A stretch of 64,000 bases of DNA from Clostridiales bacterium (lineage in GTDB: Bacteria > Bacillota > Clostridia > Lachnospirales > WQUN01). Under the pieces are notes generated by a model, which saw nothing but the letters and a program-made list of their open reading frames with translations, was not told where the DNA came from and made no database searches. The stretch covers positions 1 through 64,000 of the forward strand of contig JAISGK010000051.1 in the NCBI GenBank assembly GCA_031263155.1, given 5' to 3'. The position numbers and the translations under genes are program-made. Positions 1 to 64,000 of this stretch are shown here, piece by piece; within the stretch, counting starts at the first letter, position 1, and each line of letters opens with the position of its first letter.

Positions 1-1
1 A

Positions 2-103
2 AATTTGAGAAATTACGCCGTGAGTTACATGGTGTCAGCCTGTGGAGAGTTAGTGGAAACAGTCACCTCTAAGAAGCAGGAACTCAACATCACTACTGCA
101 TAG
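2..103 (+). CDS. tnpB: C-terminal end of an IS200/IS605-type TnpB (partial)
   Basis: Only the last 33 codons are inside the window; the gene begins upstream of base 1. The peptide ends SACGELVETVTSKKQ followed by a short tail and a TAG stop. An 'ACGE...KQE' tail after the zinc-ribbon region is characteristic of many TnpB/OrfB proteins of IS200/IS605 and IS1341-like elements. TnpB is an RNA-guided DNA nuclease whose guide RNA is normally transcribed across the 3' end of the gene and the right end of the element. The next gene lacks its 5' end directly downstream, which fits an element boundary here. Family call rests on a short tail only, so it is moderate. Confidence 0.55.
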   Translation, partial: NLRNYAVSYMVSACGELVETVTSKKQELNITTA

Positions 104-160
104 ATTTAGTTATCTATAGGTAGGTATGAGTAGGTTTGAGATAACGGTTTATCGCTAAAC
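104..160 (+). mobile_element. Probable right end of the IS200/IS605-like element
   Basis: The 57 bases between the tnpB stop and recognisable subtilase sequence contain repeated TAGGTATGAG/TAGGTTTGAG units (121-140) and a small hairpin at 147-160 (GTTTA, loop TCGC, TAAAC). IS200/IS605 right ends carry a subterminal hairpin and leave no target duplication. The exact boundary cannot be fixed without an uninterrupted homologue. Confidence 0.4.
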
Positions 161-2512
161 GGATATATTGATTCGAGCTATGATGAGTATGTACTTGAGC
201 CGGCGGATCACGGCACGCATGTTTCCGGCACGATAGCCGAGACATGGAATGACATAGGCGTAACGGGCGTTATGGGCGACAAGGCCAGGCTATATTACGC
301 GCAGTCATACACAATAGATGAGGACAGCGAGTTACATATGTATTCAGTCAACGACTGGATAATGTCCTTTAGGGCTTTGATAAATGACGACGTAAAAGCC
401 ATAAACCTCAGCATGGGCTGGAATGGTGTACTGCCCTACGCGGCCAGCCGTGGAAACGCCAACGCCATTAACGCGATTAAGGCGGAGAGCGCCCCTATTT
501 CTAACGCGCTCAAGCGCCTTATACTCTCTGGCAAAGAGTTTATAATTTGCGTTTCGGCGGGGAATAGCAACAACAAGCATTATTTCAAGGATGATTCGCA
601 ACCCTATGGCTATCGCACATCTGCCGAGCGAACCTTGTGGGAATCCTTTTGGGGGCTTGACGGCGAATCGGGGGACGTAGAGGCGCAATATAACAGCTCG
701 CTGGCCTATATTGGTGACGACGCAGTAAAAAGTCGAATTGTCGTGATCGGCTCTGTCAAGAACGAAAACGTTGATGGCGCGAAGTCCGAATCCCGTTTCC
801 AATATTCCGATTTCTCAAATATTGGCGCGCGGGTGGATATAGTCGCGCCCGGCGAAAGGATATACAGCACCGTAGTAAATGGGTATGAAAACAGATATTG
901 GGCCGAAAACGACCAGTCATGGCACGACTGGTCGGGAACGTCTATGGCCTCCCCGCACGTTACGGGCGCTGCCGGACTTATTTTCGCCGCGAATCCCGAT
1001 CTCACAGGGGCGGATGTAAAAAAGATTCTGCTGGCGTCTACATATGGCCGTTTTTATTACACGGGCGGCTACGCCGGAATGGTCAACGCCGAAACCGCTG
1101 TTGTTAACGCGCTCAAAACCCGTGACCACTCCGTTAACCGTGTTATCAAAAGCGATATGGACGACGGGCTTGATCTCTGTTTTGTGGTTGACACGACCGC
1201 GTCGATGTACGACGATATAGACAACGCGAAACAGAATATGAGCAATATTTTAGCCAGCTTGTTTAGCAAGAGTGAGAACGCGCGGGTCGCGATTGCCGGA
1301 TATCAAGATTTTAAGGAGAGAAACCCTGATATCCCAGAGATTGAGCCGTCCAGCCTGTACCTTGATTTCGTTTCCGATAAACAAACCATACAGAGCGCCG
1401 TGGACGAGATAACGATTTTGGAAACGGGTAACTGCGATTGGCCAGAGGCGGTTTTTTCGGGGCTTATAGAAGCCGTTGGACTAAACTGGCGTCCATTTGC
1501 CCAAAAGGTTATTATCATCATGGGCGACGCCGAAGCGCTTGACCCGGAGCCGAACACGGGCTACACATTTAACAGCGTCCTTGCCGCGCTGTACGACGCC
1601 GATATTGCCATCGACATAGAGAGTTCTGACGACCGCGTTTTGGGCGACGCCGGAGACAGCCTTATCAAGGTTTACTCAATCGGCACAAGCGCGGGCGTGG
1701 AAGCCGCCGATTTCTTTGAGCGCATCTCTACAGAAACGGGTGGCGGGTATACGGATGTGAACTCCGCAAATGAGGTGTCTGACGCGATTGTAAGCTCCAT
1801 TGAGCAAATAGAGATCACCCCTACAAAGACCGTAAACGTCGAGTTTGGAGCGGACTATTCCGGCGAAACTGTGGAGATCTATCAGGGCCGCGAATTCTTC
1901 TTTGAAACGCGGCTGGACGAATATGGGCGCGTCAGGCTTGAGAGCATGGAGTTTGATCGCTATGACTGGAAGATCCCGCGCCTTATGGCAGCGGGTACGA
2001 TTAAAATAAGCGAAAGCGGCAAGACGGCAAGGGTGGCGTTCGATGACGCGCCCTGGTATCAATTCGCCGTAAACCTGTGGCAGAGGGAACGCGCAATCAC
2101 GATCGTCTGCGGTACGGGAGCGGCTTTACTACTTGTTCTCGTGTGGGTTTGCGTCAACAGGATCAGAAAATGGGGTAAAAAGCGCAGGCAAGCGAGGCTT
2201 GAGCAGGTCGATAAGGTTGTTAGGTCCGCCAAGGTCATTGAGGGGATTACCGAACCCGCGACTATGGAAGCTGTTCCAAAAACTGTCGCGATGGTTGACC
2301 CGGTATATACGGCAGTTATGACAGAGCAAACAACAGCGGCTGGCGCACAGCCGATAACGCCTGAATTTACATCCGTTATTGCCGCTCCGACGCGGTTGCG
2401 GCCAAGTAGCGCCGAACCGATTATAAAACCGCGCGAATATATCTGCCCTAACTGCGGCGCGAAATATGAAAAGCCCGTGAATTTCTGCGGCAGATGCGGA
2501 GTAAAGATGTGA
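140..2512 (+). pseudogene. 5'-truncated subtilisin-like protease with vWA domain, membrane segment and zinc ribbon
   Basis: The reading frame is open from 140, just after an in-frame TGA, but has no start codon before ATG 272, which lies beyond the catalytic His motif HGTHVSG at about 209-229. The oxyanion Asn (SAGNS, near 550) and the Ser motif GTSMASPHV (near 936) are present; the Asp motif of the S8 triad is missing. A von Willebrand A domain with a MIDAS-like DTTAS follows (from about 1170), then a hydrophobic span (about 2090-2160) and a C-terminal ribbon CPNCG...CGRCG. The full gene probably encoded a secreted or membrane-anchored protease with a cytoplasmic zinc ribbon. The IS-like sequence next to it suggests disruption. 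Translation from ATG 272 would give 746 residues without a catalytic His. Confidence 0.75.
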
Positions 2513-2523
2513 AGCTGATGTTG

Positions 2524-2799
2524 TCAATCATGCTCCATGCCCTCTAATTCCGCCATGGTTTTTGTGATCGTTTCGTTGCGTTCCGCTTGCCCTATGGAGT
2601 GCATTATACGCTCCATTTTTGCGCCGGAGTAATATTCGTCATAGGGTTTAAGCTCGAACGGTATGGACTGCTCTCGGATTGCCTGACGAAAAAACACGTT
2701 GATGGCGGCGGACATGTTTAAGCCGATTCTGTTGAACAATCGCTCCGCCTCCTGCTTTATGTTTTCGTCTATGCGTATGGTCAAATTTGTTTGCGCCAT
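2524..2799 (-). CDS. RelB/DinJ-family antitoxin, apparently orphan
   Basis: A 91-residue protein. The N-terminal half (MAQTNLTIRID, then GLNMSAAINVFFRQAI) is the ribbon-helix-helix DNA-binding fold of RelB/DinJ antitoxins, and SIPFEL is the usual family segment. The C-terminal half, which would wrap the toxin, is charged. ATG 2799 follows a good GAGGAG site. The gene converges on the subtilase remnant 11 bases away, and no RelE/YafQ or PIN toxin lies beside it. It aligns well with the antitoxin at 43000, whose matching position is an ATA codon. It may repress its own promoter. Confidence 0.8.
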   Translation of the reverse strand: MAQTNLTIRIDENIKQEAERLFNRIGLNMSAAINVFFRQAIREQSIPFELKPYDEYYSGAKMERIMHSIGQAERNETITKTMAELEGMEHD

Positions 2800-2834
2800 G
2801 TTGAAAATCTCCTCTACTTGTAATTTGCACTAAC

Positions 2835-2863
2835 ACAATACTATATATTATGTGCGTTGTCAA
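2835..2863 (-). promoter_or_regulatory. Sigma-A-like promoter of the orphan antitoxin
   Basis: On the minus strand TTGACA (2863-2858), a 17-base spacer and TATTGT (2840-2835). It overlaps the divergent leader of the lipoprotein gene, where TTGCAC (2827-2832) and TTATGT (2850-2855) also lie 17 bases apart on the plus strand. Confidence 0.5.
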
Positions 2864-2885
2864 TGTGCTTTATGGAGGTGTTTGT

Positions 2886-5168
2886 ATGAAGCGGATTATA
2901 TGCGCGTTGCTTGCGTTCGCTATGGCGTTGCCACTTGCCGCCTGCGCCAGTAACGACAACAATACCGAGGTTATTCTAAGCGGTACTTATGTGCCGAAAG
3001 ATAGCGCGGCGGCAGGGGTAACGCTCGCCGATGGAAGCGTTGCGCAATACTTTACGTTCAGCGGCGATAACGTTAGCACGGATATTCATGACGCGTTGGT
3101 AGCATATGTCGTTAAGGACGGCAAAATGACGTTTGGGGAGTACAGCCTTGATTTTCACAAGTACGAGAAGTCCATCTTCCTAAACGGCGTGGAGTTTGTC
3201 AAGGGCGAAAGGCCGTTTGCGGATTCAGAGTCCGTAGGCGAGAATGGTATTGCGGAGGATACATCGGTCGCGCACAGCAACGTAAACAACATCGTTAATC
3301 TTGGCTATGCCGCCAGTACGGATGATTTTGTCTACTATTCCTATGGTGAGCCGGGTCTGTTTCGTATGCGCCACGACGGGAGCGACAAAATAAAACTGTG
3401 CGGTGATACTGCGCTCTATCTGAACATAGCGAATGGATGGATTTATTATCAGAAGGCGGGCGGTGATAAGGCGATATATAAGATACGCACCAACGGCACG
3501 CAACGAACGCCCATTAAGAGCGGTTATTTTGAAAATGTTATAGTATATGGCGATTGGATCTACTATCTCGACAAAATAACCGAAGCCCAATCTTATACTG
3601 CTATATCCCGTATGAAAACAGATGGGACAGAAGTTGAGCGGCTTACCAATGGGCAGAGCGGAACCGTGCGGTCATTTGTTGTATCGTTTGATAAAATTTA
3701 TATGATTGCCACCAATTTGGGTGACGATGGACTTTATAAAATCAATCTGGATGGTAGTATAGACGGCGACGATGATGATGTATACTCCAATGTCAAATCC
3801 ATCTGCGCCACGGACAGCGCGGAGTACCCTATCATATTCACTGTTGAAGGCGCGGACAGCGCTCTATATGTGTGTAATGGAAAGACCGCTTACAATAGCG
3901 GTAATGCCAAACAACTTAGCGAAAACGCAAACGCCCCCGTTAATTACTATGACGGCAGCATTTACTGGTTTGACGGTTTTTTATGGAAAGCCGAATATAC
4001 CGATACGCGGGATCTCGATAGACAAGGCGTGTACTCGCCCAAAACCCCCACATCAAAAGCGATAACCGACTTTAACATTGTGGAGAGCAGGATTTTCTTT
4101 TGCGATATTACGGAAATGCCGCTATACTACTTTATGGACACAGATGGCGCAAACATAACGCCATTGATATCAACCCCGTCGGACGGAGCCTCAGCGGCCG
4201 ATGTTGATTATACCCATGGTTTAGAGGCGGTTATTCCCAAAGCCTCATCATTTTCAGTGCCGGATAACCCCGATAGCAATTACGACATACCATTTATGCT
4301 TATGGCGGTAAATTATCGTTTCGCACAATGGATGGTTTCCAACAACTATATGGACAACTATATGGACAGTGGCGGCGGCGGAAGATTACGCTGGGTTCTC
4401 TATGATAATCACGAAGCGGTAATGGCGTCGGTTGACAGCGGCGAGGTTGATGTTGCGTTTATCCCTGCGGAATACTTCGACGCGCTACCCAACAAGGATA
4501 GCTATCGAAGTGTCATGAGCGACGCCAGCAACGCGCCCGCTTCCACCGCGCCAACAGCAACACCATCCGCAGTCGCGCCCGCAACAGGAACCGCCTACGA
4601 GATTGTATACGCGCCTTACGGCGGCGCGACGCCAAGCGCGCCGGAGGTGGACGCGACAAAGTACATACTTGAATATCGGCTTAAAGCACAAGATTTTACG
4701 GTTAACGACATCCAGTTTGATGAAAACAGCCGGCTTTTTACGGTAAAATTCACCTGCCCGTCGGGTCTTGGCAATCCTGACGCCGCCGCTTCTGAACTTG
4801 GCGCGATGGCGGCGCTGACATTCCGCGACCCCAACGGCAATGTAATTTTACAAGACGCTGACATTGTCTCGGCTGCGCAGGACTATTCCAGCGATGCAGG
4901 ATATTTTGTTCAAGTAGAGCTGTCGAAAGACGCGCAACGAAAATTCGCTGACGCTACAGAACGATTAAACGGTCAGCAAATATCCATCTGCCTTGACGAG
5001 GCTGTTTTGTCCGCGCCAACAGTAAACGGCAGGGTAGACACAGCTACAGTAGTGATTGCCGGGGGTTTCACCTCCGAACAGGCGACACGGTTAGCGGCTC
5101 TGATAGACCGCGAGGCATTGCCATTTAAACTTGAGGTTATATCGTGGAAAAACACGCCCGTGCGTTAA
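2886..5168 (+). CDS. Lipoprotein with DUF5050-like repeats and a SecD-P1-like C-terminal domain
   Basis: A 760-residue protein starting at ATG 2886 behind TATGGAGGTG; an earlier ATG at 2850 has no such site. The signal peptide ends in lipobox LAAC (Cys20), so the protein should be anchored on the outer face of the membrane. Residues about 140-420 contain beta-propeller-like repeats (WIYY, MKTDGTEV) of the kind called DUF5050. A segment near 490-540 resembles part of a periplasmic binding protein. From about residue 590 the sequence resembles the P1 head of SecD, including LSAPTVNG and GGFTSEQATRLA...LPFKLEV. No SecD membrane segments follow. Function unknown; a sensing or assembly role at the cell surface is inference. 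Confidence 0.7.
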   Translation: MKRIICALLAFAMALPLAACASNDNNTEVILSGTYVPKDSAAAGVTLADGSVAQYFTFSGDNVSTDIHDALVAYVVKDGKMTFGEYSLDFHKYEKSIFLNGVEFVKGERPFADSESVGENGIAEDTSVAHSNVNNIVNLGYAASTDDFVYYSYGEPGLFRMRHDGSDKIKLCGDTALYLNIANGWIYYQKAGGDKAIYKIRTNGTQRTPIKSGYFENVIVYGDWIYYLDKITEAQSYTAISRMKTDGTEVERLTNGQSGTVRSFVVSFDKIYMIATNLGDDGLYKINLDGSIDGDDDDVYSNVKSICATDSAEYPIIFTVEGADSALYVCNGKTAYNSGNAKQLSENANAPVNYYDGSIYWFDGFLWKAEYTDTRDLDRQGVYSPKTPTSKAITDFNIVESRIFFCDITEMPLYYFMDTDGANITPLISTPSDGASAADVDYTHGLEAVIPKASSFSVPDNPDSNYDIPFMLMAVNYRFAQWMVSNNYMDNYMDSGGGGRLRWVLYDNHEAVMASVDSGEVDVAFIPAEYFDALPNKDSYRSVMSDASNAPASTAPTATPSAVAPATGTAYEIVYAPYGGATPSAPEVDATKYILEYRLKAQDFTVNDIQFDENSRLFTVKFTCPSGLGNPDAAASELGAMAALTFRDPNGNVILQDADIVSAAQDYSSDAGYFVQVELSKDAQRKFADATERLNGQQISICLDEAVLSAPTVNGRVDTATVVIAGGFTSEQATRLAALIDREALPFKLEVISWKNTPVR

Positions 5169-5175
5169 TCCTCTC
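5153..5175 (+). repeat. 23-bp direct repeat, left copy
   Basis: CACGCCCGTGCGTTAATCCT plus CTC covers the last codons and stop of the lipoprotein gene. It matches 6166-6188 at 22 of 23 positions. The toxin-antitoxin pair lies between the copies. Confidence 0.8.
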
Positions 5176-5190
5176 AGTATTGGCAGCGAA

Positions 5191-5589
5191 TTAAGATTCA
5201 TTATCCAGCAGCATAAGAAAATTAGCAGGTGTCATAACAAACTCTTCATGGGGATAATGTTTTATATTGCCAGTTATAAGTAATGCGCCGCTCTCTTTTG
5301 CCGTATCGTAAAAAATACGATCCGTTTCATCTGGCAATGGCATACTGCTGACGGTTGGCTCAATCAACACGCCAACCCTTTTTATACCTTCGATAAATGT
5401 ATTTTGTTTTTCGGTGCTAAAATTAAATCGTGGTCTTGATAAAACATCTTCATATTCAGCCAATATTTCCGCATTGTAATAGACCCGCGCTTTTCTATCA
5501 AAAACCATGTTCATTATTTGGGCGGATTTTCCAAGTGGCGATAGCGCCGCTGAAACAATAATGTTTGTGTCTATAGTGACCTTCATCAT
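5191..5589 (-). CDS. PIN-domain ribonuclease toxin
   Basis: A 132-residue PIN-fold protein of the 'putative toxin, PIN family' type. Visible acidic catalytic positions are Asp in KVTIDTNIIVSA at the N-terminus, the acidic pair near LPDETDRIFYD and the C-terminal region after LLITGN. PIN toxins are Mg-dependent ribonucleases, neutralised by the antitoxin encoded just upstream. The start ATG-ATG (5589) follows the antitoxin stop with no gap, so the two are cotranscribed and probably translationally coupled. Convergent with the lipoprotein gene. Both genes lie between the two copies of a 23-bp direct repeat. Confidence 0.85.
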   Translation of the reverse strand: MMKVTIDTNIIVSAALSPLGKSAQIMNMVFDRKARVYYNAEILAEYEDVLSRPRFNFSTEKQNTFIEGIKRVGVLIEPTVSSMPLPDETDRIFYDTAKESGALLITGNIKHYPHEEFVMTPANFLMLLDNES

Positions 5590-5907
5590 TTACAGCCCTC
5601 GTTTTTCGCGCCGATACGCCGCTATCTCGGCGTCTATCTCATCCATGGTCATTTCAGATGTTCCGTTAATGACGGCTTCCTGCTGCATGGCTTGCATGGA
5701 TTCTTTGGCCCGCGCCAAAATAAGTTTTGTTTCCCGCTCGTTAGCATTTACGTCAGTAACGGCAAACGGCAATTCGCGGGTACGTAAAACAGCTTTTATA
5801 AACATATTAAAGGCTGTAGTAATATTCATCCCTACATTATCGCAAAAGTCATCAAACTGCCGTTTTGTTTCTTCCTCAACTCGTATTGTTACGTTTACCG
5901 AAGCCAT
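5590..5907 (-). CDS. RelB/DinJ-like antitoxin of the PIN toxin
   Basis: A protein of 105 residues from ATG 5907 (an in-frame ATG lies three codons earlier at 5916). MASVNVTIRVEEETK and GMNITTAFNMFIKA form the ribbon-helix-helix DNA-binding part; the family segment ELPFAV follows. The basic, helical C-terminus (RREKRGL) is expected to bind the toxin. SD-like GAAAGGATG lies upstream. With the adjacent PIN gene it forms a complete type II toxin-antitoxin module, expected to autorepress its promoter at 5942-5970. Pairing a RelB-type antitoxin with a PIN toxin, rather than with RelE, is a known mix-and-match arrangement. Confidence 0.85.
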   Translation of the reverse strand: MASVNVTIRVEEETKRQFDDFCDNVGMNITTAFNMFIKAVLRTRELPFAVTDVNANERETKLILARAKESMQAMQQEAVINGTSEMTMDEIDAEIAAYRREKRGL

Positions 5908-5941
5908 ATTACGCACATCCTTTCAAATAACTTTGCACATA

Positions 5942-5970
5942 ATCATACATCATATTTAGTGCATAGTAAA
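5942..5970 (-). promoter_or_regulatory. Promoter of the PIN toxin-antitoxin pair
   Basis: Minus strand TTTACT (5970-5965), 17-base spacer, TATGAT (5947-5942). The same -35 sequence and spacing occur at the antitoxin promoter near 42960. Confidence 0.5.
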
Positions 5971-6165
5971 GTGATAGTTTTTCGAAAAATATTTTCAAAC
6001 AAAATAATATTGAAAGGGATTGCTGTAATGAAAGTTTTACGAAACACGCGGCCAGTAACTGAACCAGCATTCATACTTTCCGCCAGTGAGTTCGAGGTGA
6101 CGCCGGTTAAACAACCCTGCCAACTCCATCTGGCAAAATGATTGTCTTTACCCACAATAAATATC
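5971..6165. other. Non-coding stretch with one weak small reading frame
   Basis: Between the toxin-antitoxin promoter and the right direct repeat I see no recognisable gene. A 37-codon frame on the plus strand (6028-6141) has GAAAGGGA at good distance from its ATG, but its composition is not convincing and I recognise no family. It may be debris of the insertion that brought in the toxin-antitoxin pair. Confidence 0.35.
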
Positions 6166-6188
6166 CACGCCCGTGTGTTAATCCTCTC
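6166..6188 (+). repeat. 23-bp direct repeat, right copy
   Basis: Second copy of the sequence at 5153-5175, with one C-to-T difference. Here it lies in non-coding DNA just upstream of the lacI promoter. Confidence 0.8.
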
Positions 6189-6217
6189 TTGTGCGCCCGA
6201 ATAAAATATGTTACTAT
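6189..6217 (+). promoter_or_regulatory. Candidate lacI-family promoter
   Basis: TTGTGC (6189-6194), 17-base spacer, TACTAT (6212-6217); about 75 bases before the regulator start. Confidence 0.4.
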
Positions 6218-6292
6218 CTGGGTGATTGATAGATTCTTGCTTTTCACATACCGCGCGATATCATCATCAGCCTTGGCTAAGTGGGTATAAGT

Positions 6293-7324
6293 ATGAAAAA
6301 AATAAACAGCACCGAAATCGCAAGACTCGCGGGGGTGTCGCGCAGCACTGTAAGCCGCGTGGTAAACGGCTATTCCAATGTGCCCGACAGCACTCGAGAA
6401 CGCGTTATGAAGGTCATCGCCGAACATGAGTACTATCCGCTGCTGTCGGGTCAGTTGCTTGCGGGCAAGCGATCAGGCACGCTGGGCTTTTTTTGGGTCT
6501 CTAACGGCACTATTCACTGCGATATGCTTTCGAGTTCTTTTTTTGTATACGTTACCGAAAACGCCGCCAACAACGGTTATCTTTTACTTTCTGGCATTTT
6601 GCCGAATTTTACGGATGAGATAAATAGAAACTGGGTAAAACGCATCTTTATGCAAGAGCGTATCGACGGCGGAATTTTCGTTGGAGCAAGCAATAACTCG
6701 CCGCTGATAGACGAGCTTGTAGCAAAAGGTAAAATCGTCGGCGTGTTCGACTACCACCACCCCGACGTTAACGTTTCAAACCTCATTACCGTAAATTTTG
6801 AGAACGACACAGGCGCTAAGGTTATAGACTACCTTGTTGGCCTAGGGCACAAAAAAATCGCCATAATAGACGGCAATATGAATAATTACAGCTCACTAAA
6901 ACGTCACGAGGGTTTTATAAGCTCAATGCAACGCCACAACATTCCCTTGCACCGTGGGTGGATGATTTACGCCGACGTGACAGAACAATCGGGTTATATC
7001 GCGTGTAAAGAATTAATGGCCAGCGCGAAAGAATTGCCAACCGCCATAGCCGTTAACAATGACTCGTGCGCGCTTGGTGTTTGCGCCGCGCTTGACGAGG
7101 CGGGTATATCCATACCACAACAGATCTCCGTTATTGGTATAGACGGCCATCCGAGGGGAAGGTATCAAGCGCCCCCGCTTACCACGTTTGAGTTTGACTT
7201 TAACGCGCTTTTTCGTTCGCTCGTTAGCCGCACCATAGCGGCCATCGAAAAAGAGCCGGTAGAGACAACCGAGTTTATACCCAGCAAATTGACCGAACGC
7301 TGCTCGTGCAGAAGGATTGGATAA
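6293..7324 (+). CDS. LacI-family transcriptional regulator
   Basis: A 343-residue regulator from ATG 6293 (ATG 6281 is possible; neither has a strong SD). The N-terminal helix-turn-helix STEIARLAGVSRSTVSRVV and hinge are typical LacI. The rest is a periplasmic-binding-protein-like sugar-sensing domain with LGHKKIAIIDG, NDSCALGVCAAL and SVIGIDG. The C-terminal CSCRR replaces the usual tail. It lies directly upstream of, and in the same direction as, a sugar ABC transporter operon, from which a terminator separates it. It is therefore the likely local repressor, with the ligand probably the transported sugar or a derivative. Confidence 0.92.
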   Translation: MKKINSTEIARLAGVSRSTVSRVVNGYSNVPDSTRERVMKVIAEHEYYPLLSGQLLAGKRSGTLGFFWVSNGTIHCDMLSSSFFVYVTENAANNGYLLLSGILPNFTDEINRNWVKRIFMQERIDGGIFVGASNNSPLIDELVAKGKIVGVFDYHHPDVNVSNLITVNFENDTGAKVIDYLVGLGHKKIAIIDGNMNNYSSLKRHEGFISSMQRHNIPLHRGWMIYADVTEQSGYIACKELMASAKELPTAIAVNNDSCALGVCAALDEAGISIPQQISVIGIDGHPRGRYQAPPLTTFEFDFNALFRSLVSRTIAAIEKEPVETTEFIPSKLTERCSCRRIG

Positions 7325-7332
7325 ATATATGT

Positions 7333-7363
7333 GCCGCCTGGTTTTAATTGACAGGCGGCTTTG
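7333..7363 (+). terminator. Rho-independent terminator after the LacI-family gene
   Basis: GCCGCCTG (7333-7340) and CAGGCGGC (7352-7359) form an 8-bp perfect stem with an 11-base loop, followed by TTTGTTTATTT. Confidence 0.8.
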
Positions 7364-7420
7364 TTTATTTATACCAAATAATGGCGATCAAAATTGGCTT
7401 ATGATAAGAAATAATGATAA

Positions 7421-7500
7421 ATTCACTATTGACAAAACTGGAAAGATAAGGTATATTTCTTTGTATAATTATCACTAATGATTTGCCCAAGATAGTGAAT
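7421..7500 (+). promoter_or_regulatory. Promoter of the sugar transport operon, with flanking inverted repeat
   Basis: TTGACA (7429-7434), 17-base spacer, TATATT (7452-7457) is a strong sigma-A promoter. ATTCACTAT (7421-7429) overlaps the -35 box and its exact inverse ATAGTGAAT lies at 7492-7500 beyond the start point. These could be regulator half-sites, but LacI-family operators are usually a single palindrome, so that role is a guess. The leader is about 250 bases long. Confidence 0.6.
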
Positions 7501-7640
7501 ATTATGGGTAATTTGTAGGCTTCTCAGTTTGCTGTTGGTTTTTTGATAAAAATTTTATTTACTGTTCGCCTTTTTCTGCTTTGTTTTGACATGTATTTTG
7601 GCATTGTGGCCAAATTTCGACATGATAAGTTTTTGGCTGA

Positions 7641-7722
7641 CAAGGAGGTGTGACATGTACGGATAGCGCAACCTTTACCTGTAGCTTTGGCATTATGGTA
7701 AAGGAGGATGTGAAATGGGATG
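7641..7722 (+). promoter_or_regulatory. Leader with tripeptide minicistron and SD-sequestering hairpin
   Basis: AAGGAGGTGTGAC (7642-7654) precedes ATG-TAC-GGA-TAG (7655-7666), a three-codon frame with near-perfect SD. Next, CCTTTACC (7672-7679) is complementary to GGTAAAGG (7697-7704), which overlaps the SD AAGGAGG (7701-7707) of the permease. Folding would hide that SD. A further ATG-GGA-TGA (7715-7723) overlaps the permease ATG at 7720. Confidence 0.5.
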
Positions 7723-8682
7723 AGCGCGTCTAATCGTGATGAAGTCCGGCTTAACCGCGACAAGTCGGTGTTCGCCAGGTTCATTCATCAGTGGGATTTG
7801 CAGGTTTTAGTGATTCCCTCGTTGATACTGATTCTTGTTTTCTCTTACATACCCATGTACGGTGTCATAATGGCTTTTCAAGAGTACAAATTGGGTGAAA
7901 AACTGGGTTTTAGCGAGTGGGTCGGGCTTAAACAATTTGTGTACCTTTTTTCCGAGCCAGCTTTCCCTCGCGTGCTACGCAATACCTTGATCATAAGTGG
8001 TCTTAAAATTTTGATCAACTTCCCCATACCCATTATCTTTGCCGTTATGATAAATGAGATGCGCGCGAAGCAATTCAAAAAAGTCGTGCAAACCGTTAGC
8101 TACCTGCCTCACTTCATATCCTGGGTTGTATGCGCGACACTTATGTTTGATATGTTCTCCACAGACGGCGGAGCAATTAACGAACTCTTAAAGTGGGTGG
8201 GCGTTACCAAAAGCGGGATACCGTTTTTTAACCGGTCCAATTATTTTTGGGGATTAACTGTCGCAACCGATCTATGGAAAGAATTGGGATGGAACTCTAT
8301 CATCTTTATAGCCGCCATTGCAGGGGTAGACCCTCAACTGTACGAGGCGGCTGACATAGACGGCGCGACACGTATTCAGAAAATTTGGTATATTACAGTA
8401 CAAACGATTAAGCCCACCATTATCATATTGTTGATCTTTACGGTGGGCGGCATGCTTAACGCCAACTTTGATCAGATTATGATGCTGACCAACCAGATGA
8501 GCAACGCGCAGCTTCGCGAAACCGGCGATGTTATCGATACATTCGTATACCGCTTCGGTTTGCAGCAAATGAGATATTCGTTTGCCACTGCCGCCAGCCT
8601 GTTTAAAACGGTTATCAACTTTGTGCTTCTGCTCATTACCAATCACGTTGCCGGAAAATTAGGTGACACGGCGTTGTTATAA
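7720..8682 (+). CDS. ABC sugar transporter permease, LplB type
   Basis: A 320-residue membrane protein with about six membrane spans. The cytoplasmic EAA loop EAADIDGATRIQKIWYIT contacts the transport ATPase. The order of genes (LplB-type permease, LplC-type permease, large binding lipoprotein) is typical of Bacillota carbohydrate uptake loci of the CUT1 group (COG4209/COG0395). No ATPase is encoded here, so a shared MsmX-like ATPase encoded elsewhere is expected. ATG 7720 lies 12 bases after AAGGAGG and is embedded in the hairpin-containing leader. Confidence 0.92.
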   Translation: MSASNRDEVRLNRDKSVFARFIHQWDLQVLVIPSLILILVFSYIPMYGVIMAFQEYKLGEKLGFSEWVGLKQFVYLFSEPAFPRVLRNTLIISGLKILINFPIPIIFAVMINEMRAKQFKKVVQTVSYLPHFISWVVCATLMFDMFSTDGGAINELLKWVGVTKSGIPFFNRSNYFWGLTVATDLWKELGWNSIIFIAAIAGVDPQLYEAADIDGATRIQKIWYITVQTIKPTIIILLIFTVGGMLNANFDQIMMLTNQMSNAQLRETGDVIDTFVYRFGLQQMRYSFATAASLFKTVINFVLLLITNHVAGKLGDTALL

Positions 8683-8729
8683 TATTTGCTGACTGCCTAT
8701 AATCCGCAGCGCAAGAAAGGGGCGTAAGA

Positions 8730-9629
8730 GTGCGTATAAAGCGAAGCAGGTCGGATTACTTTATAGACGGCCTTATCCTTTTGGTCATGCTGATGGTTCT
8801 GGTTATTACACTGTATCCATTTCTTAACTCGCTTGCCATTTCGCTCAATGACTCAAAAGATTCCGTAAAGGGCGGAATCACGATTTGGCCCCGCGTCTTT
8901 ACGTGGAACAATTATGTATTGATCTTTAACAACGAGCGCATACCACGCGCCTATCTTATCTCCATAGCGCGTACTGTTATCGGCACTATATTGGGTTTGC
9001 TGTTTACCGGTTCATTGGCTTTTGGCCTCGCGCACACTAATCTTGTGGGACGCAAGATTTATACCATTATATGTCTTATCCCAATGTACTTTGGCGGCGG
9101 TATAATCCCCACGTTCTTGTTGATCAAATCCATGGGGCTGCTTAATAACTTTTGGGTATATATCATACCCGGTGTGGTAGGCTTGTGGAACATGATACTC
9201 ATGCGTACATATTTTCAGACGATACCCGATGGGCTGGAAGAATCCGCCGTCATAGACGGAGCAAGCTACCTTAGAATATTTTTTCAAATAATAATACCCA
9301 TTTCAGCTCCTATTATAGCGACAATAGCGCTCTACATAGGCGTGGCGCAGTGGAACTCATGGTTCGACGCCGCTATGTATATTACCAAAGACAGTTTGAA
9401 GCCCATGCAGACCATCCTTATGAACGTTATTTCTGAGGCGAGGTACGCTGAACAACTAGCGCAATCAGGCATAACAGATGTGGGCAACATGCTTAAAGGG
9501 CAAAACACAAATGTGCGCTCAATTACAATGGCCACGATGGTTGTCACTGTGCTGCCCATACTTATGATATATCCCTTTCTTCAGCGGTATTTCATCAAGG
9601 GCATTATGGTAGGATCGTTGAAAGGTTAG
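8730..9629 (+). CDS. ABC sugar transporter permease, LplC/YtcP type
   Basis: A 299-residue permease, start GTG 8730 after GAAAGGGGCG. Six predicted membrane segments; EAA motif EESAVIDGASYLRIFFQI about two thirds along, and the characteristic end RYFIKGIMVGSLKG of this subfamily. Second half of the heterodimeric channel with the permease 47 bases upstream. Substrate cannot be read from the sequence; relatives move oligosaccharides. Confidence 0.92.
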   Translation: MRIKRSRSDYFIDGLILLVMLMVLVITLYPFLNSLAISLNDSKDSVKGGITIWPRVFTWNNYVLIFNNERIPRAYLISIARTVIGTILGLLFTGSLAFGLAHTNLVGRKIYTIICLIPMYFGGGIIPTFLLIKSMGLLNNFWVYIIPGVVGLWNMILMRTYFQTIPDGLEESAVIDGASYLRIFFQIIIPISAPIIATIALYIGVAQWNSWFDAAMYITKDSLKPMQTILMNVISEARYAEQLAQSGITDVGNMLKGQNTNVRSITMATMVVTVLPILMIYPFLQRYFIKGIMVGSLKG

Positions 9630-9658
9630 TTATAACATATTTTTGAGGAGGATTAGTA

Positions 9659-11428
9659 ATGTTCAAACGAAATATTATTGCGCCTATACTGATACTGTTG
9701 TTTGTAGCGTCGTTGTTTGGTTGCGCAAACAGCGCCACAACAAACGCGTCAGCATCCGCAAGCCCCCCCACCCAGTCCGCCGCAACCCAAGCCAGTAGCG
9801 CGGCCGAAGCCACCGCTTCTGAAACCAGTGAAGAGGCAGGTTCGGAGTATGAGTATTACGAGTTCGACTTCTATTTTGACAACGACACTCAAACCATCCT
9901 TAGCTGGGGTTCGGACGCTGTATCGAAATATCTTAAAGATAAATTTAACATTCAAGTTAACTTGAGCCGCGCCGACACCGACCCGGAAACAAAGCTGAAC
10001 CTTATGCTCCAGTCTGGTGATTTGCCGGATTTGTTTTACATGGATAACTACACGCGCATTAGACGTGTAGCCGAAATGGGTTATCTGCTGCCTCTGGATT
10101 CTCTTATTGCGGCAAACCCCTCGTACAACGAATATGTATCTGAAATCACCCGTAAAATGCAGGTTATGCCCGATGGCAACAACTACCTTATTCCTCTGTG
10201 GACGCGCACCATCCCCACTGGCGGCAACAATGTATGGATGGTAGACAAACGCATTTATGAAGCCGCCGGTTCTCCTCCGCTTAAGACCCTTGAAGACATT
10301 CACGCGTTTATGCTTAAGGCGAAAAACGACGTTAAGGTAAATGAGGAAGGCTTAGAGATTATCCCTTACGAGGTAGACTGGTCCAGCGTTTCGACAGTGG
10401 TTAATATGGTAACTCCCGTTTACCGCGCATACGGCGGGTATGGACTGCCCGGCAACTGGTACAGCCGTGTAGATGGCAAGATGCAGCTCGCGCTGCGTGA
10501 CGAGAAGTATCGTCAAAGTATTCTTGAACTCAACAGGTGGTACAATGAGGGGCTTATTCAAGAAGGCACATTCTCTGACAACCACGATCAAGCTGTTGAA
10601 AAGTTTGTATCTGGGCGTGTAGGGGTTTTGTGGTATGACCACTCCCAAGACGATGTTAACAAGTTCCGCACCATCTTGCAGGAAGATTTTGAAGGCGACG
10701 ACTATCTTATCCTTCAAGACCCTGTGTTCCCGCCCGTCGCCGGCTTGGCGCAAAACGAGATATTTGCCGACTATAAAGAGGCTTTTGGCTGGTATGGCGA
10801 ATATATCACCACTCAGGCGGAGCAGCCTCAACGTATCTTTGATCTGTTGATGTTTATGCTTTCCAAAGAGGGTTCTATCAATATGATGTATGGCCCTCCC
10901 GGAGCCGGCATGTATGATGAGCTGGATGAAAACGGCAACCCCATTCTTCTAAAATCCGAATCAGAACTTACATCTGACGAGCGCGCCGCTATTGGTGTGT
11001 GGAGTTGGTCTATGGTCGCTCACGCCGATAACGTAGACTTAACCAAGTTTGCTGTAGACGCCGCGCTTCCAAAAGACAGGCAAAGCTGGGTTGTAAGCAC
11101 CCAACGCGAGATCCTTACGCCTATATTCTTTATGACTAATGAATATGTGCAAACAGGCGATGTTATTGAACCTACCAGTGACATCGGCATAAACATGAAA
11201 CGATGTGAGGATGAGTTGGCCGCAAAGTTGCCCCTTGCCGTTATGGCGGCCACACCGGAAGAGTGCAACAGGATTTATGACGAGGCTATAGCGTTCTGCG
11301 ACGCCAACGGCATGAAGGAAGCCGAGGCCCTGCGCGACGCGAAATACCAAGCCAACCTCCAGTTGCAAGGCGGAACGGCGTTTGAGCCCGCGAAAAATCC
11401 GGTCGATAACCCCGTTCTCAATTATTAA
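9659..11428 (+). CDS. Extracellular solute-binding lipoprotein of the sugar ABC transporter
   Basis: A 589-residue lipoprotein: signal peptide and lipobox LFGC at the N-terminus, followed by a low-complexity Ala/Ser/Thr linker (about residues 24-60) that spaces the domain from the membrane. The remainder has the layout of large LplA-like family-1 binding proteins (GDLPDLFYMDNYTR, then the second lobe, with WSMVAHAD late in the protein). Excellent SD GAGGAGG before ATG 9659. It delivers the substrate to the two permeases upstream and ends the transporter part of the operon. Confidence 0.92.
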   Translation: MFKRNIIAPILILLFVASLFGCANSATTNASASASPPTQSAATQASSAAEATASETSEEAGSEYEYYEFDFYFDNDTQTILSWGSDAVSKYLKDKFNIQVNLSRADTDPETKLNLMLQSGDLPDLFYMDNYTRIRRVAEMGYLLPLDSLIAANPSYNEYVSEITRKMQVMPDGNNYLIPLWTRTIPTGGNNVWMVDKRIYEAAGSPPLKTLEDIHAFMLKAKNDVKVNEEGLEIIPYEVDWSSVSTVVNMVTPVYRAYGGYGLPGNWYSRVDGKMQLALRDEKYRQSILELNRWYNEGLIQEGTFSDNHDQAVEKFVSGRVGVLWYDHSQDDVNKFRTILQEDFEGDDYLILQDPVFPPVAGLAQNEIFADYKEAFGWYGEYITTQAEQPQRIFDLLMFMLSKEGSINMMYGPPGAGMYDELDENGNPILLKSESELTSDERAAIGVWSWSMVAHADNVDLTKFAVDAALPKDRQSWVVSTQREILTPIFFMTNEYVQTGDVIEPTSDIGINMKRCEDELAAKLPLAVMAATPEECNRIYDEAIAFCDANGMKEAEALRDAKYQANLQLQGGTAFEPAKNPVDNPVLNY

Positions 11429-11463
11429 TCACTCTACTATATTCACTGGTGATCATCACACGA

Positions 11464-11494
11464 GTTTATGATATAATCGCGTTTGTGATATAAT
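11464..11494 (+). promoter_or_regulatory. Possible internal promoter with a 17-base direct repeat
   Basis: GTTTATGATATAAT (11464-11477) is repeated as GTTTGTGATATAAT (11481-11494), giving two TATAAT boxes 17 bases apart. A short palindrome GTGATCATCAC lies just before (11449-11459). The -35 sequences are weak. Confidence 0.35.
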
Positions 11495-11527
11495 TTCCTT
11501 AATAAAGGTAAGATGAAAGGTAAGATT

Positions 11528-12613
11528 ATGGCAGAACAAAAATTAAAAGTGGCTATCATCGGAGCGGGCAATATAGCGCAAAACGCCCACTTGCCTACGT
11601 ACAAAGATATACCCGATGTAGAAATTGTCGCCATTGCCGACTGGAACCTGGAGCGTGCGCAAGAGGCGGCCAAAAAGTTTGGCATACCCAACGCTTTCGC
11701 GTCTTGCGAAGAGGCGTTTGCTCTGCCCGGTTTGGACATTGCCGACATATGCGTTTGGAACAAATCACACGCGCCCGTCGCAATCGCCGCCGCCAAGCGT
11801 GGGCTTCACATTTTGTGCGAAAAGCCCATGGCCTGGGACATGAATGACGCGTACGCCATGGAGGCGGCCATAAAAGAGAGCGGTAAAGTGTTTGTTCTGG
11901 GCGTCATGAACAGATATCGCAAGGACGTTCAATTGCTGAAAGAAATGGCAAACGCAGGCAAGTTTGGCGATATATATTACGGCAAAGCTATCTATCTGCG
12001 CCGCAGGGGTACGCCGCTGGGTTGGTTTACCGATACGCAAAAATCGGGCGGCGGGCCTGTCATAGATATCGGCGTGCATTGTATAGACCGCACATGGTAT
12101 CTCATGGGGTGTCCAAGACCGGTTCGTGTTAGCGCAAGCACCTCGTATCGTATAGGCGACTATCAAACAAAGGGTGTGAGCCGCTGGGTAGCGCTGGACA
12201 GCGATGTGACCGCGTTCGATACCGAAGACTCCGCAAGCGGGGTAATTCACTTTGAAAACGGGGCTTCAATGTTGTTTGAAGTCTCTTGGGCAATCAATCT
12301 GCCCAATGAGGAAGTATCGTTTATAGCGGGTACCAAGGCGGGCGCCAAACTGGGCAGCCCAATGGAGGATAAGCCAGTAGCTGTTTACGGCGAAGATTGC
12401 GGCTTTCTTACCGACAACGAGCCGTACATAGAAAAAAGCCCCTTCTTTGGCTTTGGGGGAGATAACCCATTTAAAACAGAGATTTTGGAACTGGTTAATT
12501 GTATAAGAACCGGCAAGAAACCTATAAGCCCGCTGGAGGACGCGCTGGGAATAGAAAGAATTCTCATGGGCATTTATGAGTCGGCCAAGGCGGGAAAAGA
12601 GATTACCCTATAA
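11528..12613 (+). CDS. Gfo/Idh/MocA-family NAD(P)-dependent oxidoreductase
   Basis: A 361-residue protein from ATG 11528 (AAAGG at suitable distance; ATG 11513 possible). The N-terminal Rossmann fold begins KVAIIGAGNIAQNAHLP; CEKPMAWD carries the family catalytic Lys of the EKP motif, and GPVIDIGVHCIDRTWYLMG the conserved Asp/His pair. Members oxidise or epimerise sugars and cyclitols such as myo-inositol or glucosides. With the isomerase downstream and the transporter upstream it should convert the imported sugar inside the cell. The specific substrate is unknown. Confidence 0.9.
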   Translation: MAEQKLKVAIIGAGNIAQNAHLPTYKDIPDVEIVAIADWNLERAQEAAKKFGIPNAFASCEEAFALPGLDIADICVWNKSHAPVAIAAAKRGLHILCEKPMAWDMNDAYAMEAAIKESGKVFVLGVMNRYRKDVQLLKEMANAGKFGDIYYGKAIYLRRRGTPLGWFTDTQKSGGGPVIDIGVHCIDRTWYLMGCPRPVRVSASTSYRIGDYQTKGVSRWVALDSDVTAFDTEDSASGVIHFENGASMLFEVSWAINLPNEEVSFIAGTKAGAKLGSPMEDKPVAVYGEDCGFLTDNEPYIEKSPFFGFGGDNPFKTEILELVNCIRTGKKPISPLEDALGIERILMGIYESAKAGKEITL

Positions 12614-12724
12614 ACTTTGGGGATCAAAGCATGGAGAGGGCGCTCAATGCGCTCTCCTATGTTTCACAGAATAATTTCCAACCAAGAGCGGATTATATGT
12701 TTCAACGAAGATAGGAGCACTGTT

Positions 12725-13522
12725 ATGGATTACAGTATTCAAACATTTAGCGTGCGCGACGTCTTGCCCGCCAATCTGGAAACAACCCTGAAGGCATTGG
12801 GCGAAATGGGCTATACGCACATAGAGTATTGCGATTTTTTTGGCAAGACAGCTGAAGAGCTTAACGCAGCGCTAGACGCGGCCAACCTTAAAGTTTCTGG
12901 CAATCACATTAATCTTGCCAAAATAGCGGAAGATTTTGAAGGCAAAACGGCATACAACAAGGCAATTGGCAATAACCTGCTCATAGAACCAATGGCGGAC
13001 ATGAGCACCAGCGAAAAATTGGACGCGTTTGTCGCGTTGGCAAACGACCTGCAACCCAAGCTGGAGGCTCTTGGCTTTACAGTAGCCTACCACAATCATA
13101 ACGTTGAGTTTATAGCCAACGAAGATGGGCAGATCATATTTGACGAATTGGTAAGCCGCACAAATATCAAGCTGGAACTCGATACTTTTTGGGCATACGC
13201 CGGTGGCCGTGATCCCGTCGCGATGATGGAACAATTTAAAGATCGTTTAATCTACATACATATTAAGGACGGCATTAGCGACGGCAAGCCGAAGCCGTTC
13301 CCAAAAATTCCACAAGGGGCGTCCGAAAAAGAGCTTATAGAGCTTTTTAAAGACTTCCCAAAGGGTGTGCCGCTGGGGATGGGCACAGCGCCCGTTAAGG
13401 CTGTGTATGCCAAAGCAATCGAACTGGGCATACCGATGTGCGTGGAAAGTGAAACGCTAACGCCGGATGGCCTTAGCGAAGCCAAGGTATGTATAGATTT
13501 CCTCAAAGAGCAAGAAAAATAA
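12725..13522 (+). CDS. Sugar phosphate isomerase/epimerase (xylose-isomerase-like TIM barrel)
   Basis: A 265-residue protein starting MDYSIQTFSVRD at ATG 12725 behind ATAGGAGC; the open frame extends upstream to 12617 without a ribosome site. Metal-binding barrel motifs are visible: YHNHNVEF, LELDTFWAYAGG, LIYIHIKDG and CVESE. The family (AP_endonuc_2 fold) covers inositol dehydratases, hexulose isomerases and epimerases. It is the last gene of the carbohydrate operon and probably acts right after the Gfo/Idh oxidoreductase. Confidence 0.88.
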   Translation: MDYSIQTFSVRDVLPANLETTLKALGEMGYTHIEYCDFFGKTAEELNAALDAANLKVSGNHINLAKIAEDFEGKTAYNKAIGNNLLIEPMADMSTSEKLDAFVALANDLQPKLEALGFTVAYHNHNVEFIANEDGQIIFDELVSRTNIKLELDTFWAYAGGRDPVAMMEQFKDRLIYIHIKDGISDGKPKPFPKIPQGASEKELIELFKDFPKGVPLGMGTAPVKAVYAKAIELGIPMCVESETLTPDGLSEAKVCIDFLKEQEK

Positions 13523-13590
13523 AAAATAGCAATATATTCTAAACGCGCGCTTTCCAGATTTGATATGGGTGCGCAGCGGTAAATGGGTAT

Positions 13591-13737
13591 GCTTTCGTAG
13601 GGGCGCGCAGTGCGCGCCCGTGGGCCTTTCTAAGCCTCAACAATATCGGGGAACCGGGCGGTTGTCGGGCGGCCTTTTTGACCTGGTTATCGGTCGGTTG
13701 TCGTGTGCGGGCGCGCAGTGCGCGCCCCTACGAAAGC
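13591..13737. repeat. MITE-like element with 29-bp terminal inverted repeats
   Basis: The left end GCTTTCGTAGGGGCGCGCAG plus TGCGCGCCC (13591-13619) recurs inverted at 13709-13737 with a single central mismatch. Each end is itself near-palindromic (GGGCGCGCAGTGCGCGCCC). The 89-base interior has no coding frame. This GC-rich repeat with 'TAGGGGCGCGCA' ends resembles mobile intergenic repeats common in Clostridia. It sits between convergent operons. Confidence 0.75.
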
Positions 13738-13777
13738 AAAAGCCGCGACCAGCAGCGTCCCCTGCTTTTTTGTCGGG

Positions 13778-13793
13778 ACTGGTGAATAGTAAC
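13778..13793. repeat. Short dispersed repeat ACTGGTGAATAGTAAC
   Basis: Recurs as ACTGGTGAACAGTAAC at 27337-27352; in both places an AGCGTCCC lies a little upstream. Probably part of a small intergenic repeat family. It ends just before the phoR stop codon. Confidence 0.55.
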
Positions 13794-13796
13794 ACA

Positions 13797-14993
13797 TCAT
13801 GCGTTGTTCAATACACAGGTTACTTGTGTACCGTCGCGCTCATTGCTTTCTATTGATACTCCCCCTCCGTGCAGCTCCGCTATGTGCTTTACAATTGCCA
13901 GGCCAAGCCCGGTGCCTTGGCTAGAACGGGATCTATCAGCGCGATAGAACCTCTCGAACACCCTTGCGATATGCTCTGGCGCGATACCAATGCCCGTGTC
14001 TTTCACAGTGATTGTGTATGTGTCGCCGTCGTTGGACACTTTAGCCGTTATGTCGCCTTCGTTGGTGTATTTAACCGCGTTGTCCAGCAGATTAAATAAC
14101 AGCTCGTCTAGCATACGTTTATTGGCGCACACGTTAAAATGTCGCCCTTGGGCCTGTATCGTCAACCCCTTGGCCGCCGCTCTTTCTTTTATTTCTTCCA
14201 TTGCCGCCGCAAGCGCGTCGTAAATGTCAAATCGCGCACGCTCGGCGATGATTCGCCCCTCTTCAAACTCGGATAAACGAATGATATCCTCTACCAGATT
14301 GATCAGGCGTCGCGTTTGCCCGGCTACCTTCGCCCCGATTTCTTGTACGTCTTGCGGCTTTATCATCCCTTTTTCCAACATTTCACAGTAGCCAAGAATT
14401 ACCGTAAGGGGAGTTTTAAGCTCGTGCGAAACGTTGGCGGAAAACTCGCGGCGTTGCAGCTCCGCCAATTGCTTTTCTGTTTTATCCAGCAATAATATAA
14501 CCGCGCCTGATACGACAGAAGCAGAGGTGTCCAGATCCCATTCCAGCGCCCCCATTCCCTCGCTGTCAACCGTGTAGCCGCCTCCCGCCCATTCCGCGAC
14601 AGGGTTGAGAAATACGTCAAACACCTTGCCATAACAATTTAGCGTAAACTCCACGCGCCGCCCTGTCAAGCAGCTCTTCACCGCCGCGATAAACCCCGTG
14701 TCGCGCGTTACGCGCAAAATATTGGTGGGCAGTTCGTGCTTGTATCTAAATATATTCAGCGCGCTGCTGTTAAAAGTCAGCGTCAATCCGTTTTTATCTA
14801 TAATGATAAGCCCTTCGCGCATGTTATCGATAAATATGCCCATTGTCTTAAGGCGGCGCTGCAAGTCCGCTTCTCTCAAGATGAATCCATTTTTAATTGT
14901 GGCGCATTTATCGGCCACCGGCCGCGCCTCAAGCACAGATGTTGGCTCAATGGCATACGCCAGGTTTAAAAGCAGCTTTGCAAAAATGTTCAT
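13797..14993 (-). CDS. phoR: PhoR-type sensor histidine kinase without membrane segments
   Basis: A 398-residue kinase. A PAS-like domain (about 45-165, FIDNMREGLIIIDKNGLTLT) is followed by the HisKA helix with phospho-acceptor His near 190 (NVSHELKTPLTVILGYCEML), then the ATPase domain with N box (LFNLLDNAVKYTNEG), DTGIGI and GTGLGLAIVKHIAELHGG. It starts TAATG, overlapping the phoB stop by one base. Unlike classical PhoR it lacks an N-terminal membrane anchor, so it must sense inside the cell or through PhoU or partner proteins. It phosphorylates the regulator encoded upstream. Confidence 0.88.
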   Translation of the reverse strand: MNIFAKLLLNLAYAIEPTSVLEARPVADKCATIKNGFILREADLQRRLKTMGIFIDNMREGLIIIDKNGLTLTFNSSALNIFRYKHELPTNILRVTRDTGFIAAVKSCLTGRRVEFTLNCYGKVFDVFLNPVAEWAGGGYTVDSEGMGALEWDLDTSASVVSGAVILLLDKTEKQLAELQRREFSANVSHELKTPLTVILGYCEMLEKGMIKPQDVQEIGAKVAGQTRRLINLVEDIIRLSEFEEGRIIAERARFDIYDALAAAMEEIKERAAAKGLTIQAQGRHFNVCANKRMLDELLFNLLDNAVKYTNEGDITAKVSNDGDTYTITVKDTGIGIAPEHIARVFERFYRADRSRSSQGTGLGLAIVKHIAELHGGGVSIESNERDGTQVTCVLNNA

Positions 14994-15667
14994 TACTCGC
15001 CTACCTTGTATCCCACGCCGCGAACCGTTTTTATGCAGCCGCCCGCCTCGCCCAATTTTTTGCGCAGGGTTTGTATATGAATGTCTACCGTTCGCGTTTC
15101 GCCCTCGAAGTCAAAACCCCAAACACACTCCATAATTTGTCCGCGGCTTACTACTATGTCTGCGTTTTTTACTAAGTAGCGCAACAGATCGTACTCTTTA
15201 AGCGTCAGTTCAATCTTTGCGTCGCTTACAAATACTTCGTGCTTAGCATCGTCTATAACTATGGATCCAAAACTTAGCGTATCGCGCCTGGCGGGGCCCG
15301 AGCGCCGCAGCACGGCGTTAATGCGCGCTATAAGTTCGGTTATGCCAAAGGGCTTGGTCACGTAATCGTCCGCGCCGGCGTCCAAGCCTTTTACCTTGTC
15401 AAACTCGCTGCCCTTTGCCGTTAGCATAATAACAGGCGTGGCAAAGTGGGCGTGCAGTTTACGCAAAATGGCGACACCGTCGTCGTCGGGCAGCATTATG
15501 TCCAACAAAACAAGCGCAGGTTTGGGAGCGCTTGTGTACGCCTCAAAAAACTCCGCGCTGCTTCCGAACCCGCTCGCGTCAAAGCCGTTGGCCTTAAGCG
15601 CGTAAATTACCAGTTCCCTTATGTTTTCGTCGTCCTCGACAATGTAGATACGCGGTTCAGTCGCCAT
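14993..15667 (-). CDS. phoB: OmpR/PhoB-type response regulator
   Basis: A 224-residue regulator starting at ATG 15667, which overlaps the phoU end (ATGGCGACTGA); an ATG at 15685 is in frame but deeper in phoU. The receiver domain has the acidic pair in VEDDENIRE, the phosphorylated Asp in LVLLDIMLPDDDG and the Lys in TKPFGITELIARI. The C-terminal winged helix (TRTVDIHIQTLRKKLGE, KTVRGVGYKV) binds DNA. Placement after phoU and before phoR indicates control of phosphate starvation genes; no pst transporter is in the window. Confidence 0.9.
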   Translation of the reverse strand: MATEPRIYIVEDDENIRELVIYALKANGFDASGFGSSAEFFEAYTSAPKPALVLLDIMLPDDDGVAILRKLHAHFATPVIMLTAKGSEFDKVKGLDAGADDYVTKPFGITELIARINAVLRRSGPARRDTLSFGSIVIDDAKHEVFVSDAKIELTLKEYDLLRYLVKNADIVVSRGQIMECVWGFDFEGETRTVDIHIQTLRKKLGEAGGCIKTVRGVGYKVGE

Positions 15668-16334
15668 CGGTCGCTCGTGAGGCAAGATGTTTCAGTGCAT
15701 GTGTGCCTGTTATGGAAAACGCTACCCACTCGGCGATGTTGACCGCATGGTCGCCTATGCGCTCCAGATACTTGGCAATCATGATAAGGTCTATGGCCTG
15801 CTCGCCGTTATTGCCGTCCGCGCGTATCATGTCTATCAGATCAAATTTTACCATGTCAAAGAGTCTGTCAACCACATCGTCGGCGCGTTTGACAGAAGCG
15901 GCCTTTTCGAGGTCGTGCCAGATAAAGGCGTCTATGGCGTCTGTGACCATCTTAATGGCGTCTTGGGCCATTTGGGGTATGTGTACCAATTTTTTGATAT
16001 ATGGCTCTTTAGACAAAAGAATAACCATTTCGGATATATCCTCGGCGTGATCGCCTATGCGCTCCATGTCGGTGATCATTTTGAGGGCGGAGGAGATAAG
16101 CCTTAGATCCTTCGCGACTGGCTGCTGCTGCAATAGCAATCGCAGGCAAAGCTGTTCTATATCTTTTTCCATGGCGTCTATTTCGTTATCAAATTCGATA
16201 GCCTTGTAGGCTTCTTCCACATTCTGATTTTCCATAGCGGACATTGCCCTATTGATGGCCGTTTCGATAAGTCCGCCCATTTCTATTAGCATGTTGTTGA
16301 GTTTATCAAGCTGTTCATCAAAGTTATTACGCAT
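15657..16334 (-). CDS. phoU: Phosphate signalling protein PhoU
   Basis: A 225-residue all-helical protein of the usual PhoU length with its two repeated three-helix halves. Metal-site motifs are EFDNEIDAMEKDIEQ and ERIGDHAEDISEM in the first half and ERIGDHAVNIAEWV in the second. PhoU links the Pst phosphate transporter to the PhoR/PhoB pair and keeps the response off when phosphate is plentiful. ATG 16334 has GGAGGGATG upstream. First gene of the operon phoU-phoB-phoR. Confidence 0.95.
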   Translation of the reverse strand: MRNNFDEQLDKLNNMLIEMGGLIETAINRAMSAMENQNVEEAYKAIEFDNEIDAMEKDIEQLCLRLLLQQQPVAKDLRLISSALKMITDMERIGDHAEDISEMVILLSKEPYIKKLVHIPQMAQDAIKMVTDAIDAFIWHDLEKAASVKRADDVVDRLFDMVKFDLIDMIRADGNNGEQAIDLIMIAKYLERIGDHAVNIAEWVAFSITGTHALKHLASRATDGD

Positions 16335-16385
16335 ATTTTATCATCCCTCCGTGTATTAATCATAAACGAAAGCGGCGCACAATCA

Positions 16386-16402
16386 AGTAAATTATTTGTT
16401 AA
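16386..16402 (-). promoter_or_regulatory. Possible Pho box upstream of phoU
   Basis: On the minus strand TTAACA (16402-16397) and TTTACT (16391-16386) are separated by 5 bases, resembling the spaced TTAACA-like repeats bound by Bacillus PhoP. Only two repeats are visible, so this is tentative. Confidence 0.3.
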
Positions 16403-16415
16403 TTTTACGCAAAGG

Positions 16416-16988
16416 TTAAAGCAGGAATTTTCGCGCGGTTTTAATATGCCGCTCAAAGTCTACCAAGTTAAAGTTCGTGGTATCAATTTCAATGACTTCA
16501 CCACCAATGTCAAAGGCGTCAAGCGCATGGCACCATGTATCGAACTCACAGTATGGCATTTCATAAAACATCATGTTTGCCCGCCCTCGTTCGGGCAGTA
16601 TATCGCGCTTAATAAACCTCTCGTGCAAAACCTTGGTATCGCCCACAAATTTGTATGTAAGCGAACGACACATGTATTTATCAATCAAGGCCCTTATAGC
16701 GCCGGCTTCATCGGTTTTTTTAACGCCATGCGGAACAAAATTTCCCTCAATTATAACAGGATAACCTGTTTCGATTAATCGTTCCGCAACGTACATTATG
16801 GCATCAAAGGTGACAGCGGAAAAGCGTCTTCCGTCGCTTCTGCCGCTTATACTCACACTGGCGCACAACGCGCTTTTGAATGTGTCCTTTATAAGGCGCG
16901 GAACACCCGCCGCTTTTGATAAACGCCGCGCAAATGTGGATTTACCCGCCGCGAGATATCCGGCGACAACGACAATACGCGGCGTCAT
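16416..16988 (-). CDS. P-loop kinase, AAA_33/zeta-toxin-like fold
   Basis: A 190-residue protein from ATG 16988, six bases after GGAGG; the upstream frame from 17006 covers that SD. Walker A is GYLAAGKST near the N-terminus. The RRLSKAAGVPRLIKDTFK stretch resembles small-molecule or RNA-end kinases; PVIIEGNF fits the second strand, and RFIKRD a basic lid. No SLH-type or membrane part. Candidates are an antibiotic or nucleoside kinase or a housekeeping member of the zeta-toxin superfamily. No antitoxin lies nearby, which argues against a zeta toxin-antitoxin unit. Confidence 0.7.
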   Translation of the reverse strand: MTPRIVVVAGYLAAGKSTFARRLSKAAGVPRLIKDTFKSALCASVSISGRSDGRRFSAVTFDAIMYVAERLIETGYPVIIEGNFVPHGVKKTDEAGAIRALIDKYMCRSLTYKFVGDTKVLHERFIKRDILPERGRANMMFYEMPYCEFDTWCHALDAFDIGGEVIEIDTTNFNLVDFERHIKTARKFLL

Positions 16989-17075
16989 AACAATTCCTCC
17001 AGACATTTCTCAACACGTCCATCCGCAACCGTCAAATATGATACGACTGCGGAGGTCGTGCCTATTTGATAGATT

Positions 17076-17708
17076 CTAAATGATCCTGCCGCAGGTGAGG
17101 CAGTATATGGCTGTAAGCTCGTTTTTTGCACCGCAATGGCGGCATGTCTTGTGCGTCGGCGCGGGCTTTCCCGCAGATTTATCGGCGATGCCCGATCCAC
17201 TCGCGGCAGGCACGGCGGGATAGCTCCCGCTGGCCGCAGATGTTCTGCCCGCCTCTGGTTCGAAATCTGACGGCAGCGAGCGGCCAACTGGCGGTCTATA
17301 GTCAGAGGCGATCGTTTCCCTTGCTTCGGCGCTCGCGTGAGCAGACTCCACATCCTCGCCCACCTTTGCCCCGCATTTGGGGCAAAAAACCACTGAACGC
17401 TGCATCTGCGCGCCACACCGGGCGCATGTCTTAACGCCCTTGACTATATTTAATTGATCGCGCAGGTCGTTTATTTTTTCCTCCTGTTGAACAATATCTT
17501 TATATTTTTCATCAAAAAATTTACCCAAGCTGCCGCCGTATTGATAAATTTCGTGTACCTTTTTCCCGATCTCTGTATATAGCCTTTTTAGCTCCTCTTC
17601 TTCGTTGCTGAGGCTGAGTTGCAACTTGGTGCTTTTTAAAAGTTCATTGGAAGTTCTACCCACGTTGCGCGCGAATTTAGTCAGGCTATTCTTTATATCA
17701 TCCACCAT
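17076..17708 (-). CDS. Coiled-coil protein with two zinc ribbons
   Basis: A 210-residue protein. Residues 1-90 are charged and helical (LSNEEEELKRLYTEIGKKVHEIY, likely coiled coil). Two zinc ribbons follow: CARCG...CPKCG near 95-115 and CRHCG...CLTCG at the C-terminus, joined by a 65-residue Ala/Ser/Pro-rich linker. No signal peptide. Related small Bacillota proteins have no established function. ATG 17708 follows AAAGGAGGCGG. Confidence 0.7.
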   Translation of the reverse strand: MVDDIKNSLTKFARNVGRTSNELLKSTKLQLSLSNEEEELKRLYTEIGKKVHEIYQYGGSLGKFFDEKYKDIVQQEEKINDLRDQLNIVKGVKTCARCGAQMQRSVVFCPKCGAKVGEDVESAHASAEARETIASDYRPPVGRSLPSDFEPEAGRTSAASGSYPAVPAASGSGIADKSAGKPAPTHKTCRHCGAKNELTAIYCLTCGRII

Positions 17709-17729
17709 TGCCGCCTCCTTTGATATATT

Positions 17730-17759
17730 ATTATACTATGTGAAGTAAAAAAAGTCTAA
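17730..17759 (-). promoter_or_regulatory. Candidate promoter of the zinc-ribbon gene
   Basis: Minus strand TTAGAC (17759-17754), 18-base spacer, TATAAT (17735-17730), about 20 bases before the start codon. Confidence 0.4.
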
Positions 17760-17797
17760 GCCAACGCAGATAATCGCGGCAAAAAAATATGGCGTAG

Positions 17798-17822
17798 AAA
17801 AGCCGCAAAACAATTTTGCGGC
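17798..17822 (-). terminator. Rho-independent terminator of the esterase gene
   Basis: GCCGCAAAA and TTTTGCGGC form a perfect 9-bp stem with a 3-base loop (17802-17822), followed on the minus strand by TTTT. Confidence 0.7.
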
Positions 17823-17861
17823 GAGAGAAAAAAATATGGTACGCGGCATTGCTTCAGATCG

Positions 17862-18656
17862 TTATAAACCCTTAAGCCATTGCACGCTTAAGTCAAACCA
17901 CTGGGCTATGTGATCTTGCTTGCGTCCGCTGTAGCCATTGGCAAGGCCAATGCCGTGCTCGCCCGTGGCAAAGAGGTGACATTCGAATGGTACGCCGTGT
18001 TTTTTGAGCGCGCCAAGCAACAGCAGAGAGTTTTCTATGGGAACGGCGGCGTCATCCACCGTGTGCCACAAAAATACGGGCGGGGTATGTTTGCCGACGT
18101 GCTTTTCAAGCGAAAACAATTCGGGGTCGCTGTCGCCCGCCAACATAAAGATGGATCCCTTGTGCGAGAATTTACCGGCGGTGATAACAGGATAGCACAG
18201 CACGACAGAGTCCGGGCGGTTAAGCCCGTTGTTGGCGTCCCATATCTCTTCCAGCTTGGGATGATTCCATAAAATTGCCAAACTGCCCGCTAAATGTCCT
18301 CCAGCGGAAAATCCCAGCGCCGATACGCGGTTTGTGTCTACACGCCAGGTGGAGGCGTTTTCGCGAATGGTTTGCACAGCCCACGACGCGTCGCGCAAAG
18401 GCACAAGCCCCAATGGATCTTGCGATTGCTCCGGGTCGTACACGGTGTAGCGCAGCACAAAAGCGTTAAAACCCTCGGCGTAATACTTGGTCGCTATAGG
18501 CTCGCCCTCGTGCGTGGCGAGTATGGTGTAGCCGCCGCCGGGTAGCACCAGCATTGCCGGCCATCTTTCCGTAGTGTACCATTCGGTTGGATCGTCGTGC
18601 AGGTATCCGGTAAGGGTAACATGCGGAAAAGGCGCGGCAATTTCGATTATCTTCAT
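17862..18656 (-). CDS. Alpha/beta hydrolase, acetyl-esterase type
   Basis: A 264-residue hydrolase. The oxyanion segment LPGGGY (near 38), nucleophile elbow GFSAGGHLAGS (near 125), an Asp in AGDSDPELF and the His in GEHGIG form the expected catalytic set. The family (BD-FAE/esterase-lipase) includes acetylxylan esterases and other carbohydrate esterases. No signal peptide, so it is cytoplasmic, perhaps deacetylating imported sugars. Good SD AGGAGGTAC before ATG 18656. A TATAAT lies at 18745-18740 on the minus strand, without a clear -35 box. Confidence 0.85.
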   Translation of the reverse strand: MKIIEIAAPFPHVTLTGYLHDDPTEWYTTERWPAMLVLPGGGYTILATHEGEPIATKYYAEGFNAFVLRYTVYDPEQSQDPLGLVPLRDASWAVQTIRENASTWRVDTNRVSALGFSAGGHLAGSLAILWNHPKLEEIWDANNGLNRPDSVVLCYPVITAGKFSHKGSIFMLAGDSDPELFSLEKHVGKHTPPVFLWHTVDDAAVPIENSLLLLGALKKHGVPFECHLFATGEHGIGLANGYSGRKQDHIAQWFDLSVQWLKGL

Positions 18657-18832
18657 AGAGTACCTCCTGATTTTGATTGTTGTTTTTGGCTAAATGTTAA
18701 TCATTTACATACAGCTCATCCGCCGTTGCGATTGTTTATATTATATCATGTTTTTGGTGAAAGAATAAACGTTTGTTTTCTGGAGAACAAATCATCGTAG
18801 GAAAAAGCCATAATCAACGCAAGCGGTTTTGT

Positions 18833-18861
18833 TTGTCAAGCCGATTTTTTTATGCTAAAAT
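18833..18861 (+). promoter_or_regulatory. Promoter of the MoxR operon
   Basis: TTGTCA (18833-18838), 17-base spacer, TAAAAT (18856-18861); start point about 50 bases before the MoxR ATG. Confidence 0.6.
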
Positions 18862-18917
18862 AACCTCAAACACTGTGTGAAAACGCGGAGCTATACTTGT
18901 CACAGGAGCCGAATGAT

Positions 18918-19874
18918 ATGGCAAACACCAACACTGCCTCTGATGCGCTTCGCATCATGCGTGATCTTATTAGAAGTGTAGAGCAGGTTATTATAGGCAA
19001 ACGTCTGGCTGTTGAACTCACTGTAAACGCGCTGGCGTGTCGTGGCCATGTGCTCATAGAAGACGTGCCGGGCGTGGGCAAAACAAGCCTCGCCGCAGCG
19101 CTTGCCAAGTCTTGCGCGTGCACGTTTAGGCGCGTACAATTTACACCTGATATTATGCCCAGCGACATAACGGGCTTTTCTATTTATAACCCCAAAAGCG
19201 GCGATTTTGACTATAAGCCCGGCGCGGTGATGAGCCAATTCGTTCTCGCCGATGAGATAAATCGCGCCAGCCCCAAAACGCAGAGCAGCTTACTGGAGGT
19301 TATGGAAGAGAATCAAGTTACGGTAGACGGCGTGACATACCCCGTTCCAGAACCGTTTATGGTGCTCGCGACGCAAAACCCCGTGGAGTACCTTGGTACA
19401 TATCCCTTGCCGGAGGCGCAGTTGGACAGATTTTTTTTGCGTGTGACGCTCGGCTACCCCAGCGCAAGCGACGAAAGTAAAATGTTAAGCCGTTTTAAAG
19501 CCGGCAGCCCTTTGGACACGCTTCGCGCCGTCGCCGATGAAGCACAAATAAAAACGTTGCAGCACGCCGTAGATGCCGTGTATGTTGACACGCATTTGAA
19601 CGGTTACATTGTAGATTTGGCGCGCTGCACTCGCGTTATGGAAGATGTAACGCTTGGCGCAAGCCCTCGCGCGTCGCTTTATCTATACAAATCGGCTAAG
19701 GCGTGGGCGTTATATCAGGGGCGTGAATATGTCATACCCGACGATGTGATTAAAGTGGCGCCTCACGTGCTTACACATCGCATACTGCTAAAGCAGGAGA
19801 GCCGTGTGAAAAAGATAACAGCTGCGGACGTTGTTCGCCACGCTCTGGAAATTGTTCGCGTTCCCTCCATATGA
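18918..19874 (+). CDS. MoxR-family AAA+ ATPase
   Basis: A 318-residue ATPase from ATG 18918 (SD AGGAG; a TTG at 18897 is in frame). Walker A GVGKTS, Walker B FVLADEINRASPKTQSSLLE, sensor ATQNPVEYLGTYPLPEAQLDRF. MoxR proteins act as chaperone-like ATPases that activate or assemble partner complexes, commonly encoded with DUF58 and transglutaminase-like proteins, exactly as here. The stop overlaps the DUF58 start (ATGA), indicating translational coupling. Confidence 0.93.
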   Translation: MANTNTASDALRIMRDLIRSVEQVIIGKRLAVELTVNALACRGHVLIEDVPGVGKTSLAAALAKSCACTFRRVQFTPDIMPSDITGFSIYNPKSGDFDYKPGAVMSQFVLADEINRASPKTQSSLLEVMEENQVTVDGVTYPVPEPFMVLATQNPVEYLGTYPLPEAQLDRFFLRVTLGYPSASDESKMLSRFKAGSPLDTLRAVADEAQIKTLQHAVDAVYVDTHLNGYIVDLARCTRVMEDVTLGASPRASLYLYKSAKAWALYQGREYVIPDDVIKVAPHVLTHRILLKQESRVKKITAADVVRHALEIVRVPSI

Positions 19875-21088
19875 TTAGAAGACGTATGATCAAGAATCGT
19901 GTGCTGTATGCCATTGCGCTGGTTCTCTGTTTTATTCTCCTGTTTTTTACCAAGGCGCAGACAGTTATCACCTTGTTTTATGCTTTGTTGATTTTTCCGG
20001 TAGTGGCAATGGCGCTTAACGCCATATCAGCGCGATTCTTAAAAATAACGCAGCAGCTGGGCTCAAGTTCGTTGATAATCGGTGAGGAGTCAAAGTACAC
20101 TATTACCATATTTAACAAGGGTCTGCTTTTTGTTCCGTCTTTCTCCTACACGCGGCCAGCCGTCAGCACACGCAAACCGCTCGCCCCTGTATCGTTCTCC
20201 ATAAAATCACAAGAGACGGTAACGGATGAAATGAATGTTTCGTTCGCGCATAGGGGGGTGTATCATTTGTCGCCCGGTGAGGTTTACGCTACCGATTATC
20301 TTGGGCTGTTTAGGATAAATTTGTCTAAATGGATTTATAAGCCTATGTCAAACCCCGCGACTGTTACAGTCTACCCGCAGATTATTGACATTCATAGCTT
20401 TCCGCTGTCCTACAACCTCATATCGTCCGCCTATTCACATTTCGCTCTAATGAGTGAGGATTACGCCAGCTTGGCGGATCTGCGCCCTTACCAACCGTCG
20501 GATAGTATGAGGCGTATCCATTGGAAAGCTAGTGCCAAGCGAAATGAGTTAATAGTAAAAATGTTTGAAAGCAGCGCGTTTAGCGCGGCGACTGTCTTTG
20601 TCGATACGCGCGGGATACACGGCGCGACTCAATTTCGGTTGGAGGCGGAGGATAAAATCGCGGAGCTTACGGTAAGCGTATGCCGCTATTGTTTGGCCAG
20701 GCACATACCTGTCAATATCCGGCTTGGGCATGAGGAGATATCGGCTCGCGGCATGAGGGATTTCGAGCGCCTGTATTCTGCGGCCGCCTGCGTACCATTT
20801 GACGACGAAAAGGATTTGATGGAACGCCGCCTGCAATTATTCCTTAATGAAGAAGCGTTGGGATGCAACATCGTCGTTATCGCGTCAACGCTTGACGGTA
20901 AATTGCTGGATGTGTTGTTGCGCGCGAAAGCCTTCGGTCATTATGTCGTTGTTATTCATGTGCCCTGTGAGGATGAAGGCGTAATCGCCGTGAGAATGCT
21001 GGATTCGGGTCTTACGCTTATACGCTGCGACATTGGCGCAAATTTGCCAGAGGTGTTTGGGCACGGATGGTCCGCGAACGCTCGATAG
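19871..21088 (+). CDS. DUF58 membrane protein
   Basis: A 405-residue protein starting at the ATGA overlap with moxR. Two N-terminal membrane spans (VLYAIALVLCFILLFF and TLFYALLIFPVVAMALNAI) precede an extracellular-like beta region; the DUF58 hallmark DLRPYQPSDSMRRIHWKASAK occurs near residue 215. This is followed by a vWA-like segment (AATVFVDTR). Standard partner of MoxR and of the transglutaminase protein downstream. Role is probably in envelope biogenesis or stress. Confidence 0.9.
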   Translation: MIRRRMIKNRVLYAIALVLCFILLFFTKAQTVITLFYALLIFPVVAMALNAISARFLKITQQLGSSSLIIGEESKYTITIFNKGLLFVPSFSYTRPAVSTRKPLAPVSFSIKSQETVTDEMNVSFAHRGVYHLSPGEVYATDYLGLFRINLSKWIYKPMSNPATVTVYPQIIDIHSFPLSYNLISSAYSHFALMSEDYASLADLRPYQPSDSMRRIHWKASAKRNELIVKMFESSAFSAATVFVDTRGIHGATQFRLEAEDKIAELTVSVCRYCLARHIPVNIRLGHEEISARGMRDFERLYSAAACVPFDDEKDLMERRLQLFLNEEALGCNIVVIASTLDGKLLDVLLRAKAFGHYVVVIHVPCEDEGVIAVRMLDSGLTLIRCDIGANLPEVFGHGWSANAR

Positions 21089-21137
21089 CGCGCCTGATAT
21101 TGATAAAACGCGGAGCGGGTTTTCATGGAGGTGAGTT

Positions 21138-23630
21138 ATGCGCCGCAATTGGTTTGATGTGGTTGTATTTTATATAATCGGCGGTCTGGTTGTCTACGCG
21201 CTAAGCCTGAGTATTATCAACGCGACGGTTATACCCGTCGATCGCGCGCGGCTTGCCGTCGCCATTCTTGCTTCGCTTACCCTGCTCGGCATCATTTTTT
21301 ACAACAAATATACATTCATCGTCGCTGTCGTCCTTGTGGTTATTGCGCTTGGCGTTGCCGCGTTAAATTGGGAAGAAAGAATTGCCGGTTCAGAAACTTT
21401 TAACGCGTCCGCAGAGTTTTTAATGGAGCTTAACCTGTTCGTGCGCGGTTACATTCCGTTCACTCCAGACTACGGCATGGCGGTGACATGGTTAACAGTG
21501 CTTATTATATCAGTGTACATAGCTCTGTCTTTGTATGTAACATACCAGTTTTTGTTTGTATGCCTATTGGGGTTCGGGTTGTTTATCCTCAACTGGATAA
21601 TGGGTTACAAGCAATCGGATGAGGCGTTCTTGATATTCGCCTTCTGCTTTTGTACACTGCTCTTCAAGTATCTTAACGAGAATAAACCTGACGCCAATAA
21701 AATCACTCTGCGTATAATGCCTTTGTGCGCGGTTATCTTTGCGGGGGCGTTCTTCATTCCGCCGATGAAAACGGAATGGAGCGTCAACAGGGCGATAGAA
21801 TTCTTTCAGGATCCGCTGGATAGCGCCAATGATTTTTTCTACCTCCTATTCAACCCAAAATATTATACCTTTGACCTGACGGGCTTTAGCAATGGGCAGT
21901 CGAAACTGGGCGGCAGCATATCGCTCAATAATAATCTTATTATGACTGTAGACGCCGATAGGCGTACATACCTGTCTGGATTGACTATGGATACATACAC
22001 AGGCTCCCAGTGGATCGACAGCCTTAGTGATCGTCGGCGCCAGGTTTCTACCACCGCGCGGGATTCGGAGTTTGATCTCATGAACGTTAACTTTGCCGCC
22101 GTGCCAAAAAGCGATAGCGATTACTATACTTTGCGTCAACTGACCATAAACATTGGCAAAAAGCGAACAGGCACGATTTTTCGTCCCCACCGTTACTTTA
22201 GCTACTCATTGGATACTACCCTTGACACCTACCAAACGGGCCACGGAGACATATACCTTTCTGACGTGCTACCCGCAAACGCGCAATATTCTTTCGAATA
22301 TGCCGATATAGACTATGCAAATGATGACGTGGAGTCATTATTGCGTTCATCCGAACCCGGTATGTTAAAAGCGGCGGTCGAAAACAAGTTTTTTGTATAC
22401 GACTTTTACAGCAGCATGATCTACGATGAGACCGATCGCGCCGAATTGACCATTGGCCGCAGCAATACCGTGGTGACAAGGACAGACGAGATACCCGCCT
22501 ATAACTTGCGCCGTAATTGGGCCATGTATTCTTTATACGCCTCGTTGAGACAGGACGCTCAATATGAATGGCTTGTTGACCTTTTTAATGATCGACTGAT
22601 ACCGGAAGCGGAGGAGATAAGTGAGATATATACCCAACTGCCTAACACCATTACGCCGCGCGTGCAAAATCTGGCTTTTGATATAACAAAGGACGCGGAT
22701 AATAATTATGATAAAGCCCGCGCCATTGAGGCGTATCTGGCCGTCTTTCCATACACCCTGACCCCTGATGAAGTGCCCGAAGGCGAAGATTTTGTTGATT
22801 ATTTTCTTTTTGAGGGTAAAGAAGGCTACTGTACGTACTATGCCAGCGCAATGGCGGTATTATGCCGCGTTATCGGTTTGCCCGCGAAATTTATGGAGGG
22901 TTACGTCATGCCCGCCGAAAAAACTAACGGCGTGTATGAGATAACCGGTATGCAGTCGCACGCCTGGGTAGAGGTCTTTTTTGAAGGCTTTGGCTGGGCG
23001 CGCTTCGAACCGACCTTGCCTTATTATATAAGCATGGGTGAAGAGTCACAAACTCCGAATGACACGGTATTTTCGCCAGATTTCGCTTCCGACCCCTATT
23101 ATGAGGATTATATACAGGAAATGCTTGGCGACAAGGCGGGATATTATCTGCCGCCAACCGTGCCGGCGACGGTAGAAGAAAACGACGGGGCTGAAATAAA
23201 CACGCTTACAGCCATGACAGTTGTCGCGGCGTTGGTGTTGCTTTTCGTGTTGGGAATATTGTTTTATGGCGTCGCGCGTGTGGATATTCGCCGCGCAAAG
23301 CTCGTTAAGGCCACGCTGAACAATCAAGCTATAGGTTATATGCAGGATATCATGAAAATGGCGTCGTATGTGCATTATCCCCTGCGGTTAAATGAAACCC
23401 CGGCGGATTTTGCAAGGCGCGTTGGCAAACGCTTCACCTGGGTTAATCAGACAATATATATGGACGATATAGTACCCATTTACTATAAAGCCAGGTATGG
23501 CGACGGCAGCATTACAGCGGGAGAAAGCTCCTTGCTGCGCTTGTGCGCGGAGGAATTTTTGGATGATATAAAAAAATCTCGCCATCGCGCTGTTTACATT
23601 TGGGATAGGTTTATCACACGAAGGATATGA
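21138..23630 (+). CDS. Transglutaminase-like membrane protein
   Basis: An 830-residue protein with six or so N-terminal membrane spans (about 10-215), a large outward domain and a final span near 690-715 (VVAALVLLFVLGILFYG). The transglutaminase core has catalytic Cys in EGYCTYYASAMAVLCR, His in QSHAWVEVFF and the acidic FEPTLPYY region, so the enzyme looks intact. It is the third member of the MoxR/DUF58/transglutaminase set; a protease or cross-linking activity at the cell surface is assumed for the family. SD TGGAGGTGAG before ATG 21138. Confidence 0.9.
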   Translation: MRRNWFDVVVFYIIGGLVVYALSLSIINATVIPVDRARLAVAILASLTLLGIIFYNKYTFIVAVVLVVIALGVAALNWEERIAGSETFNASAEFLMELNLFVRGYIPFTPDYGMAVTWLTVLIISVYIALSLYVTYQFLFVCLLGFGLFILNWIMGYKQSDEAFLIFAFCFCTLLFKYLNENKPDANKITLRIMPLCAVIFAGAFFIPPMKTEWSVNRAIEFFQDPLDSANDFFYLLFNPKYYTFDLTGFSNGQSKLGGSISLNNNLIMTVDADRRTYLSGLTMDTYTGSQWIDSLSDRRRQVSTTARDSEFDLMNVNFAAVPKSDSDYYTLRQLTINIGKKRTGTIFRPHRYFSYSLDTTLDTYQTGHGDIYLSDVLPANAQYSFEYADIDYANDDVESLLRSSEPGMLKAAVENKFFVYDFYSSMIYDETDRAELTIGRSNTVVTRTDEIPAYNLRRNWAMYSLYASLRQDAQYEWLVDLFNDRLIPEAEEISEIYTQLPNTITPRVQNLAFDITKDADNNYDKARAIEAYLAVFPYTLTPDEVPEGEDFVDYFLFEGKEGYCTYYASAMAVLCRVIGLPAKFMEGYVMPAEKTNGVYEITGMQSHAWVEVFFEGFGWARFEPTLPYYISMGEESQTPNDTVFSPDFASDPYYEDYIQEMLGDKAGYYLPPTVPATVEENDGAEINTLTAMTVVAALVLLFVLGILFYGVARVDIRRAKLVKATLNNQAIGYMQDIMKMASYVHYPLRLNETPADFARRVGKRFTWVNQTIYMDDIVPIYYKARYGDGSITAGESSLLRLCAEEFLDDIKKSRHRAVYIWDRFITRRI

Positions 23631-23700
23631 CGGGGCGCAAGTCGGGAGACGGGAGCCGGAAGAGGGTCATAAGCACACGCATATAGATTTGGTGATATGG

Positions 23701-26700
23701 ATGTATCTTAAATCATTGATATTAACAGGCTTTAAATCTTTCCCCGAAAAAATACGGCTTGAATTTGTTCCGGGCGTGACAGCCGTGGTAGGGCCTAACG
23801 GCAGCGGCAAAAGCAACATCTCCGACGCGGTTCGCTGGGTTTTGGGAGAGCAAAGCGCAAGGAGTCTGCGCGGGAGCAAGATGGAAGACGTGATATTCGC
23901 GGGTACGGAACACAGGCGTTCCCTTGGGTTTACAGAGGTCTCCATTGTGCTGGATAACGCCGACAGGACTATCGACTCTGACTACACCGACATCGTGGTC
24001 ACGCGGCGTATGTATCGTTCTGGCGAGGGTGAATACAAACTCAACGGCGAGACCTGCCGGCTTAAAGATATTCACGAACTTTTTATGGATACAGGCATCG
24101 GGCGCGAGGGCTACAGCATTATTGGGCAGGGCAAAATCGACGAGATACTTAGCGCGCGCGGTGAAGACAGACGCAACATATTTGAAGAAGCGGCGGGTAT
24201 TGTCAAGTATAAGTCACGCAAGCAAGAGGCGTCGAACCGGTTGGAACGCGAAAAAGTCAACTTGCGGCGCGTGGAAGATATCATCGAGGAGTTGTCAGGG
24301 CGCGTCGAATTATTGGCGGAGCAAGCCGAGAAGGCAAAAAAATATCTTGATTTGCGCGAGCAGCTTAAAATCGTGACGATTAACAGTTTTATGATACAAG
24401 CGGACGCGGGCAAGGCTGGCATAAGCGAGTTTGGCGAAAACATTCGCGTACTGTCCGCTCAATTGGATTCGGAACAGGCTCGACAAAATCATCTGAGTGA
24501 CACGCGGCAACGCCTTGGCGAGGAGATTGCCGAAGCGGAAGGGTCACTGGCCCTGTATAATAACGATAAAGACCTGCTAAACCACGAAGCGGAAGATATC
24601 AGCATAGGCATTAGGGTAACGGAAGAGCATATAAAAAACATGCTGGCCGATGAGCGACGGCTTGCGAATGAGATATCCGATCATGTTCATCACGCCGAAG
24701 AGCTGAAAACTGAGCTGGCGGCGCAACAGGTACAAGAGTGTGAGTGGAAGGAAGAACTTTTTGAGCGAATGGAGCAATTGACGGCAAGCCAGAAAGAGTT
24801 TGACGATTTTTCCGCCAGTTTGCGCGAGAGCGATAAGGCATATGAAGAGATAAACTCTGCATTGATGGAATTTGTACGTCAATCTGCCGAGGTGAAAGGG
24901 CAGATAAACCGGCTGGAGGACTCCATCGAAATGTCGGGTGAGCGGCGAGGTTTGCTGGAAGACGAGTTACGGATCTGTACAACAGATATCGAGGCAAAGA
25001 CCACTGAATTCGACAAGGCCCAAGAAGCGCTGACCGACACAAACTCCCGCCTGGAATTCTTGCTCAAAAGGATTAAGACCCTGGAGTCTAACAGGGATAA
25101 GCTGCAAGAAGAGGTGGAACGGCTGGGCGTTTTAGCCTCAAGCAAGGCCAAAAAACTTAATGAGGCGGAAAGCCGCCTTAAAGCATTGAGCGAATTGGAC
25201 AAGGACTTTGAGGGTTACAAACGCGGCGTAAGAGCGGTACTCAAAAACAGGGAGCATTTGCCTGGCGCCGTTGGGGCGGTTGGCGAATTGATCACGATGA
25301 AGAAAGAACACGAAGTCGCGATAGCGACGGCTCTGGGCAGTTCGGTGCAAGACATTGTGACGCTCACAGAGAAAGACGCTCTTGCCGCGATAGAATTTCT
25401 CAAAAAGAATAACGAAGGGCTGGCGACGTTTTTGCCGCTTAACGCGGTGACGCCGCGAGCTGTAAACAAGGATAAACGCAATATCTTTGCAGAGTCGGGC
25501 ATTTTAGGACTCGCGAAGGATTTGGTTACATATGACAAGAAGCTCGAGAATGTGTTTGCCTATCTATTGGGCGGAATGATTGTCGCGACAGACGCGAAGA
25601 CCGCCCTTGCCATGTTTCGCAAGTACAAAACCGTGCCCATTGTTACCCTGGAGGGAGAGATGTTCCATACAGGCGGCTCTATAAGCGGCGGGCGCGGCGG
25701 TAATGGAAAAAGCGATATTTTGAGCCGCACAAGAGAGATGCGCGAGCTGAAAGAGCGGGTCTGTGCCTTCACGGCGGAAAGCGGCAAGATAGACAAAGAG
25801 CTTGATGAGATAAAACAGCGTATAAAAGCAGAGGCCGAAAGGGTAGTGTCACTGCGCGGCGAATGGCAGTCACTATTGATGGATAAGAGTAATAAAGCCA
25901 ACATAGCCAGTTCGTTGCAAGCGGCTATAGCTGAATTGCTAAAGAAGCAGGCAAATATTCAAGCGGAGGTTGACATTCATTTGGCGCGCGAAAACGACGC
26001 TCTGGCGCGGATAGAGCCGCTTCGCGCGGCGCTGGCTGGGCTGGACTCAAAAATAGAAGAGGCGCACAGACAACGGGGACAATATCAAAGCAACATGTCC
26101 GAAGAACGTGATATGCGCGACGGATTCGCGCGATCGCTGACCGATCTTAAGGTGCTTATCAGCGGTTTGGAGCAAAGGATTATTAACACTGTTGACAATG
26201 TCAAAAAGCTGGAGCGCGACATAATAAAAAGCGCGGCGGAAAAGGAACGTTGCGAGCGCGGTATAGTGTTGAGCCTCGCGGAGCGGGAAGGTAAGCAACG
26301 CGCGATACAATCGCGGGAAGAGGCATTGGCTAAGGTAAAAGAACGCGCGCTCGGTCTGCTTGATAGCATCTTGGCGCTTACAGGCAAGCTCGACAGCCTG
26401 CGAACGAAGCAAACGGAATTGGAATCCCGCTTGCGCCAGGTTAGTGAAACGATAAATCAATTAAACGGAAATATCGCCATGCTCAATGTAAAGAAAGAGC
26501 ACCTGGAAAGCGAAAACCGCAGGTTATACGATGAGATATGGGACGAGTATAGAGTAACCCCGCAGACCGCCAGGGAGATAAAGAAACTGGACATGACCGC
26601 CAGCCAGCTTAAGCGCGACGAGCGGCGACTAAAGCAGGAGATAACAGAGACAGGCGACGTTAATGTTGGCGCTATAGATGAATACAAGGCGACTAACGAG

Positions 26701-27258
26701 CGTTTCCAGTTTCTCAAGTCGCAGCGCGAAGATATTCTTGCGGCGCATGAGAAGCTTAATGCCGTGATAGCAGACTTGACGGAACTGATGACGCGACGCT
26801 TTCGAGAGCAATTTGAGATCATATCTACCAGTTTTAATATTGTTTTTGGCGAGATGTTTGTAGGCGGCACAGCCAAACTGATTCTTGACGACGAGGGAGA
26901 CATTTTGGAAACGGGCATAGAGATTGTAGCTCAACCGCCGGGAAAAAATTTGCAAAGTATGTCTCTGCTGTCAGGAGGGGAGCGCGCGCTCACCGCCGCC
27001 GCGCTGCTGTTCGCCATATTGCGCGTAAAGCCCTCTCCCTTTTGTATTCTGGATGAGATAGAGGCGGCGCTGGATGAGGCTAACGTGGCCCGCTTTGCGG
27101 ACTATATACGCCGGGTATCGGCCAGTACGCAATTTATTTTAATAACCCACCGCAAGGGCACGATGTACGCCGCAGATGTACTATACGGCGTTACCATGCA
27201 AGAGGTAGGAGTGTCAAAGCTCATATCTGTTAAGCTGGATGAGGAGATAGGAGCCTGA
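23701..27258 (+). CDS. smc: Chromosome segregation protein SMC
   Basis: An 1185-residue SMC, full length. Start set at ATG 23701 (MYLKSLILTGFKSF), as in other SMCs; codons from 23689 are in frame. Walker A GPNGSGKSN near residue 32, two long coiled coils, a hinge around 510-660 (LPGAVGAVGELI, TGGSISGGRGG) and the C-terminal head with signature LSGGERALTAAALL and Walker B FCILDEIEAALDEAN. It forms the condensin ring with ScpA and ScpB. scpB follows at 27369; scpA is not in the window. Confidence 0.97.
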   Translation: MYLKSLILTGFKSFPEKIRLEFVPGVTAVVGPNGSGKSNISDAVRWVLGEQSARSLRGSKMEDVIFAGTEHRRSLGFTEVSIVLDNADRTIDSDYTDIVVTRRMYRSGEGEYKLNGETCRLKDIHELFMDTGIGREGYSIIGQGKIDEILSARGEDRRNIFEEAAGIVKYKSRKQEASNRLEREKVNLRRVEDIIEELSGRVELLAEQAEKAKKYLDLREQLKIVTINSFMIQADAGKAGISEFGENIRVLSAQLDSEQARQNHLSDTRQRLGEEIAEAEGSLALYNNDKDLLNHEAEDISIGIRVTEEHIKNMLADERRLANEISDHVHHAEELKTELAAQQVQECEWKEELFERMEQLTASQKEFDDFSASLRESDKAYEEINSALMEFVRQSAEVKGQINRLEDSIEMSGERRGLLEDELRICTTDIEAKTTEFDKAQEALTDTNSRLEFLLKRIKTLESNRDKLQEEVERLGVLASSKAKKLNEAESRLKALSELDKDFEGYKRGVRAVLKNREHLPGAVGAVGELITMKKEHEVAIATALGSSVQDIVTLTEKDALAAIEFLKKNNEGLATFLPLNAVTPRAVNKDKRNIFAESGILGLAKDLVTYDKKLENVFAYLLGGMIVATDAKTALAMFRKYKTVPIVTLEGEMFHTGGSISGGRGGNGKSDILSRTREMRELKERVCAFTAESGKIDKELDEIKQRIKAEAERVVSLRGEWQSLLMDKSNKANIASSLQAAIAELLKKQANIQAEVDIHLARENDALARIEPLRAALAGLDSKIEEAHRQRGQYQSNMSEERDMRDGFARSLTDLKVLISGLEQRIINTVDNVKKLERDIIKSAAEKERCERGIVLSLAEREGKQRAIQSREEALAKVKERALGLLDSILALTGKLDSLRTKQTELESRLRQVSETINQLNGNIAMLNVKKEHLESENRRLYDEIWDEYRVTPQTAREIKKLDMTASQLKRDERRLKQEITETGDVNVGAIDEYKATNERFQFLKSQREDILAAHEKLNAVIADLTELMTRRFREQFEIISTSFNIVFGEMFVGGTAKLILDDEGDILETGIEIVAQPPGKNLQSMSLLSGGERALTAAALLFAILRVKPSPFCILDEIEAALDEANVARFADYIRRVSASTQFILITHRKGTMYAADVLYGVTMQEVGVSKLISVKLDEEIGA

Positions 27259-27312
27259 GCGGGGAGGGGAGCGGTGTGCCAGGGGGACGTACCTGATATT
27301 TTTCAGCAACGG

Positions 27313-27352
27313 GACGCTGTAGGCAGCGTCCCATACTGGTGAACAGTAACCC
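27313..27352. repeat. Intergenic hairpin and dispersed repeat between smc and scpB
   Basis: GGGACGCT (27313-27320) and AGCGTCCC (27326-27333) pair around a 5-base loop, followed by ACTGGTGAACAGTAAC (27337-27352), which also occurs near 13778. It reads as a copy of a small repeat family inserted in the smc-scpB gap, and could attenuate transcription between the two genes. Confidence 0.55.
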
Positions 27353-27368
27353 GCAAAGGAGAATAAAC

Positions 27369-27929
27369 GTGACAAACGACGCGCTGATACTGGAAGCGAT
27401 GTTGTTCGCGAGCGGCGCTCCCGTACCCGCCGCGATGCTGTCTATGGCGATGGGGCTTTCTGTTAAGGTTGTGCGCGAGCTGTTGCAAAGCATGGCGCAA
27501 ACCTATCAGCTGGAGCGACGCGGATTTTCGCTCATTGGCGTTAACGACGCCTATCAACTCCGCACCAATTCCATATACTACGATGACATAAAAAAACTGG
27601 TGGCGGCTCCGGTACGCAGAAGCCTTACTCAATCCGCGCTGGAAACCCTGTCAATTATCGCTTATAAACAGCCCGTTACCCGATTGGAGATAGAGGAAAT
27701 CCGTGGCGTTAACGCCGATCACGCCGTTAATCGACTGCTGGAGTATAATTTGATCACCGAAGTAGGCAGACTGGATGGTCCCGGGCGGCCTCTATTATTT
27801 GGCACTACAGATGAGTTTTTGCGATATTTTGGTATGAGTGTCATAAACGAACTGCCCAGGCTGGAAGAGCTTTCGGATACGAGCGTGCCTACAAAAACCG
27901 ACGAGGCGGAGCAAATGCCCATAGAATAG
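27369..27929 (+). CDS. scpB: Segregation and condensation protein B
   Basis: A 186-residue protein starting at GTG 27369 behind AAAGGAG. The two winged-helix domains of ScpB are visible; ALETLSIIAYKQPVTRLEIEEIRG and GRPLLFGTTDEFLRYFG are family hallmarks. ScpB dimers bind the ScpA kleisin that closes the SMC ring. It is 110 bases after smc with a repeat in the gap. The absence of scpA beside scpB is unusual for Bacillota. Confidence 0.95.
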   Translation: MTNDALILEAMLFASGAPVPAAMLSMAMGLSVKVVRELLQSMAQTYQLERRGFSLIGVNDAYQLRTNSIYYDDIKKLVAAPVRRSLTQSALETLSIIAYKQPVTRLEIEEIRGVNADHAVNRLLEYNLITEVGRLDGPGRPLLFGTTDEFLRYFGMSVINELPRLEELSDTSVPTKTDEAEQMPIE

Positions 27930-27990
27930 TCAGCGGTTTTTTAGAGTTTTTTTGCGAACACACACAGAATTTCGCAGAAATATCCAACCA

Positions 27991-28019
27991 TTGACAACAG
28001 ACTTTCTATCTTGTAAGAT
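27991..28019 (+). promoter_or_regulatory. Promoter of the glutamate synthase operon
   Basis: TTGACA (27991-27996), 17-base spacer, TAAGAT (28014-28019). The leader contains a perfect tandem repeat ATAGAAACGGA at 28041-28051 and 28052-28062, directly before the SD. Confidence 0.7.
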
Positions 28020-28078
28020 TGCTGTATTGACGATATATACATAGAAACGGAATAGAAACGGAACGGAGGATGACATAA

Positions 28079-29197
28079 ATGGTAAAGCTGAAACCGATGT
28101 CGGAGGGTATGGTACGTATTCCATCCGGCTGCGCTATTTCGGGTATGTTTTCAAGAAATGGCAAGAGGTTTTCTGGCGAAGACATCATTAAATCCATAGA
28201 GATTATGCACGATCGAAGCAACGGGCTTGGGGGAGGGTTTGCGGCCTACGGTATTTACCCCGAATTTAAAGAATACTATGCCTTTCACATTTTCTTTGAC
28301 GACATAGAAGCGCAGCGCCGTTGCGAAGCGTTCCTTGACAAGCATTTTGAAATCGCTCATTCCAGTGAAATACCTACCCGCCATGTCGCGAACATCACCG
28401 AGCAGCCGCTTATATGGCGGTATTTTGTATTGCCGTTCACGTCTCATTATATAAGCAAAATGGATGAGCGAGAGTATGTGGCTCAATGCGTTTTTACCAT
28501 TAACTCTGACTACAAAGGCTGTTTCGTGTTTAGTAGCGGAAAAAACCTCGGCGTATTTAAAGGTGTGGGCTATCCGGAAGACATAGCGCGTTTTTATATG
28601 CTCGAAGACTATTATGGGTACTGCTTCACTGCGCACGGGCGATACCCCACTAATACCCCCGGCTGGTGGGGCGGGGCACACCCTTTTTCCCTGTTGGATT
28701 ACACAGTAATTCACAACGGCGAGATATCGTCGTATGATGCCAACCGCCGCGCAATCGAAATGTATGGTTATAAATGCGCCCTGCTAACCGACACGGAGGT
28801 CATAGCCTACATCATAGACTATCTTCACCGCAAAAAAGGGCTCACAATGCAAGAAAGCGCGTGGGTTATCGCGGCGCCGTTTTGGCAGACCATCGAACGT
28901 ATGCCTGAGCAAGACAGGGCGTTACATCAATACCTGCGAATGGCGTTTAGCGCGCTGCTAATAAATGGCCCGTTTTCTATCATCGTCGGATTTGAGAATG
29001 GCATAATGGCGCTTAATGATCGACTGAAACTGCGAAGCATGGTTGTGGGCGAAAAGGACGATATGGTCTACATTGCCAGCGAAGAATCCGCCATACGTAT
29101 CATAGCGCCCGTGCTGGACAAGATATACGCGCCCATGGGCGGCGAGCCATTTATCGCGACGCTGAATGGAACGGAGGATGGATATGGGAGTATATGA
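28079..29197 (+). CDS. Glutamate synthase, glutaminase-domain subunit (GltB domain 1 type)
   Basis: A 372-residue class II glutamine amidotransferase (COG0067). The catalytic Cys would lie in PSGCAISGMF near residue 20, so N-terminal processing or an internal-Cys variant is implied. GYCFTAHGRYPTNTPGWWGGAHPF, DYTVIHNGEISSYDANRR and the LLTDTEVIAYIIDYL region match the glutaminase domain. In this split ('archaeal-type') glutamate synthase, ammonia released from glutamine passes to the FMN domain encoded next. ATG 28079 follows CGGAGGATGAC. The end overlaps the next gene. Confidence 0.88.
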   Translation: MVKLKPMSEGMVRIPSGCAISGMFSRNGKRFSGEDIIKSIEIMHDRSNGLGGGFAAYGIYPEFKEYYAFHIFFDDIEAQRRCEAFLDKHFEIAHSSEIPTRHVANITEQPLIWRYFVLPFTSHYISKMDEREYVAQCVFTINSDYKGCFVFSSGKNLGVFKGVGYPEDIARFYMLEDYYGYCFTAHGRYPTNTPGWWGGAHPFSLLDYTVIHNGEISSYDANRRAIEMYGYKCALLTDTEVIAYIIDYLHRKKGLTMQESAWVIAAPFWQTIERMPEQDRALHQYLRMAFSALLINGPFSIIVGFENGIMALNDRLKLRSMVVGEKDDMVYIASEESAIRIIAPVLDKIYAPMGGEPFIATLNGTEDGYGSI

Positions 29198-30695
29198 CTT
29201 TTTTCCCGAATACGAGGTTGTGCGTAACGATACGACATGCGTTAACTGCCGTGTATGCGAACGCCAGTGCGCCAACGGCGTTCATTCGTACCATCCCGAA
29301 ATCACTCCCGCTCGTCTGCTTGCGGACAGCACACAGTGCGTGGACTGCCAGCGCTGCGTTCTCCTGTGCCCTACCAAGAGTTTGAAAATTGTCCAATCCA
29401 ACAATACATACAAATTAAATAACAATTGGACAAAAAAAGAGATTAACGAGATCATAACACAGGCGAGCACGGGTGGCGTGTTGCTCTCCAGCATGGGCAA
29501 TCCGGAGCCGTATCCCATATATTTTGACAAGATCACAATCAACGCGTCGCAAGTCACCAACCCATCCATCGATCCTCTGCGCGAGCCTATGGAAACACGC
29601 GTCTATTTGGGCTCCAAGCCCGAAAAGCTGACACGTGGGCCTGACGGCAAGTTGCAAAGCAACCTTGGCCCTCACCTTGCCCTTGCCATGCCTATGCTTT
29701 TTTCGGCCATGAGTTATGGGTCGATTAGCTATAACGCCCACGAATCCTTGGCGCGCGCTTCGGAAGAGCTGGGTATATTTTATAACACCGGTGAAGGCGG
29801 GCTGCACGAGAATTTTTATAGATACGGAAAAAATACCATAGTGCAAGTAGCTTCCGGGCGGTTCGGCGTTCATAAAGATTATCTGTACGCCGGCGCGGCT
29901 ATAGAGATAAAAATGGGGCAGGGTGCGAAACCGGGTATTGGCGGTCACTTACCGGGCAAAAAGATTGTAGACGACATTTCACGCACACGTATGACACCCG
30001 AGGGTTCTGACGCGATCTCCCCCGCGCCCCATCACGATATATATTCCATAGAAGATTTGAGTCAACTGGTTTATTCTCTAAAAGAAACCACGGCCTACAC
30101 CAAGCCCGTTATCGTAAAGATAGCGGCGGTACACAACGTGGCCGCCATCGCCAGCGGCATAGCCCGTAGTGGGGCGGATATTATAGCCCTGGACGGCTTC
30201 CGGGGCGGCACCGGCGCGGCCCCTACCCGAATACGCGACAACGTGGGCATCCCGATAGAGCTCGCGCTTGCTGCGGTCGATACGCGCCTGCGGCAAGAGG
30301 GTATACGTGAGCGGGTGGGCATTATCGCGGGCGGCGGCATACGCTCTTCCGCCGATATAGTAAAAGCCGTCGCACTGGGCGCGGACGCGGTGTATCTGGG
30401 CACGGCCGCGCTGCTTGCGCTGGGCTGCCATTTGTGCCGCGCGTGCCAAACGGGTAAATGTAACTGGGGCATAGCGACACAGGAGCCTGACCTTGTTAAA
30501 CGCCTTAATCCAAATGTGGGCTACAAACGGCTCGTTAATCTTATGCGCGCCTGGCAGCACGAGATAATGGAGATTATGGGCGGTATGGGTATTAACTCTA
30601 TTGAGAGCCTCAAGGGCAACCGCCTTATGTTACGCGGCGTGGGGCTTAATGAGACCGAGCTGGGCGTGCTGGGCTTAAAGCACGCGGGAGAGTGA
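29184..30695 (+). CDS. Glutamate synthase, FMN-binding synthase subunit (GltB domain 2 type)
   Basis: A 503-residue subunit; ATG 29184 lies six bases after CGGAGG and inside the end of the previous gene. An N-terminal two-cluster ferredoxin module (CVNCRVCERQC and CVDCQRCVLLCP) precedes the TIM barrel. FMN- and substrate-site motifs follow: PMLFSAMSYGSIS, GEGGLHENFY, GQGAKPGIGGHLPG, IALDGFRGGTGAAPT, IIAGGGIRSSADIVKA. GCHLCRACQTGKCNWGIAT is the 3Fe-4S site. It converts 2-oxoglutarate and ammonia to glutamate using electrons from the Fe-S and FAD partner proteins downstream. Confidence 0.93.
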   Translation: MGVYDFFPEYEVVRNDTTCVNCRVCERQCANGVHSYHPEITPARLLADSTQCVDCQRCVLLCPTKSLKIVQSNNTYKLNNNWTKKEINEIITQASTGGVLLSSMGNPEPYPIYFDKITINASQVTNPSIDPLREPMETRVYLGSKPEKLTRGPDGKLQSNLGPHLALAMPMLFSAMSYGSISYNAHESLARASEELGIFYNTGEGGLHENFYRYGKNTIVQVASGRFGVHKDYLYAGAAIEIKMGQGAKPGIGGHLPGKKIVDDISRTRMTPEGSDAISPAPHHDIYSIEDLSQLVYSLKETTAYTKPVIVKIAAVHNVAAIASGIARSGADIIALDGFRGGTGAAPTRIRDNVGIPIELALAAVDTRLRQEGIRERVGIIAGGGIRSSADIVKAVALGADAVYLGTAALLALGCHLCRACQTGKCNWGIATQEPDLVKRLNPNVGYKRLVNLMRAWQHEIMEIMGGMGINSIESLKGNRLMLRGVGLNETELGVLGLKHAGE

Positions 30696-30696
30696 T

Positions 30697-31152
30697 ATGC
30701 GGCGAATATATGTAAATGAAGAATGGTGCCTTGGCTGCCACCTGTGTGAATATTACTGCGCGTTTGCGCAAACGGGCGGCGCAAGCATGGCGCTCGCGCT
30801 GAAAGATAAGCAAATAAACCCGCGTATCCACATTGAGGACGCCGAGAAGTACGATTCCAAGGGCGCGGAGGTCCACTTCGCCGTGTCCTGCCGCCATTGC
30901 GTGGAACCCTATTGCGTAAAAGGCTGCATAACGGGCGCGTTGTCGATAAAAGATGGCGTTATCCAGATCGATCAGGAAAAATGCATAGGCTGTTACACCT
31001 GCGTGCTGTCTTGCCCTTATGGCTGCGTTGCGCCTGCCGACGACGGCAAGGTAATGCAGAAGTGCGAGCTATGCCTTAACACGACCTCTGGCGAGCCGCA
31101 GTGCGCAAAAAATTGCCCTAACGCGGCGATAGTGTATGAGGACAGGGGGTAA
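30697..31152 (+). CDS. 4Fe-4S ferredoxin, HycB-like, of the glutamate synthase cluster
   Basis: A 151-residue iron-sulphur protein with four cysteine groups: CLGCHLCEYYC, CRHCVEPYCVKGC, CIGCYTCVLSCPYGC and CELCLNTT...CAKNCP, enough for up to four 4Fe-4S clusters. Its ATG follows the previous stop by one base. It probably carries electrons between the FAD oxidoreductase encoded next and the FMN synthase subunit. Confidence 0.9.
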   Translation: MRRIYVNEEWCLGCHLCEYYCAFAQTGGASMALALKDKQINPRIHIEDAEKYDSKGAEVHFAVSCRHCVEPYCVKGCITGALSIKDGVIQIDQEKCIGCYTCVLSCPYGCVAPADDGKVMQKCELCLNTTSGEPQCAKNCPNAAIVYEDRG

Positions 31153-31157
31153 GGGTT

Positions 31158-32396
31158 ATGTATGTCATAATAGGAAACAGCGCCGCCGCAATCGGCGCGG
31201 TAGAGGGTATTCGCCAAATGGATGAGTCCTCGCAAATAGTGATCGTATCGGACGAGCCGCACCATACCTATTCGCGCCCGCTGATCTCGTACCTGCTGTT
31301 GGGCAAAACGAACGAGCAGCTGATGAAATACCGGCCCGATACATTTTATGAGAATAATAACGTAACATTGCTTGCGCCGCACAGGGTTACAGCCATCGAT
31401 CCCACTGAAAAAACGATCAGCCTTTCCTCTGAAAGCAAGATCAACTATGATAAACTGCTTGTGGCGGCGGGTTCTTCCCCGTTTGTGCCGCCTATGACCG
31501 GGTTGGATACAGTCGAAAAGAAGTTCTCTTTCATGAGTTTAGACGACGCGAGGGCGCTGGAGCGGGCAGTAGACGATCAATCGCGGGTGCTGATCATTGG
31601 CGCGGGCTTAATAGGCCTTAAATGCGCCGAGGGCATTTTGGGGCGCGTTAGATCCGTTGCCGTAGTCGATCTCACCGACAGAATACTCTCCAGCATTTTG
31701 GATGAAAAAGGCGCGGCAATAGTGCGGCGTCACCTGGAAAGTAAGGGCGTATCGTTTAAGCTGGGCACAAGCGTGGATAATTTCGAGGTTAATCGCGCCG
31801 CGCTCAAGAACGGTGAGCACGTTGAATTCGACGCGCTTGTTCTGGCGGTAGGCGTTAAACCCAACACAGGTTTAGTCAAAGCTCTGGAGAAAGATAAACC
31901 GCTGGTAAATCGCGGTATTATCACCGATACCAAAATGCGAACGGGAATAAATGATATCTTTGCGGCGGGAGACTGCGCGGAGAGTTTTGATATATCCCTC
32001 GAGGCCAATCGTGTGCTCGCGGTGTTGCCCAACGCCTACATGCAGGGTGAAACGGCGGGTATTAACATGGCTGGCGGCAACGCGGAATTTAATAAGGCCA
32101 TGCCGCTTAACGCCATTGGTTTTTTTGGGTGTCATGTGTTAACGGCAGGGTCATATGTGGGCGACAAGATCGAACGTAGCGAGGGAGAGACGTACAGGTT
32201 ATTCTTCGCGCAAGATAACCTGCTTAAGGGTTTCATGCTGATAAACTCCCCCAATCGCGCGGGGATATATACAAGCCTTATACGCGAAAAGACCCCGCTG
32301 GACAATATAGCTCAAATGATATTTGATGACCCGTCACTGGCCGCCTTTTCCAGGGCGGAACGCAAATCCATGCTTGGGGTGGTGCGCTATGCGTGA
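31158..32396 (+). CDS. NAD(P)/FAD-dependent oxidoreductase of the glutamate synthase cluster
   Basis: A 412-residue flavoprotein of the pyridine-nucleotide disulphide oxidoreductase family (COG0446). FAD site IIGNSAAAIGAVEGI at the N-terminus, NAD(P) site VLIIGAGLIGLKCAEG near 143, and the second FAD motif DIFAAGDCAE near 270. A separate C-terminal domain follows, as in rubredoxin/ferredoxin reductases. It takes the place of the usual small subunit GltD as the electron entry point, assuming the five-gene cluster works as a unit. Start ATG 31158 after GGGGGTAAGG. Confidence 0.9.
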   Translation: MYVIIGNSAAAIGAVEGIRQMDESSQIVIVSDEPHHTYSRPLISYLLLGKTNEQLMKYRPDTFYENNNVTLLAPHRVTAIDPTEKTISLSSESKINYDKLLVAAGSSPFVPPMTGLDTVEKKFSFMSLDDARALERAVDDQSRVLIIGAGLIGLKCAEGILGRVRSVAVVDLTDRILSSILDEKGAAIVRRHLESKGVSFKLGTSVDNFEVNRAALKNGEHVEFDALVLAVGVKPNTGLVKALEKDKPLVNRGIITDTKMRTGINDIFAAGDCAESFDISLEANRVLAVLPNAYMQGETAGINMAGGNAEFNKAMPLNAIGFFGCHVLTAGSYVGDKIERSEGETYRLFFAQDNLLKGFMLINSPNRAGIYTSLIREKTPLDNIAQMIFDDPSLAAFSRAERKSMLGVVRYA

Positions 32397-33141
32397 TGTT
32401 TCGCCAACGGCGGATGTGCTCTCTATCAGCGCCGAAGGGCTTTCATTTAAAGAGCTCAACGACAAATTACGCGCGACAAACGCGACTGAAATAGTTATAA
32501 ATAATGCGGCGGGGCAAAGGTATATCGCCGCCGGAGCGGAGGGAAGGCGGCTTACCATTAACGGCACGCCCGGCAATGCCCTGGCCGCCTATATGGACGG
32601 CGCGGAAATTATTGTTAACGGCAACGCGCAAGACGCGGTTGGCGACACGATGAATGATGGGCGGGTAATAGTTCACGGCAGCGCGGGCGACGCTCTAGGC
32701 TACGGTATGCGCGGGGGCTTAATCTGCGTTAAGGGGTGTTCGGGTTATCGCACAGGTATTCACATGAAGCAATATCAGGACAAAAGCCCTGTGATCGTCA
32801 TTGGCGAGAGTTGCGGAAGCTTTTTGGGCGAATACATGGCCGGCGGCACTATAGTGGTATTGGGAATCGGGCTGCGGGGGCAAGCGCCTGTGGGCAACTT
32901 TACCGGTACAGGGATGCACGGCGGCGAGATCTACATTCGTTCAGACGAAGAGCCCAAAAATTTGCCCGCGCAAGTGAGCATAGACACGGCGAGTAATCTT
33001 GACGATATACGGGGGCATGTGCGAGCATTCGCGCAATTATTCGGTTGCGACGCCGATGAACTGCTGAGTGGCAACTTTTTCGTTTTGCGCCCCAACGCGA
33101 AAAATCCATACCACTCGCTATACACTCAATATTTGAGATAG
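32389..33141 (+). CDS. Glutamate synthase GXGXG-domain subunit (GltB domain 3 type)
   Basis: A 250-residue protein from ATG 32389, overlapping the previous stop by 8 bases. Repeated right-handed beta-helix units (NGTPGNALAAYMDG, NGNAQDAVGDTMNDG, HGSAGDALGYGMRGG, SGYRTGIHMK, GESCGSFLGEYMAGG) are the GXGXG domain, which in ordinary glutamate synthase is the C-terminal domain of the large subunit. The C-terminus (VRAFAQLFGCDADELLS) links it to the other subunits. Last structural gene of the glutamate synthase set. Confidence 0.92.
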   Translation: MRDVSPTADVLSISAEGLSFKELNDKLRATNATEIVINNAAGQRYIAAGAEGRRLTINGTPGNALAAYMDGAEIIVNGNAQDAVGDTMNDGRVIVHGSAGDALGYGMRGGLICVKGCSGYRTGIHMKQYQDKSPVIVIGESCGSFLGEYMAGGTIVVLGIGLRGQAPVGNFTGTGMHGGEIYIRSDEEPKNLPAQVSIDTASNLDDIRGHVRAFAQLFGCDADELLSGNFFVLRPNAKNPYHSLYTQYLR

Positions 33142-33171
33142 CGCATGTAAATTAAGCCTTCAGGAGGGGGG

Positions 33172-33747
33172 ATTTTTATCCAAAGCGCGTTAATTGTCTC
33201 CAGCTCCGAAAACGCGACCGCTTTCATACAAGAAACGTTGAAAGCCGCCGGCGTCCATGAAATGACAGTTGTGTCCAGCTGCGCCGACGCGAGAAAAAAG
33301 GCGGTAGGTGAATATTACGACGTGACCATTGTTAACAGCCCGCTTAGGGACGAGTCGGGCGAGTCGATGTGCGCGGCGTTCGCTAAAGACATGTCGCAGG
33401 TGATAATCATTGTAAAGCGTGATATATATGACGAGGTTTCGTCGCACATGGAACGCGTTGGGGTTATCACCGTGCCAAAACCCATAGATCGCCAACTGTT
33501 CAGAGCCGCAGTGAAAATGGCGAAGGCTGCTGACACCAAAGTGCGGCGGTTAAAATCAGAAAATACCAAGCTCATGCAGCGTATAGAAGATATGCGCGTC
33601 ATTAACCGCGCGAAATTGTTGTTGGTCACTACACTGGCAATGTCAGAAAGCGAGGCGCATAAATATATAGAAAAACAGGCGATGGATACTCGCAAACAAA
33701 GGCGCGATATAGCAGAGGGGATTTTGCGGACATATGAAATCAGATAA
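33172..33747 (+). CDS. ANTAR-domain response regulator (NasT/AmiR-like), probable ATT start
   Basis: 191 residues if started at ATT 33172. The receiver-like domain requires the codons before TTG 33238: ALIVSSSENATAFIQETL matches the first strand and helix of clostridial ANTAR regulators. SD AGGAGG (33162-33167) is followed by ATT (33172) and ATC (33178), with no ATG/GTG/TTG in that stretch. The C-terminal ANTAR domain (INRAKLLLVTTLAMSESEAH, RRDIAEGIL) binds paired-hairpin RNA and prevents termination. The receiver has lost part of the usual acidic pocket. Linked to glutamate synthase and purF, it probably controls nitrogen genes by antitermination. Confidence 0.8.
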   Translation: MFIQSALIVSSSENATAFIQETLKAAGVHEMTVVSSCADARKKAVGEYYDVTIVNSPLRDESGESMCAAFAKDMSQVIIIVKRDIYDEVSSHMERVGVITVPKPIDRQLFRAAVKMAKAADTKVRRLKSENTKLMQRIEDMRVINRAKLLLVTTLAMSESEAHKYIEKQAMDTRKQRRDIAEGILRTYEIR

Positions 33748-35272
33748 TGAAGTCGAATGTTGCGGATCCAAAGATAATGTAACGACAAATTTCCATGCGC
33801 TTGATAAGTCCGTAACACAAACAGGTTTGGCGCTTTACGAAGATTGCCAAACCCGTAAACCGCGTGAATACTGCGCGTTGTTCGGTGTAAGCCTAAAACC
33901 GGACGCCCCAAACCCCGAGTCCGCCGGTGTTACATACAACGGGCTTTTGGCGTTGCAGCACAGGGGGCAGGAGGCGGCGGGTATAGCTGTACTTCATGGC
34001 AATGGCCTATACTGCCAAAAAGGTATGGGCCTGGTGAGCGAGGTGTTTGGCGGCGATAAACTGCGGCGCTTCCCCTCCAGCCGTACCGCCATCGGCCACA
34101 CGCGATACAGCACCACAGGCAGCAACACATGGGAAAATGGTCAGCCCTTTGTCACAGAATACCTCACGGGCAGAATAGCTACGGCTCACAATGGCAACAT
34201 CACCAACGCCATATACTTGCGCGAAAAACTTTTGTCTCTTGGTCTAAACTTCACCGCCACGTCAGACAGCGAGGTCATTTCATCCCTTATCGCGTACTAT
34301 ACCATGAAGATAGGATCCATTTTGGACGGTATAAAATACGCGTGCGATATGTTACGGGGCGCGTTTTGCCTTGTGCTTATCACAGGCGACAATCAGGTGA
34401 TTGCCCTGCGCGATCCTACGGGTTTTCGCCCGTTGTGCTTAGGAAAAAACGAGCATGGCGTGGCCGTCGCCAGCGAAAGTTGCGCGCTTGACAGCTGCGG
34501 CTATTCTTTTGTGCGTGATGTGAAGCCTGGCGAGGTAGTAGTTCTAAACAATGGCAAGATTGTTCACGAGGAGATTATTTTGCGCAACAACGACCGCGAC
34601 GCTGGCCTGTGCATTTTTGAATACGTATATTTCGCGCGGCCAGACAGCGTTATCGACGGGCTGTCTGTCTATGAGGCGCGTTACAACATGGGCAAGATAT
34701 TGAGTGAAGAATACCCCGTAGACGCCGAGGCCGTCTGCGGTGTGCCGGACAGCGGACTTGAGGCGGCCATAGGTTACTCCGCCGCCAGCGGCATACCCCT
34801 TGTGCCAGGGTTCGCCAAGAATCGCTATATAGGCCGCAGTTTTATATACCCCGTACAATCCCAGCGCGAAAACGCGGTCAACCTTAAGCTTAATCCATTG
34901 TCGGCAAATGTAGCCGGCAAAAGGGTTGTACTGGTAGATGATTCTATAGTTCGCGGAACTACCAGCGGCAATCTTGTACGCGCGCTGAAACGCGCCGGAG
35001 CAACCGAGGTGCATTTTCGCGTGTCGTCGCCTCCATTTCTGTTTACATGCCACTACGGCACCGATATTGATGATGAAAAAAACCTGATAGCCAATAATAT
35101 GAGCTTGTGCGATATATGCAAGCAGATAGGCGCCGATAGCCTGGGGTATATAAGCATAGAGGGGCTAAAGCGCGCGTGCGCTTCCTCACGGCTCAATTTC
35201 TGCGCAAAATGTTTTTCTGGCGAACGCGACATTGTAAGAGGGCATAAGGACGATTTGGAGGTTAAACAATGA
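33734..35272 (+). CDS. purF: Amidophosphoribosyltransferase
   Basis: 512 residues; the first step of purine synthesis (glutamine + PRPP to phosphoribosylamine). The catalytic Cys is Cys47 in EYCALFG, so the chain must be cut after a 46-residue leader, longer than the usual propeptide. GHTRYSTTG, AHNGN and the SDSEVI region belong to the glutaminase half; VVLVDDSIVRGTT binds PRPP. CDICKQIG and FCAKCFSGE supply cysteines of the Fe-S type seen in Bacillus PurF. ATG 33734 overlaps the ANTAR gene by 14 bases. The 3' end overlaps dapF (ATGA). Confidence 0.95.
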   Translation: MKSDNEVECCGSKDNVTTNFHALDKSVTQTGLALYEDCQTRKPREYCALFGVSLKPDAPNPESAGVTYNGLLALQHRGQEAAGIAVLHGNGLYCQKGMGLVSEVFGGDKLRRFPSSRTAIGHTRYSTTGSNTWENGQPFVTEYLTGRIATAHNGNITNAIYLREKLLSLGLNFTATSDSEVISSLIAYYTMKIGSILDGIKYACDMLRGAFCLVLITGDNQVIALRDPTGFRPLCLGKNEHGVAVASESCALDSCGYSFVRDVKPGEVVVLNNGKIVHEEIILRNNDRDAGLCIFEYVYFARPDSVIDGLSVYEARYNMGKILSEEYPVDAEAVCGVPDSGLEAAIGYSAASGIPLVPGFAKNRYIGRSFIYPVQSQRENAVNLKLNPLSANVAGKRVVLVDDSIVRGTTSGNLVRALKRAGATEVHFRVSSPPFLFTCHYGTDIDDEKNLIANNMSLCDICKQIGADSLGYISIEGLKRACASSRLNFCAKCFSGERDIVRGHKDDLEVKQ

Positions 35273-36105
35273 GGTTCGAGTTTGTAAAAATGCAAGGCTG
35301 CGGCAACGACTATATCTATTTCAACTGTCTTAAAGCCCCCTTTCCCAACCCTGAAATCAACGCCGTCAAACTCTCTGACAGGCATTTTGGCATTGGGGGA
35401 GACGGCATCATTCTTATTGAGCGCTCTGATAAGGCGGACGCTTTTATGAGACTTTACAACGCCGATGGGAGCGCTGCGCGCATGTGCGGTAACGGCGTAC
35501 GCTCCGTCGCTAGATATCTGCGTGACGCCGAGCTTCTTGCAGATCCCCTCCAGGCAAAAATTGACACGCCCTGCGGCGTAAAAATAATTACTTTTGAGGA
35601 TGATAATATTACGGTAAACATGGGTAAACCGAGTTTTGAGCATGACGACATACCCATGCGTATCCCATTTGAAATGAGACACGGCAACCAGAACACCATT
35701 ATTGCCGATGGAGAGGTTTATTATTTTGTAGGCGTTTCGATGGGCAATCCCCACGCCGTCGTTTTTGTGTACGACCCCTATTCTTTGGATTTGAGCAAGA
35801 TAGGCCCCATTTTCGAAAAGCATGACTATTTCCCCGACTCTGTTAACGCGGAATTTGTGCGCGTGCTTACGCCAAACAACGTAACCATGCGCGTATGGGA
35901 GCGCGGCAGCGGCGAAACGCTGGCGTGTGGCACCGGCGCTTGCGCGGCCGCTGTCGCGGCGGCCAAGATTGGATATTGTGATGTCGACAAGGGCGTGACC
36001 GTACATTTGCGCGGGGGCGATCTGTTTATCCGCACAATCAATGGCGAGGTTTTTATGACTGGTACCGCTGAAAAGGTATTTGAGGGGGTCATTGACATTG
36101 GTTAA
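35269..36105 (+). CDS. dapF: Diaminopimelate epimerase
   Basis: 278 residues, full length. Converts LL- to meso-diaminopimelate for lysine and peptidoglycan. The two catalytic Cys are in [12 protein letters not shown] and [22 protein letters not shown] and FGIGGDGII are family motifs. Start overlaps purF by ATGA. The substrate is made by the dapL product encoded two genes downstream, so both ends of the aminotransferase branch are in this operon. Confidence 0.97.
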
Positions 36106-37699
36106 GCACATTTTCGTAACAGGTGGCGTCGCCTCTGGATTGGGCAAGGGCATATGTGTCGCCTCGCTGGGAAGATTGCTGAAATCGCGCGGGCTTAAAG
36201 TTTCCGCGCAAAAACTTGACCCCTACATAAATGTTGACCCAGGCACAATGAACCCCTACCAGCACGGCGAGGTGTTCGTTACCGAAGACGGCGCCGAGAC
36301 TGACCTGGACTTGGGGCACTATGAGCGTTTTATAGACGAAAACATGACTCGCTATGGAAATCTAACAAGTGGTCGGGTTTATTTTAATGTGCTATCCCGC
36401 GAGCGCGAAGGGCATTATCTGGGGCAAACGGTTCAGGTTATACCGCACATCACCGACGAGATAAAATCTTTTATCCACAATGGAGCGGACGGTTCGGACG
36501 TCTTGATCACCGAGATTGGCGGTACGGTGGGTGATATAGAAAGCCAGCCCTATCTGGAGGCCATACGGCAGATATCCCTTGAAAAAGGCAGGGACAACTG
36601 CCTCTTCATTCACCTTGTTCTGATACCATATATAAAAGGATCGGGAGAGCACAAGAGTAAGCCGGCGCAGCACAGCGTAAGGGAACTACGCGCCGTAGGT
36701 ATACTGCCCGACATAATCATAGCCAGAGCGGATGAGAGTCTGAACAGTGAGATAATGGCGAAGCTATCGCTGTTTTGCAATGTGAAACCCGACTGCGTTA
36801 TCGAATGTCTAACCCTGGACAATGTGTATGAAGTGCCGCTCATGTTGAGCGACAACGGATTGGACACCGTGGTATGCCGCGAGCTTAAACTGTGTGACAG
36901 CCACCCCAAATCAGACATGCGTGAGTGGAAGGTTTTGGCCGACAATGTTAAAAACGCGAGCCGCACCATTAAGATCTCTATGGTGGGCAAGTATGTGCGC
37001 CTGCACGACGCGTATCTGTCTGTTATAGAGGCGTTAAGGCACGCGGGATTCGCCATGGGGGCGAAGATAGAGATAAACTGGATAAACGCGGAACAGGTAA
37101 ACAATGATAACGTGGGCTCATACCTGAAAGACGCGCATGGGGTTCTCGTGCCCGGCGGATTCGGTCAGCGCGGCATAGAAGGGATGATAGCCGCTTGCCG
37201 CTATTCCCGCGAAAACAAAATTCCCTACTTCGGGCTATGTTTGGGGATGCATATAGCCGTGATGGATTTCGCGCGGCATATGTGCGGGCTTACGTTGGCA
37301 AACTCCAGCGAGTTTTACGCTGACGGCGAGCACAACGTTATAGACCTTATGAAAGACCAAAACGGCGTTATAAACAAGGGCGGGACTATGCGCCTGGGGG
37401 CTTACCCCTGCGTTATTTTGCCAGGGACGAAAATGGAGCGATGCTACGCTGTAAAAGAGATATCCGAGCGCCACAGGCACAGATATGAGTTTAACAATAG
37501 TTACAGGGAGCGGATGAGCGACGCGGGGCTGGTGATAGCCGGTCAATCCCCCGACGGTTTATTGGTCGAGGCCGTGGAGCTAAAAGAGCATCCCTTCTTT
37601 GTGTCAGTGCAGTTTCACCCCGAATTTAAAAGCAGACCCAATAAGCCGCACCCCCTGTTTTATGGTTTTATAAAGGCGGCGGCAGAAGGAGGGCAATAG
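36098..37699 (+). CDS. pyrG: CTP synthase
   Basis: 533 residues starting at TTG 36098 ([18 protein letters not shown]), eight bases after GAGGGGG; the start lies inside the dapF end. The N-terminal synthetase domain binds UTP and [14 protein letters not shown] and [11 protein letters not shown] (nucleophile Cys) plus [10 protein letters not shown] form the C-terminal glutamine amidotransferase. Forms CTP from UTP and glutamine. Its position joins pyrimidine synthesis to the nitrogen operon. The stop abuts dapL by one base. Confidence 0.96.
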
Positions 37700-38889
37700 T
37701 GCGACTAAACACCAATTATGGCAAACTGGTAGACAGCTACCTGTTTTCCGCCGTCAGTAAAAAAGTAGAGTCATTCAGACAGTCCCACCCGGAAGCGGAC
37801 ATTATCAGTTTAGGCATTGGCGACGTAACACTGCCACTGGCAAAAGCCGTTACAAGCGCTATGCATAACGCTGTGGATGAGTTGTCTGGCGCGGCGACCT
37901 TTAAAGGCTATTCGCCCGAGGCGGGCTATGATTTTTTGCGTGACGCCGCGCAAGGCTATTATGCTCTTAAGGGCGTCGATTTAGATCTTTGTGAGATATT
38001 CATCAGCGACGGCGCAAAGAGCGATTGCGGCAATATTTTAGACATTTTTGGCGCAAACAACAATGTGCTGATACCCAACCCCGTATACCCCGTCTATGTA
38101 GATACAAACATCATGCGCGGCACAAATGTAAGGTACTCAAATGGCGGCGTGAACAATAATTTTTTGCCTGTGCCACGCGACACAGACTCCAGCGGCGCGG
38201 TCGATATCATTTACCTGTGTTCGCCCAACAACCCGACCGGCGCTGTTTACGATAGGCTACAGCTTAAGCAATGGGTAGATTACGCCATTGCCAATCAAGC
38301 GATAATCCTTTTCGACGCGGCCTACGAGGCGTTTGTGTCTGACGATAACCTGCCGTCATCAATATATCAAATTGACGGGGCAAAAGAGTGCGCGATAGAA
38401 TTTTGTTCGTTTTCAAAAACGGCGGGATTTACGGGCGTGCGTTGCGGCTACACGGTTGTTCCGCAAAGCCTAAACTTCGATGGCATAAGTGTAAACAAGC
38501 TGTGGGGCCGTCGCCAATCTACGAAGTTTAACGGGGTGTCCTATATTACGCAGAAAGGCGCCGCCGCCGCCCTATCGCCAGAGGGGCTTAAACAGATAAA
38601 GGATAATTTGAGGTATTACAAAAATAACGCGTCGCTTATCGCGAATACGCTAACGCGCTTGGGCGTATGGTATACCGGCGGTACGCACTCACCCTACATT
38701 TGGCTAAAATGCCCGAACAATATGAAATCGTGGGATTTTTTTGATTTGCTGCTGCAAAAAACAAACGTTGTCGGTACCCCCGGAGAGGGATTTGGCGCGA
38801 ACGGAGAAGGGTTTTTTCGCCTTACAGCGTTTGGGAACCACGAGAATGTAGCAAAAGCCATGCAAAGGATAGAGAGGATGCTGTCTTGA
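37699..38889 (+). CDS. dapL: LL-diaminopimelate aminotransferase
   Basis: 396 residues, GTG start at 37699 after GAAGGAGGGC. Fold-type I PLP enzyme: N-terminal LGIGDVTLPL, SDGAKSDCGNI, CSPNNPTGAVYD, and the PLP Lys in EFCSFSKTAGFTGVRCGY. DapL makes LL-diaminopimelate in one step from tetrahydrodipicolinate, a route found in plants, Chlamydia and many Clostridia. It supplies the substrate of DapF encoded upstream. Last gene of the operon. Confidence 0.95.
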   Translation: MRLNTNYGKLVDSYLFSAVSKKVESFRQSHPEADIISLGIGDVTLPLAKAVTSAMHNAVDELSGAATFKGYSPEAGYDFLRDAAQGYYALKGVDLDLCEIFISDGAKSDCGNILDIFGANNNVLIPNPVYPVYVDTNIMRGTNVRYSNGGVNNNFLPVPRDTDSSGAVDIIYLCSPNNPTGAVYDRLQLKQWVDYAIANQAIILFDAAYEAFVSDDNLPSSIYQIDGAKECAIEFCSFSKTAGFTGVRCGYTVVPQSLNFDGISVNKLWGRRQSTKFNGVSYITQKGAAAALSPEGLKQIKDNLRYYKNNASLIANTLTRLGVWYTGGTHSPYIWLKCPNNMKSWDFFDLLLQKTNVVGTPGEGFGANGEGFFRLTAFGNHENVAKAMQRIERMLS

Positions 38890-38970
38890 CCCGAGTTTCG
38901 CAGATAGCGGGGGATGCGGCCTGAAAACGGCTTAATTATCTAAAAAATTTTTTATGGAGGGTACATAAGT

Positions 38971-39516
38971 ATGCCTACAGAGATCGTTAAAACTTACAAA
39001 CAGGAGATCCCTGCTCTTAGGTTTATTGGGAAAAAATACGGTGATAATGACCGTGTCAACGGATCATTTGGCAAGTATTGGCAAGACTGGCTTCAAAACG
39101 ACTGGTTTGGCGTGATTGAAAAACAAATTGGCAGTAGTATCGACACAATATATGAAGATGGCGACGCGTACATTGGCCTTGAAAGGTATAAGAAGGGTGA
39201 ACCGTTTGCGTATTGGATAGGCATGTTCGCGCCTCCAAATACCCCCGTTCCCGAAGGATACGTCTTTCATGATTTCCCCAAAGCCTCATTGGGGGTTTGC
39301 TGGGTTTATGGCAAAGAAGATGAAATTTTTGCGCAAGAGAAGAATTGTATGAAAAAACTGGAAAAAGAAGGGTACGAATTTCTACCTGATGAAAATGGCT
39401 TTCAATGGCTTTTTGAGCGTTATGGATGCCCCCGCTTCACAAGCCCGGATGAAAAAGGGAATGTCATATTGGATATTTGCTTTTATGTAAGCACAGTAAA
39501 GGATCTGGCCGTATGA
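38971..39516 (+). CDS. GyrI-like / effector-binding domain protein
   Basis: A 181-residue stand-alone GyrI-like small-molecule-binding protein (AraC_E_bind fold). EIPALRFIGKKYG opens the first half, GLERYKKGEPFAYWIGMF the second, and GFQWLFERYGCPR is near the end. No DNA-binding domain is attached. Stand-alone forms bind or hydrolyse hydrophobic or toxic ligands. SD TATGGAGGG. A terminator follows at once, so it is a short transcription unit or the end of the dapL operon. Confidence 0.75.
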   Translation: MPTEIVKTYKQEIPALRFIGKKYGDNDRVNGSFGKYWQDWLQNDWFGVIEKQIGSSIDTIYEDGDAYIGLERYKKGEPFAYWIGMFAPPNTPVPEGYVFHDFPKASLGVCWVYGKEDEIFAQEKNCMKKLEKEGYEFLPDENGFQWLFERYGCPRFTSPDEKGNVILDICFYVSTVKDLAV

Positions 39517-39534
39517 TCATATAAGTCGATCAGA

Positions 39535-39575
39535 TAGGAGACTGCCCATTAATTGAGCAGCCTCCTATCCGATTT
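39535..39575. terminator. Terminator hairpin between the GyrI-like gene and the metal operon
   Basis: GATAGGAG-A-CTGC (39533-39545) pairs with GCAG-C-CTCCTATC (39558-39570), giving a long stem before GATTTTA. It lies between converging genes and may stop transcription in both directions. Confidence 0.65.
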
Positions 39576-39781
39576 TACACCACTTGATAACCCGTATCAT
39601 TTATGGCTTTTGTGATTTGCTCCACGCCCACAATGGAAGCGTCATAGTCGATTATTGCCTCTTTTTTACGCTTGCTTGCCTTTACTTTTTTTATTCCGCT
39701 CAACTTGCGCACCGCGTCCTGTATGGCGATTTCACAGTGCCCGCAAGACATGCCCTCGACTTTTAACATCAGCTTTTCCAT
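39575..39781 (-). CDS. CopZ-like HMA metal chaperone
   Basis: A 68-residue single HMA domain. The metal-binding motif GMSCGHC sits near residue 12 and the fold ends GYQVV. Unlike the CCxxC HMA motifs of the two upstream genes it has the MxCxxC pattern typical of Cu(I) chaperones, though it follows a Cd/Zn/Pb-type ATPase. The gap to the ATPase gene is 60 bases. It could hand metal to the pump or be an independent copper chaperone. Confidence 0.85.
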   Translation of the reverse strand: MEKLMLKVEGMSCGHCEIAIQDAVRKLSGIKKVKASKRKKEAIIDYDASIVGVEQITKAINDTGYQVV

Positions 39782-39841
39782 TAACCTATTACCCCCGATC
39801 TTTTACGCAATGCCCCCATCCCGCTGGCCGCCTCATCATTT

Positions 39842-42190
39842 TTACTTCTTTGTCACACTTGTCACACTCATCGCTCTCATAGCGTTTAGTGTGGCGATAA
39901 CCGCAACCCCGACATCGCCGAACACCGCCACCCACATATTTACGAAACCCAACGCGCCAAACAAAAGTATAATCCCTTTCACGCCAAGCGCGAAGACGAC
40001 ATTTTGCGCTACAATAGATCGCGTCTTTTTCGCAATTTGAATGGCTGTAATAAGTTTACTGGGTTCGTCGGTCATAATCACGGCGTCGGCAGCCTCGATC
40101 GCTGCGTCAGAACCCACGCCCCCCATTGCCACGCCTACGTCACTGGCGGCAAGCACTGGGGAGTCGTTTATGCCATCGCCCACGAATACAACGCGCCCTT
40201 TGCCAGAAACGCTGTTTTTAATGGCCTCAAGGCACTCCACCTTCTGTTCTGGCAAAAGCTCGGCGCGAAACTCATTAACGCCGATGGCTGCGGAAACTTT
40301 TTCAGCGTTTGCCTTGCTATCGCCTGTCAAAATAACTGCCTTTTTCACACCAAGGGCTTTAAGACCTTCTATTGTGCTTGCCGCGTCCTGCTTGACAGAA
40401 TCCGCTATGATAAGATAACCCGCGTATATGCCGTCGATGGCGATATGCACGAGAGTCCCCGTAGCGTTTACGCTGATAAAGTCAACGCCATTGTCACGCA
40501 TAAACCTTCCATTGCCCACAAGCACGGTTTTCCCGTCAACTACAGAACGAACTCCCATACCGGCGATTTCTGATACGGAGTCTATGCGGTTTGCCTGTAT
40601 CGCCTTGCCGTATTTACTTACAATAGACACGGCTATAGGGTGGGTAGTGGCGCTTTCGGCATAGGCGGCGTATTCCAGCAGCCTCTGCTCTGTAAAACCA
40701 TTCGACGGCGACGCTTTCTCCACAGAAAACACGCCCTTTGTCAGCGTACCTGTTTTATCGAATACCACCGTATCAACATTGGCAAGCGACTCAAGATACG
40801 CTCCGCCTTTAATTAACACCCCACTCTTTGAAGCCCCGCCAATACCGCCGAAAAAACTAAGCGGCACGGAGATTACGAGGGCGCAGGGGCAAGACACGAC
40901 AAGGAATATAAGAGCTCGCCCGACCCAATCAGCCCACGCGCCGCTCATAAGCAGCGGTGGCAATATGGCAAGAGCAATCGCCCCAAACACCACAACGGGG
41001 GTGTAGTAGCGGGAAAACTTGGTGATAAAACTTTCACTTGGAGCTTTTCTGGCTACGGCGTTCTGCGTAAGGTCTAGTATTCTGGAGACGGCGGACTCGC
41101 CGTATGCCTTGGCAACTTTGATGGCTAGCAGGCCATTCTTATTCAAGAATCCTGATAACGCCTCGCTCCCAACCGATACGTCGCGCGGAAGGGATTCTCC
41201 TGTCAGCGCTGATGTGTCAAAGGCTGATGAACCGGAAACAACAACGCCATCCAGCGGTACGCTTTCTCCTGGCTTCACAATAATTGTCTCGCCGACCGCG
41301 ACCTCTTCCGCCGCAACGGTAAGCAATTGTTCGGCGCTTTTCAGGGTCGCGCTGTCAGGGCGAATGTCCATAAGCGCGGAAATAGAACGCCTGGACTTCC
41401 CTACGGCGAAACGCTCAAACGCTTCACCGATTTGATAAAACAGCATAACAGCCACGCCCTCTGGGTATTCACCAATCGCGAACGCGCCGATTGTCGCGAT
41501 GCTCATCAAAAAGCACTCATCGAACGCGCCGCCTTTCAAAACCCCTTTGGCGGCCCGAAGCAAAACCTCGCCGCCAATCAGCAGGTACGCGGCAAGAAAC
41601 AGCGCAAGCTCATAATACTGCGGCAATTTTGCAAACAATCCAACAACTGACAGTGCCACCCCCGCGATAATGGCGGCGGTTTGTATCTTCTTGCGCCTAA
41701 TCTCCATCATATCCTCTGCGGCGGCGGGGGAATGATATATAACGGTTATGTCTGCGAACTCCGCCTGCAACGCCTCGCGGGCTTTACGAAGTACGACGGG
41801 AAGACGCTCGGCGTTTTCAGCCTCAATCAGCACAGAGCCGTTTTGCTCTGACACATTTATTACTCCATTCACGGAGCGTATTACCCGCTTCGCGCTTTCG
41901 ATAGAAATGTTTGCCCCTTCAATCCAAATGGCTTTTTGGCCGGGTACTATATCCCTTGTTTCGGAAAGCGTGATATCCGGATCGTACTGCTTGACAATGC
42001 GCGTACTCTCCACCAGCACATAAGGAAGTTTGTCGGCGCTGTCAAGAGCGAGTGATAATCGAGCGGTTGTAAATTCAATTGCCGCTTCTAATACGCCGTC
42101 CAGTTTGCGGATTCGTTTTTCCATCTTCGCGGCGCATATAGGGCAGCAAAGCCCACTAAGAACATACTCCTTTTTCAAGACGGCCTCCAT
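39842..42190 (-). CDS. P1B-type heavy-metal ATPase, Cd/Zn/Pb class
   Basis: 782 residues. The N-terminus has an HMA domain with LCCPIC and a second, degenerate HMA-like segment. Eight membrane segments are expected. The transmembrane CPC is in VSCPCALV, the phosphorylated Asp in FDKTGTLT, the HP site in TTHPIAVS, and GDGINDSPVLA lies at the hinge. The last segments with NMWVAVFGDVGVAV fit the P1B-2 (Zn/Cd/Pb) group. A TTG four codons in is preceded by GGAGG and may be the true start. It exports toxic divalent metal, under the ArsR regulator encoded two genes upstream. Confidence 0.93.
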   Translation of the reverse strand: MEAVLKKEYVLSGLCCPICAAKMEKRIRKLDGVLEAAIEFTTARLSLALDSADKLPYVLVESTRIVKQYDPDITLSETRDIVPGQKAIWIEGANISIESAKRVIRSVNGVINVSEQNGSVLIEAENAERLPVVLRKAREALQAEFADITVIYHSPAAAEDMMEIRRKKIQTAAIIAGVALSVVGLFAKLPQYYELALFLAAYLLIGGEVLLRAAKGVLKGGAFDECFLMSIATIGAFAIGEYPEGVAVMLFYQIGEAFERFAVGKSRRSISALMDIRPDSATLKSAEQLLTVAAEEVAVGETIIVKPGESVPLDGVVVSGSSAFDTSALTGESLPRDVSVGSEALSGFLNKNGLLAIKVAKAYGESAVSRILDLTQNAVARKAPSESFITKFSRYYTPVVVFGAIALAILPPLLMSGAWADWVGRALIFLVVSCPCALVISVPLSFFGGIGGASKSGVLIKGGAYLESLANVDTVVFDKTGTLTKGVFSVEKASPSNGFTEQRLLEYAAYAESATTHPIAVSIVSKYGKAIQANRIDSVSEIAGMGVRSVVDGKTVLVGNGRFMRDNGVDFISVNATGTLVHIAIDGIYAGYLIIADSVKQDAASTIEGLKALGVKKAVILTGDSKANAEKVSAAIGVNEFRAELLPEQKVECLEAIKNSVSGKGRVVFVGDGINDSPVLAASDVGVAMGGVGSDAAIEAADAVIMTDEPSKLITAIQIAKKTRSIVAQNVVFALGVKGIILLFGALGFVNMWVAVFGDVGVAVIATLNAMRAMSVTSVTKK

Positions 42191-42196
42191 AGCGCG

Positions 42197-42421
42197 TTAT
42201 GCCTCCTTCACCGCAACGTCTTCGTCAATATCCGCCACAATCGACACAATGGACGGGAATATTAAATCCGCGTCACAGTCAGCCGTGATAGTGACAGTTT
42301 TGGCTTCATAGTCAATTTTTGCCGCCGTTACGCCTGGCAGCGCGGCAACGCTCACTTCAATCGCCGCAGCGCAGTTTTCACAGCAGAGATTTTCAAGTAA
42401 AAATGTTTTGGTAATTAACAT
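42197..42421 (-). CDS. Stand-alone HMA protein
   Basis: A 74-residue single HMA domain with LCCENC and an acidic C-terminus (VADIDEDVAVKEA). It lies between the ArsR regulator (3-base gap) and the ATPase (6-base gap), so it is cotranscribed with both. The CCxxC motif is the same as in the ATPase N-terminus. It probably delivers metal to the pump. Looks like a split-off N-terminal domain of a CadA-like ATPase. Confidence 0.85.
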   Translation of the reverse strand: MLITKTFLLENLCCENCAAAIEVSVAALPGVTAAKIDYEAKTVTITADCDADLIFPSIVSIVADIDEDVAVKEA

Positions 42422-42424
42422 GGT

Positions 42425-42817
42425 TTACCCCCTCATAAATTTTTCTTCGCTTACATGAAGCAAGCTTTGATAAAAGATATTGCTGACGTGCTCATCGCTC
42501 AGCGAATAGTAGACGACTTTACCCTCTCTGCGATATTTAACAAGTTCACTCTGGCGCAAAACCTTCAAGTGGTGTGACACGGCGGGCTGCGTCATATCCA
42601 TCAGAGCGGCGATATCGCATACACACATCTCGTTAAGGATTAGCGCGTTGATTATTTTCAGGCGGCTTGGGTCGGCGCAAACCTTAAACAATTCCGCCGC
42701 TTTTTGGAGTTGTTCGTCCTTACTGATTCCTTTGCGAACCCGACGCACAACCTCCTCGTGAATGACAGTACAATTGCATAGGGTATCCTCGTCGTTGACT
42801 ATCCTCATTGTTACCAC
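42425..42817 (-). CDS. ArsR/CadC-family metal-sensing repressor
   Basis: A 130-residue winged-helix repressor; GTG 42817 or ATG 42808 is the start. The N-terminal Cys pair LCNC (near 14) and NEMCVCDIAAL supply thiols of the CadC metal site; QPAVSHHLKVLRQSELV is the recognition helix region, and DEHVSNIFYQ may add a C-terminal site. It should repress the efflux operon until Cd, Pb or Zn binds. It is first in the operon, and the palindrome at 42832-42857 overlaps its promoter. Confidence 0.92.
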   Translation of the reverse strand: MVTMRIVNDEDTLCNCTVIHEEVVRRVRKGISKDEQLQKAAELFKVCADPSRLKIINALILNEMCVCDIAALMDMTQPAVSHHLKVLRQSELVKYRREGKVVYYSLSDEHVSNIFYQSLLHVSEEKFMRG

Positions 42818-42831
42818 ACTTTCTGATAATT

Positions 42832-42884
42832 ATAAACATATAAGCAACTGTTTATATTATAGATCGCCTTTCAGACAAAAGCAA
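42832..42884 (-). promoter_or_regulatory. Promoter and operator of the metal efflux operon
   Basis: On the minus strand TTGCTT (42884-42879), 17-base spacer, TATAAT (42861-42856). The start point falls in an AT-rich palindrome with arms ATATAA (42838-42843)/TTATAT (42852-42857), flanked by ATAAAC (42832-42837)/GTTTAT (42850-42855), a good size for an ArsR-family dimer. Confidence 0.65.
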
Positions 42885-42948
42885 GAGGAAAATTTAAGTT
42901 GTTTTTATTGTCAAAAATAAAAAGACCTAATAACGTCGTGTATATTAC

Positions 42949-42977
42949 TTTACTTGCACGGGATAGTATACTATAAT
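42949..42977 (+). promoter_or_regulatory. Promoter of the antitoxin gene at 43000
   Basis: TTTACT (42949-42954), 17-base spacer, TATAAT (42972-42977). Its -10 box contains the first ATG of the open frame (42976), so the transcript starts after that ATG. Confidence 0.6.
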
Positions 42978-42999
42978 GAGCATATCAAAGGGGGTGTTC

Positions 43000-43272
43000 A
43001 TTATAGCTCAAACAATCAATGTTACTATTCGTTTAGACCGTGACGTAAAGGAAAACGCTGAAAAACTATTCAACGATTTTGGTATGAATTTATCAACCGC
43101 GTTTAATATTTTTGCGCGTCAATCCCTACGTCAAGGACGAATTCCTTTTGAGATTTTTGACCCATTTTACAGTGAAAAAAATCAAGCTGAATTAAACCGC
43201 CGCATTGCCGACATAAACGCGGGTAAAAACCTTACCGCCCACGAGTTAATTGAGGCAGAAGCTGAAAATTGA
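43000..43272 (+). CDS. RelB/DinJ-family antitoxin, orphan, probable ATT or ATA start
   Basis: Ninety residues from ATT 43000. Ribbon-helix-helix part: QTINVTIRLDRDVKENAEK and GMNLSTAFNIFARQ; then the family segment RIPFEI and an acidic C-terminus. The only upstream ATG (42976) lies inside the -10 box and so is not transcribed. AAAGGGGGTGTTC (42987-42999) is an almost perfect SD directly before ATT-ATA-GCT-CAA. The homologous antitoxin at 2799 begins ATG-GCG-CAA, which aligns with the ATA codon. No toxin gene is adjacent. Confidence 0.75.
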   Translation: MIAQTINVTIRLDRDVKENAEKLFNDFGMNLSTAFNIFARQSLRQGRIPFEIFDPFYSEKNQAELNRRIADINAGKNLTAHELIEAEAEN

Positions 43273-43273
43273 T

Positions 43274-43299
43274 ACCGCCCACTTGCAGGGCGGTTTTTT
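43274..43299 (+). terminator. Rho-independent terminator of the antitoxin gene
   Basis: CCGCCC (43275-43280) and GGGCGG (43288-43293) with a 7-base loop, followed by six T. It begins two bases after the stop codon. Confidence 0.85.
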
Positions 43300-43368
43300 A
43301 TGAAAATATGAATTATGTTGAAGGTTTTACCCGATAATAACAAAAGAGTAGTTGCTTGAGGTGGTAAA

Positions 43369-46350
43369 GTGAAACGGCTTGCTGTCACCCTAATTATGCG
43401 CCCAAAGCGCGTTTTAAGACGCGCTGCGCTGATTACCTCCATTATCGTATTGTTTTTTATAAATACCTTGGCGTATGCCGCAACAGACGATTATATATTT
43501 AATGGCTCGCCTGCCGCTACTTACCTTGGCCGGGCCGAGGCGCAAGAGCTTATTCGCAATTTGGACTTCGCGGATCTGTCTCCCGAATTTCAGGCGAAGG
43601 ATGCTATAGTGCGCGGCGGCGCGCTAAATATAATTAAGGCATACGATAACAGATTTTACCCCAACGAGGTTGTTAGCAATGAGCAGGCATTGGGCTACGT
43701 ACTGCGTATGATCGGCATGGAACAGATATCGCACGATATGTCGTTAACGCTGCAACCTACCTTGCCAGCCAACATTTCAACCGACGATCTATGGAGCATG
43801 GGCTACATCGCGCAGGCATCACAAATGGGTATCATCTCCCAAGCGCAGTACACAGACGCGCTTGCGCCAGATCCCGCAGCGCTCGATCCCAACATGAATT
43901 TTGCGCGCACAGCGCCTGTTACGAGAGAACAATTGGCAGACTGGCTTATGCGCGCGCTGCAAACGGTAAACGCGGCCGTTTTTGAATTGGGGCGCGCTGA
44001 GCAAGACATTTACGAGTACGACGACTGGCGCGATATAAATCCACAATTTATTCGAGCCGTCGAATTGATGAGCGAGGCCAATATCATAATGGGAGATGAG
44101 GGCCGCTTTCGTCCAAAAGGCAGTGTAACCAACGCCGAAATGGCGGAGATTATAAAGAATTTGGATAGTCTGTACTACCCCCTTATGGGCATAGAAAAAA
44201 AGCATGGAACGGTGGGCGGCATAAAGGACTCGCAAACGGAGACCACCGCTTCTGCGGGTCTTAGTCGTGATATATATATTCGCGCCGCAAATGGCTCTAT
44301 TGATGTGCTGCGTTTCACTATGGATGTGTCGGATTCGCCACAGGCCGGCTCAACCGACAGCGTCGTGCTGCGCGGCGGAAGCGTCGTGGGCCTGGGCGAA
44401 CTCCAGGAGGGCGATATGATAGAGTATCTCGTGCGCCCTGCGGACTATCGATTGCTGTATGCGCAAGTTATCGACGACATTAATTTTCGCTTAGTGAGAG
44501 GAGAGCTAAACGCCGTTGACATGAATGGCGGCACAATATCCATTGTAGACGCCACGGGGAAAAAATATCAGTACACCATGGCGGCCAATCTTTATGGCGC
44601 CGATGATGGAGTGGAGTACATTCGCGTGTCAAAAATACGCCGCGCTCCAAGTGAACTGCCCTTCGGCAGCGTTATCGAAATTTGCCTTAAAAACAATATC
44701 GTCGATGAGATCAACTATATCGGCGATCCCGCTATGAGAAAATCTTCTTTTGGCGTCGTCATGGAAAATAATCCCGCGTTGGGTTACATTGTTATCGCCA
44801 GCGATGATGGAACGACAGAAAACAAAAAATACCTCGCGTATTCTGTTAAATCCGAGCGCAAGTCATATTTTGACAATGCGGATGAAGTCGGCTATCTGGA
44901 TTCTGTTTTTGACACCTATGGTTTTGATCCGGTGGATCGTAGCATATCGGATATTGAACCCGGCGATATCGTTTCATATACTACAGAAGGAGATTATGTA
45001 ACAGAGATATACGCCTACGAAGAATTGAGAGCTGTATTCGGAGAAATAAAAGGACTGCGCGTTCGCAATAACGCAACCTATATTTTGCTAAAACTGGGAG
45101 ACGGCGAGACCCTGCTTATTAATACCCCCCTTGGCACACGCGTCACAAAGGCTGGCAAACCAGCAGATATTCAAGACATTGTGCCGGGCGACAAGGCGCG
45201 GCTGCTGGTAAACGCGATATCCGTCGGCGCCGTCAACGCAATACAAACGGTGAAAGAGATCATAATCGACGATGCCAGCGGCGGGATAACCGGCATATTG
45301 AGCGGCACTTTGGCTGGTGTGGACAAAATTCAAAAACAGTTGCGCATAGCAAACTCACGTATGCTTTCGAAACAAGGCTGGACAAATGAGAAACAGCTAA
45401 TACTCCTGCCCTATAGCAATAATATTGAGTGCTACAACGAATCGCGGCGCATGAGTATCGAATACGCCGCGTCGCGGTTTAAGAACGCCAACGGCCTATT
45501 CTACGCCGCGCTGGAAACAACCTATGCTGGCGAGCGCGTAAAAAAGCTGACATTTCGCCCTAACCGAGACGAACGCTTAGAACCTGATGTCGTTTTGGGA
45601 TCTAACGGCAGCGGCTCGCTATTTGTAAGCGGCAATCCCAGTCCAATAACAACCGATTCCGGAACTATAGTGCGCCTGTTTGGACGGCTAACAGACACAA
45701 GGCATATTCGCCCGTCTCAATACGCGTCGGTCTGCCTTAATGGAGAGAACACGGCGGCAGTGGTGGACATAAAGCCCATTCCTGATACAAACGGCGTTAT
45801 CATTGCGCGGGGGCGGGTAATGGCAATAGACGAGTGCAAAGGCTTTCGCGTGGAATCCATGGCTCTGCTGTATGGTACCGAATGGAGTTACACCCCGGTA
45901 GAGCGGCGCTTTGTCGTAGATGGGCAAACACTGTTTGTAACGCCAAATGGTATAAACCCCAACTATTTTTTTAGGGGTTACACCCCGCAGTCGTCTATAT
46001 CCCGAGTATTTAACATCGTGATAGACGGCGCCAGGGCCGCGCGAATTATCGAAGCGCCTTATGTAACAAAAAACCTGCGCGGCGTGGTATACTCCCAAGC
46101 GGATGGTTTGATCTACATTCGCGATACGGCGGCATATGACGACGCCACTGGGAAATGGAGCGCAACCAGCGCTTCAGACGCAACGGCTGTTGTTAGCGTG
46201 CCGCTTAACTCGATCATTGTGAAAGAGAGTAGGCTCATTGAGGCGTCGGAACTGCAACCAGGCGATAATGCGCGCGTCATGACAGACTCATTGCCCGCGT
46301 ACACGCCCGGCATGGGCCTTGTGGGTTATATCATTCTGGTTGAGCGATGA
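43369..46350 (+). CDS. Large secreted protein with SLH domains
   Basis: 993 residues, GTG start after GAGGTGG. A signal peptide with hydrophobic core LITSIIVLFFINTLAYA is preceded by a basic segment. S-layer-homology units occupy about 40-270 (ALGYVLRMIGM, GYIAQASQMGII, AVELMSEANIIMG, FRPKGSVTNAEMAEIIKNL); they bind pyruvylated wall polymer. The remaining 700 residues consist of repeated beta-rich segments (GDMIEYLVRP, GDIVSYTTEG, GDKARLLVN, GDNARVMTD), perhaps a surface stalk. Followed by a second SLH gene in the same direction. Confidence 0.85.
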   Translation: MKRLAVTLIMRPKRVLRRAALITSIIVLFFINTLAYAATDDYIFNGSPAATYLGRAEAQELIRNLDFADLSPEFQAKDAIVRGGALNIIKAYDNRFYPNEVVSNEQALGYVLRMIGMEQISHDMSLTLQPTLPANISTDDLWSMGYIAQASQMGIISQAQYTDALAPDPAALDPNMNFARTAPVTREQLADWLMRALQTVNAAVFELGRAEQDIYEYDDWRDINPQFIRAVELMSEANIIMGDEGRFRPKGSVTNAEMAEIIKNLDSLYYPLMGIEKKHGTVGGIKDSQTETTASAGLSRDIYIRAANGSIDVLRFTMDVSDSPQAGSTDSVVLRGGSVVGLGELQEGDMIEYLVRPADYRLLYAQVIDDINFRLVRGELNAVDMNGGTISIVDATGKKYQYTMAANLYGADDGVEYIRVSKIRRAPSELPFGSVIEICLKNNIVDEINYIGDPAMRKSSFGVVMENNPALGYIVIASDDGTTENKKYLAYSVKSERKSYFDNADEVGYLDSVFDTYGFDPVDRSISDIEPGDIVSYTTEGDYVTEIYAYEELRAVFGEIKGLRVRNNATYILLKLGDGETLLINTPLGTRVTKAGKPADIQDIVPGDKARLLVNAISVGAVNAIQTVKEIIIDDASGGITGILSGTLAGVDKIQKQLRIANSRMLSKQGWTNEKQLILLPYSNNIECYNESRRMSIEYAASRFKNANGLFYAALETTYAGERVKKLTFRPNRDERLEPDVVLGSNGSGSLFVSGNPSPITTDSGTIVRLFGRLTDTRHIRPSQYASVCLNGENTAAVVDIKPIPDTNGVIIARGRVMAIDECKGFRVESMALLYGTEWSYTPVERRFVVDGQTLFVTPNGINPNYFFRGYTPQSSISRVFNIVIDGARAARIIEAPYVTKNLRGVVYSQADGLIYIRDTAAYDDATGKWSATSASDATAVVSVPLNSIIVKESRLIEASELQPGDNARVMTDSLPAYTPGMGLVGYIILVER

Positions 46351-46407
46351 CCAAACGGAACGACCACTGCCAACAGATACACATTTTACGGGTGATGAGG
46401 TGATAAC

Positions 46408-47925
46408 ATGAAGCTATTGTGCGCAATACTCTTTTCTGTTTTTATATTAACCGTAGAGTGCGAAACCTCATACGCGCTGGCTGGCGACCTGGGCTTTTTT
46501 GGCGGGGTGTCGGAGGGACGACGGCTGCCAAAAACGATTGAAACCCTGACAACGGGAGAGGCCCGCACAGAGAGCAACCCTAATCAGCCTCGCGCGTTCG
46601 TGTATAAAGAGATGATATTTTTATCGGGAAGGCCGGTCGAGTTTACCGGACTCATAGAGATGACAGGAGCGGCGGGGGTGACCGGCCCCAATGGTTCTTA
46701 TACCCAGCAATTTAGCGTATACGCCTCGCCGGGTACAGAACCAGGCGCCAACATTGAGCGCACGGTCGTTTTTAACATAAATTACCGCACGCGCGGCAAT
46801 GAACTGATAAAAGACTACACCCTGCAAGATTGGACAGAGACCATAACGCTAGACGGCGAGACATTCGCGCTTGACACCGGCCAATCTGGCTTTGATGTTA
46901 GTATTATTGAACATAACGCGCCCGGCATAACATATTATCGGGGCGACGTATCCCGCCGCGCCGTGTACACATCGAATGATGAACGATACACCTTGGACTC
47001 TTCTGATGCCTTTTATGGTTACAACTGCGCCTGGAGCGCGTCTGAAACCCATAGAACAGACGTAACCCTGCTGGCTCCCTATTGGCAAACGCAATATCAG
47101 ATACGCCCCAGCGCGACTGTATCCAAAAGTTTGGAGTACACATCTAACGAGCCAGAAGCCATAGGCTTTGAGGGAAATTATAAAGAAGTGATACATCGTG
47201 ACGCGGGGCTTAAATACGATATACTGCAACCCGCGTTAATATACCCCGACCAACCACCTACCGGCGGGGCGTTTATCACTCAGCGCAACACCTTTGAGCA
47301 GTTAGCCTCTACGGATTTGAGCTTTCTAAAAGGCAGCGCGGCATATGAGGATATATCCAGACTATACGCCATGCAAATTTTAGAGGGCGACCCAAAATTT
47401 TACGCGCCCGATCAATCTATAACGCGGGCGCAATTTGTAACCGCATTGGTAAAAGCCGTTAAATTGCCCGTGCAGACCCTGGCGGCGGAGACGCGCGGTC
47501 GCAAGGCTCAAAGCCCTCCTATTGTATTTCCAGACGTATTGCCAACAAGGCCCGATTATCCATACATCATGTCGGCTTATCGAAATGGGGTCGCTTTCGG
47601 ACGAGATTTTGGCACATTTTACGCAGACGAACCAATAGAGCGGCAAGAGGCATTTACAATAATCATACGCGCGCTGGGGTTGAGCGGTTTAGGGCAACCA
47701 GCGCCGGCGTTCGCCGACGACGATGCAATATCTAGCTGGGCAAAGCGCGATCTTTCGGCGGCAAAGCGCCTGGGTATCATAAAGCCGTATTCAGACGGCA
47801 GTATTCGCCCGCACAATATGATATCCAAGGCGGAGGCCGCCGCGTTGCTTACCGGCATGACCGACTATATGCGCGCGTGCTTGCCGGCAAATTATAGTGA
47901 CCATTTGGTTAACTATACCCTGTAA
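46408..47925 (+). CDS. Secreted protein with C-terminal SLH domains
   Basis: 505 residues, ATG 46408 after GATGAGGTGAT. A signal peptide (LLCAILFSVFILTVECETSYA) is followed by an unrecognised beta-rich domain of about 290 residues. Then SLH repeats: FLKGSAAYEDISRLYAMQIL with FYAPDQSITRAQFVTALVKA, YPYIMSAYRNGVAFG, and RLGIIKPYSDGSIRP with MISKAEAAALL. The order is opposite to the previous gene. Probably attached to the same cell-wall polymer. Confidence 0.85.
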   Translation: MKLLCAILFSVFILTVECETSYALAGDLGFFGGVSEGRRLPKTIETLTTGEARTESNPNQPRAFVYKEMIFLSGRPVEFTGLIEMTGAAGVTGPNGSYTQQFSVYASPGTEPGANIERTVVFNINYRTRGNELIKDYTLQDWTETITLDGETFALDTGQSGFDVSIIEHNAPGITYYRGDVSRRAVYTSNDERYTLDSSDAFYGYNCAWSASETHRTDVTLLAPYWQTQYQIRPSATVSKSLEYTSNEPEAIGFEGNYKEVIHRDAGLKYDILQPALIYPDQPPTGGAFITQRNTFEQLASTDLSFLKGSAAYEDISRLYAMQILEGDPKFYAPDQSITRAQFVTALVKAVKLPVQTLAAETRGRKAQSPPIVFPDVLPTRPDYPYIMSAYRNGVAFGRDFGTFYADEPIERQEAFTIIIRALGLSGLGQPAPAFADDDAISSWAKRDLSAAKRLGIIKPYSDGSIRPHNMISKAEAAALLTGMTDYMRACLPANYSDHLVNYTL

Positions 47926-48000
47926 AATGATATGTAGCTTGTGGGTCATGCGTATCCCCAAGGTGCGAGGCTGCCCACTCTTATAAAAGGAATGGTTTGC

Positions 48001-49209
48001 GTGAAATTAAAATGCTTTGCGCGGCTCGCGCTATGCGCCCTGCTCAGTTTTATTATAATTGCCCCCACTTGCCCCGCGTTTGCAGACGAGGACACCTCAA
48101 TTACCGAATCGGAAAAAACGCGTCTTGCGGGAGATCTCATTAGCGCGGCCATGGATCTGGTGCTAGAAAGGTATAAGTACGCTGATGAGCTGACCCCCGA
48201 ATATTTATACGAAAACGCTTTGCGTGGGGTTATGGCGGGGCTTGACGAGTACAGCGCCTACCTTTCGCCCAATGAGATATACGAGCTGGAACGCGGTTTC
48301 TCTGGCCAATTGTATGGTGTTGGCATCACACTGATTCAAGCGAATGGCGAAACGCGAATTGGCGTGGTTGTAAATGACAGCCCCGCAGAGAGAGAGGGTC
48401 TTCGCCCGGGAGATCTGGTGTACAGCGTCAATGGAGCGGACGTTAACGATATGGATGTGCAAGACATCTTGAGTTTAATCGCTCAAACAAACACGGTGAT
48501 CATCACCCTTGAGCGTGATGGGGCGCAAACGGATATATCCCTTCAAAAAGCGCAAATAAAATTCCAAACGGTATTTGCACGCAAATTTGACGAGTTAATT
48601 GATACCGCAAGTAATAAGGGCAATAGAGATTGCGGGTACATGTATATCAGCGAATTTGGAGACGAAACGCCCGAAGAATTCGCTAGGGCAATCTCGAGCT
48701 TTCTCTCCGGCGGTATTAAACACGTTGTTATAGATCTGCGAAAAAATCCCGGCGGCTATGCGGATTCTGTCATAGACGTGTGTAATCAAATACTCCCCGA
48801 GGGTCCGATAATGCATACTGTAGACAGGAAGGGAGGATATGTCACCTATAAATCTACGCTGAAAGAGAAAGTGTTTGAGAAGATCGTCGTACTTACTGAC
48901 CGCTACACAGCGTCGGCGGCGGAAGTGCTGGCCTCTGCCCTGCAAGACGCAGATGCCGCTATAATAGTGGGAGAACGCACATTTGGAAAAGGGGTCATAC
49001 AGTCGCTGTACCCTTTGCCCGTAGGCGGCGCGCTAAAGTTCACTACAGAGGAATATCTGCGTCGCAGCGGCGAAAAGATTGACGAAATAGGTGTAACCCC
49101 CAATGTGATAATGGATTGCGACACAGACATATATATTCCGGCCCAGCCTGCGTTTAGCACAGATGACAAATTTTTGCAAAAAGCCTACGAACTGCTACTT
49201 AGCCGGTAA
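48001..49209 (+). CDS. S41-family carboxy-terminal processing protease (CtpA-like)
   Basis: 402 residues from GTG 48001 (AAAAGGA ten bases upstream). A signal peptide is followed by a PDZ domain (about 95-175, GIGVVVNDSPAEREGLRPGDLV) and the S41 catalytic core: VVIDLRKNPGGYADSVIDV, nucleophile Ser in DRYTASAAEVLASAL and Lys in GERTFGKGVIQSL. Cleaves exported proteins at their C-termini. Its neighbours are surface proteins. A strong terminator follows. Confidence 0.92.
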   Translation: MKLKCFARLALCALLSFIIIAPTCPAFADEDTSITESEKTRLAGDLISAAMDLVLERYKYADELTPEYLYENALRGVMAGLDEYSAYLSPNEIYELERGFSGQLYGVGITLIQANGETRIGVVVNDSPAEREGLRPGDLVYSVNGADVNDMDVQDILSLIAQTNTVIITLERDGAQTDISLQKAQIKFQTVFARKFDELIDTASNKGNRDCGYMYISEFGDETPEEFARAISSFLSGGIKHVVIDLRKNPGGYADSVIDVCNQILPEGPIMHTVDRKGGYVTYKSTLKEKVFEKIVVLTDRYTASAAEVLASALQDADAAIIVGERTFGKGVIQSLYPLPVGGALKFTTEEYLRRSGEKIDEIGVTPNVIMDCDTDIYIPAQPAFSTDDKFLQKAYELLLSR

Positions 49210-49226
49210 TCCGCCCAAGGTATTTT

Positions 49227-49251
49227 GCGCGTATTGCGCGCTTTTTTTTTT
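49227..49251 (+). terminator. Terminator after the protease gene
   Basis: GCGCG (49227-49231) and CGCGC (49237-49241) with a 5-base loop, then ten T. Confidence 0.75.
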
Positions 49252-49262
49252 GGTGCTATAAT
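49234..49262 (+). promoter_or_regulatory. Promoter of alaS overlapping the upstream terminator
   Basis: TTGCGC (49234-49239), 17-base spacer, TATAAT (49257-49262). The T tract of the terminator forms most of the spacer. The predicted leader is only about 40 bases, too short for a T-box. Confidence 0.6.
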
Positions 49263-49311
49263 TTGCAACATTATTGGGTTTTATTTTCTTATTATAGCTG
49301 GGGATGTGATC

Positions 49312-51960
49312 ATTACGAAGCCAATGGGGCTTAACGAAGTGAGAGAGAAATATCTATCCTTTTTCGAAAGCAAGGGGCATTTGAGGCTGCCAAGCTATTC
49401 CCTTGTACCTGCCAACGATAAAAGTTTGCTGCTTATCAATTCTGGCATGGCGCCAATGAAGACTTTTTTTACAGGCCAAGAGACGCCTCCCCATCGACGT
49501 GTCGTCACCTGCCAAAAATGCGTGCGCACAATAGATATCGAAAATGTGGGTAAGACCGCGCGCCATGGCACATTTTTTGAAATGCTGGGCAATTTTTCGT
49601 TTGGCGATTATTTCAAAGAAGACGCCATAACCTGGGGCTGGGAGCTTTTGACCAAGGTTTACGGCATCCCCCGCGATAGACTCCATATTACCGTATATGA
49701 GGAAGACGGCGAAGCGTTTGATATTTGGACAAACAAGATTGGTTTAGACCCGGCAAAGATTCACCGTTTTGGCAAGAGCGAGAATTTTTGGCAGCACGGT
49801 GCGGGACCGTGTGGGCCGTGCTCCGAAATTCACTATGACAATGGCGAAGAATACGGCTGCGGCAAGGATACCTGCGGTATAGATTGCGATTGTGACAGAT
49901 ATTTGGAGATTTGGAATCTCGTTTTCACCCAATACAACGCCAACGACGATGGCACATACAGCGAGCTGGCAAGCAAGAATATCGACACGGGCATGGGCCT
50001 GGAGCGGGTCGCCGCGCTGCTGCAAGGCGTGGATACCATTTTCGATGTGGATACCATTCGTTCTATTCGCGACAAGGTTTGCGAGTATACCGGCAAGGCA
50101 TATCACGCCCTGCCCTCGCGCGACGTATCAATACGGTTGATAACAGATCACATACGTTCGATAATATTTCTCATGGCCGACGGCGTTACGCCAAGCAACG
50201 AAAGGCGCGGTTATGTGCTTCGGCGTCTGTTGCGCCGCGCCGCGCGTCATGTCAAATTACTTGGCGGCAACACCATACTCGCAAAGCTGTGCGACACGGC
50301 GATAGACACAAGCGGCGAAGCCTACCCCGAATTAAAGGAAAAGCGCGAGTATATCAAAAAAATGATATCGGTTGAGGAAGAGAGATTTAACGAGACCATA
50401 GACCAGGGATTGGCCATCCTTCGCGATCATGTAGAAAGAATAAAGCAAGCGGGAGAGACCACGCTCGACGGCGCGCGCGCCTTCCAACTGTATGATACCT
50501 TTGGATTCCCCCTGGAGCTTATGGGTGAGATTTTGGAAGAAGAGGGTTTACAAGTAGACAAGGAAGCCTTTGCGAACGAAATGCAAAAGCAGCGTACTCG
50601 TGCCCGCGCCGCGAGAGAAACGACCGATTATATGGGCGCGGACAAAACGGTGTACCACCAGTTAGGCAAGGGCCTGACCACCGAATTTTCAGGATATGAT
50701 AAACTGGAGACAGACGACGCGACGGTATTGGCATTGGTGGCCAAGGGCGTGCCGGCAAGCGTGGCCGAGGGCGAAGATGTTTCTGTTATTATCGATAGAA
50801 CGCCGTTTTATGCTGAAAGCGGCGGGCAAAAGGGCGACAGTGGCAAAATTGTGACAGACACCGGTGTGTTTGAGGTTCAGGACACCATAAAAGTCATAGA
50901 CGGCAAGATTGCGCATGTAGGCCGAATAACCAGCGGTCAATTATCAATAAGGCAGCCAGCAACCGCTACAGTCGATAAGGCGCGCAGAGACGACACCCGC
51001 AGAAATCACACCGCCACCCATTTATTGCAAAAAGCGTTGCGCGAGGTCTTGGGTCCGCACGTGGAACAAGCGGGATCGAGCGTGTCCGCCGAACGACTGC
51101 GCTTCGACTTTACACACTTTAGCGCCCTGACCGACGACGAGTTAAAACGGGTGGAAGATATCGTTAATGACAAGATACTGGAAGGGTTATCTGTATGCGT
51201 AAGCGAGATGAGCCAGGATGAGGCCCGCAAAAAAGGCGCCATGGCATTATTTGGCGAAAAGTACGGCGAGCGTGTGCGCGTCGTGCAGATAGGCGGCTTT
51301 AGTATGGAGTTGTGCGGCGGTACCCACCTGGATAACACAAGCCAGGCGGGGCTGTTTAAGATAATTTCAGAAAGCGGTGTGGCGGCTGGTGTGCGCAGGA
51401 TAGAGGCGGTGACGGGTCGAGCCGCGCTAAAACTTACGCGAGACACCGAAGATAGACTGCGCGAGGTGGCGATCCTATTGCGCTCAGCGCCCGAAGAGTT
51501 AACGAAACGCGCGCAGCATCTGCTGGATGAGAATAACAGGCTGAAACGGGACATAGAGAGTCTAAACGCCAAAGATCAAGTCAGCGCGGCGGGCGAATTG
51601 CTTAAACAAGCCGTATCGATAGGCAGCATTTCCGTTGTGACGGGCAAAACAAAAGATATGGATGCCTCTTCGCTGCGGGCAATGAGCGATAAAATACGCG
51701 ACAAGGCGGATAGAAACGCTGAATCGCTTGTCGTCATCCTTTGCAACGAGGCTGACGGCAAGGTTCAATTTCTTGTAAGCGCGGGCGACAACGCGATTGC
51801 AAAAGGCGTACATTCCGGTGAATTGGTGAAACTCGCGGCGAGGATATGCGGGGGCGGGGGCGGCGGCAGGCCAAACATGGCGCAAGCGGGCGGCAGGGAC
51901 GCGGCCAAGGCCGATGAGGCGCTGGCGGCAGTGCTTGATCAGTTAAAGGCAAGCCTGTAA
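49312..51960 (+). CDS. alaS: Alanyl-tRNA synthetase, probable ATT start
   Basis: 882 residues from ATT 49312, matching the normal bacterial length and the usual start ..KPMGLNEVREKYLSFFESKG. The SD-like GGATGTGATC (49302-49311) sits directly before the ATT. GTG 49306 lies inside that SD and ATG 49324 has none. Class II core: VVTCQKCVRTID, FFEMLGNFSFGDYFKE, GAGPCGPCSEIHYD, TGMGLERVAALLQG. Editing-domain zinc site: HTATHLLQKAL with CGGTHL. The C-terminal domain ends in the glycine-rich GGGGGGRPNMAQAGG. Charges tRNA-Ala and clears mischarged Ser/Gly. Confidence 0.95.
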   Translation: MTKPMGLNEVREKYLSFFESKGHLRLPSYSLVPANDKSLLLINSGMAPMKTFFTGQETPPHRRVVTCQKCVRTIDIENVGKTARHGTFFEMLGNFSFGDYFKEDAITWGWELLTKVYGIPRDRLHITVYEEDGEAFDIWTNKIGLDPAKIHRFGKSENFWQHGAGPCGPCSEIHYDNGEEYGCGKDTCGIDCDCDRYLEIWNLVFTQYNANDDGTYSELASKNIDTGMGLERVAALLQGVDTIFDVDTIRSIRDKVCEYTGKAYHALPSRDVSIRLITDHIRSIIFLMADGVTPSNERRGYVLRRLLRRAARHVKLLGGNTILAKLCDTAIDTSGEAYPELKEKREYIKKMISVEEERFNETIDQGLAILRDHVERIKQAGETTLDGARAFQLYDTFGFPLELMGEILEEEGLQVDKEAFANEMQKQRTRARAARETTDYMGADKTVYHQLGKGLTTEFSGYDKLETDDATVLALVAKGVPASVAEGEDVSVIIDRTPFYAESGGQKGDSGKIVTDTGVFEVQDTIKVIDGKIAHVGRITSGQLSIRQPATATVDKARRDDTRRNHTATHLLQKALREVLGPHVEQAGSSVSAERLRFDFTHFSALTDDELKRVEDIVNDKILEGLSVCVSEMSQDEARKKGAMALFGEKYGERVRVVQIGGFSMELCGGTHLDNTSQAGLFKIISESGVAAGVRRIEAVTGRAALKLTRDTEDRLREVAILLRSAPEELTKRAQHLLDENNRLKRDIESLNAKDQVSAAGELLKQAVSIGSISVVTGKTKDMDASSLRAMSDKIRDKADRNAESLVVILCNEADGKVQFLVSAGDNAIAKGVHSGELVKLAARICGGGGGGRPNMAQAGGRDAAKADEALAAVLDQLKASL

Positions 51961-52019
51961 ACAGGTCATTCTACACAACATGGGCGTTTTTATCTGAATC
52001 ATTCAGAAGTGAGAGAAGA

Positions 52020-52047
52020 GAAATGGTAGTTTTTCAACTACCATTTC
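52020..52047. other. Perfect 12-bp hairpin between alaS and the BREX operon
   Basis: GAAATGGTAGTT (52020-52031), loop TTTC, AACTACCATTTC (52036-52047). No clean T run on either side, so terminator function is uncertain, but it lies between converging operons where a two-way terminator is expected. The rest of 51961-52133 holds no gene, tRNA or obvious attachment site. A small palindrome CTGAATCATTCAG lies at 51994-52006. Confidence 0.55.
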
Positions 52048-52133
52048 CTTCGGCTTTTGACATTAACCAGGGATGGGATTGTTCCAACCGTGCATCCGTA
52101 CTGCACCGCTCCTATTCAAGAAAATGTACTCAC

Positions 52134-52331
52134 CTAGAATAGTTCGCAGCCCTGTTCCTTGAATTCCTCAATCTTTGCAAGTAGAAGCTCAGTATCGACT
52201 TCCAGATATTCAGCAAGGCAATCAAGGCAATAGAAGCGTTTTGAATCCTTGGCGAGCAACTTTTTGGTCAGCCCGATTTCATTCTTGCTTAGGGCTTCTT
52301 TTCCACAAATGTAACAGTTCCTTTTCTCCAC
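52134..52331 (-). CDS. Small zinc-binding protein at the end of the BREX operon
   Basis: 65 residues, GTG start at 52331, five bases after the brxL stop. CYICG near residue 6 and CLDC near 36 form one four-Cys zinc site (RFYCLDCLAEYLEVDTELLL). The C-terminus is acidic and helical. It is the last gene of the operon. Similar small CxxC proteins occur in Clostridia without known function. It may be a BREX accessory protein or a passenger. Confidence 0.6.
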   Translation of the reverse strand: MEKRNCYICGKEALSKNEIGLTKKLLAKDSKRFYCLDCLAEYLEVDTELLLAKIEEFKEQGCELF

Positions 52332-52336
52332 ACTCT

Positions 52337-53824
52337 TTACCCCACTTCTTCAAGGTCAGGTCTGACGCTGAACACAGGGATGTCTTTCCCGCGATACTCC
52401 ACATCAAGAAGCCCCAACTGGTACTTAATCGTATCCCGCATCTTTCGCGCCCGGTCAAGGCAGTAACGCTTGAACTCGCGGGCGCTAATATCACTCGCGC
52501 TTCGAACTTGGGGGAATAGCAGTTTCAGGTACGCTGTTGAGATGCGCTTTACTGCCTCAGTATCGCGAGTGTCCGCAGCCTCAGGAACTTCAATGAGCTC
52601 ATCCACTATGGCGCGATAACTCATATCATCACGCAGTTCGTGCATAATTGAGCAGAAGTATTCCGAGTTCAACGCCCAACCCGCAATCTTGAGGTCGTCA
52701 TTCATTCTGGGAATGTTCCAACCCTTTATAAAACCGTGAAAACGCTCTATCAGCGCTGACTCGTGAAAGACGGGTGGGAGTTCCTCAAACATATTACCGA
52801 ATCCATCCGCATCCATCGTTTCTTCCTTGATGTTGCCGCAAAGAATAACGCCCGCATCACCGTCTACACGATGATTGCCAATATTGCAATAGCCATTTTC
52901 ACAGAAAGATTTCAAAGCTCCGCGCATTTCATTAACGTCAGGAAATGTTATCGTCTGCACTTCATCAAGTGTAACAAAGTCATTACTAGCGACTAATCCA
53001 TCTGTTCGCTTTGAGACATCGTAAAACATCTTTGCGCGACTCATAACGCCACCGCTTGACAACCAGCCATAGCGACTTACCTGCCCAAATAAATATGATT
53101 TACCGGTTCCTTTAGGCGCAAGCTCAACTAAATTCAACTTCTTTTCCACAAATGGAAGCAACCGGGTAAGCATCGTCAGTTTCTTTTCCTCATTACCAAG
53201 ATAACCGCTCGCGTTGTAGTCCACCGCGCCAAGTAGAACATCAAGCCACTCCGCAGTAGTGAACTCACACCGCGCCTCTTTGAAGTAATTGATGTCAATT
53301 GTATAAGGACAGAAGCTCTTGAACGCCGTCAACTTGATTTTGCCCCGGTTTGCGCCTTTCGACTTGTTTTTGGAAAGCTCCACATCATAGCTATCAGGCG
53401 AACGATAGCCGATTTCGACCATTCCCCACGTCTCGCGTCCACGCACCAAATCATCTTTGCAGGTCTGCCATACGGCATCCTCAATGATTGTGTCTTTGTT
53501 TGACAGCCCAAAATCGGGCAGAGCAAAGGACACCTCTCCCGTTTTGATGTCAATGTCTACAGATACCTTGGCGAGAAATTTCACCCGCTCATGTTCAATA
53601 ACCACTTGATTCTTTATCGCCGTCCACTCATCCTTGCGCGGCAAATAAGTCCGCACAAAGTGAACCAACTCGTCGGAATCAAAGTGCCCGCTCTCGTCCT
53701 CAAACTTCTTTAAGAGCCAATCGCGCATAAAGGAAGGTAGGCTCAGAGCGGAAAAAAAGTTGCTCTTCTTAAGGTCTTTGTATACGACCATTTCGTCAAA
53801 GCAATTCCTGAGTTTCTCAATCAC
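52337..53824 (-). CDS. brxL: BrxL, AAA+ component of the BREX defence system (short form)
   Basis: 495 residues from GTG 53824, eight bases after AGGGGGG; the open frame runs back to 53854 inside pglZ. N-terminal region (EKLRNCFDEMVVYKDLKK) and AAA core: Walker A LAPKGTGKSYLFGQ, Walker B FVTLDEVQTI, sensor ILCGNIKEE, and an arginine-rich ALIERFHGFI. It ends soon after the AAA part (LLDVEYRGKDIPVF); the Lon-like proteolytic domain of long BrxL is absent, as in the shorter BrxL subfamily (TIGR02688-like). BrxL is required for phage resistance in types that have it, as a DNA-binding ATPase. Confidence 0.88.
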   Translation of the reverse strand: MIEKLRNCFDEMVVYKDLKKSNFFSALSLPSFMRDWLLKKFEDESGHFDSDELVHFVRTYLPRKDEWTAIKNQVVIEHERVKFLAKVSVDIDIKTGEVSFALPDFGLSNKDTIIEDAVWQTCKDDLVRGRETWGMVEIGYRSPDSYDVELSKNKSKGANRGKIKLTAFKSFCPYTIDINYFKEARCEFTTAEWLDVLLGAVDYNASGYLGNEEKKLTMLTRLLPFVEKKLNLVELAPKGTGKSYLFGQVSRYGWLSSGGVMSRAKMFYDVSKRTDGLVASNDFVTLDEVQTITFPDVNEMRGALKSFCENGYCNIGNHRVDGDAGVILCGNIKEETMDADGFGNMFEELPPVFHESALIERFHGFIKGWNIPRMNDDLKIAGWALNSEYFCSIMHELRDDMSYRAIVDELIEVPEAADTRDTEAVKRISTAYLKLLFPQVRSASDISAREFKRYCLDRARKMRDTIKYQLGLLDVEYRGKDIPVFSVRPDLEEVG

Positions 53825-53837
53825 AGATATCACCCCC

Positions 53838-56078
53838 CTAAAACAAGTCATCAAAAGCGTCGTTGGTTTTGCCGCTCTTGCCTTGAGCTTTTATCACAAT
53901 CTCGCCAATCAGGTCGTCGCCGGCGTAAACACTCGCCGGATGGTCGCCCGCTCGCTTTGTATCGGGCAGTTTCACGATATAGTGGCTGTCGTCTGTTTGC
54001 GTCGCATAATATGGCTTTCCGTTCAACACAACGGTAACATCACGCACGGGAGCGTTAAAGAACAGCTTGATCTCTGTGCCAGCGCGGAAGTCCACGATAA
54101 CTGTCTCATTGACCAATTTAACGGTTACATGGGCGTCTTTCAGCGACAATTCGATAACGGGGACGACGACCTCTTCCAAGGATGCTCCGCCGTGAACCTC
54201 GACATTCGCCGCTCGGCTGCCCTTGAAACGACCGTAATCAGCAAGCACGAGGTATTCGTTTTCCTCTGCGGCGAAAGGCAGGTCATAGGGTTGAAACAGC
54301 TTACAGCATCGTCCCGAATGCTCACCCGAAGTGTCGGTATCGTACTTCTCCTCTTTACGGCGCAGTACAGCAAGGCGAGAAGCTCCGTGGTCGCTAACAA
54401 TCAAGAATCGTTTATAATGCCTGAGCGCCAGTTCCGTCGCTGCCTTGTCTATCATCGCCGTGATGATCTCCAGCTCCCTAGCGAGGTGAATAGGCAATTC
54501 GTTGTTGGTAAAGTTGTACCCACCCGCATCTTTGTGCTTGGTATCGTCAAGTTCGTCGTTCTTTTCTTTGTGCCCTTGCCACGAATTAAAGAATCCTTTG
54601 TTAGTTGACGTTATGGTTGGCAATTGTGCTCGGGCGATGCCAACGTGAAATGAAAGCTCCTTCTTTTGCGCCAAGGTTTCAATCAAACCCAGATACTCTA
54701 CGCCAAGCGCGTCAAGACAGTAGAGGCATGTCTGGCTTTTATTCACACTATCGATAATCATCTCTCGTGTGGGAAGTTGATTAAACGGGCGCAAGAGGGC
54801 AAATTTATCCACCTTTTCTAAAAACTCAGGTTCAAGCTGATTGGACAGCTTTTGACGTTTGTATGCCTCAAAGTAATCAGTCAGTAGATCCGCGAGTTCA
54901 GGGCATTTGAAAACATACTTTTTTAGATAAGCCGCCAACATCGGGTAGATGCTCTCAAGCTGCGGTATAAATCCATTGCTTGAGAGCCAAGCGATAATCT
55001 CCTCACGCTCCACCCGCGTGCCATCGGTCAGCTTATAAATACTTTCGGAGGCTACTTGGCGGCTATTGACCACGAAATTGGCGATATTCGATTCGGGGAA
55101 TTTCTCAACCAAAGCCTTACGCTCCTTATAAAATGTGGGAAACCGCTTATCTGTGTGCGAAATTTCGATGATTGCGTTCAAAACGATGCCGATGAAATCC
55201 TTGAAGCTGCTTGATTTATCCAGCACGAAACGAAGATAGCCGCTGTGCAGTGTGTCAACTTTGCTTTTGAGGTAGATGAAATATAGCCAGTTGCGGTAGC
55301 CGTTTCCCGCGATACGAGAGTAAAAATCGGCCATTGGGTCGCGGTTCAGCCCGTGCTTTTCAAACACAGCATCAAGCGAGCCATCTGACTGGTTTAGTTC
55401 TGCCAGCAACTTTTCCCATTGTGTGTCCGTTCCGCAAGAGCGCGCCAAATCAAAGCCGCTCGTAGAGAATTTAATGCCCTCATAGGCGTTATTTATTTGA
55501 CGAACTGTGAATATCTCCTTATTGAGATTGATCACTGTACTTACGGTTATGCCGCCATTTCGACCGTTTTCCAATTCCACGAGCATAGCCTTGAATCCTG
55601 CCAAAGCTGATAACCCAACAGAAGGAGCGGCAAGCGTGAAAGATAGATTGCACTCGGCGCCGTCAACAATACTGTGCCTGCGGTTATCAAAACGCGGGTC
55701 CGTCTCTAATCCGGCAATCAGCGTAGCAAGCCCTCGAAGGAGCAGAACAACTTTCGCTCCACCAACATTGAGATCTTTCAACCTTGACAGCGTGCGCACC
55801 GCTTCGTCAATTCCCCGAAGGGCAAGAAACTCCCCAAGCCCGGTCACAACAAACTTCTTCCCGATGACGTTCACATCGGCCGCCTCAATATGGTTAAGAA
55901 GCCCGTCGATGTCGGGAACCTTATCATCGCCGCTGCAGAAGCTGCTCATTGAGATAAAATCCAGTCCGCAAACCTTTAGCTCATCTATCGCGGACAGATA
56001 CTGATCGTCGCTGATGAACAGGAAAAACGGCGTCTTTACTATGGAAGTCAGGTAGCTTTTTACTGAGTCAATTTCCAT
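53838..56078 (-). CDS. pglZ: PglZ-family BREX protein
   Basis: 746 residues; the hallmark protein of all BREX types. The alkaline-phosphatase-fold PglZ domain has its metal-binding residues around LYCLDALGVEYLGL (near 450) and FLIVSDHGASRLAVL (near 570), with a late GGASLEEVVVPVIEL. The first 440 residues are helical and the last 120 form a beta domain, as in type-4-like PglZ proteins. SD GGAGGC lies in the end of brxC, and ATG 56078 follows the brxC stop by 5 bases. It may hydrolyse a nucleotide or DNA intermediate; the reaction is unknown. Confidence 0.92.
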   Translation of the reverse strand: MEIDSVKSYLTSIVKTPFFLFISDDQYLSAIDELKVCGLDFISMSSFCSGDDKVPDIDGLLNHIEAADVNVIGKKFVVTGLGEFLALRGIDEAVRTLSRLKDLNVGGAKVVLLLRGLATLIAGLETDPRFDNRRHSIVDGAECNLSFTLAAPSVGLSALAGFKAMLVELENGRNGGITVSTVINLNKEIFTVRQINNAYEGIKFSTSGFDLARSCGTDTQWEKLLAELNQSDGSLDAVFEKHGLNRDPMADFYSRIAGNGYRNWLYFIYLKSKVDTLHSGYLRFVLDKSSSFKDFIGIVLNAIIEISHTDKRFPTFYKERKALVEKFPESNIANFVVNSRQVASESIYKLTDGTRVEREEIIAWLSSNGFIPQLESIYPMLAAYLKKYVFKCPELADLLTDYFEAYKRQKLSNQLEPEFLEKVDKFALLRPFNQLPTREMIIDSVNKSQTCLYCLDALGVEYLGLIETLAQKKELSFHVGIARAQLPTITSTNKGFFNSWQGHKEKNDELDDTKHKDAGGYNFTNNELPIHLARELEIITAMIDKAATELALRHYKRFLIVSDHGASRLAVLRRKEEKYDTDTSGEHSGRCCKLFQPYDLPFAAEENEYLVLADYGRFKGSRAANVEVHGGASLEEVVVPVIELSLKDAHVTVKLVNETVIVDFRAGTEIKLFFNAPVRDVTVVLNGKPYYATQTDDSHYIVKLPDTKRAGDHPASVYAGDDLIGEIVIKAQGKSGKTNDAFDDLF

Positions 56079-56083
56079 TATCT

Positions 56084-59000
56084 TCAGCCTCCATTCGCCA
56101 GTATTTCAATTCCCACCGTTATGTTGTCTTTAACCAAACGTTTCAAATATTGCTTCAACTGAGCGTCGTCCATCTCATCAATTTTCAGGAGAACCTTGTC
56201 GCTGCCGCCAGCGTTATACTCAGCATTGGCAAGCTGCTCGACCTTTGTCTTTACGCTCGGATTGTCACGCCAGTCGTAAACATCGACCGAAAGGTGGTCG
56301 AGCGCGTCCCTGACCTTATTGAGGTCGGGAAGCATTGTGCTGTACACACCGATGATGTCGCGCTTGAACGCCGCGTCGCGCTTTCCGTCCTCCGCAAGAA
56401 CATCAAACAGCGTGGTAGATTCAAGAAACACCAGAGCAGCCTTGATTTCGGAATCCGTACCCCAATTGCGGTTAAGCGTATCAAACGTCTTCTTTGCCCG
56501 CTCAAACTCCGTTGCTGAAACCAAACACAGAATGGGCGTCCTGTAACGGCTCGACCACTCACGCGGATTTTTCGTACCCGCTTTGTCTTTCCACAGTCGA
56601 AATAGTTGCGATTTCAACTGGTTCTTGCGGAACTCCTCCGCAGCCTCTTTGACCTTGATATTGCAATCTGTTCTCGGCAACTCGAAAAGACCTGTCCCGA
56701 TATTGGTCTTTACGACGGCGATGTCGTCAGCACTGAGGTCTTCAAGGTATGCTTGGTAAACTTCGGCAAAGACACGCCTGTCGCTGTTCAGAAGTTCTCT
56801 GATTTCCGCTCCGTGCGATAGCAGTTCGGTGTGGAGGGTTTTCAATCGTTCAGGCAAAATATCATCTTGCTTGTAGATTTTTAGGAGCGTGTCGAAGGTT
56901 TTTGCCAATGCGGGATACTTTGCACGTAAAGCCTCGCAAGAAACTCCGATAAACCTTAGCCGCTCGCGCCACTGTTTATACGCCTCATTAAGGGAGTGAG
57001 TGAGCGTGTTTAGGATGGTGTTGCTTTCCTTGACCACACTGTATTCTGTCAGCAGTTTGCGGAGTTCATCTTCACCCATCTGCTTATCCCAGAGACACGA
57101 GTGCTTCACAGCAAATAGGCGGCGTATGTCGGCAAGGACGTTGTTCTCCGCGCCAATATCCGTTGCAAGTCCTATAACCTTGCCATCCTCAAAAGAACGG
57201 AGGTACTCTCGCATACCCTTTTGGCAGTTCTCGCTGGTGAGCAACGCAAGCAAGTTATCGGCAAGCGAGGGCTTTGCGGCCGCAATTTTACCGATTTCAA
57301 CCGCCTTTTTGTGAGCTTCGTCACCCTCTTTCTGAACAAGTTCAATATACCGCCGCACCACATCAAAGATGCCGATTGCGTCCACTTCTTCAAGACACCA
57401 TACAGGAAGGTTCAGCCCGCGCATCTTCGCGGTCACGGCTATCGCAGCCTGACCTGCGGATGAACAGGAATTGGCGGGTATGCTCCACGCCTTTTCGGTC
57501 AATTCATAGAACGCCTTTTCGTCGGGGGTCATCTTAACAATGAATGTAGGCTTTGGAGATTTGCCAATGTAATTTCCGAGCATCTCGGCAAGTTTGTCCG
57601 GAGTCATCTGCTCGTGTCCTCCAGAGGAATCACTATAGCGATACGGCTCACTGCCGTACTCTTTCAGCAAAAAACCGGCGATGAACGACGAGAGGTTGCA
57701 TGGCGCAAAACCGTAAGTGTCCTCTAGGAAGTCGTAAATCTCGCCAATCGAAATCTGCTCATCTCGGGCAAACGCAGCTTCAATGCGCCTATCCACCTCA
57801 ACCTTGATTTTCGAGATGGGCAAAGAAGCTGTCGGCGGGTTTTCCCAATATCTATCAATCTTCCAGACGGTCGGGAGAATAATCTTTTCGACCTCGCCAA
57901 CTGCATGGCTCGTAGTCTGAATAATGCCGGACTTCGCCGATTGTTTCATATTGGTCGTGATTTTCAACTGACTCTCCTTCAGGCCCTTGGCGAAGTCAAA
58001 CACATATGGGAACTTATTCGTCACGATGGTCTGGAGGACACTTTCCACGCCTTGACCGTTGCCGAGTTTTTCGCCCTCTTGGTTGGCGTAGGTATACACG
58101 ACAAACTGACCGTTGTAGATGCGGTTTTTCCAGTCTTGGTCTAATACGTGCTTGGCTTTGTCGTCACTTTCCCTAGATGATGTATTCTGATTGCCTTGGT
58201 AATACATAGCCATTGCGGAGAAGTCCACATATTGTTCAAATGCCTCCTGCCCCAGCGGGGTGGAGAGTGTATCAATAAACACAATGTTCTCGTACTGCTT
58301 ATCAGCGACCGCAGCCCTGAGTGTTTTACGGAAAGCAGCCGCTTCCGTGTCATCCTTGGCAAAGGCAATAACCGCGTGGAAATTCCACACTGCGGTCTTA
58401 TCGCGTAGGACATTGATAGTGCGGGTAAAGTCAGCGGTGGTGACAGGATTAATTTTGCCCGTATCTGTACCCGGCTCGGACTCAAAGCGCAGACGCAGAG
58501 CGGGAGAAAGAGACAGCACGGTTGACAGTCCGCCATCGGTCACGAGTTTAGCGGTTGTGCTATTCTGCCTTACGGTCTTTTTGTGGGTGTCAATTTTCGA
58601 TTGGTCTCCCGCAAGCACTGCGACGGCGTAAACATAGCGCCCTCCGCTCATTGGATTAGAGATGAGGATACCTTTATCCTTCAGCCCCTTGGCGATATTC
58701 TCTGCCTTGGTCGCTCCCTCCAAATCGGAAATACCCTCAAAGACATAACTCAGGTTTGGCCCTGTCGGTTTGAAGAGGTCAATCGTGCCGCCCAGACGCT
58801 GGTCAATCGCTTGCATAATGAGGATGGCTTTCAAGATCGCCTTCTCGTCCTCACGCAAGTTCTGCTGTTGCGGGAAGGTGTCGAGTATTAGCCGAATATC
58901 AGATGTCAGATGCTCCTTACTCTTTTCATAGAAAAAGTTCCAGAGCATATCCACGGTGAGGAGAGGGTAGGCGTCAAAGGGACCCGTGCCCTCAATGAAC

Positions 59001-60247
59001 CACTGGAACGCTTTCACATCATCCGTATTCGCGGACTTGATGAAGTCGAACATGCTCCGCTGGTTAGATTTAAACGAAGAGGCTATGTTTTTCAGGAGCA
59101 ACGCCGCCATCGGATGAAGCGGCATAATGTCTTTTATCACCTGCGGATTGGTTATCTTCGCAGTCGCCATAACCTTCAGGCGAGAGTCCTTCACACTGTT
59201 GTTCAGGTCGTCGGCAAGAATATCCCATTGCGATTTAGCGGCGGGCTTCACGTTGAAGGCGTGGCCGATAAGATTGAAGGCGATATTGTCCGGCAGTACA
59301 ATTGGTATGGAGATAAAGCGGTCGCTGACCTTGGACTGATTGCCACGGTCGTTATCCGCCACATAAATCTGATGTGGCTCGTGGGTTACCACGATGAAAT
59401 AGAAGGGCTTGTTCTGAACCAAGGCGGCGACCTTCTGGAATTCGGAGAGGCTCTCTCGGTTGTTCTTAAAGTAATCGGAGAACTCATCCCAAATAAACAC
59501 GATTCTCGTATTGTTTCGGTCGATGATATCCGTCAGCCAAGCAATGAGCCTATCGGAATCAATAGTCAGAGCCGTGATGCCCTCTTTGTCTGCAAGACGG
59601 AAGATGTTCTCCACCAAAGACTTTACCTCGCCGTTCTTGCGAAGCACGTTCAGCACCTCATCGGAGGTGGACTGAGAGAACAACGCACGCCATTCCTTAT
59701 CAGGGTTATTCAGGAGGCTATTGAACATCAACTTGTGGTCGGCATCTTCCAGCCAAGCGATTATACTCTCTTTCAGCGTGTTCTCGCCAAGATAAGGTAT
59801 GTTCTGGCGAACAAGAGCAGCCTTGACGCTTTCCTGTATGGCAAAGAAGAGGTCACGCGCTGACATAATGCCCCCGGAAGCGTAGCGATGTGCCACCACG
59901 ATGCCCTTTTTCTTATGCCCTATCAGCTTCTCACACAGGTCGATTTTTTTTCTGAGCGGCTCGTACTTATTCCAGTAGGCGCGGAATTCTTCTTCCGGTA
60001 CTTCGAGGATTCGCCGCAAGGCCAAAACGCACTGTGATTTGCCTGTGCCATAAGCACCCTCAATCCATAGCGCCTTGCCGTTGTTCCGTCGCGCAAGGGC
60101 ACGTTCCATTTCGGTGAGCATCCCAATGAAGGTGCTGTGGGGGTACGTATTCTCCCAAGGAGCGCCCGCGTTGATTGCCGCATCGTCAATGCAAGGGAAG
60201 TACCTTTCATCAATGTCAAAGTATTCGCGGTATTTGTTGTTAGGCAT
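56084..60247 (-). CDS. brxC: BrxC/PglY-type P-loop ATPase of BREX
   Basis: 1387 residues from ATG 60247 (SD AAAGGAG), overlapping the brxP stop by 8 bases. Walker A IEGAYGTGKSQC near residue 65 and Walker B IVFIWDEFSDYF near 265 mark a large STAND/AAA-like ATPase. The remaining two thirds have helical repeats without recognisable catalytic motifs, as usual for BrxC (about 1200-1400 residues). BrxC is present in every BREX type and is thought to power the modification or exclusion complex. Cotranscribed with pglZ and brxL. Confidence 0.92.
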   Translation of the reverse strand: MPNNKYREYFDIDERYFPCIDDAAINAGAPWENTYPHSTFIGMLTEMERALARRNNGKALWIEGAYGTGKSQCVLALRRILEVPEEEFRAYWNKYEPLRKKIDLCEKLIGHKKKGIVVAHRYASGGIMSARDLFFAIQESVKAALVRQNIPYLGENTLKESIIAWLEDADHKLMFNSLLNNPDKEWRALFSQSTSDEVLNVLRKNGEVKSLVENIFRLADKEGITALTIDSDRLIAWLTDIIDRNNTRIVFIWDEFSDYFKNNRESLSEFQKVAALVQNKPFYFIVVTHEPHQIYVADNDRGNQSKVSDRFISIPIVLPDNIAFNLIGHAFNVKPAAKSQWDILADDLNNSVKDSRLKVMATAKITNPQVIKDIMPLHPMAALLLKNIASSFKSNQRSMFDFIKSANTDDVKAFQWFIEGTGPFDAYPLLTVDMLWNFFYEKSKEHLTSDIRLILDTFPQQQNLREDEKAILKAILIMQAIDQRLGGTIDLFKPTGPNLSYVFEGISDLEGATKAENIAKGLKDKGILISNPMSGGRYVYAVAVLAGDQSKIDTHKKTVRQNSTTAKLVTDGGLSTVLSLSPALRLRFESEPGTDTGKINPVTTADFTRTINVLRDKTAVWNFHAVIAFAKDDTEAAAFRKTLRAAVADKQYENIVFIDTLSTPLGQEAFEQYVDFSAMAMYYQGNQNTSSRESDDKAKHVLDQDWKNRIYNGQFVVYTYANQEGEKLGNGQGVESVLQTIVTNKFPYVFDFAKGLKESQLKITTNMKQSAKSGIIQTTSHAVGEVEKIILPTVWKIDRYWENPPTASLPISKIKVEVDRRIEAAFARDEQISIGEIYDFLEDTYGFAPCNLSSFIAGFLLKEYGSEPYRYSDSSGGHEQMTPDKLAEMLGNYIGKSPKPTFIVKMTPDEKAFYELTEKAWSIPANSCSSAGQAAIAVTAKMRGLNLPVWCLEEVDAIGIFDVVRRYIELVQKEGDEAHKKAVEIGKIAAAKPSLADNLLALLTSENCQKGMREYLRSFEDGKVIGLATDIGAENNVLADIRRLFAVKHSCLWDKQMGEDELRKLLTEYSVVKESNTILNTLTHSLNEAYKQWRERLRFIGVSCEALRAKYPALAKTFDTLLKIYKQDDILPERLKTLHTELLSHGAEIRELLNSDRRVFAEVYQAYLEDLSADDIAVVKTNIGTGLFELPRTDCNIKVKEAAEEFRKNQLKSQLFRLWKDKAGTKNPREWSSRYRTPILCLVSATEFERAKKTFDTLNRNWGTDSEIKAALVFLESTTLFDVLAEDGKRDAAFKRDIIGVYSTMLPDLNKVRDALDHLSVDVYDWRDNPSVKTKVEQLANAEYNAGGSDKVLLKIDEMDDAQLKQYLKRLVKDNITVGIEILANGG

Positions 60248-62564
60248 TTCCGTTATCTCCTTTAAACAAATCAAGTACGTCCTGCGACGATTTGTCTTCT
60301 GCCAGCACTATCTTTTCGAGGTCGTGTGTGAACGATGCCATGATGAATTCAGGATACTTCGCCGAGAGACCCAAGAGCAGTGGCGTCATATCCTCGCGGT
60401 CAAGCCCAAAGATACGTGTGGGGCTTATGCCATCGCGGTCGATGCTGTCGTTCAAGAGTGTTGCGAGGGTGAACTCCTTGTAGTCGTTGCACTTCTCCGC
60501 GAACTTGAACAGTCCGTACAGCACCACGCGCGGGTCGCTCACCGAGCATTTCGTGCGGACAAGTTTGCCGTCATCGGTGACAAAGCCCCAGTGAAGGTTC
60601 GTGCCGAGCGGCGTTTCCACAAGACGCTTATAAGCATAACATATGGAATCGTGAGCATCGAATTTCCCAGATTTACTTGGTTCGACTCCAGAGGCAAGTA
60701 ACATTTCTACAACATCTTTCTTCGGGTAATTTCTGCCAAGTTCAAAATTCGCAATATACCATTCCACCTGTAGGTTCTCAGCAACGAGGTTAATAAGGAT
60801 CAGTCCTTGTGCCACATCGGTTTCCCACCCCAAGAAAGATATAATTTCTTCAAACGAAGTGATATGGTTTTCCTTATCAATCAATTTGCAATCCCTCAAA
60901 AAGCGGCAGAACGGACCCAATTGGTTCTTCCTGTTTAGCGAGTTGTCACTGAAATACTTATCTTTCTTACTAAAAAAATCAGCAAGCCATTTAGTTTTAG
61001 GCGCATGGTTTGACATCGTATTTAGCGTTTTCATTGGGATCCCTCCTCCTTGCGGATGACGTAATGAGTGATACATTAAACAGCCGCTATCTATGGCGTG
61101 GCATCTTTGGCATTGAACACATCCAGTAATATGGACTTTCTCGCCCGCAAACCTTATTGCTCCATTCGTACAGTTTGCTTCACATACTTTGCACCCTTGG
61201 CAACATGCAGCTTTGTGAAAAACTTGTCGAAATAAACGGCTTAATAATGGGTTCTGCTTAGTCACCTCTTCACTTAGCTTGGCAATATACCCTGTTTTAG
61301 TCTCAGCAATGGAATAACTGCCATTTGGCAAATCAATCGTTTTAATCCATTCGCGCCAGTCAGAGACAGCATTTTCAACACTTATTGTTAGAAACCCCAT
61401 TTCAAACCATTCTGTGCAGTGGTTGAGATTGTTTGCTAAGTCACGTCCATTTTTCCTTGCGCTCCATCCTCCACTTTTTACAAGCTCAACAGGATTTACA
61501 GAGCGTCTTCCATTAGATTTCTTTATCAATTCAAAGTATTTACTTACTTCACTTGTGTAATTGAAATATTCAAAATAACTTGCTTTGCCGCCTCCCATTG
61601 GGCAGCAAATACAACCAACTCTCGCGCTGCCTTTCTTATAGGATTCATTTAGGGTTACATCATTTGTGTATATATAAAGCCACACTTCGGCTGAAGTCCA
61701 TTCGAGTATTGAGTTGTGGCTGAATTGCCCTTTTATCTTCTTGCCATCATTAAAGTAGTCATATTCAGCGCGGGTCGCGCTTTCCTGCGCCCGAATACCG
61801 ACAAACGCCAAGCCTGTATAGTCGTCTTTACCCGTGATTTCCCTCAACTTCAAAGTCTGCGGGGCGCTTTTATGCACCGAGCAGCACCAGCGTAGAACAC
61901 GAGACGGAGGGCCGAATAACTCCCACGATTCCTTGGGGTTCAGGTGCGACTTGGCAATGTAAAACGGAATTTCGTCTTCCACACATTGCTGTTTGGTCTT
62001 TTTTATAACATCGTAGGTATCAGGGAACTCCATCCCTGTATCGCCAAATACCACAACGAAGCTACCCTTGGGCAAGGCTTTCTTGACGAGGTCGAGCAAG
62101 ACACAACTATCCTTCCCACCCGAAAACGCCACATGAAAGCAGTCCAGCTTATCCTTGTACTTGGCGTAGATAGCCAGTATCTTTTTGACAGTGGTTTGCT
62201 CAATGATTTCAAGCATCTCGCGGTTTGTCTCTATCATCGCCTCTATGTCAACGGGGCGAAGCGATATGCCCTTGGGCTCTGGCGTTACCGGCTTGCCGTC
62301 CTCACCGTTTGGGATGATAATCTCAGGGGCATTGTAGATGTTCCCGCCTTTTAGCTTTGCGACGAGCGTACCACGATAGTAATAGTAGTTCGCCTCCGCC
62401 CACATATAGGGATAGTCGGTCTGCTTGTCGTACTTCCAATATTTATCAAAGCCAAGTACGTCCAGTTCGGAAGCATAAACGGGGCGGGGTTCTTTGGAGA
62501 ACCCGGTCGGTGAGGAATTAAGAAGCAACCCGCCAGCTTTCTTGTCGTAGGTATATGAGTACAT
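60240..62564 (-). CDS. brxP: BrxP, PAPS-reductase-like protein of type 4 BREX, with Fe-S and DUF4007-like regions
   Basis: 774 residues from ATG 62564, eight bases after AAAGGAGG. The N-terminal part has an RNase-like lead (MYSYTYDKKAGGLL). The PP-loop SGGKDSCVLLDLVKK near 150, FGDTGMEFPDT, RWCCSVHKSAPQT and ARVGCICCPMGG match PAPS-reductase/DndC enzymes. Then come a ferredoxin-like cysteine cluster (CCQGCKVCEANC, CVQCQRCH, near 465-500) and a C-terminal domain of about 260 residues resembling DUF4007. DndC-type enzymes install phosphorothioate sulphur in DNA. No DndA/D/E genes are visible. SD and gene order tie it to brxC. Confidence 0.9.
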   Translation of the reverse strand: MYSYTYDKKAGGLLLNSSPTGFSKEPRPVYASELDVLGFDKYWKYDKQTDYPYMWAEANYYYYRGTLVAKLKGGNIYNAPEIIIPNGEDGKPVTPEPKGISLRPVDIEAMIETNREMLEIIEQTTVKKILAIYAKYKDKLDCFHVAFSGGKDSCVLLDLVKKALPKGSFVVVFGDTGMEFPDTYDVIKKTKQQCVEDEIPFYIAKSHLNPKESWELFGPPSRVLRWCCSVHKSAPQTLKLREITGKDDYTGLAFVGIRAQESATRAEYDYFNDGKKIKGQFSHNSILEWTSAEVWLYIYTNDVTLNESYKKGSARVGCICCPMGGGKASYFEYFNYTSEVSKYFELIKKSNGRRSVNPVELVKSGGWSARKNGRDLANNLNHCTEWFEMGFLTISVENAVSDWREWIKTIDLPNGSYSIAETKTGYIAKLSEEVTKQNPLLSRLFRQVFHKAACCQGCKVCEANCTNGAIRFAGEKVHITGCVQCQRCHAIDSGCLMYHSLRHPQGGGIPMKTLNTMSNHAPKTKWLADFFSKKDKYFSDNSLNRKNQLGPFCRFLRDCKLIDKENHITSFEEIISFLGWETDVAQGLILINLVAENLQVEWYIANFELGRNYPKKDVVEMLLASGVEPSKSGKFDAHDSICYAYKRLVETPLGTNLHWGFVTDDGKLVRTKCSVSDPRVVLYGLFKFAEKCNDYKEFTLATLLNDSIDRDGISPTRIFGLDREDMTPLLLGLSAKYPEFIMASFTHDLEKIVLAEDKSSQDVLDLFKGDNGNA

Positions 62565-62566
62565 CT

Positions 62567-64000
62567 TCAACCCCTCCTTTCACGGTAGACTCGCGCCTTG
62601 TCTATAATTTCCATGACCTTGGCGGTCGTGCTTCTGCCTATGAAACCGCTGTCATACAGGAAGCGTCCCACATCGCTATCCTTTAAGGGGACATCAGCAT
62701 TCGCCACGGCGTCGGCCATTATCTCTGTATAATCCATAGCGCAGCTTTTACGGATGACCGCTCCAGCGTTCCGCGAGTTGACCGACGGAGTATTGAAGCG
62801 AAAATTTCGACTGAAACGACGGCAGTAACTTTCAAGTAAAAACAAATTCCAAGTATGTCCACAGTCTGGAAACGCGCCAAAAGTTGTGAAAGACTTCAGA
62901 GGGATATAGTCGCCCTTAACAACCAGCTCTATTGCCTCGTCTATCAAATCAGCGTCAAAGTAGACATATCTGTCCGCCACATAATTTTCTTTATCAATAC
63001 GAACTAGGACAGTATTGCCCGCTTCCATAGAGATCCAGCGGTGGACTTCACCAGTTAGTTTCTTTTCGTAGTCCAAGAGGTCGCCCAGAGTGCATTTATT
63101 GATGGTTCGACAGTGTTCCTTCATAATAGTCAGCGCGTCAAAGACATCGCCTTTAGGCGTGACAATTTTGCCTTTCTTACCGAATTTGTCCGACAGACAA
63201 ATACGGTAGACCGCGTTGTGAATCGCCGTGGTGGACAATTCATAGTTACGATCCCCAATATCGCCAAAGGGCAAGTCCGTAATCGAAACATAGCCTCGAA
63301 CATTACATTCCCGCACAGCGGCAGTTCGGATTGCCTCGCATTCCTCGTTAGTGATTTCAATCCGACTGATATGAGAGAAGGTTTCCACACTGCTCCAAAT
63401 AAAATCACCGTTTTGACTAAGGGCGTACTTTATCCTTTCTAGTGGTATGTACGGCAACCGCATGGCAAGTTGGTCATAGGTCAGCAATACATCTTCATCC
63501 CACACTCGAAGGATCTCGCTCTCCAACGCGGCGAATGCAGAAACGTTTGCGTAGCCGAAATGGGTCTGCGTGAAAAACAGCTTTGGGAACAATCCGCGAA
63601 GAATGCCTATCATCATATCCTTCGAGATCACGTTTGCTCCGAACAGCCAATTCTCATTCTTGGCGTAGAACTCAGCGAAAAAGATGGCCTGTGCGCCATC
63701 GGCAAAGTAATCCTCCGCCAACCCCTTTATTCGCTCTTTTGCCTCAGTCGAAACCGCATAAACTTTGCCTTCATAGTTCGTTCCGCAGGCCGCAATGTAG
63801 ACTTTCAGTTCTTCGTCGGAGAGCGTAAGTTCCTCGCTCAAATCTTCTGTGGCAAAGGAGCGAAAGCGCGTCATCTCGATCAGCGAGTTTAATCGATAGC
63901 CGTTTGAAAAGTGCGCCGATAGCACATCGGTCAACTGCTCAACAATCACGGGGTCGAGCGTCGGCATCAGTGGCGCGGCGGGCGCGGTGTGAGTTGGCCG
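62567..64000 (-). CDS. Unrecognised first visible gene of the BREX operon (partial)
   Basis: At least 477 residues; the frame is still open at the window edge. ATG 63967 exists but has no SD, and the upstream codons read a Pro/Ala-rich linker (THTAPAAPLMPTLD), so the N-terminus probably lies outside. The visible part is soluble and mixed alpha/beta; the C-terminus has winged-helix-like features (DVGRFLYDSGFIGRSTTAKVMEIIDKARVY). I recognise no family. The stop precedes the brxP start by 2 bases, so the gene belongs to the operon. A sensor, regulator or recognition subunit is possible. Confidence 0.7.
   Translation of the reverse strand, partial: RPTHTAPAAPLMPTLDPVIVEQLTDVLSAHFSNGYRLNSLIEMTRFRSFATEDLSEELTLSDEELKVYIAACGTNYEGKVYAVSTEAKERIKGLAEDYFADGAQAIFFAEFYAKNENWLFGANVISKDMMIGILRGLFPKLFFTQTHFGYANVSAFAALESEILRVWDEDVLLTYDQLAMRLPYIPLERIKYALSQNGDFIWSSVETFSHISRIEITNEECEAIRTAAVRECNVRGYVSITDLPFGDIGDRNYELSTTAIHNAVYRICLSDKFGKKGKIVTPKGDVFDALTIMKEHCRTINKCTLGDLLDYEKKLTGEVHRWISMEAGNTVLVRIDKENYVADRYVYFDADLIDEAIELVVKGDYIPLKSFTTFGAFPDCGHTWNLFLLESYCRRFSRNFRFNTPSVNSRNAGAVIRKSCAMDYTEIMADAVANADVPLKDSDVGRFLYDSGFIGRSTTAKVMEIIDKARVYRERRG

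Follow-up and report, generated by a model that had tools for sequence, protein, structure and literature searches.

A type 4 BREX operon of a Clostridiales bacterium begins with a regular gene for a predicted winged-helix rod, a candidate DNA-reading subunit

The window analyzed here, i.e., the whole stretch of 64,000 nucleotides from a Clostridiales bacterium, ends within a minus-strand operon of six genes, all of them open reading frames, in the order X-brxP-brxC-pglZ-brxL-Zn. The initial annotation had placed the six genes in this same order, with the first left as an unknown, and had called the locus type 4 BREX. The features are as follows.

62567 to 64000, minus strand (complete at 62567 to 64834): gene X, with residues 279 to 755 of 755 inside the window.
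60240 to 62570, minus strand: brxP, PAPS-reductase-like sulfurtransferase (PADLOC BrxP, PAPS_reduct, SGGKDS).
56084 to 60274, minus strand: brxC, large AAA+ ATPase in the type 4 form of ~1390 aa (PADLOC BrxC, Walker A).
53838 to 56078, minus strand: pglZ, type 4 PglZ phosphatase/nuclease (NCBIfam BREX_PglZ_4, PADLOC).
52337 to 53854, minus strand: brxL, short type 4 BrxL (BrxL_ATPase, BrxL_N, PADLOC).
52134 to 52331, minus strand: 65-aa Zn-knuckle protein (Cys-X2-Cys ... Cys-X2-Cys), a type 4 BREX companion.

The genes are packed in the manner of a single transcript, as the annotation had proposed: X shares 4 nt with brxP, gaps of 5 nt separate brxC from pglZ and brxL from the Zn gene, and brxP/brxC and pglZ/brxL abut or overlap, according to the start codon. 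Promoter and terminator scans of the locus gave signals within or below shuffled expectation and were uninformative. The operon does start beyond the window, as anticipated, but not far beyond it, gene X beginning at position 64834 of a contig that goes on to 77686. Upstream of X lie a handful of small genes, a gene resembling O-acetylhomoserine sulfhydrylase, and genes for sugar use (names read from translations); the nearest plausible gene is ~0.9 kb off on the opposite strand. No methyltransferase (pglX included), brxA, brxB, or cysteine desulfurase was found upstream of X (64834 to 77686), in agreement with the methyltransferase-free layout first described. With X complete and no methyltransferase, brxA, or brxB upstream of it, the locus, as judged from its sequence, is therefore a complete type 4 BREX operon.

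Few BREX types have been studied as little as type 4, the sulfur-using one, which is reported as a phosphorothioation-based system that places sulfur on the backbone of its own DNA; ~457 type 4 taxa have been published. PADLOC, NCBIfam, and Pfam profile searches agreed on this assignment, with best-model E-values for brxP, brxC, pglZ, and brxL all at 1e-116 or lower (PADLOC, NCBIfam) and Pfam concordant. BrxP matched the full-length PADLOC BrxP model (3.7e-255) and Pfam PAPS_reduct (1.9e-33), placing a PAPS-reductase family protein where other BREX types use a methyltransferase, one of the criteria by which type 4 is recognized. BrxC matched its PADLOC model at E=0 (2114 bits) and PglZ matched both PADLOC (4.4e-260) and NCBIfam BREX_PglZ_4 (NF033445; 1.1e-168, 563 bits with a cutoff of 140). 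BrxL, a short form without the Lon-like C-terminus, matched PADLOC (4.6e-224) and the Pfam families BrxL_ATPase (1.4e-108) and BrxL_N (3.2e-31). The catalytic motifs are intact, namely, SGGKDS in BrxP, Walker A and B in BrxC (Walker A, GAYGTGKS) and BrxL, and D-LG-EY plus SDHG in PglZ, and the ferredoxin-type (Fe-S-type) cysteines of BrxP are invariant across nine relatives. A better fit of brxC and pglZ to another defense family, raised by the annotation as a possible objection, was ruled out, the type 4 models being ahead by hundreds of bits.

According to the main text of PMC12839542, the parts of type 4 are BrxC, a PAPS reductase, DUF4007, PglZ, and BrxL, often with a cysteine desulfurase (in the operon in 56% of type 4 taxa) and a small zinc protein, whose gene is already known as a common companion; the DUF4007 unit, SspB/BrxA-like, is often fused to BrxP. 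In our BrxP, residues 520 to 765 may be weakly DUF4007-like (SspB-like), their alignment with a DUF4007 protein being colinear but weak (hhalign E 6e-4, prob 28%) and Pfam DUF4007 being unmatched. No cysteine desulfurase was found in the operon or its surroundings (52134 to 77686), while PF00266 family genes are present elsewhere in the genome; since the enzyme is reported as optional, type 4 membership holds despite its absence. The operon shares with BREX type 4 (brxPCZL) the same four core genes and order, a type 4 PglZ, a short BrxL, and the Zn-knuckle companion. It differs in having no cysteine desulfurase and in carrying gene X, which the published core lists do not include (PMC12839542, main text). 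In the relatives inspected, other genes occupy the site directly after alaS where the operon lies, and a FastTree BrxP tree places its BrxP closest to proteins of Lachnotalea (75% BrxP identity for the Lachnotalea glycerini locus) and Desulfosporosinus; both observations would fit horizontal arrival of the operon.

Gene X had been described as an extra unrecognized gene. It is indeed unrecognized, searches of Pfam, PADLOC, NCBIfam, and PDB sequences having assigned it to no family, but it is not extra. In a GTDB genome scan with BrxP alignment, which gave at least 337 relatives overall, an X homologue lay directly upstream of brxP on the same strand in 76/76 loci having upstream sequence among the nearest 80; as the best 80 of at least 337, these loci are no guide to more distant members of type 4. 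The two genes mostly overlap or abut (median gap of ~3 nt, most within 20 nt), and the 76 loci span ~14 phyla by record labels, many of the records being metagenome bins. Of 55 related loci with space for these genes, 46 carried the Zn gene and 43 the cysteine desulfurase, so that X is steadier than both within this nearest-locus set. Because the X profile was built from the upstream genes themselves, a check for circularity was made: a one-sequence phmmer search with the window core recovered 70 of the 71 core rows (itself included), and a seed profile made only from rows with E<1e-20 recovered those remaining, the weakest at 5.8e-32; the row missed by phmmer was no part of that seed. The X core and BrxP vary together in identity, with a correlation (r=0.81) comparable to those of brxL (0.76) and pglZ (0.84). 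None of the other four parts has changed as fast as X (median identity of 24% versus 48% for BrxP). The BrxP tree is discordant with taxonomy.

Even-draw sampling at the class and phylum levels (Bacillota), with the window genome counted in, gave 17 loci, in 10 of which X adjoins brxP or is one small gene away (G000, G158, G635, G538, G536, G616, G774, G921, G805, and G933-C43). The X core was not found in the other seven (G755, G503, G970, G971, G995, G933-C30, and G812); G731, which ends at a contig edge, stands outside this count. The X-less loci fall in one nested BrxP subgroup, except that G812 groups with two Bacteroidota loci on a deep branch (FastTree, long branches flagged). In the X-less subgroup, BrxC is shorter at several loci (~1140 to 1190 aa versus ~1390). 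X was not found in a Methanosphaera plasmid type 4 locus either, and in L183 and L240 the core is absent and a short gene for one of the N-terminal modules of X (TKP, see below) is retained in the X position. A gene also occupies the X position in Bacteroidota loci L239 (9297 to 10712, 471 aa, overlapping brxP) and L238 (9748 to 10890, 380 aa); it is possibly a very divergent X, a kinship that is unsure (hhalign prob 23%). Universality of X in type 4 BREX is thus ruled out, the gene being missing from one BrxP subgroup and undetected in L238 and L239. Overall, the adjacency counts and the grouping of X-less loci mainly in one subgroup mark X as a gene of the main type 4 lineage, of which it is, on comparison of the sequenced loci, the regular first gene and predicted subunit.

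The X core, from an alignment of 71 sequences, was predicted by AlphaFold (AF2) with a mean pLDDT of 95 as a rod of six tandem winged helices. In the window, the six units (a division based on a reading of the predicted secondary structure) run from ~63952 to 62750, with a C-terminal helical unit after them. The significant Foldseek matches to the core were tandem winged-helix proteins (SelB C-terminus, UFL1, TFIIIC, and ESCRT-II). The last winged-helix unit holds the strongest conserved motif, FP--G--WN-FLLES; the conserved residues show no apparent enzyme motif, and there is no recognized nuclease domain. N-terminal to the core are 0 to ~935 residues with recurring SAM-like, TKP, and W modules in variable order, one SAM-like and one TKP module in the case of the window X. 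Pfam matched the integrase SAM-like DNA-binding domain PF02899 in 3/54 X proteins. GmrSD type IV restriction proteins (L246, L247, L254, and L256) also end in the ~120-aa TKP module; X differs from these enzymes in the lack of a recognized nuclease domain. In L220 (6162 to 6878; G933), the W module stands alone as a gene of 238 aa located between X and brxP, and a W-module search of 126 genomes gave 0 matches, an uninformative null. Two consecutive X genes, the second with a truncated core, are found in L101 (4179 to 9974), and the L116 core is likewise truncated.

Several identities for X were considered. BrxA, BrxB, a methyltransferase, and a helicase were rejected, the window X having no Pfam, PADLOC, or NCBIfam match to any of them, nor the 54 full-length X proteins to BrxA or BrxB. 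A second SspB/DUF4007 was not supported, hhalign leaving the X core unaligned with the DUF4007 of L020 and PADLOC SspB matching 0/54 X proteins. TKP as a SeqA-like reader of modified DNA is at most a lead: SeqA entries among the Foldseek matches had TM-scores on the query of 0.39 to 0.49 but E-values of 0.6 to 1.6, and the PDB sequence search and Pfam were unsupportive. A viral structure library returned nothing significant for the core. Since no description of X was found in the main texts of the type 4 BREX literature examined, X is likely new to the literature.

Relatives of the X core occur outside BREX. One, retaining the WN-FLLES motif, lies beside an SspD-like/SspB/SspC cluster in a single genome (L020). 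Also in one genome, a 1334-aa fusion (L198, 5945 to 9949; G113) heads a PbeA-PbeC-DndB-DndC cluster and combines the X core with three stretches of RNA polymerase alpha-CTD and a match to sigma-70 region 4. Proteins of ~930 to 1100 aa with an X core were observed beside a GHKL-ATPase-like gene, the PADLOC candidate system PDC-M33, in L186, L197, L199, and L042; PDC-M33A/B matched in L186 only, the other three being assigned by similar layout. Solitary ~800- to 920-aa X-core proteins with no recognized defense gene adjoining were seen in L187, L189, L192, L193, L194, and L196, with alphaCTD/sigma4-like domains in those tested; such alphaCTD/sigma4 fusions, at a distance from known defense genes, account for many X-core relatives other than those of the Ssp and Dnd clusters. 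The core of these clostridial proteins, solitary or beside Dnd-Pbe, is homologous to X (E of ~1e-30 to 1e-50), but alpha-CTD and sigma region 4 replace the N-terminal modules and most lack WN-FLLES. BREX-linked X proteins had no alphaCTD/sigma4 match in Pfam.

DndG, SspB, and BrxA, regarded as DNA target readers in the main texts of PMC10853773 and PMC12839542, are, like X, fast-evolving tandem winged-helix proteins of DNA-modification defense, although with two or three units versus six and without the modular N-terminal domains that X adds. From the conservation, position, co-inheritance, predicted fold, and module shuffling observed for X we infer DNA binding and a reading role, the best-supported inference given that X resembles these multi-winged-helix readers in its fold, its rate of change, and its neighbors. 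That the locus is a complete phosphorothioation-based BREX operon with X as its DNA-reading subunit is, in our estimate, an evenly balanced proposition. According to this model, whose roles for BrxP, BrxC, PglZ, and BrxL come from their families and published work, BrxP would put sulfur onto the DNA backbone at a short motif. As the operon encodes no cysteine desulfurase, the sulfur would come from one encoded elsewhere in the genome. BrxC would serve as ATPase scaffold, and PglZ and BrxL would act against invading DNA. X would most likely bind DNA, read the target site or the sulfur mark, and relay the reading to BrxP/BrxC or PglZ, its N-terminal modules probably tuning what is sensed. Several points count against DNA reading. 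Tandem winged helices are also known from protein scaffolds and RNA-binding proteins, and UFL1, ESCRT-II, and SelB are among the Foldseek matches. The type 4 core already has the multi-winged-helix DUF4007, which would make X its second reader, and one type 4 subgroup manages without the X core. The links to Ssp and Dnd come from one genome each, and many other X-core relatives are alphaCTD/sigma4 fusions found apart from known defense genes.

More tentatively, and with the chances somewhat against it, X may found a family of DNA-reading subunits serving type 4 BREX, Ssp-like, and Dnd-Pbe systems, in which the rod would read backbone or motif and swappable N-terminal modules would set sensing, making X the missing specificity/sensing component of most type 4 BREX.

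The main rival, which we hold to be unlikely, is that X is a protein scaffold or adaptor whose rod holds BrxP, BrxC, and PglZ while the N-terminal modules bind triggering phage proteins. The best Foldseek matches to the core include winged-helix rods that work through proteins (UFL1-DDRGK1, ESCRT-II, cullin/CSN); the N-terminal modules, moreover, are reshuffled as sensor modules often are. However, one of these modules resembles the integrase SAM-like DNA-binding domain and another, TKP, is common to X and the DNA-restricting GmrSD enzymes. It is quite improbable that X instead regulates transcription of the operon from outside the defense machine: while its distant relatives fuse the core to alpha-CTD and sigma region 4 and X is the operon's first gene, the BREX-linked proteins lack those domains by Pfam, are co-inherited with brxP in mostly overlapping or abutting genes, and, at 450 to 1400 aa with reshuffled modules, would be unusual operon regulators. 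A dispensable hitchhiker, tied to brxP by common ancestry within the lineage sampled, would suit the BrxP subgroup without the core (e.g., G755, G503, G970, G971, and the Methanosphaera plasmid) but is the least probable reading in view of adjacency in 76/76 loci over ~14 phyla despite low identity (median 24%) and a BrxP tree off taxonomy, and of the TKP gene still held in the X position by L183 and L240.

As a DNA-reading subunit, X would be a concrete candidate for site choice or for discrimination between self and invader in such systems. Type 4 is described, in the main texts examined, as brxPCZL, often plus the desulfurase, and X is carried by most of its lineage. If X is needed, transferring brxPCZL alone could fail or lose specificity, and detection tools would be overlooking a type 4 component.
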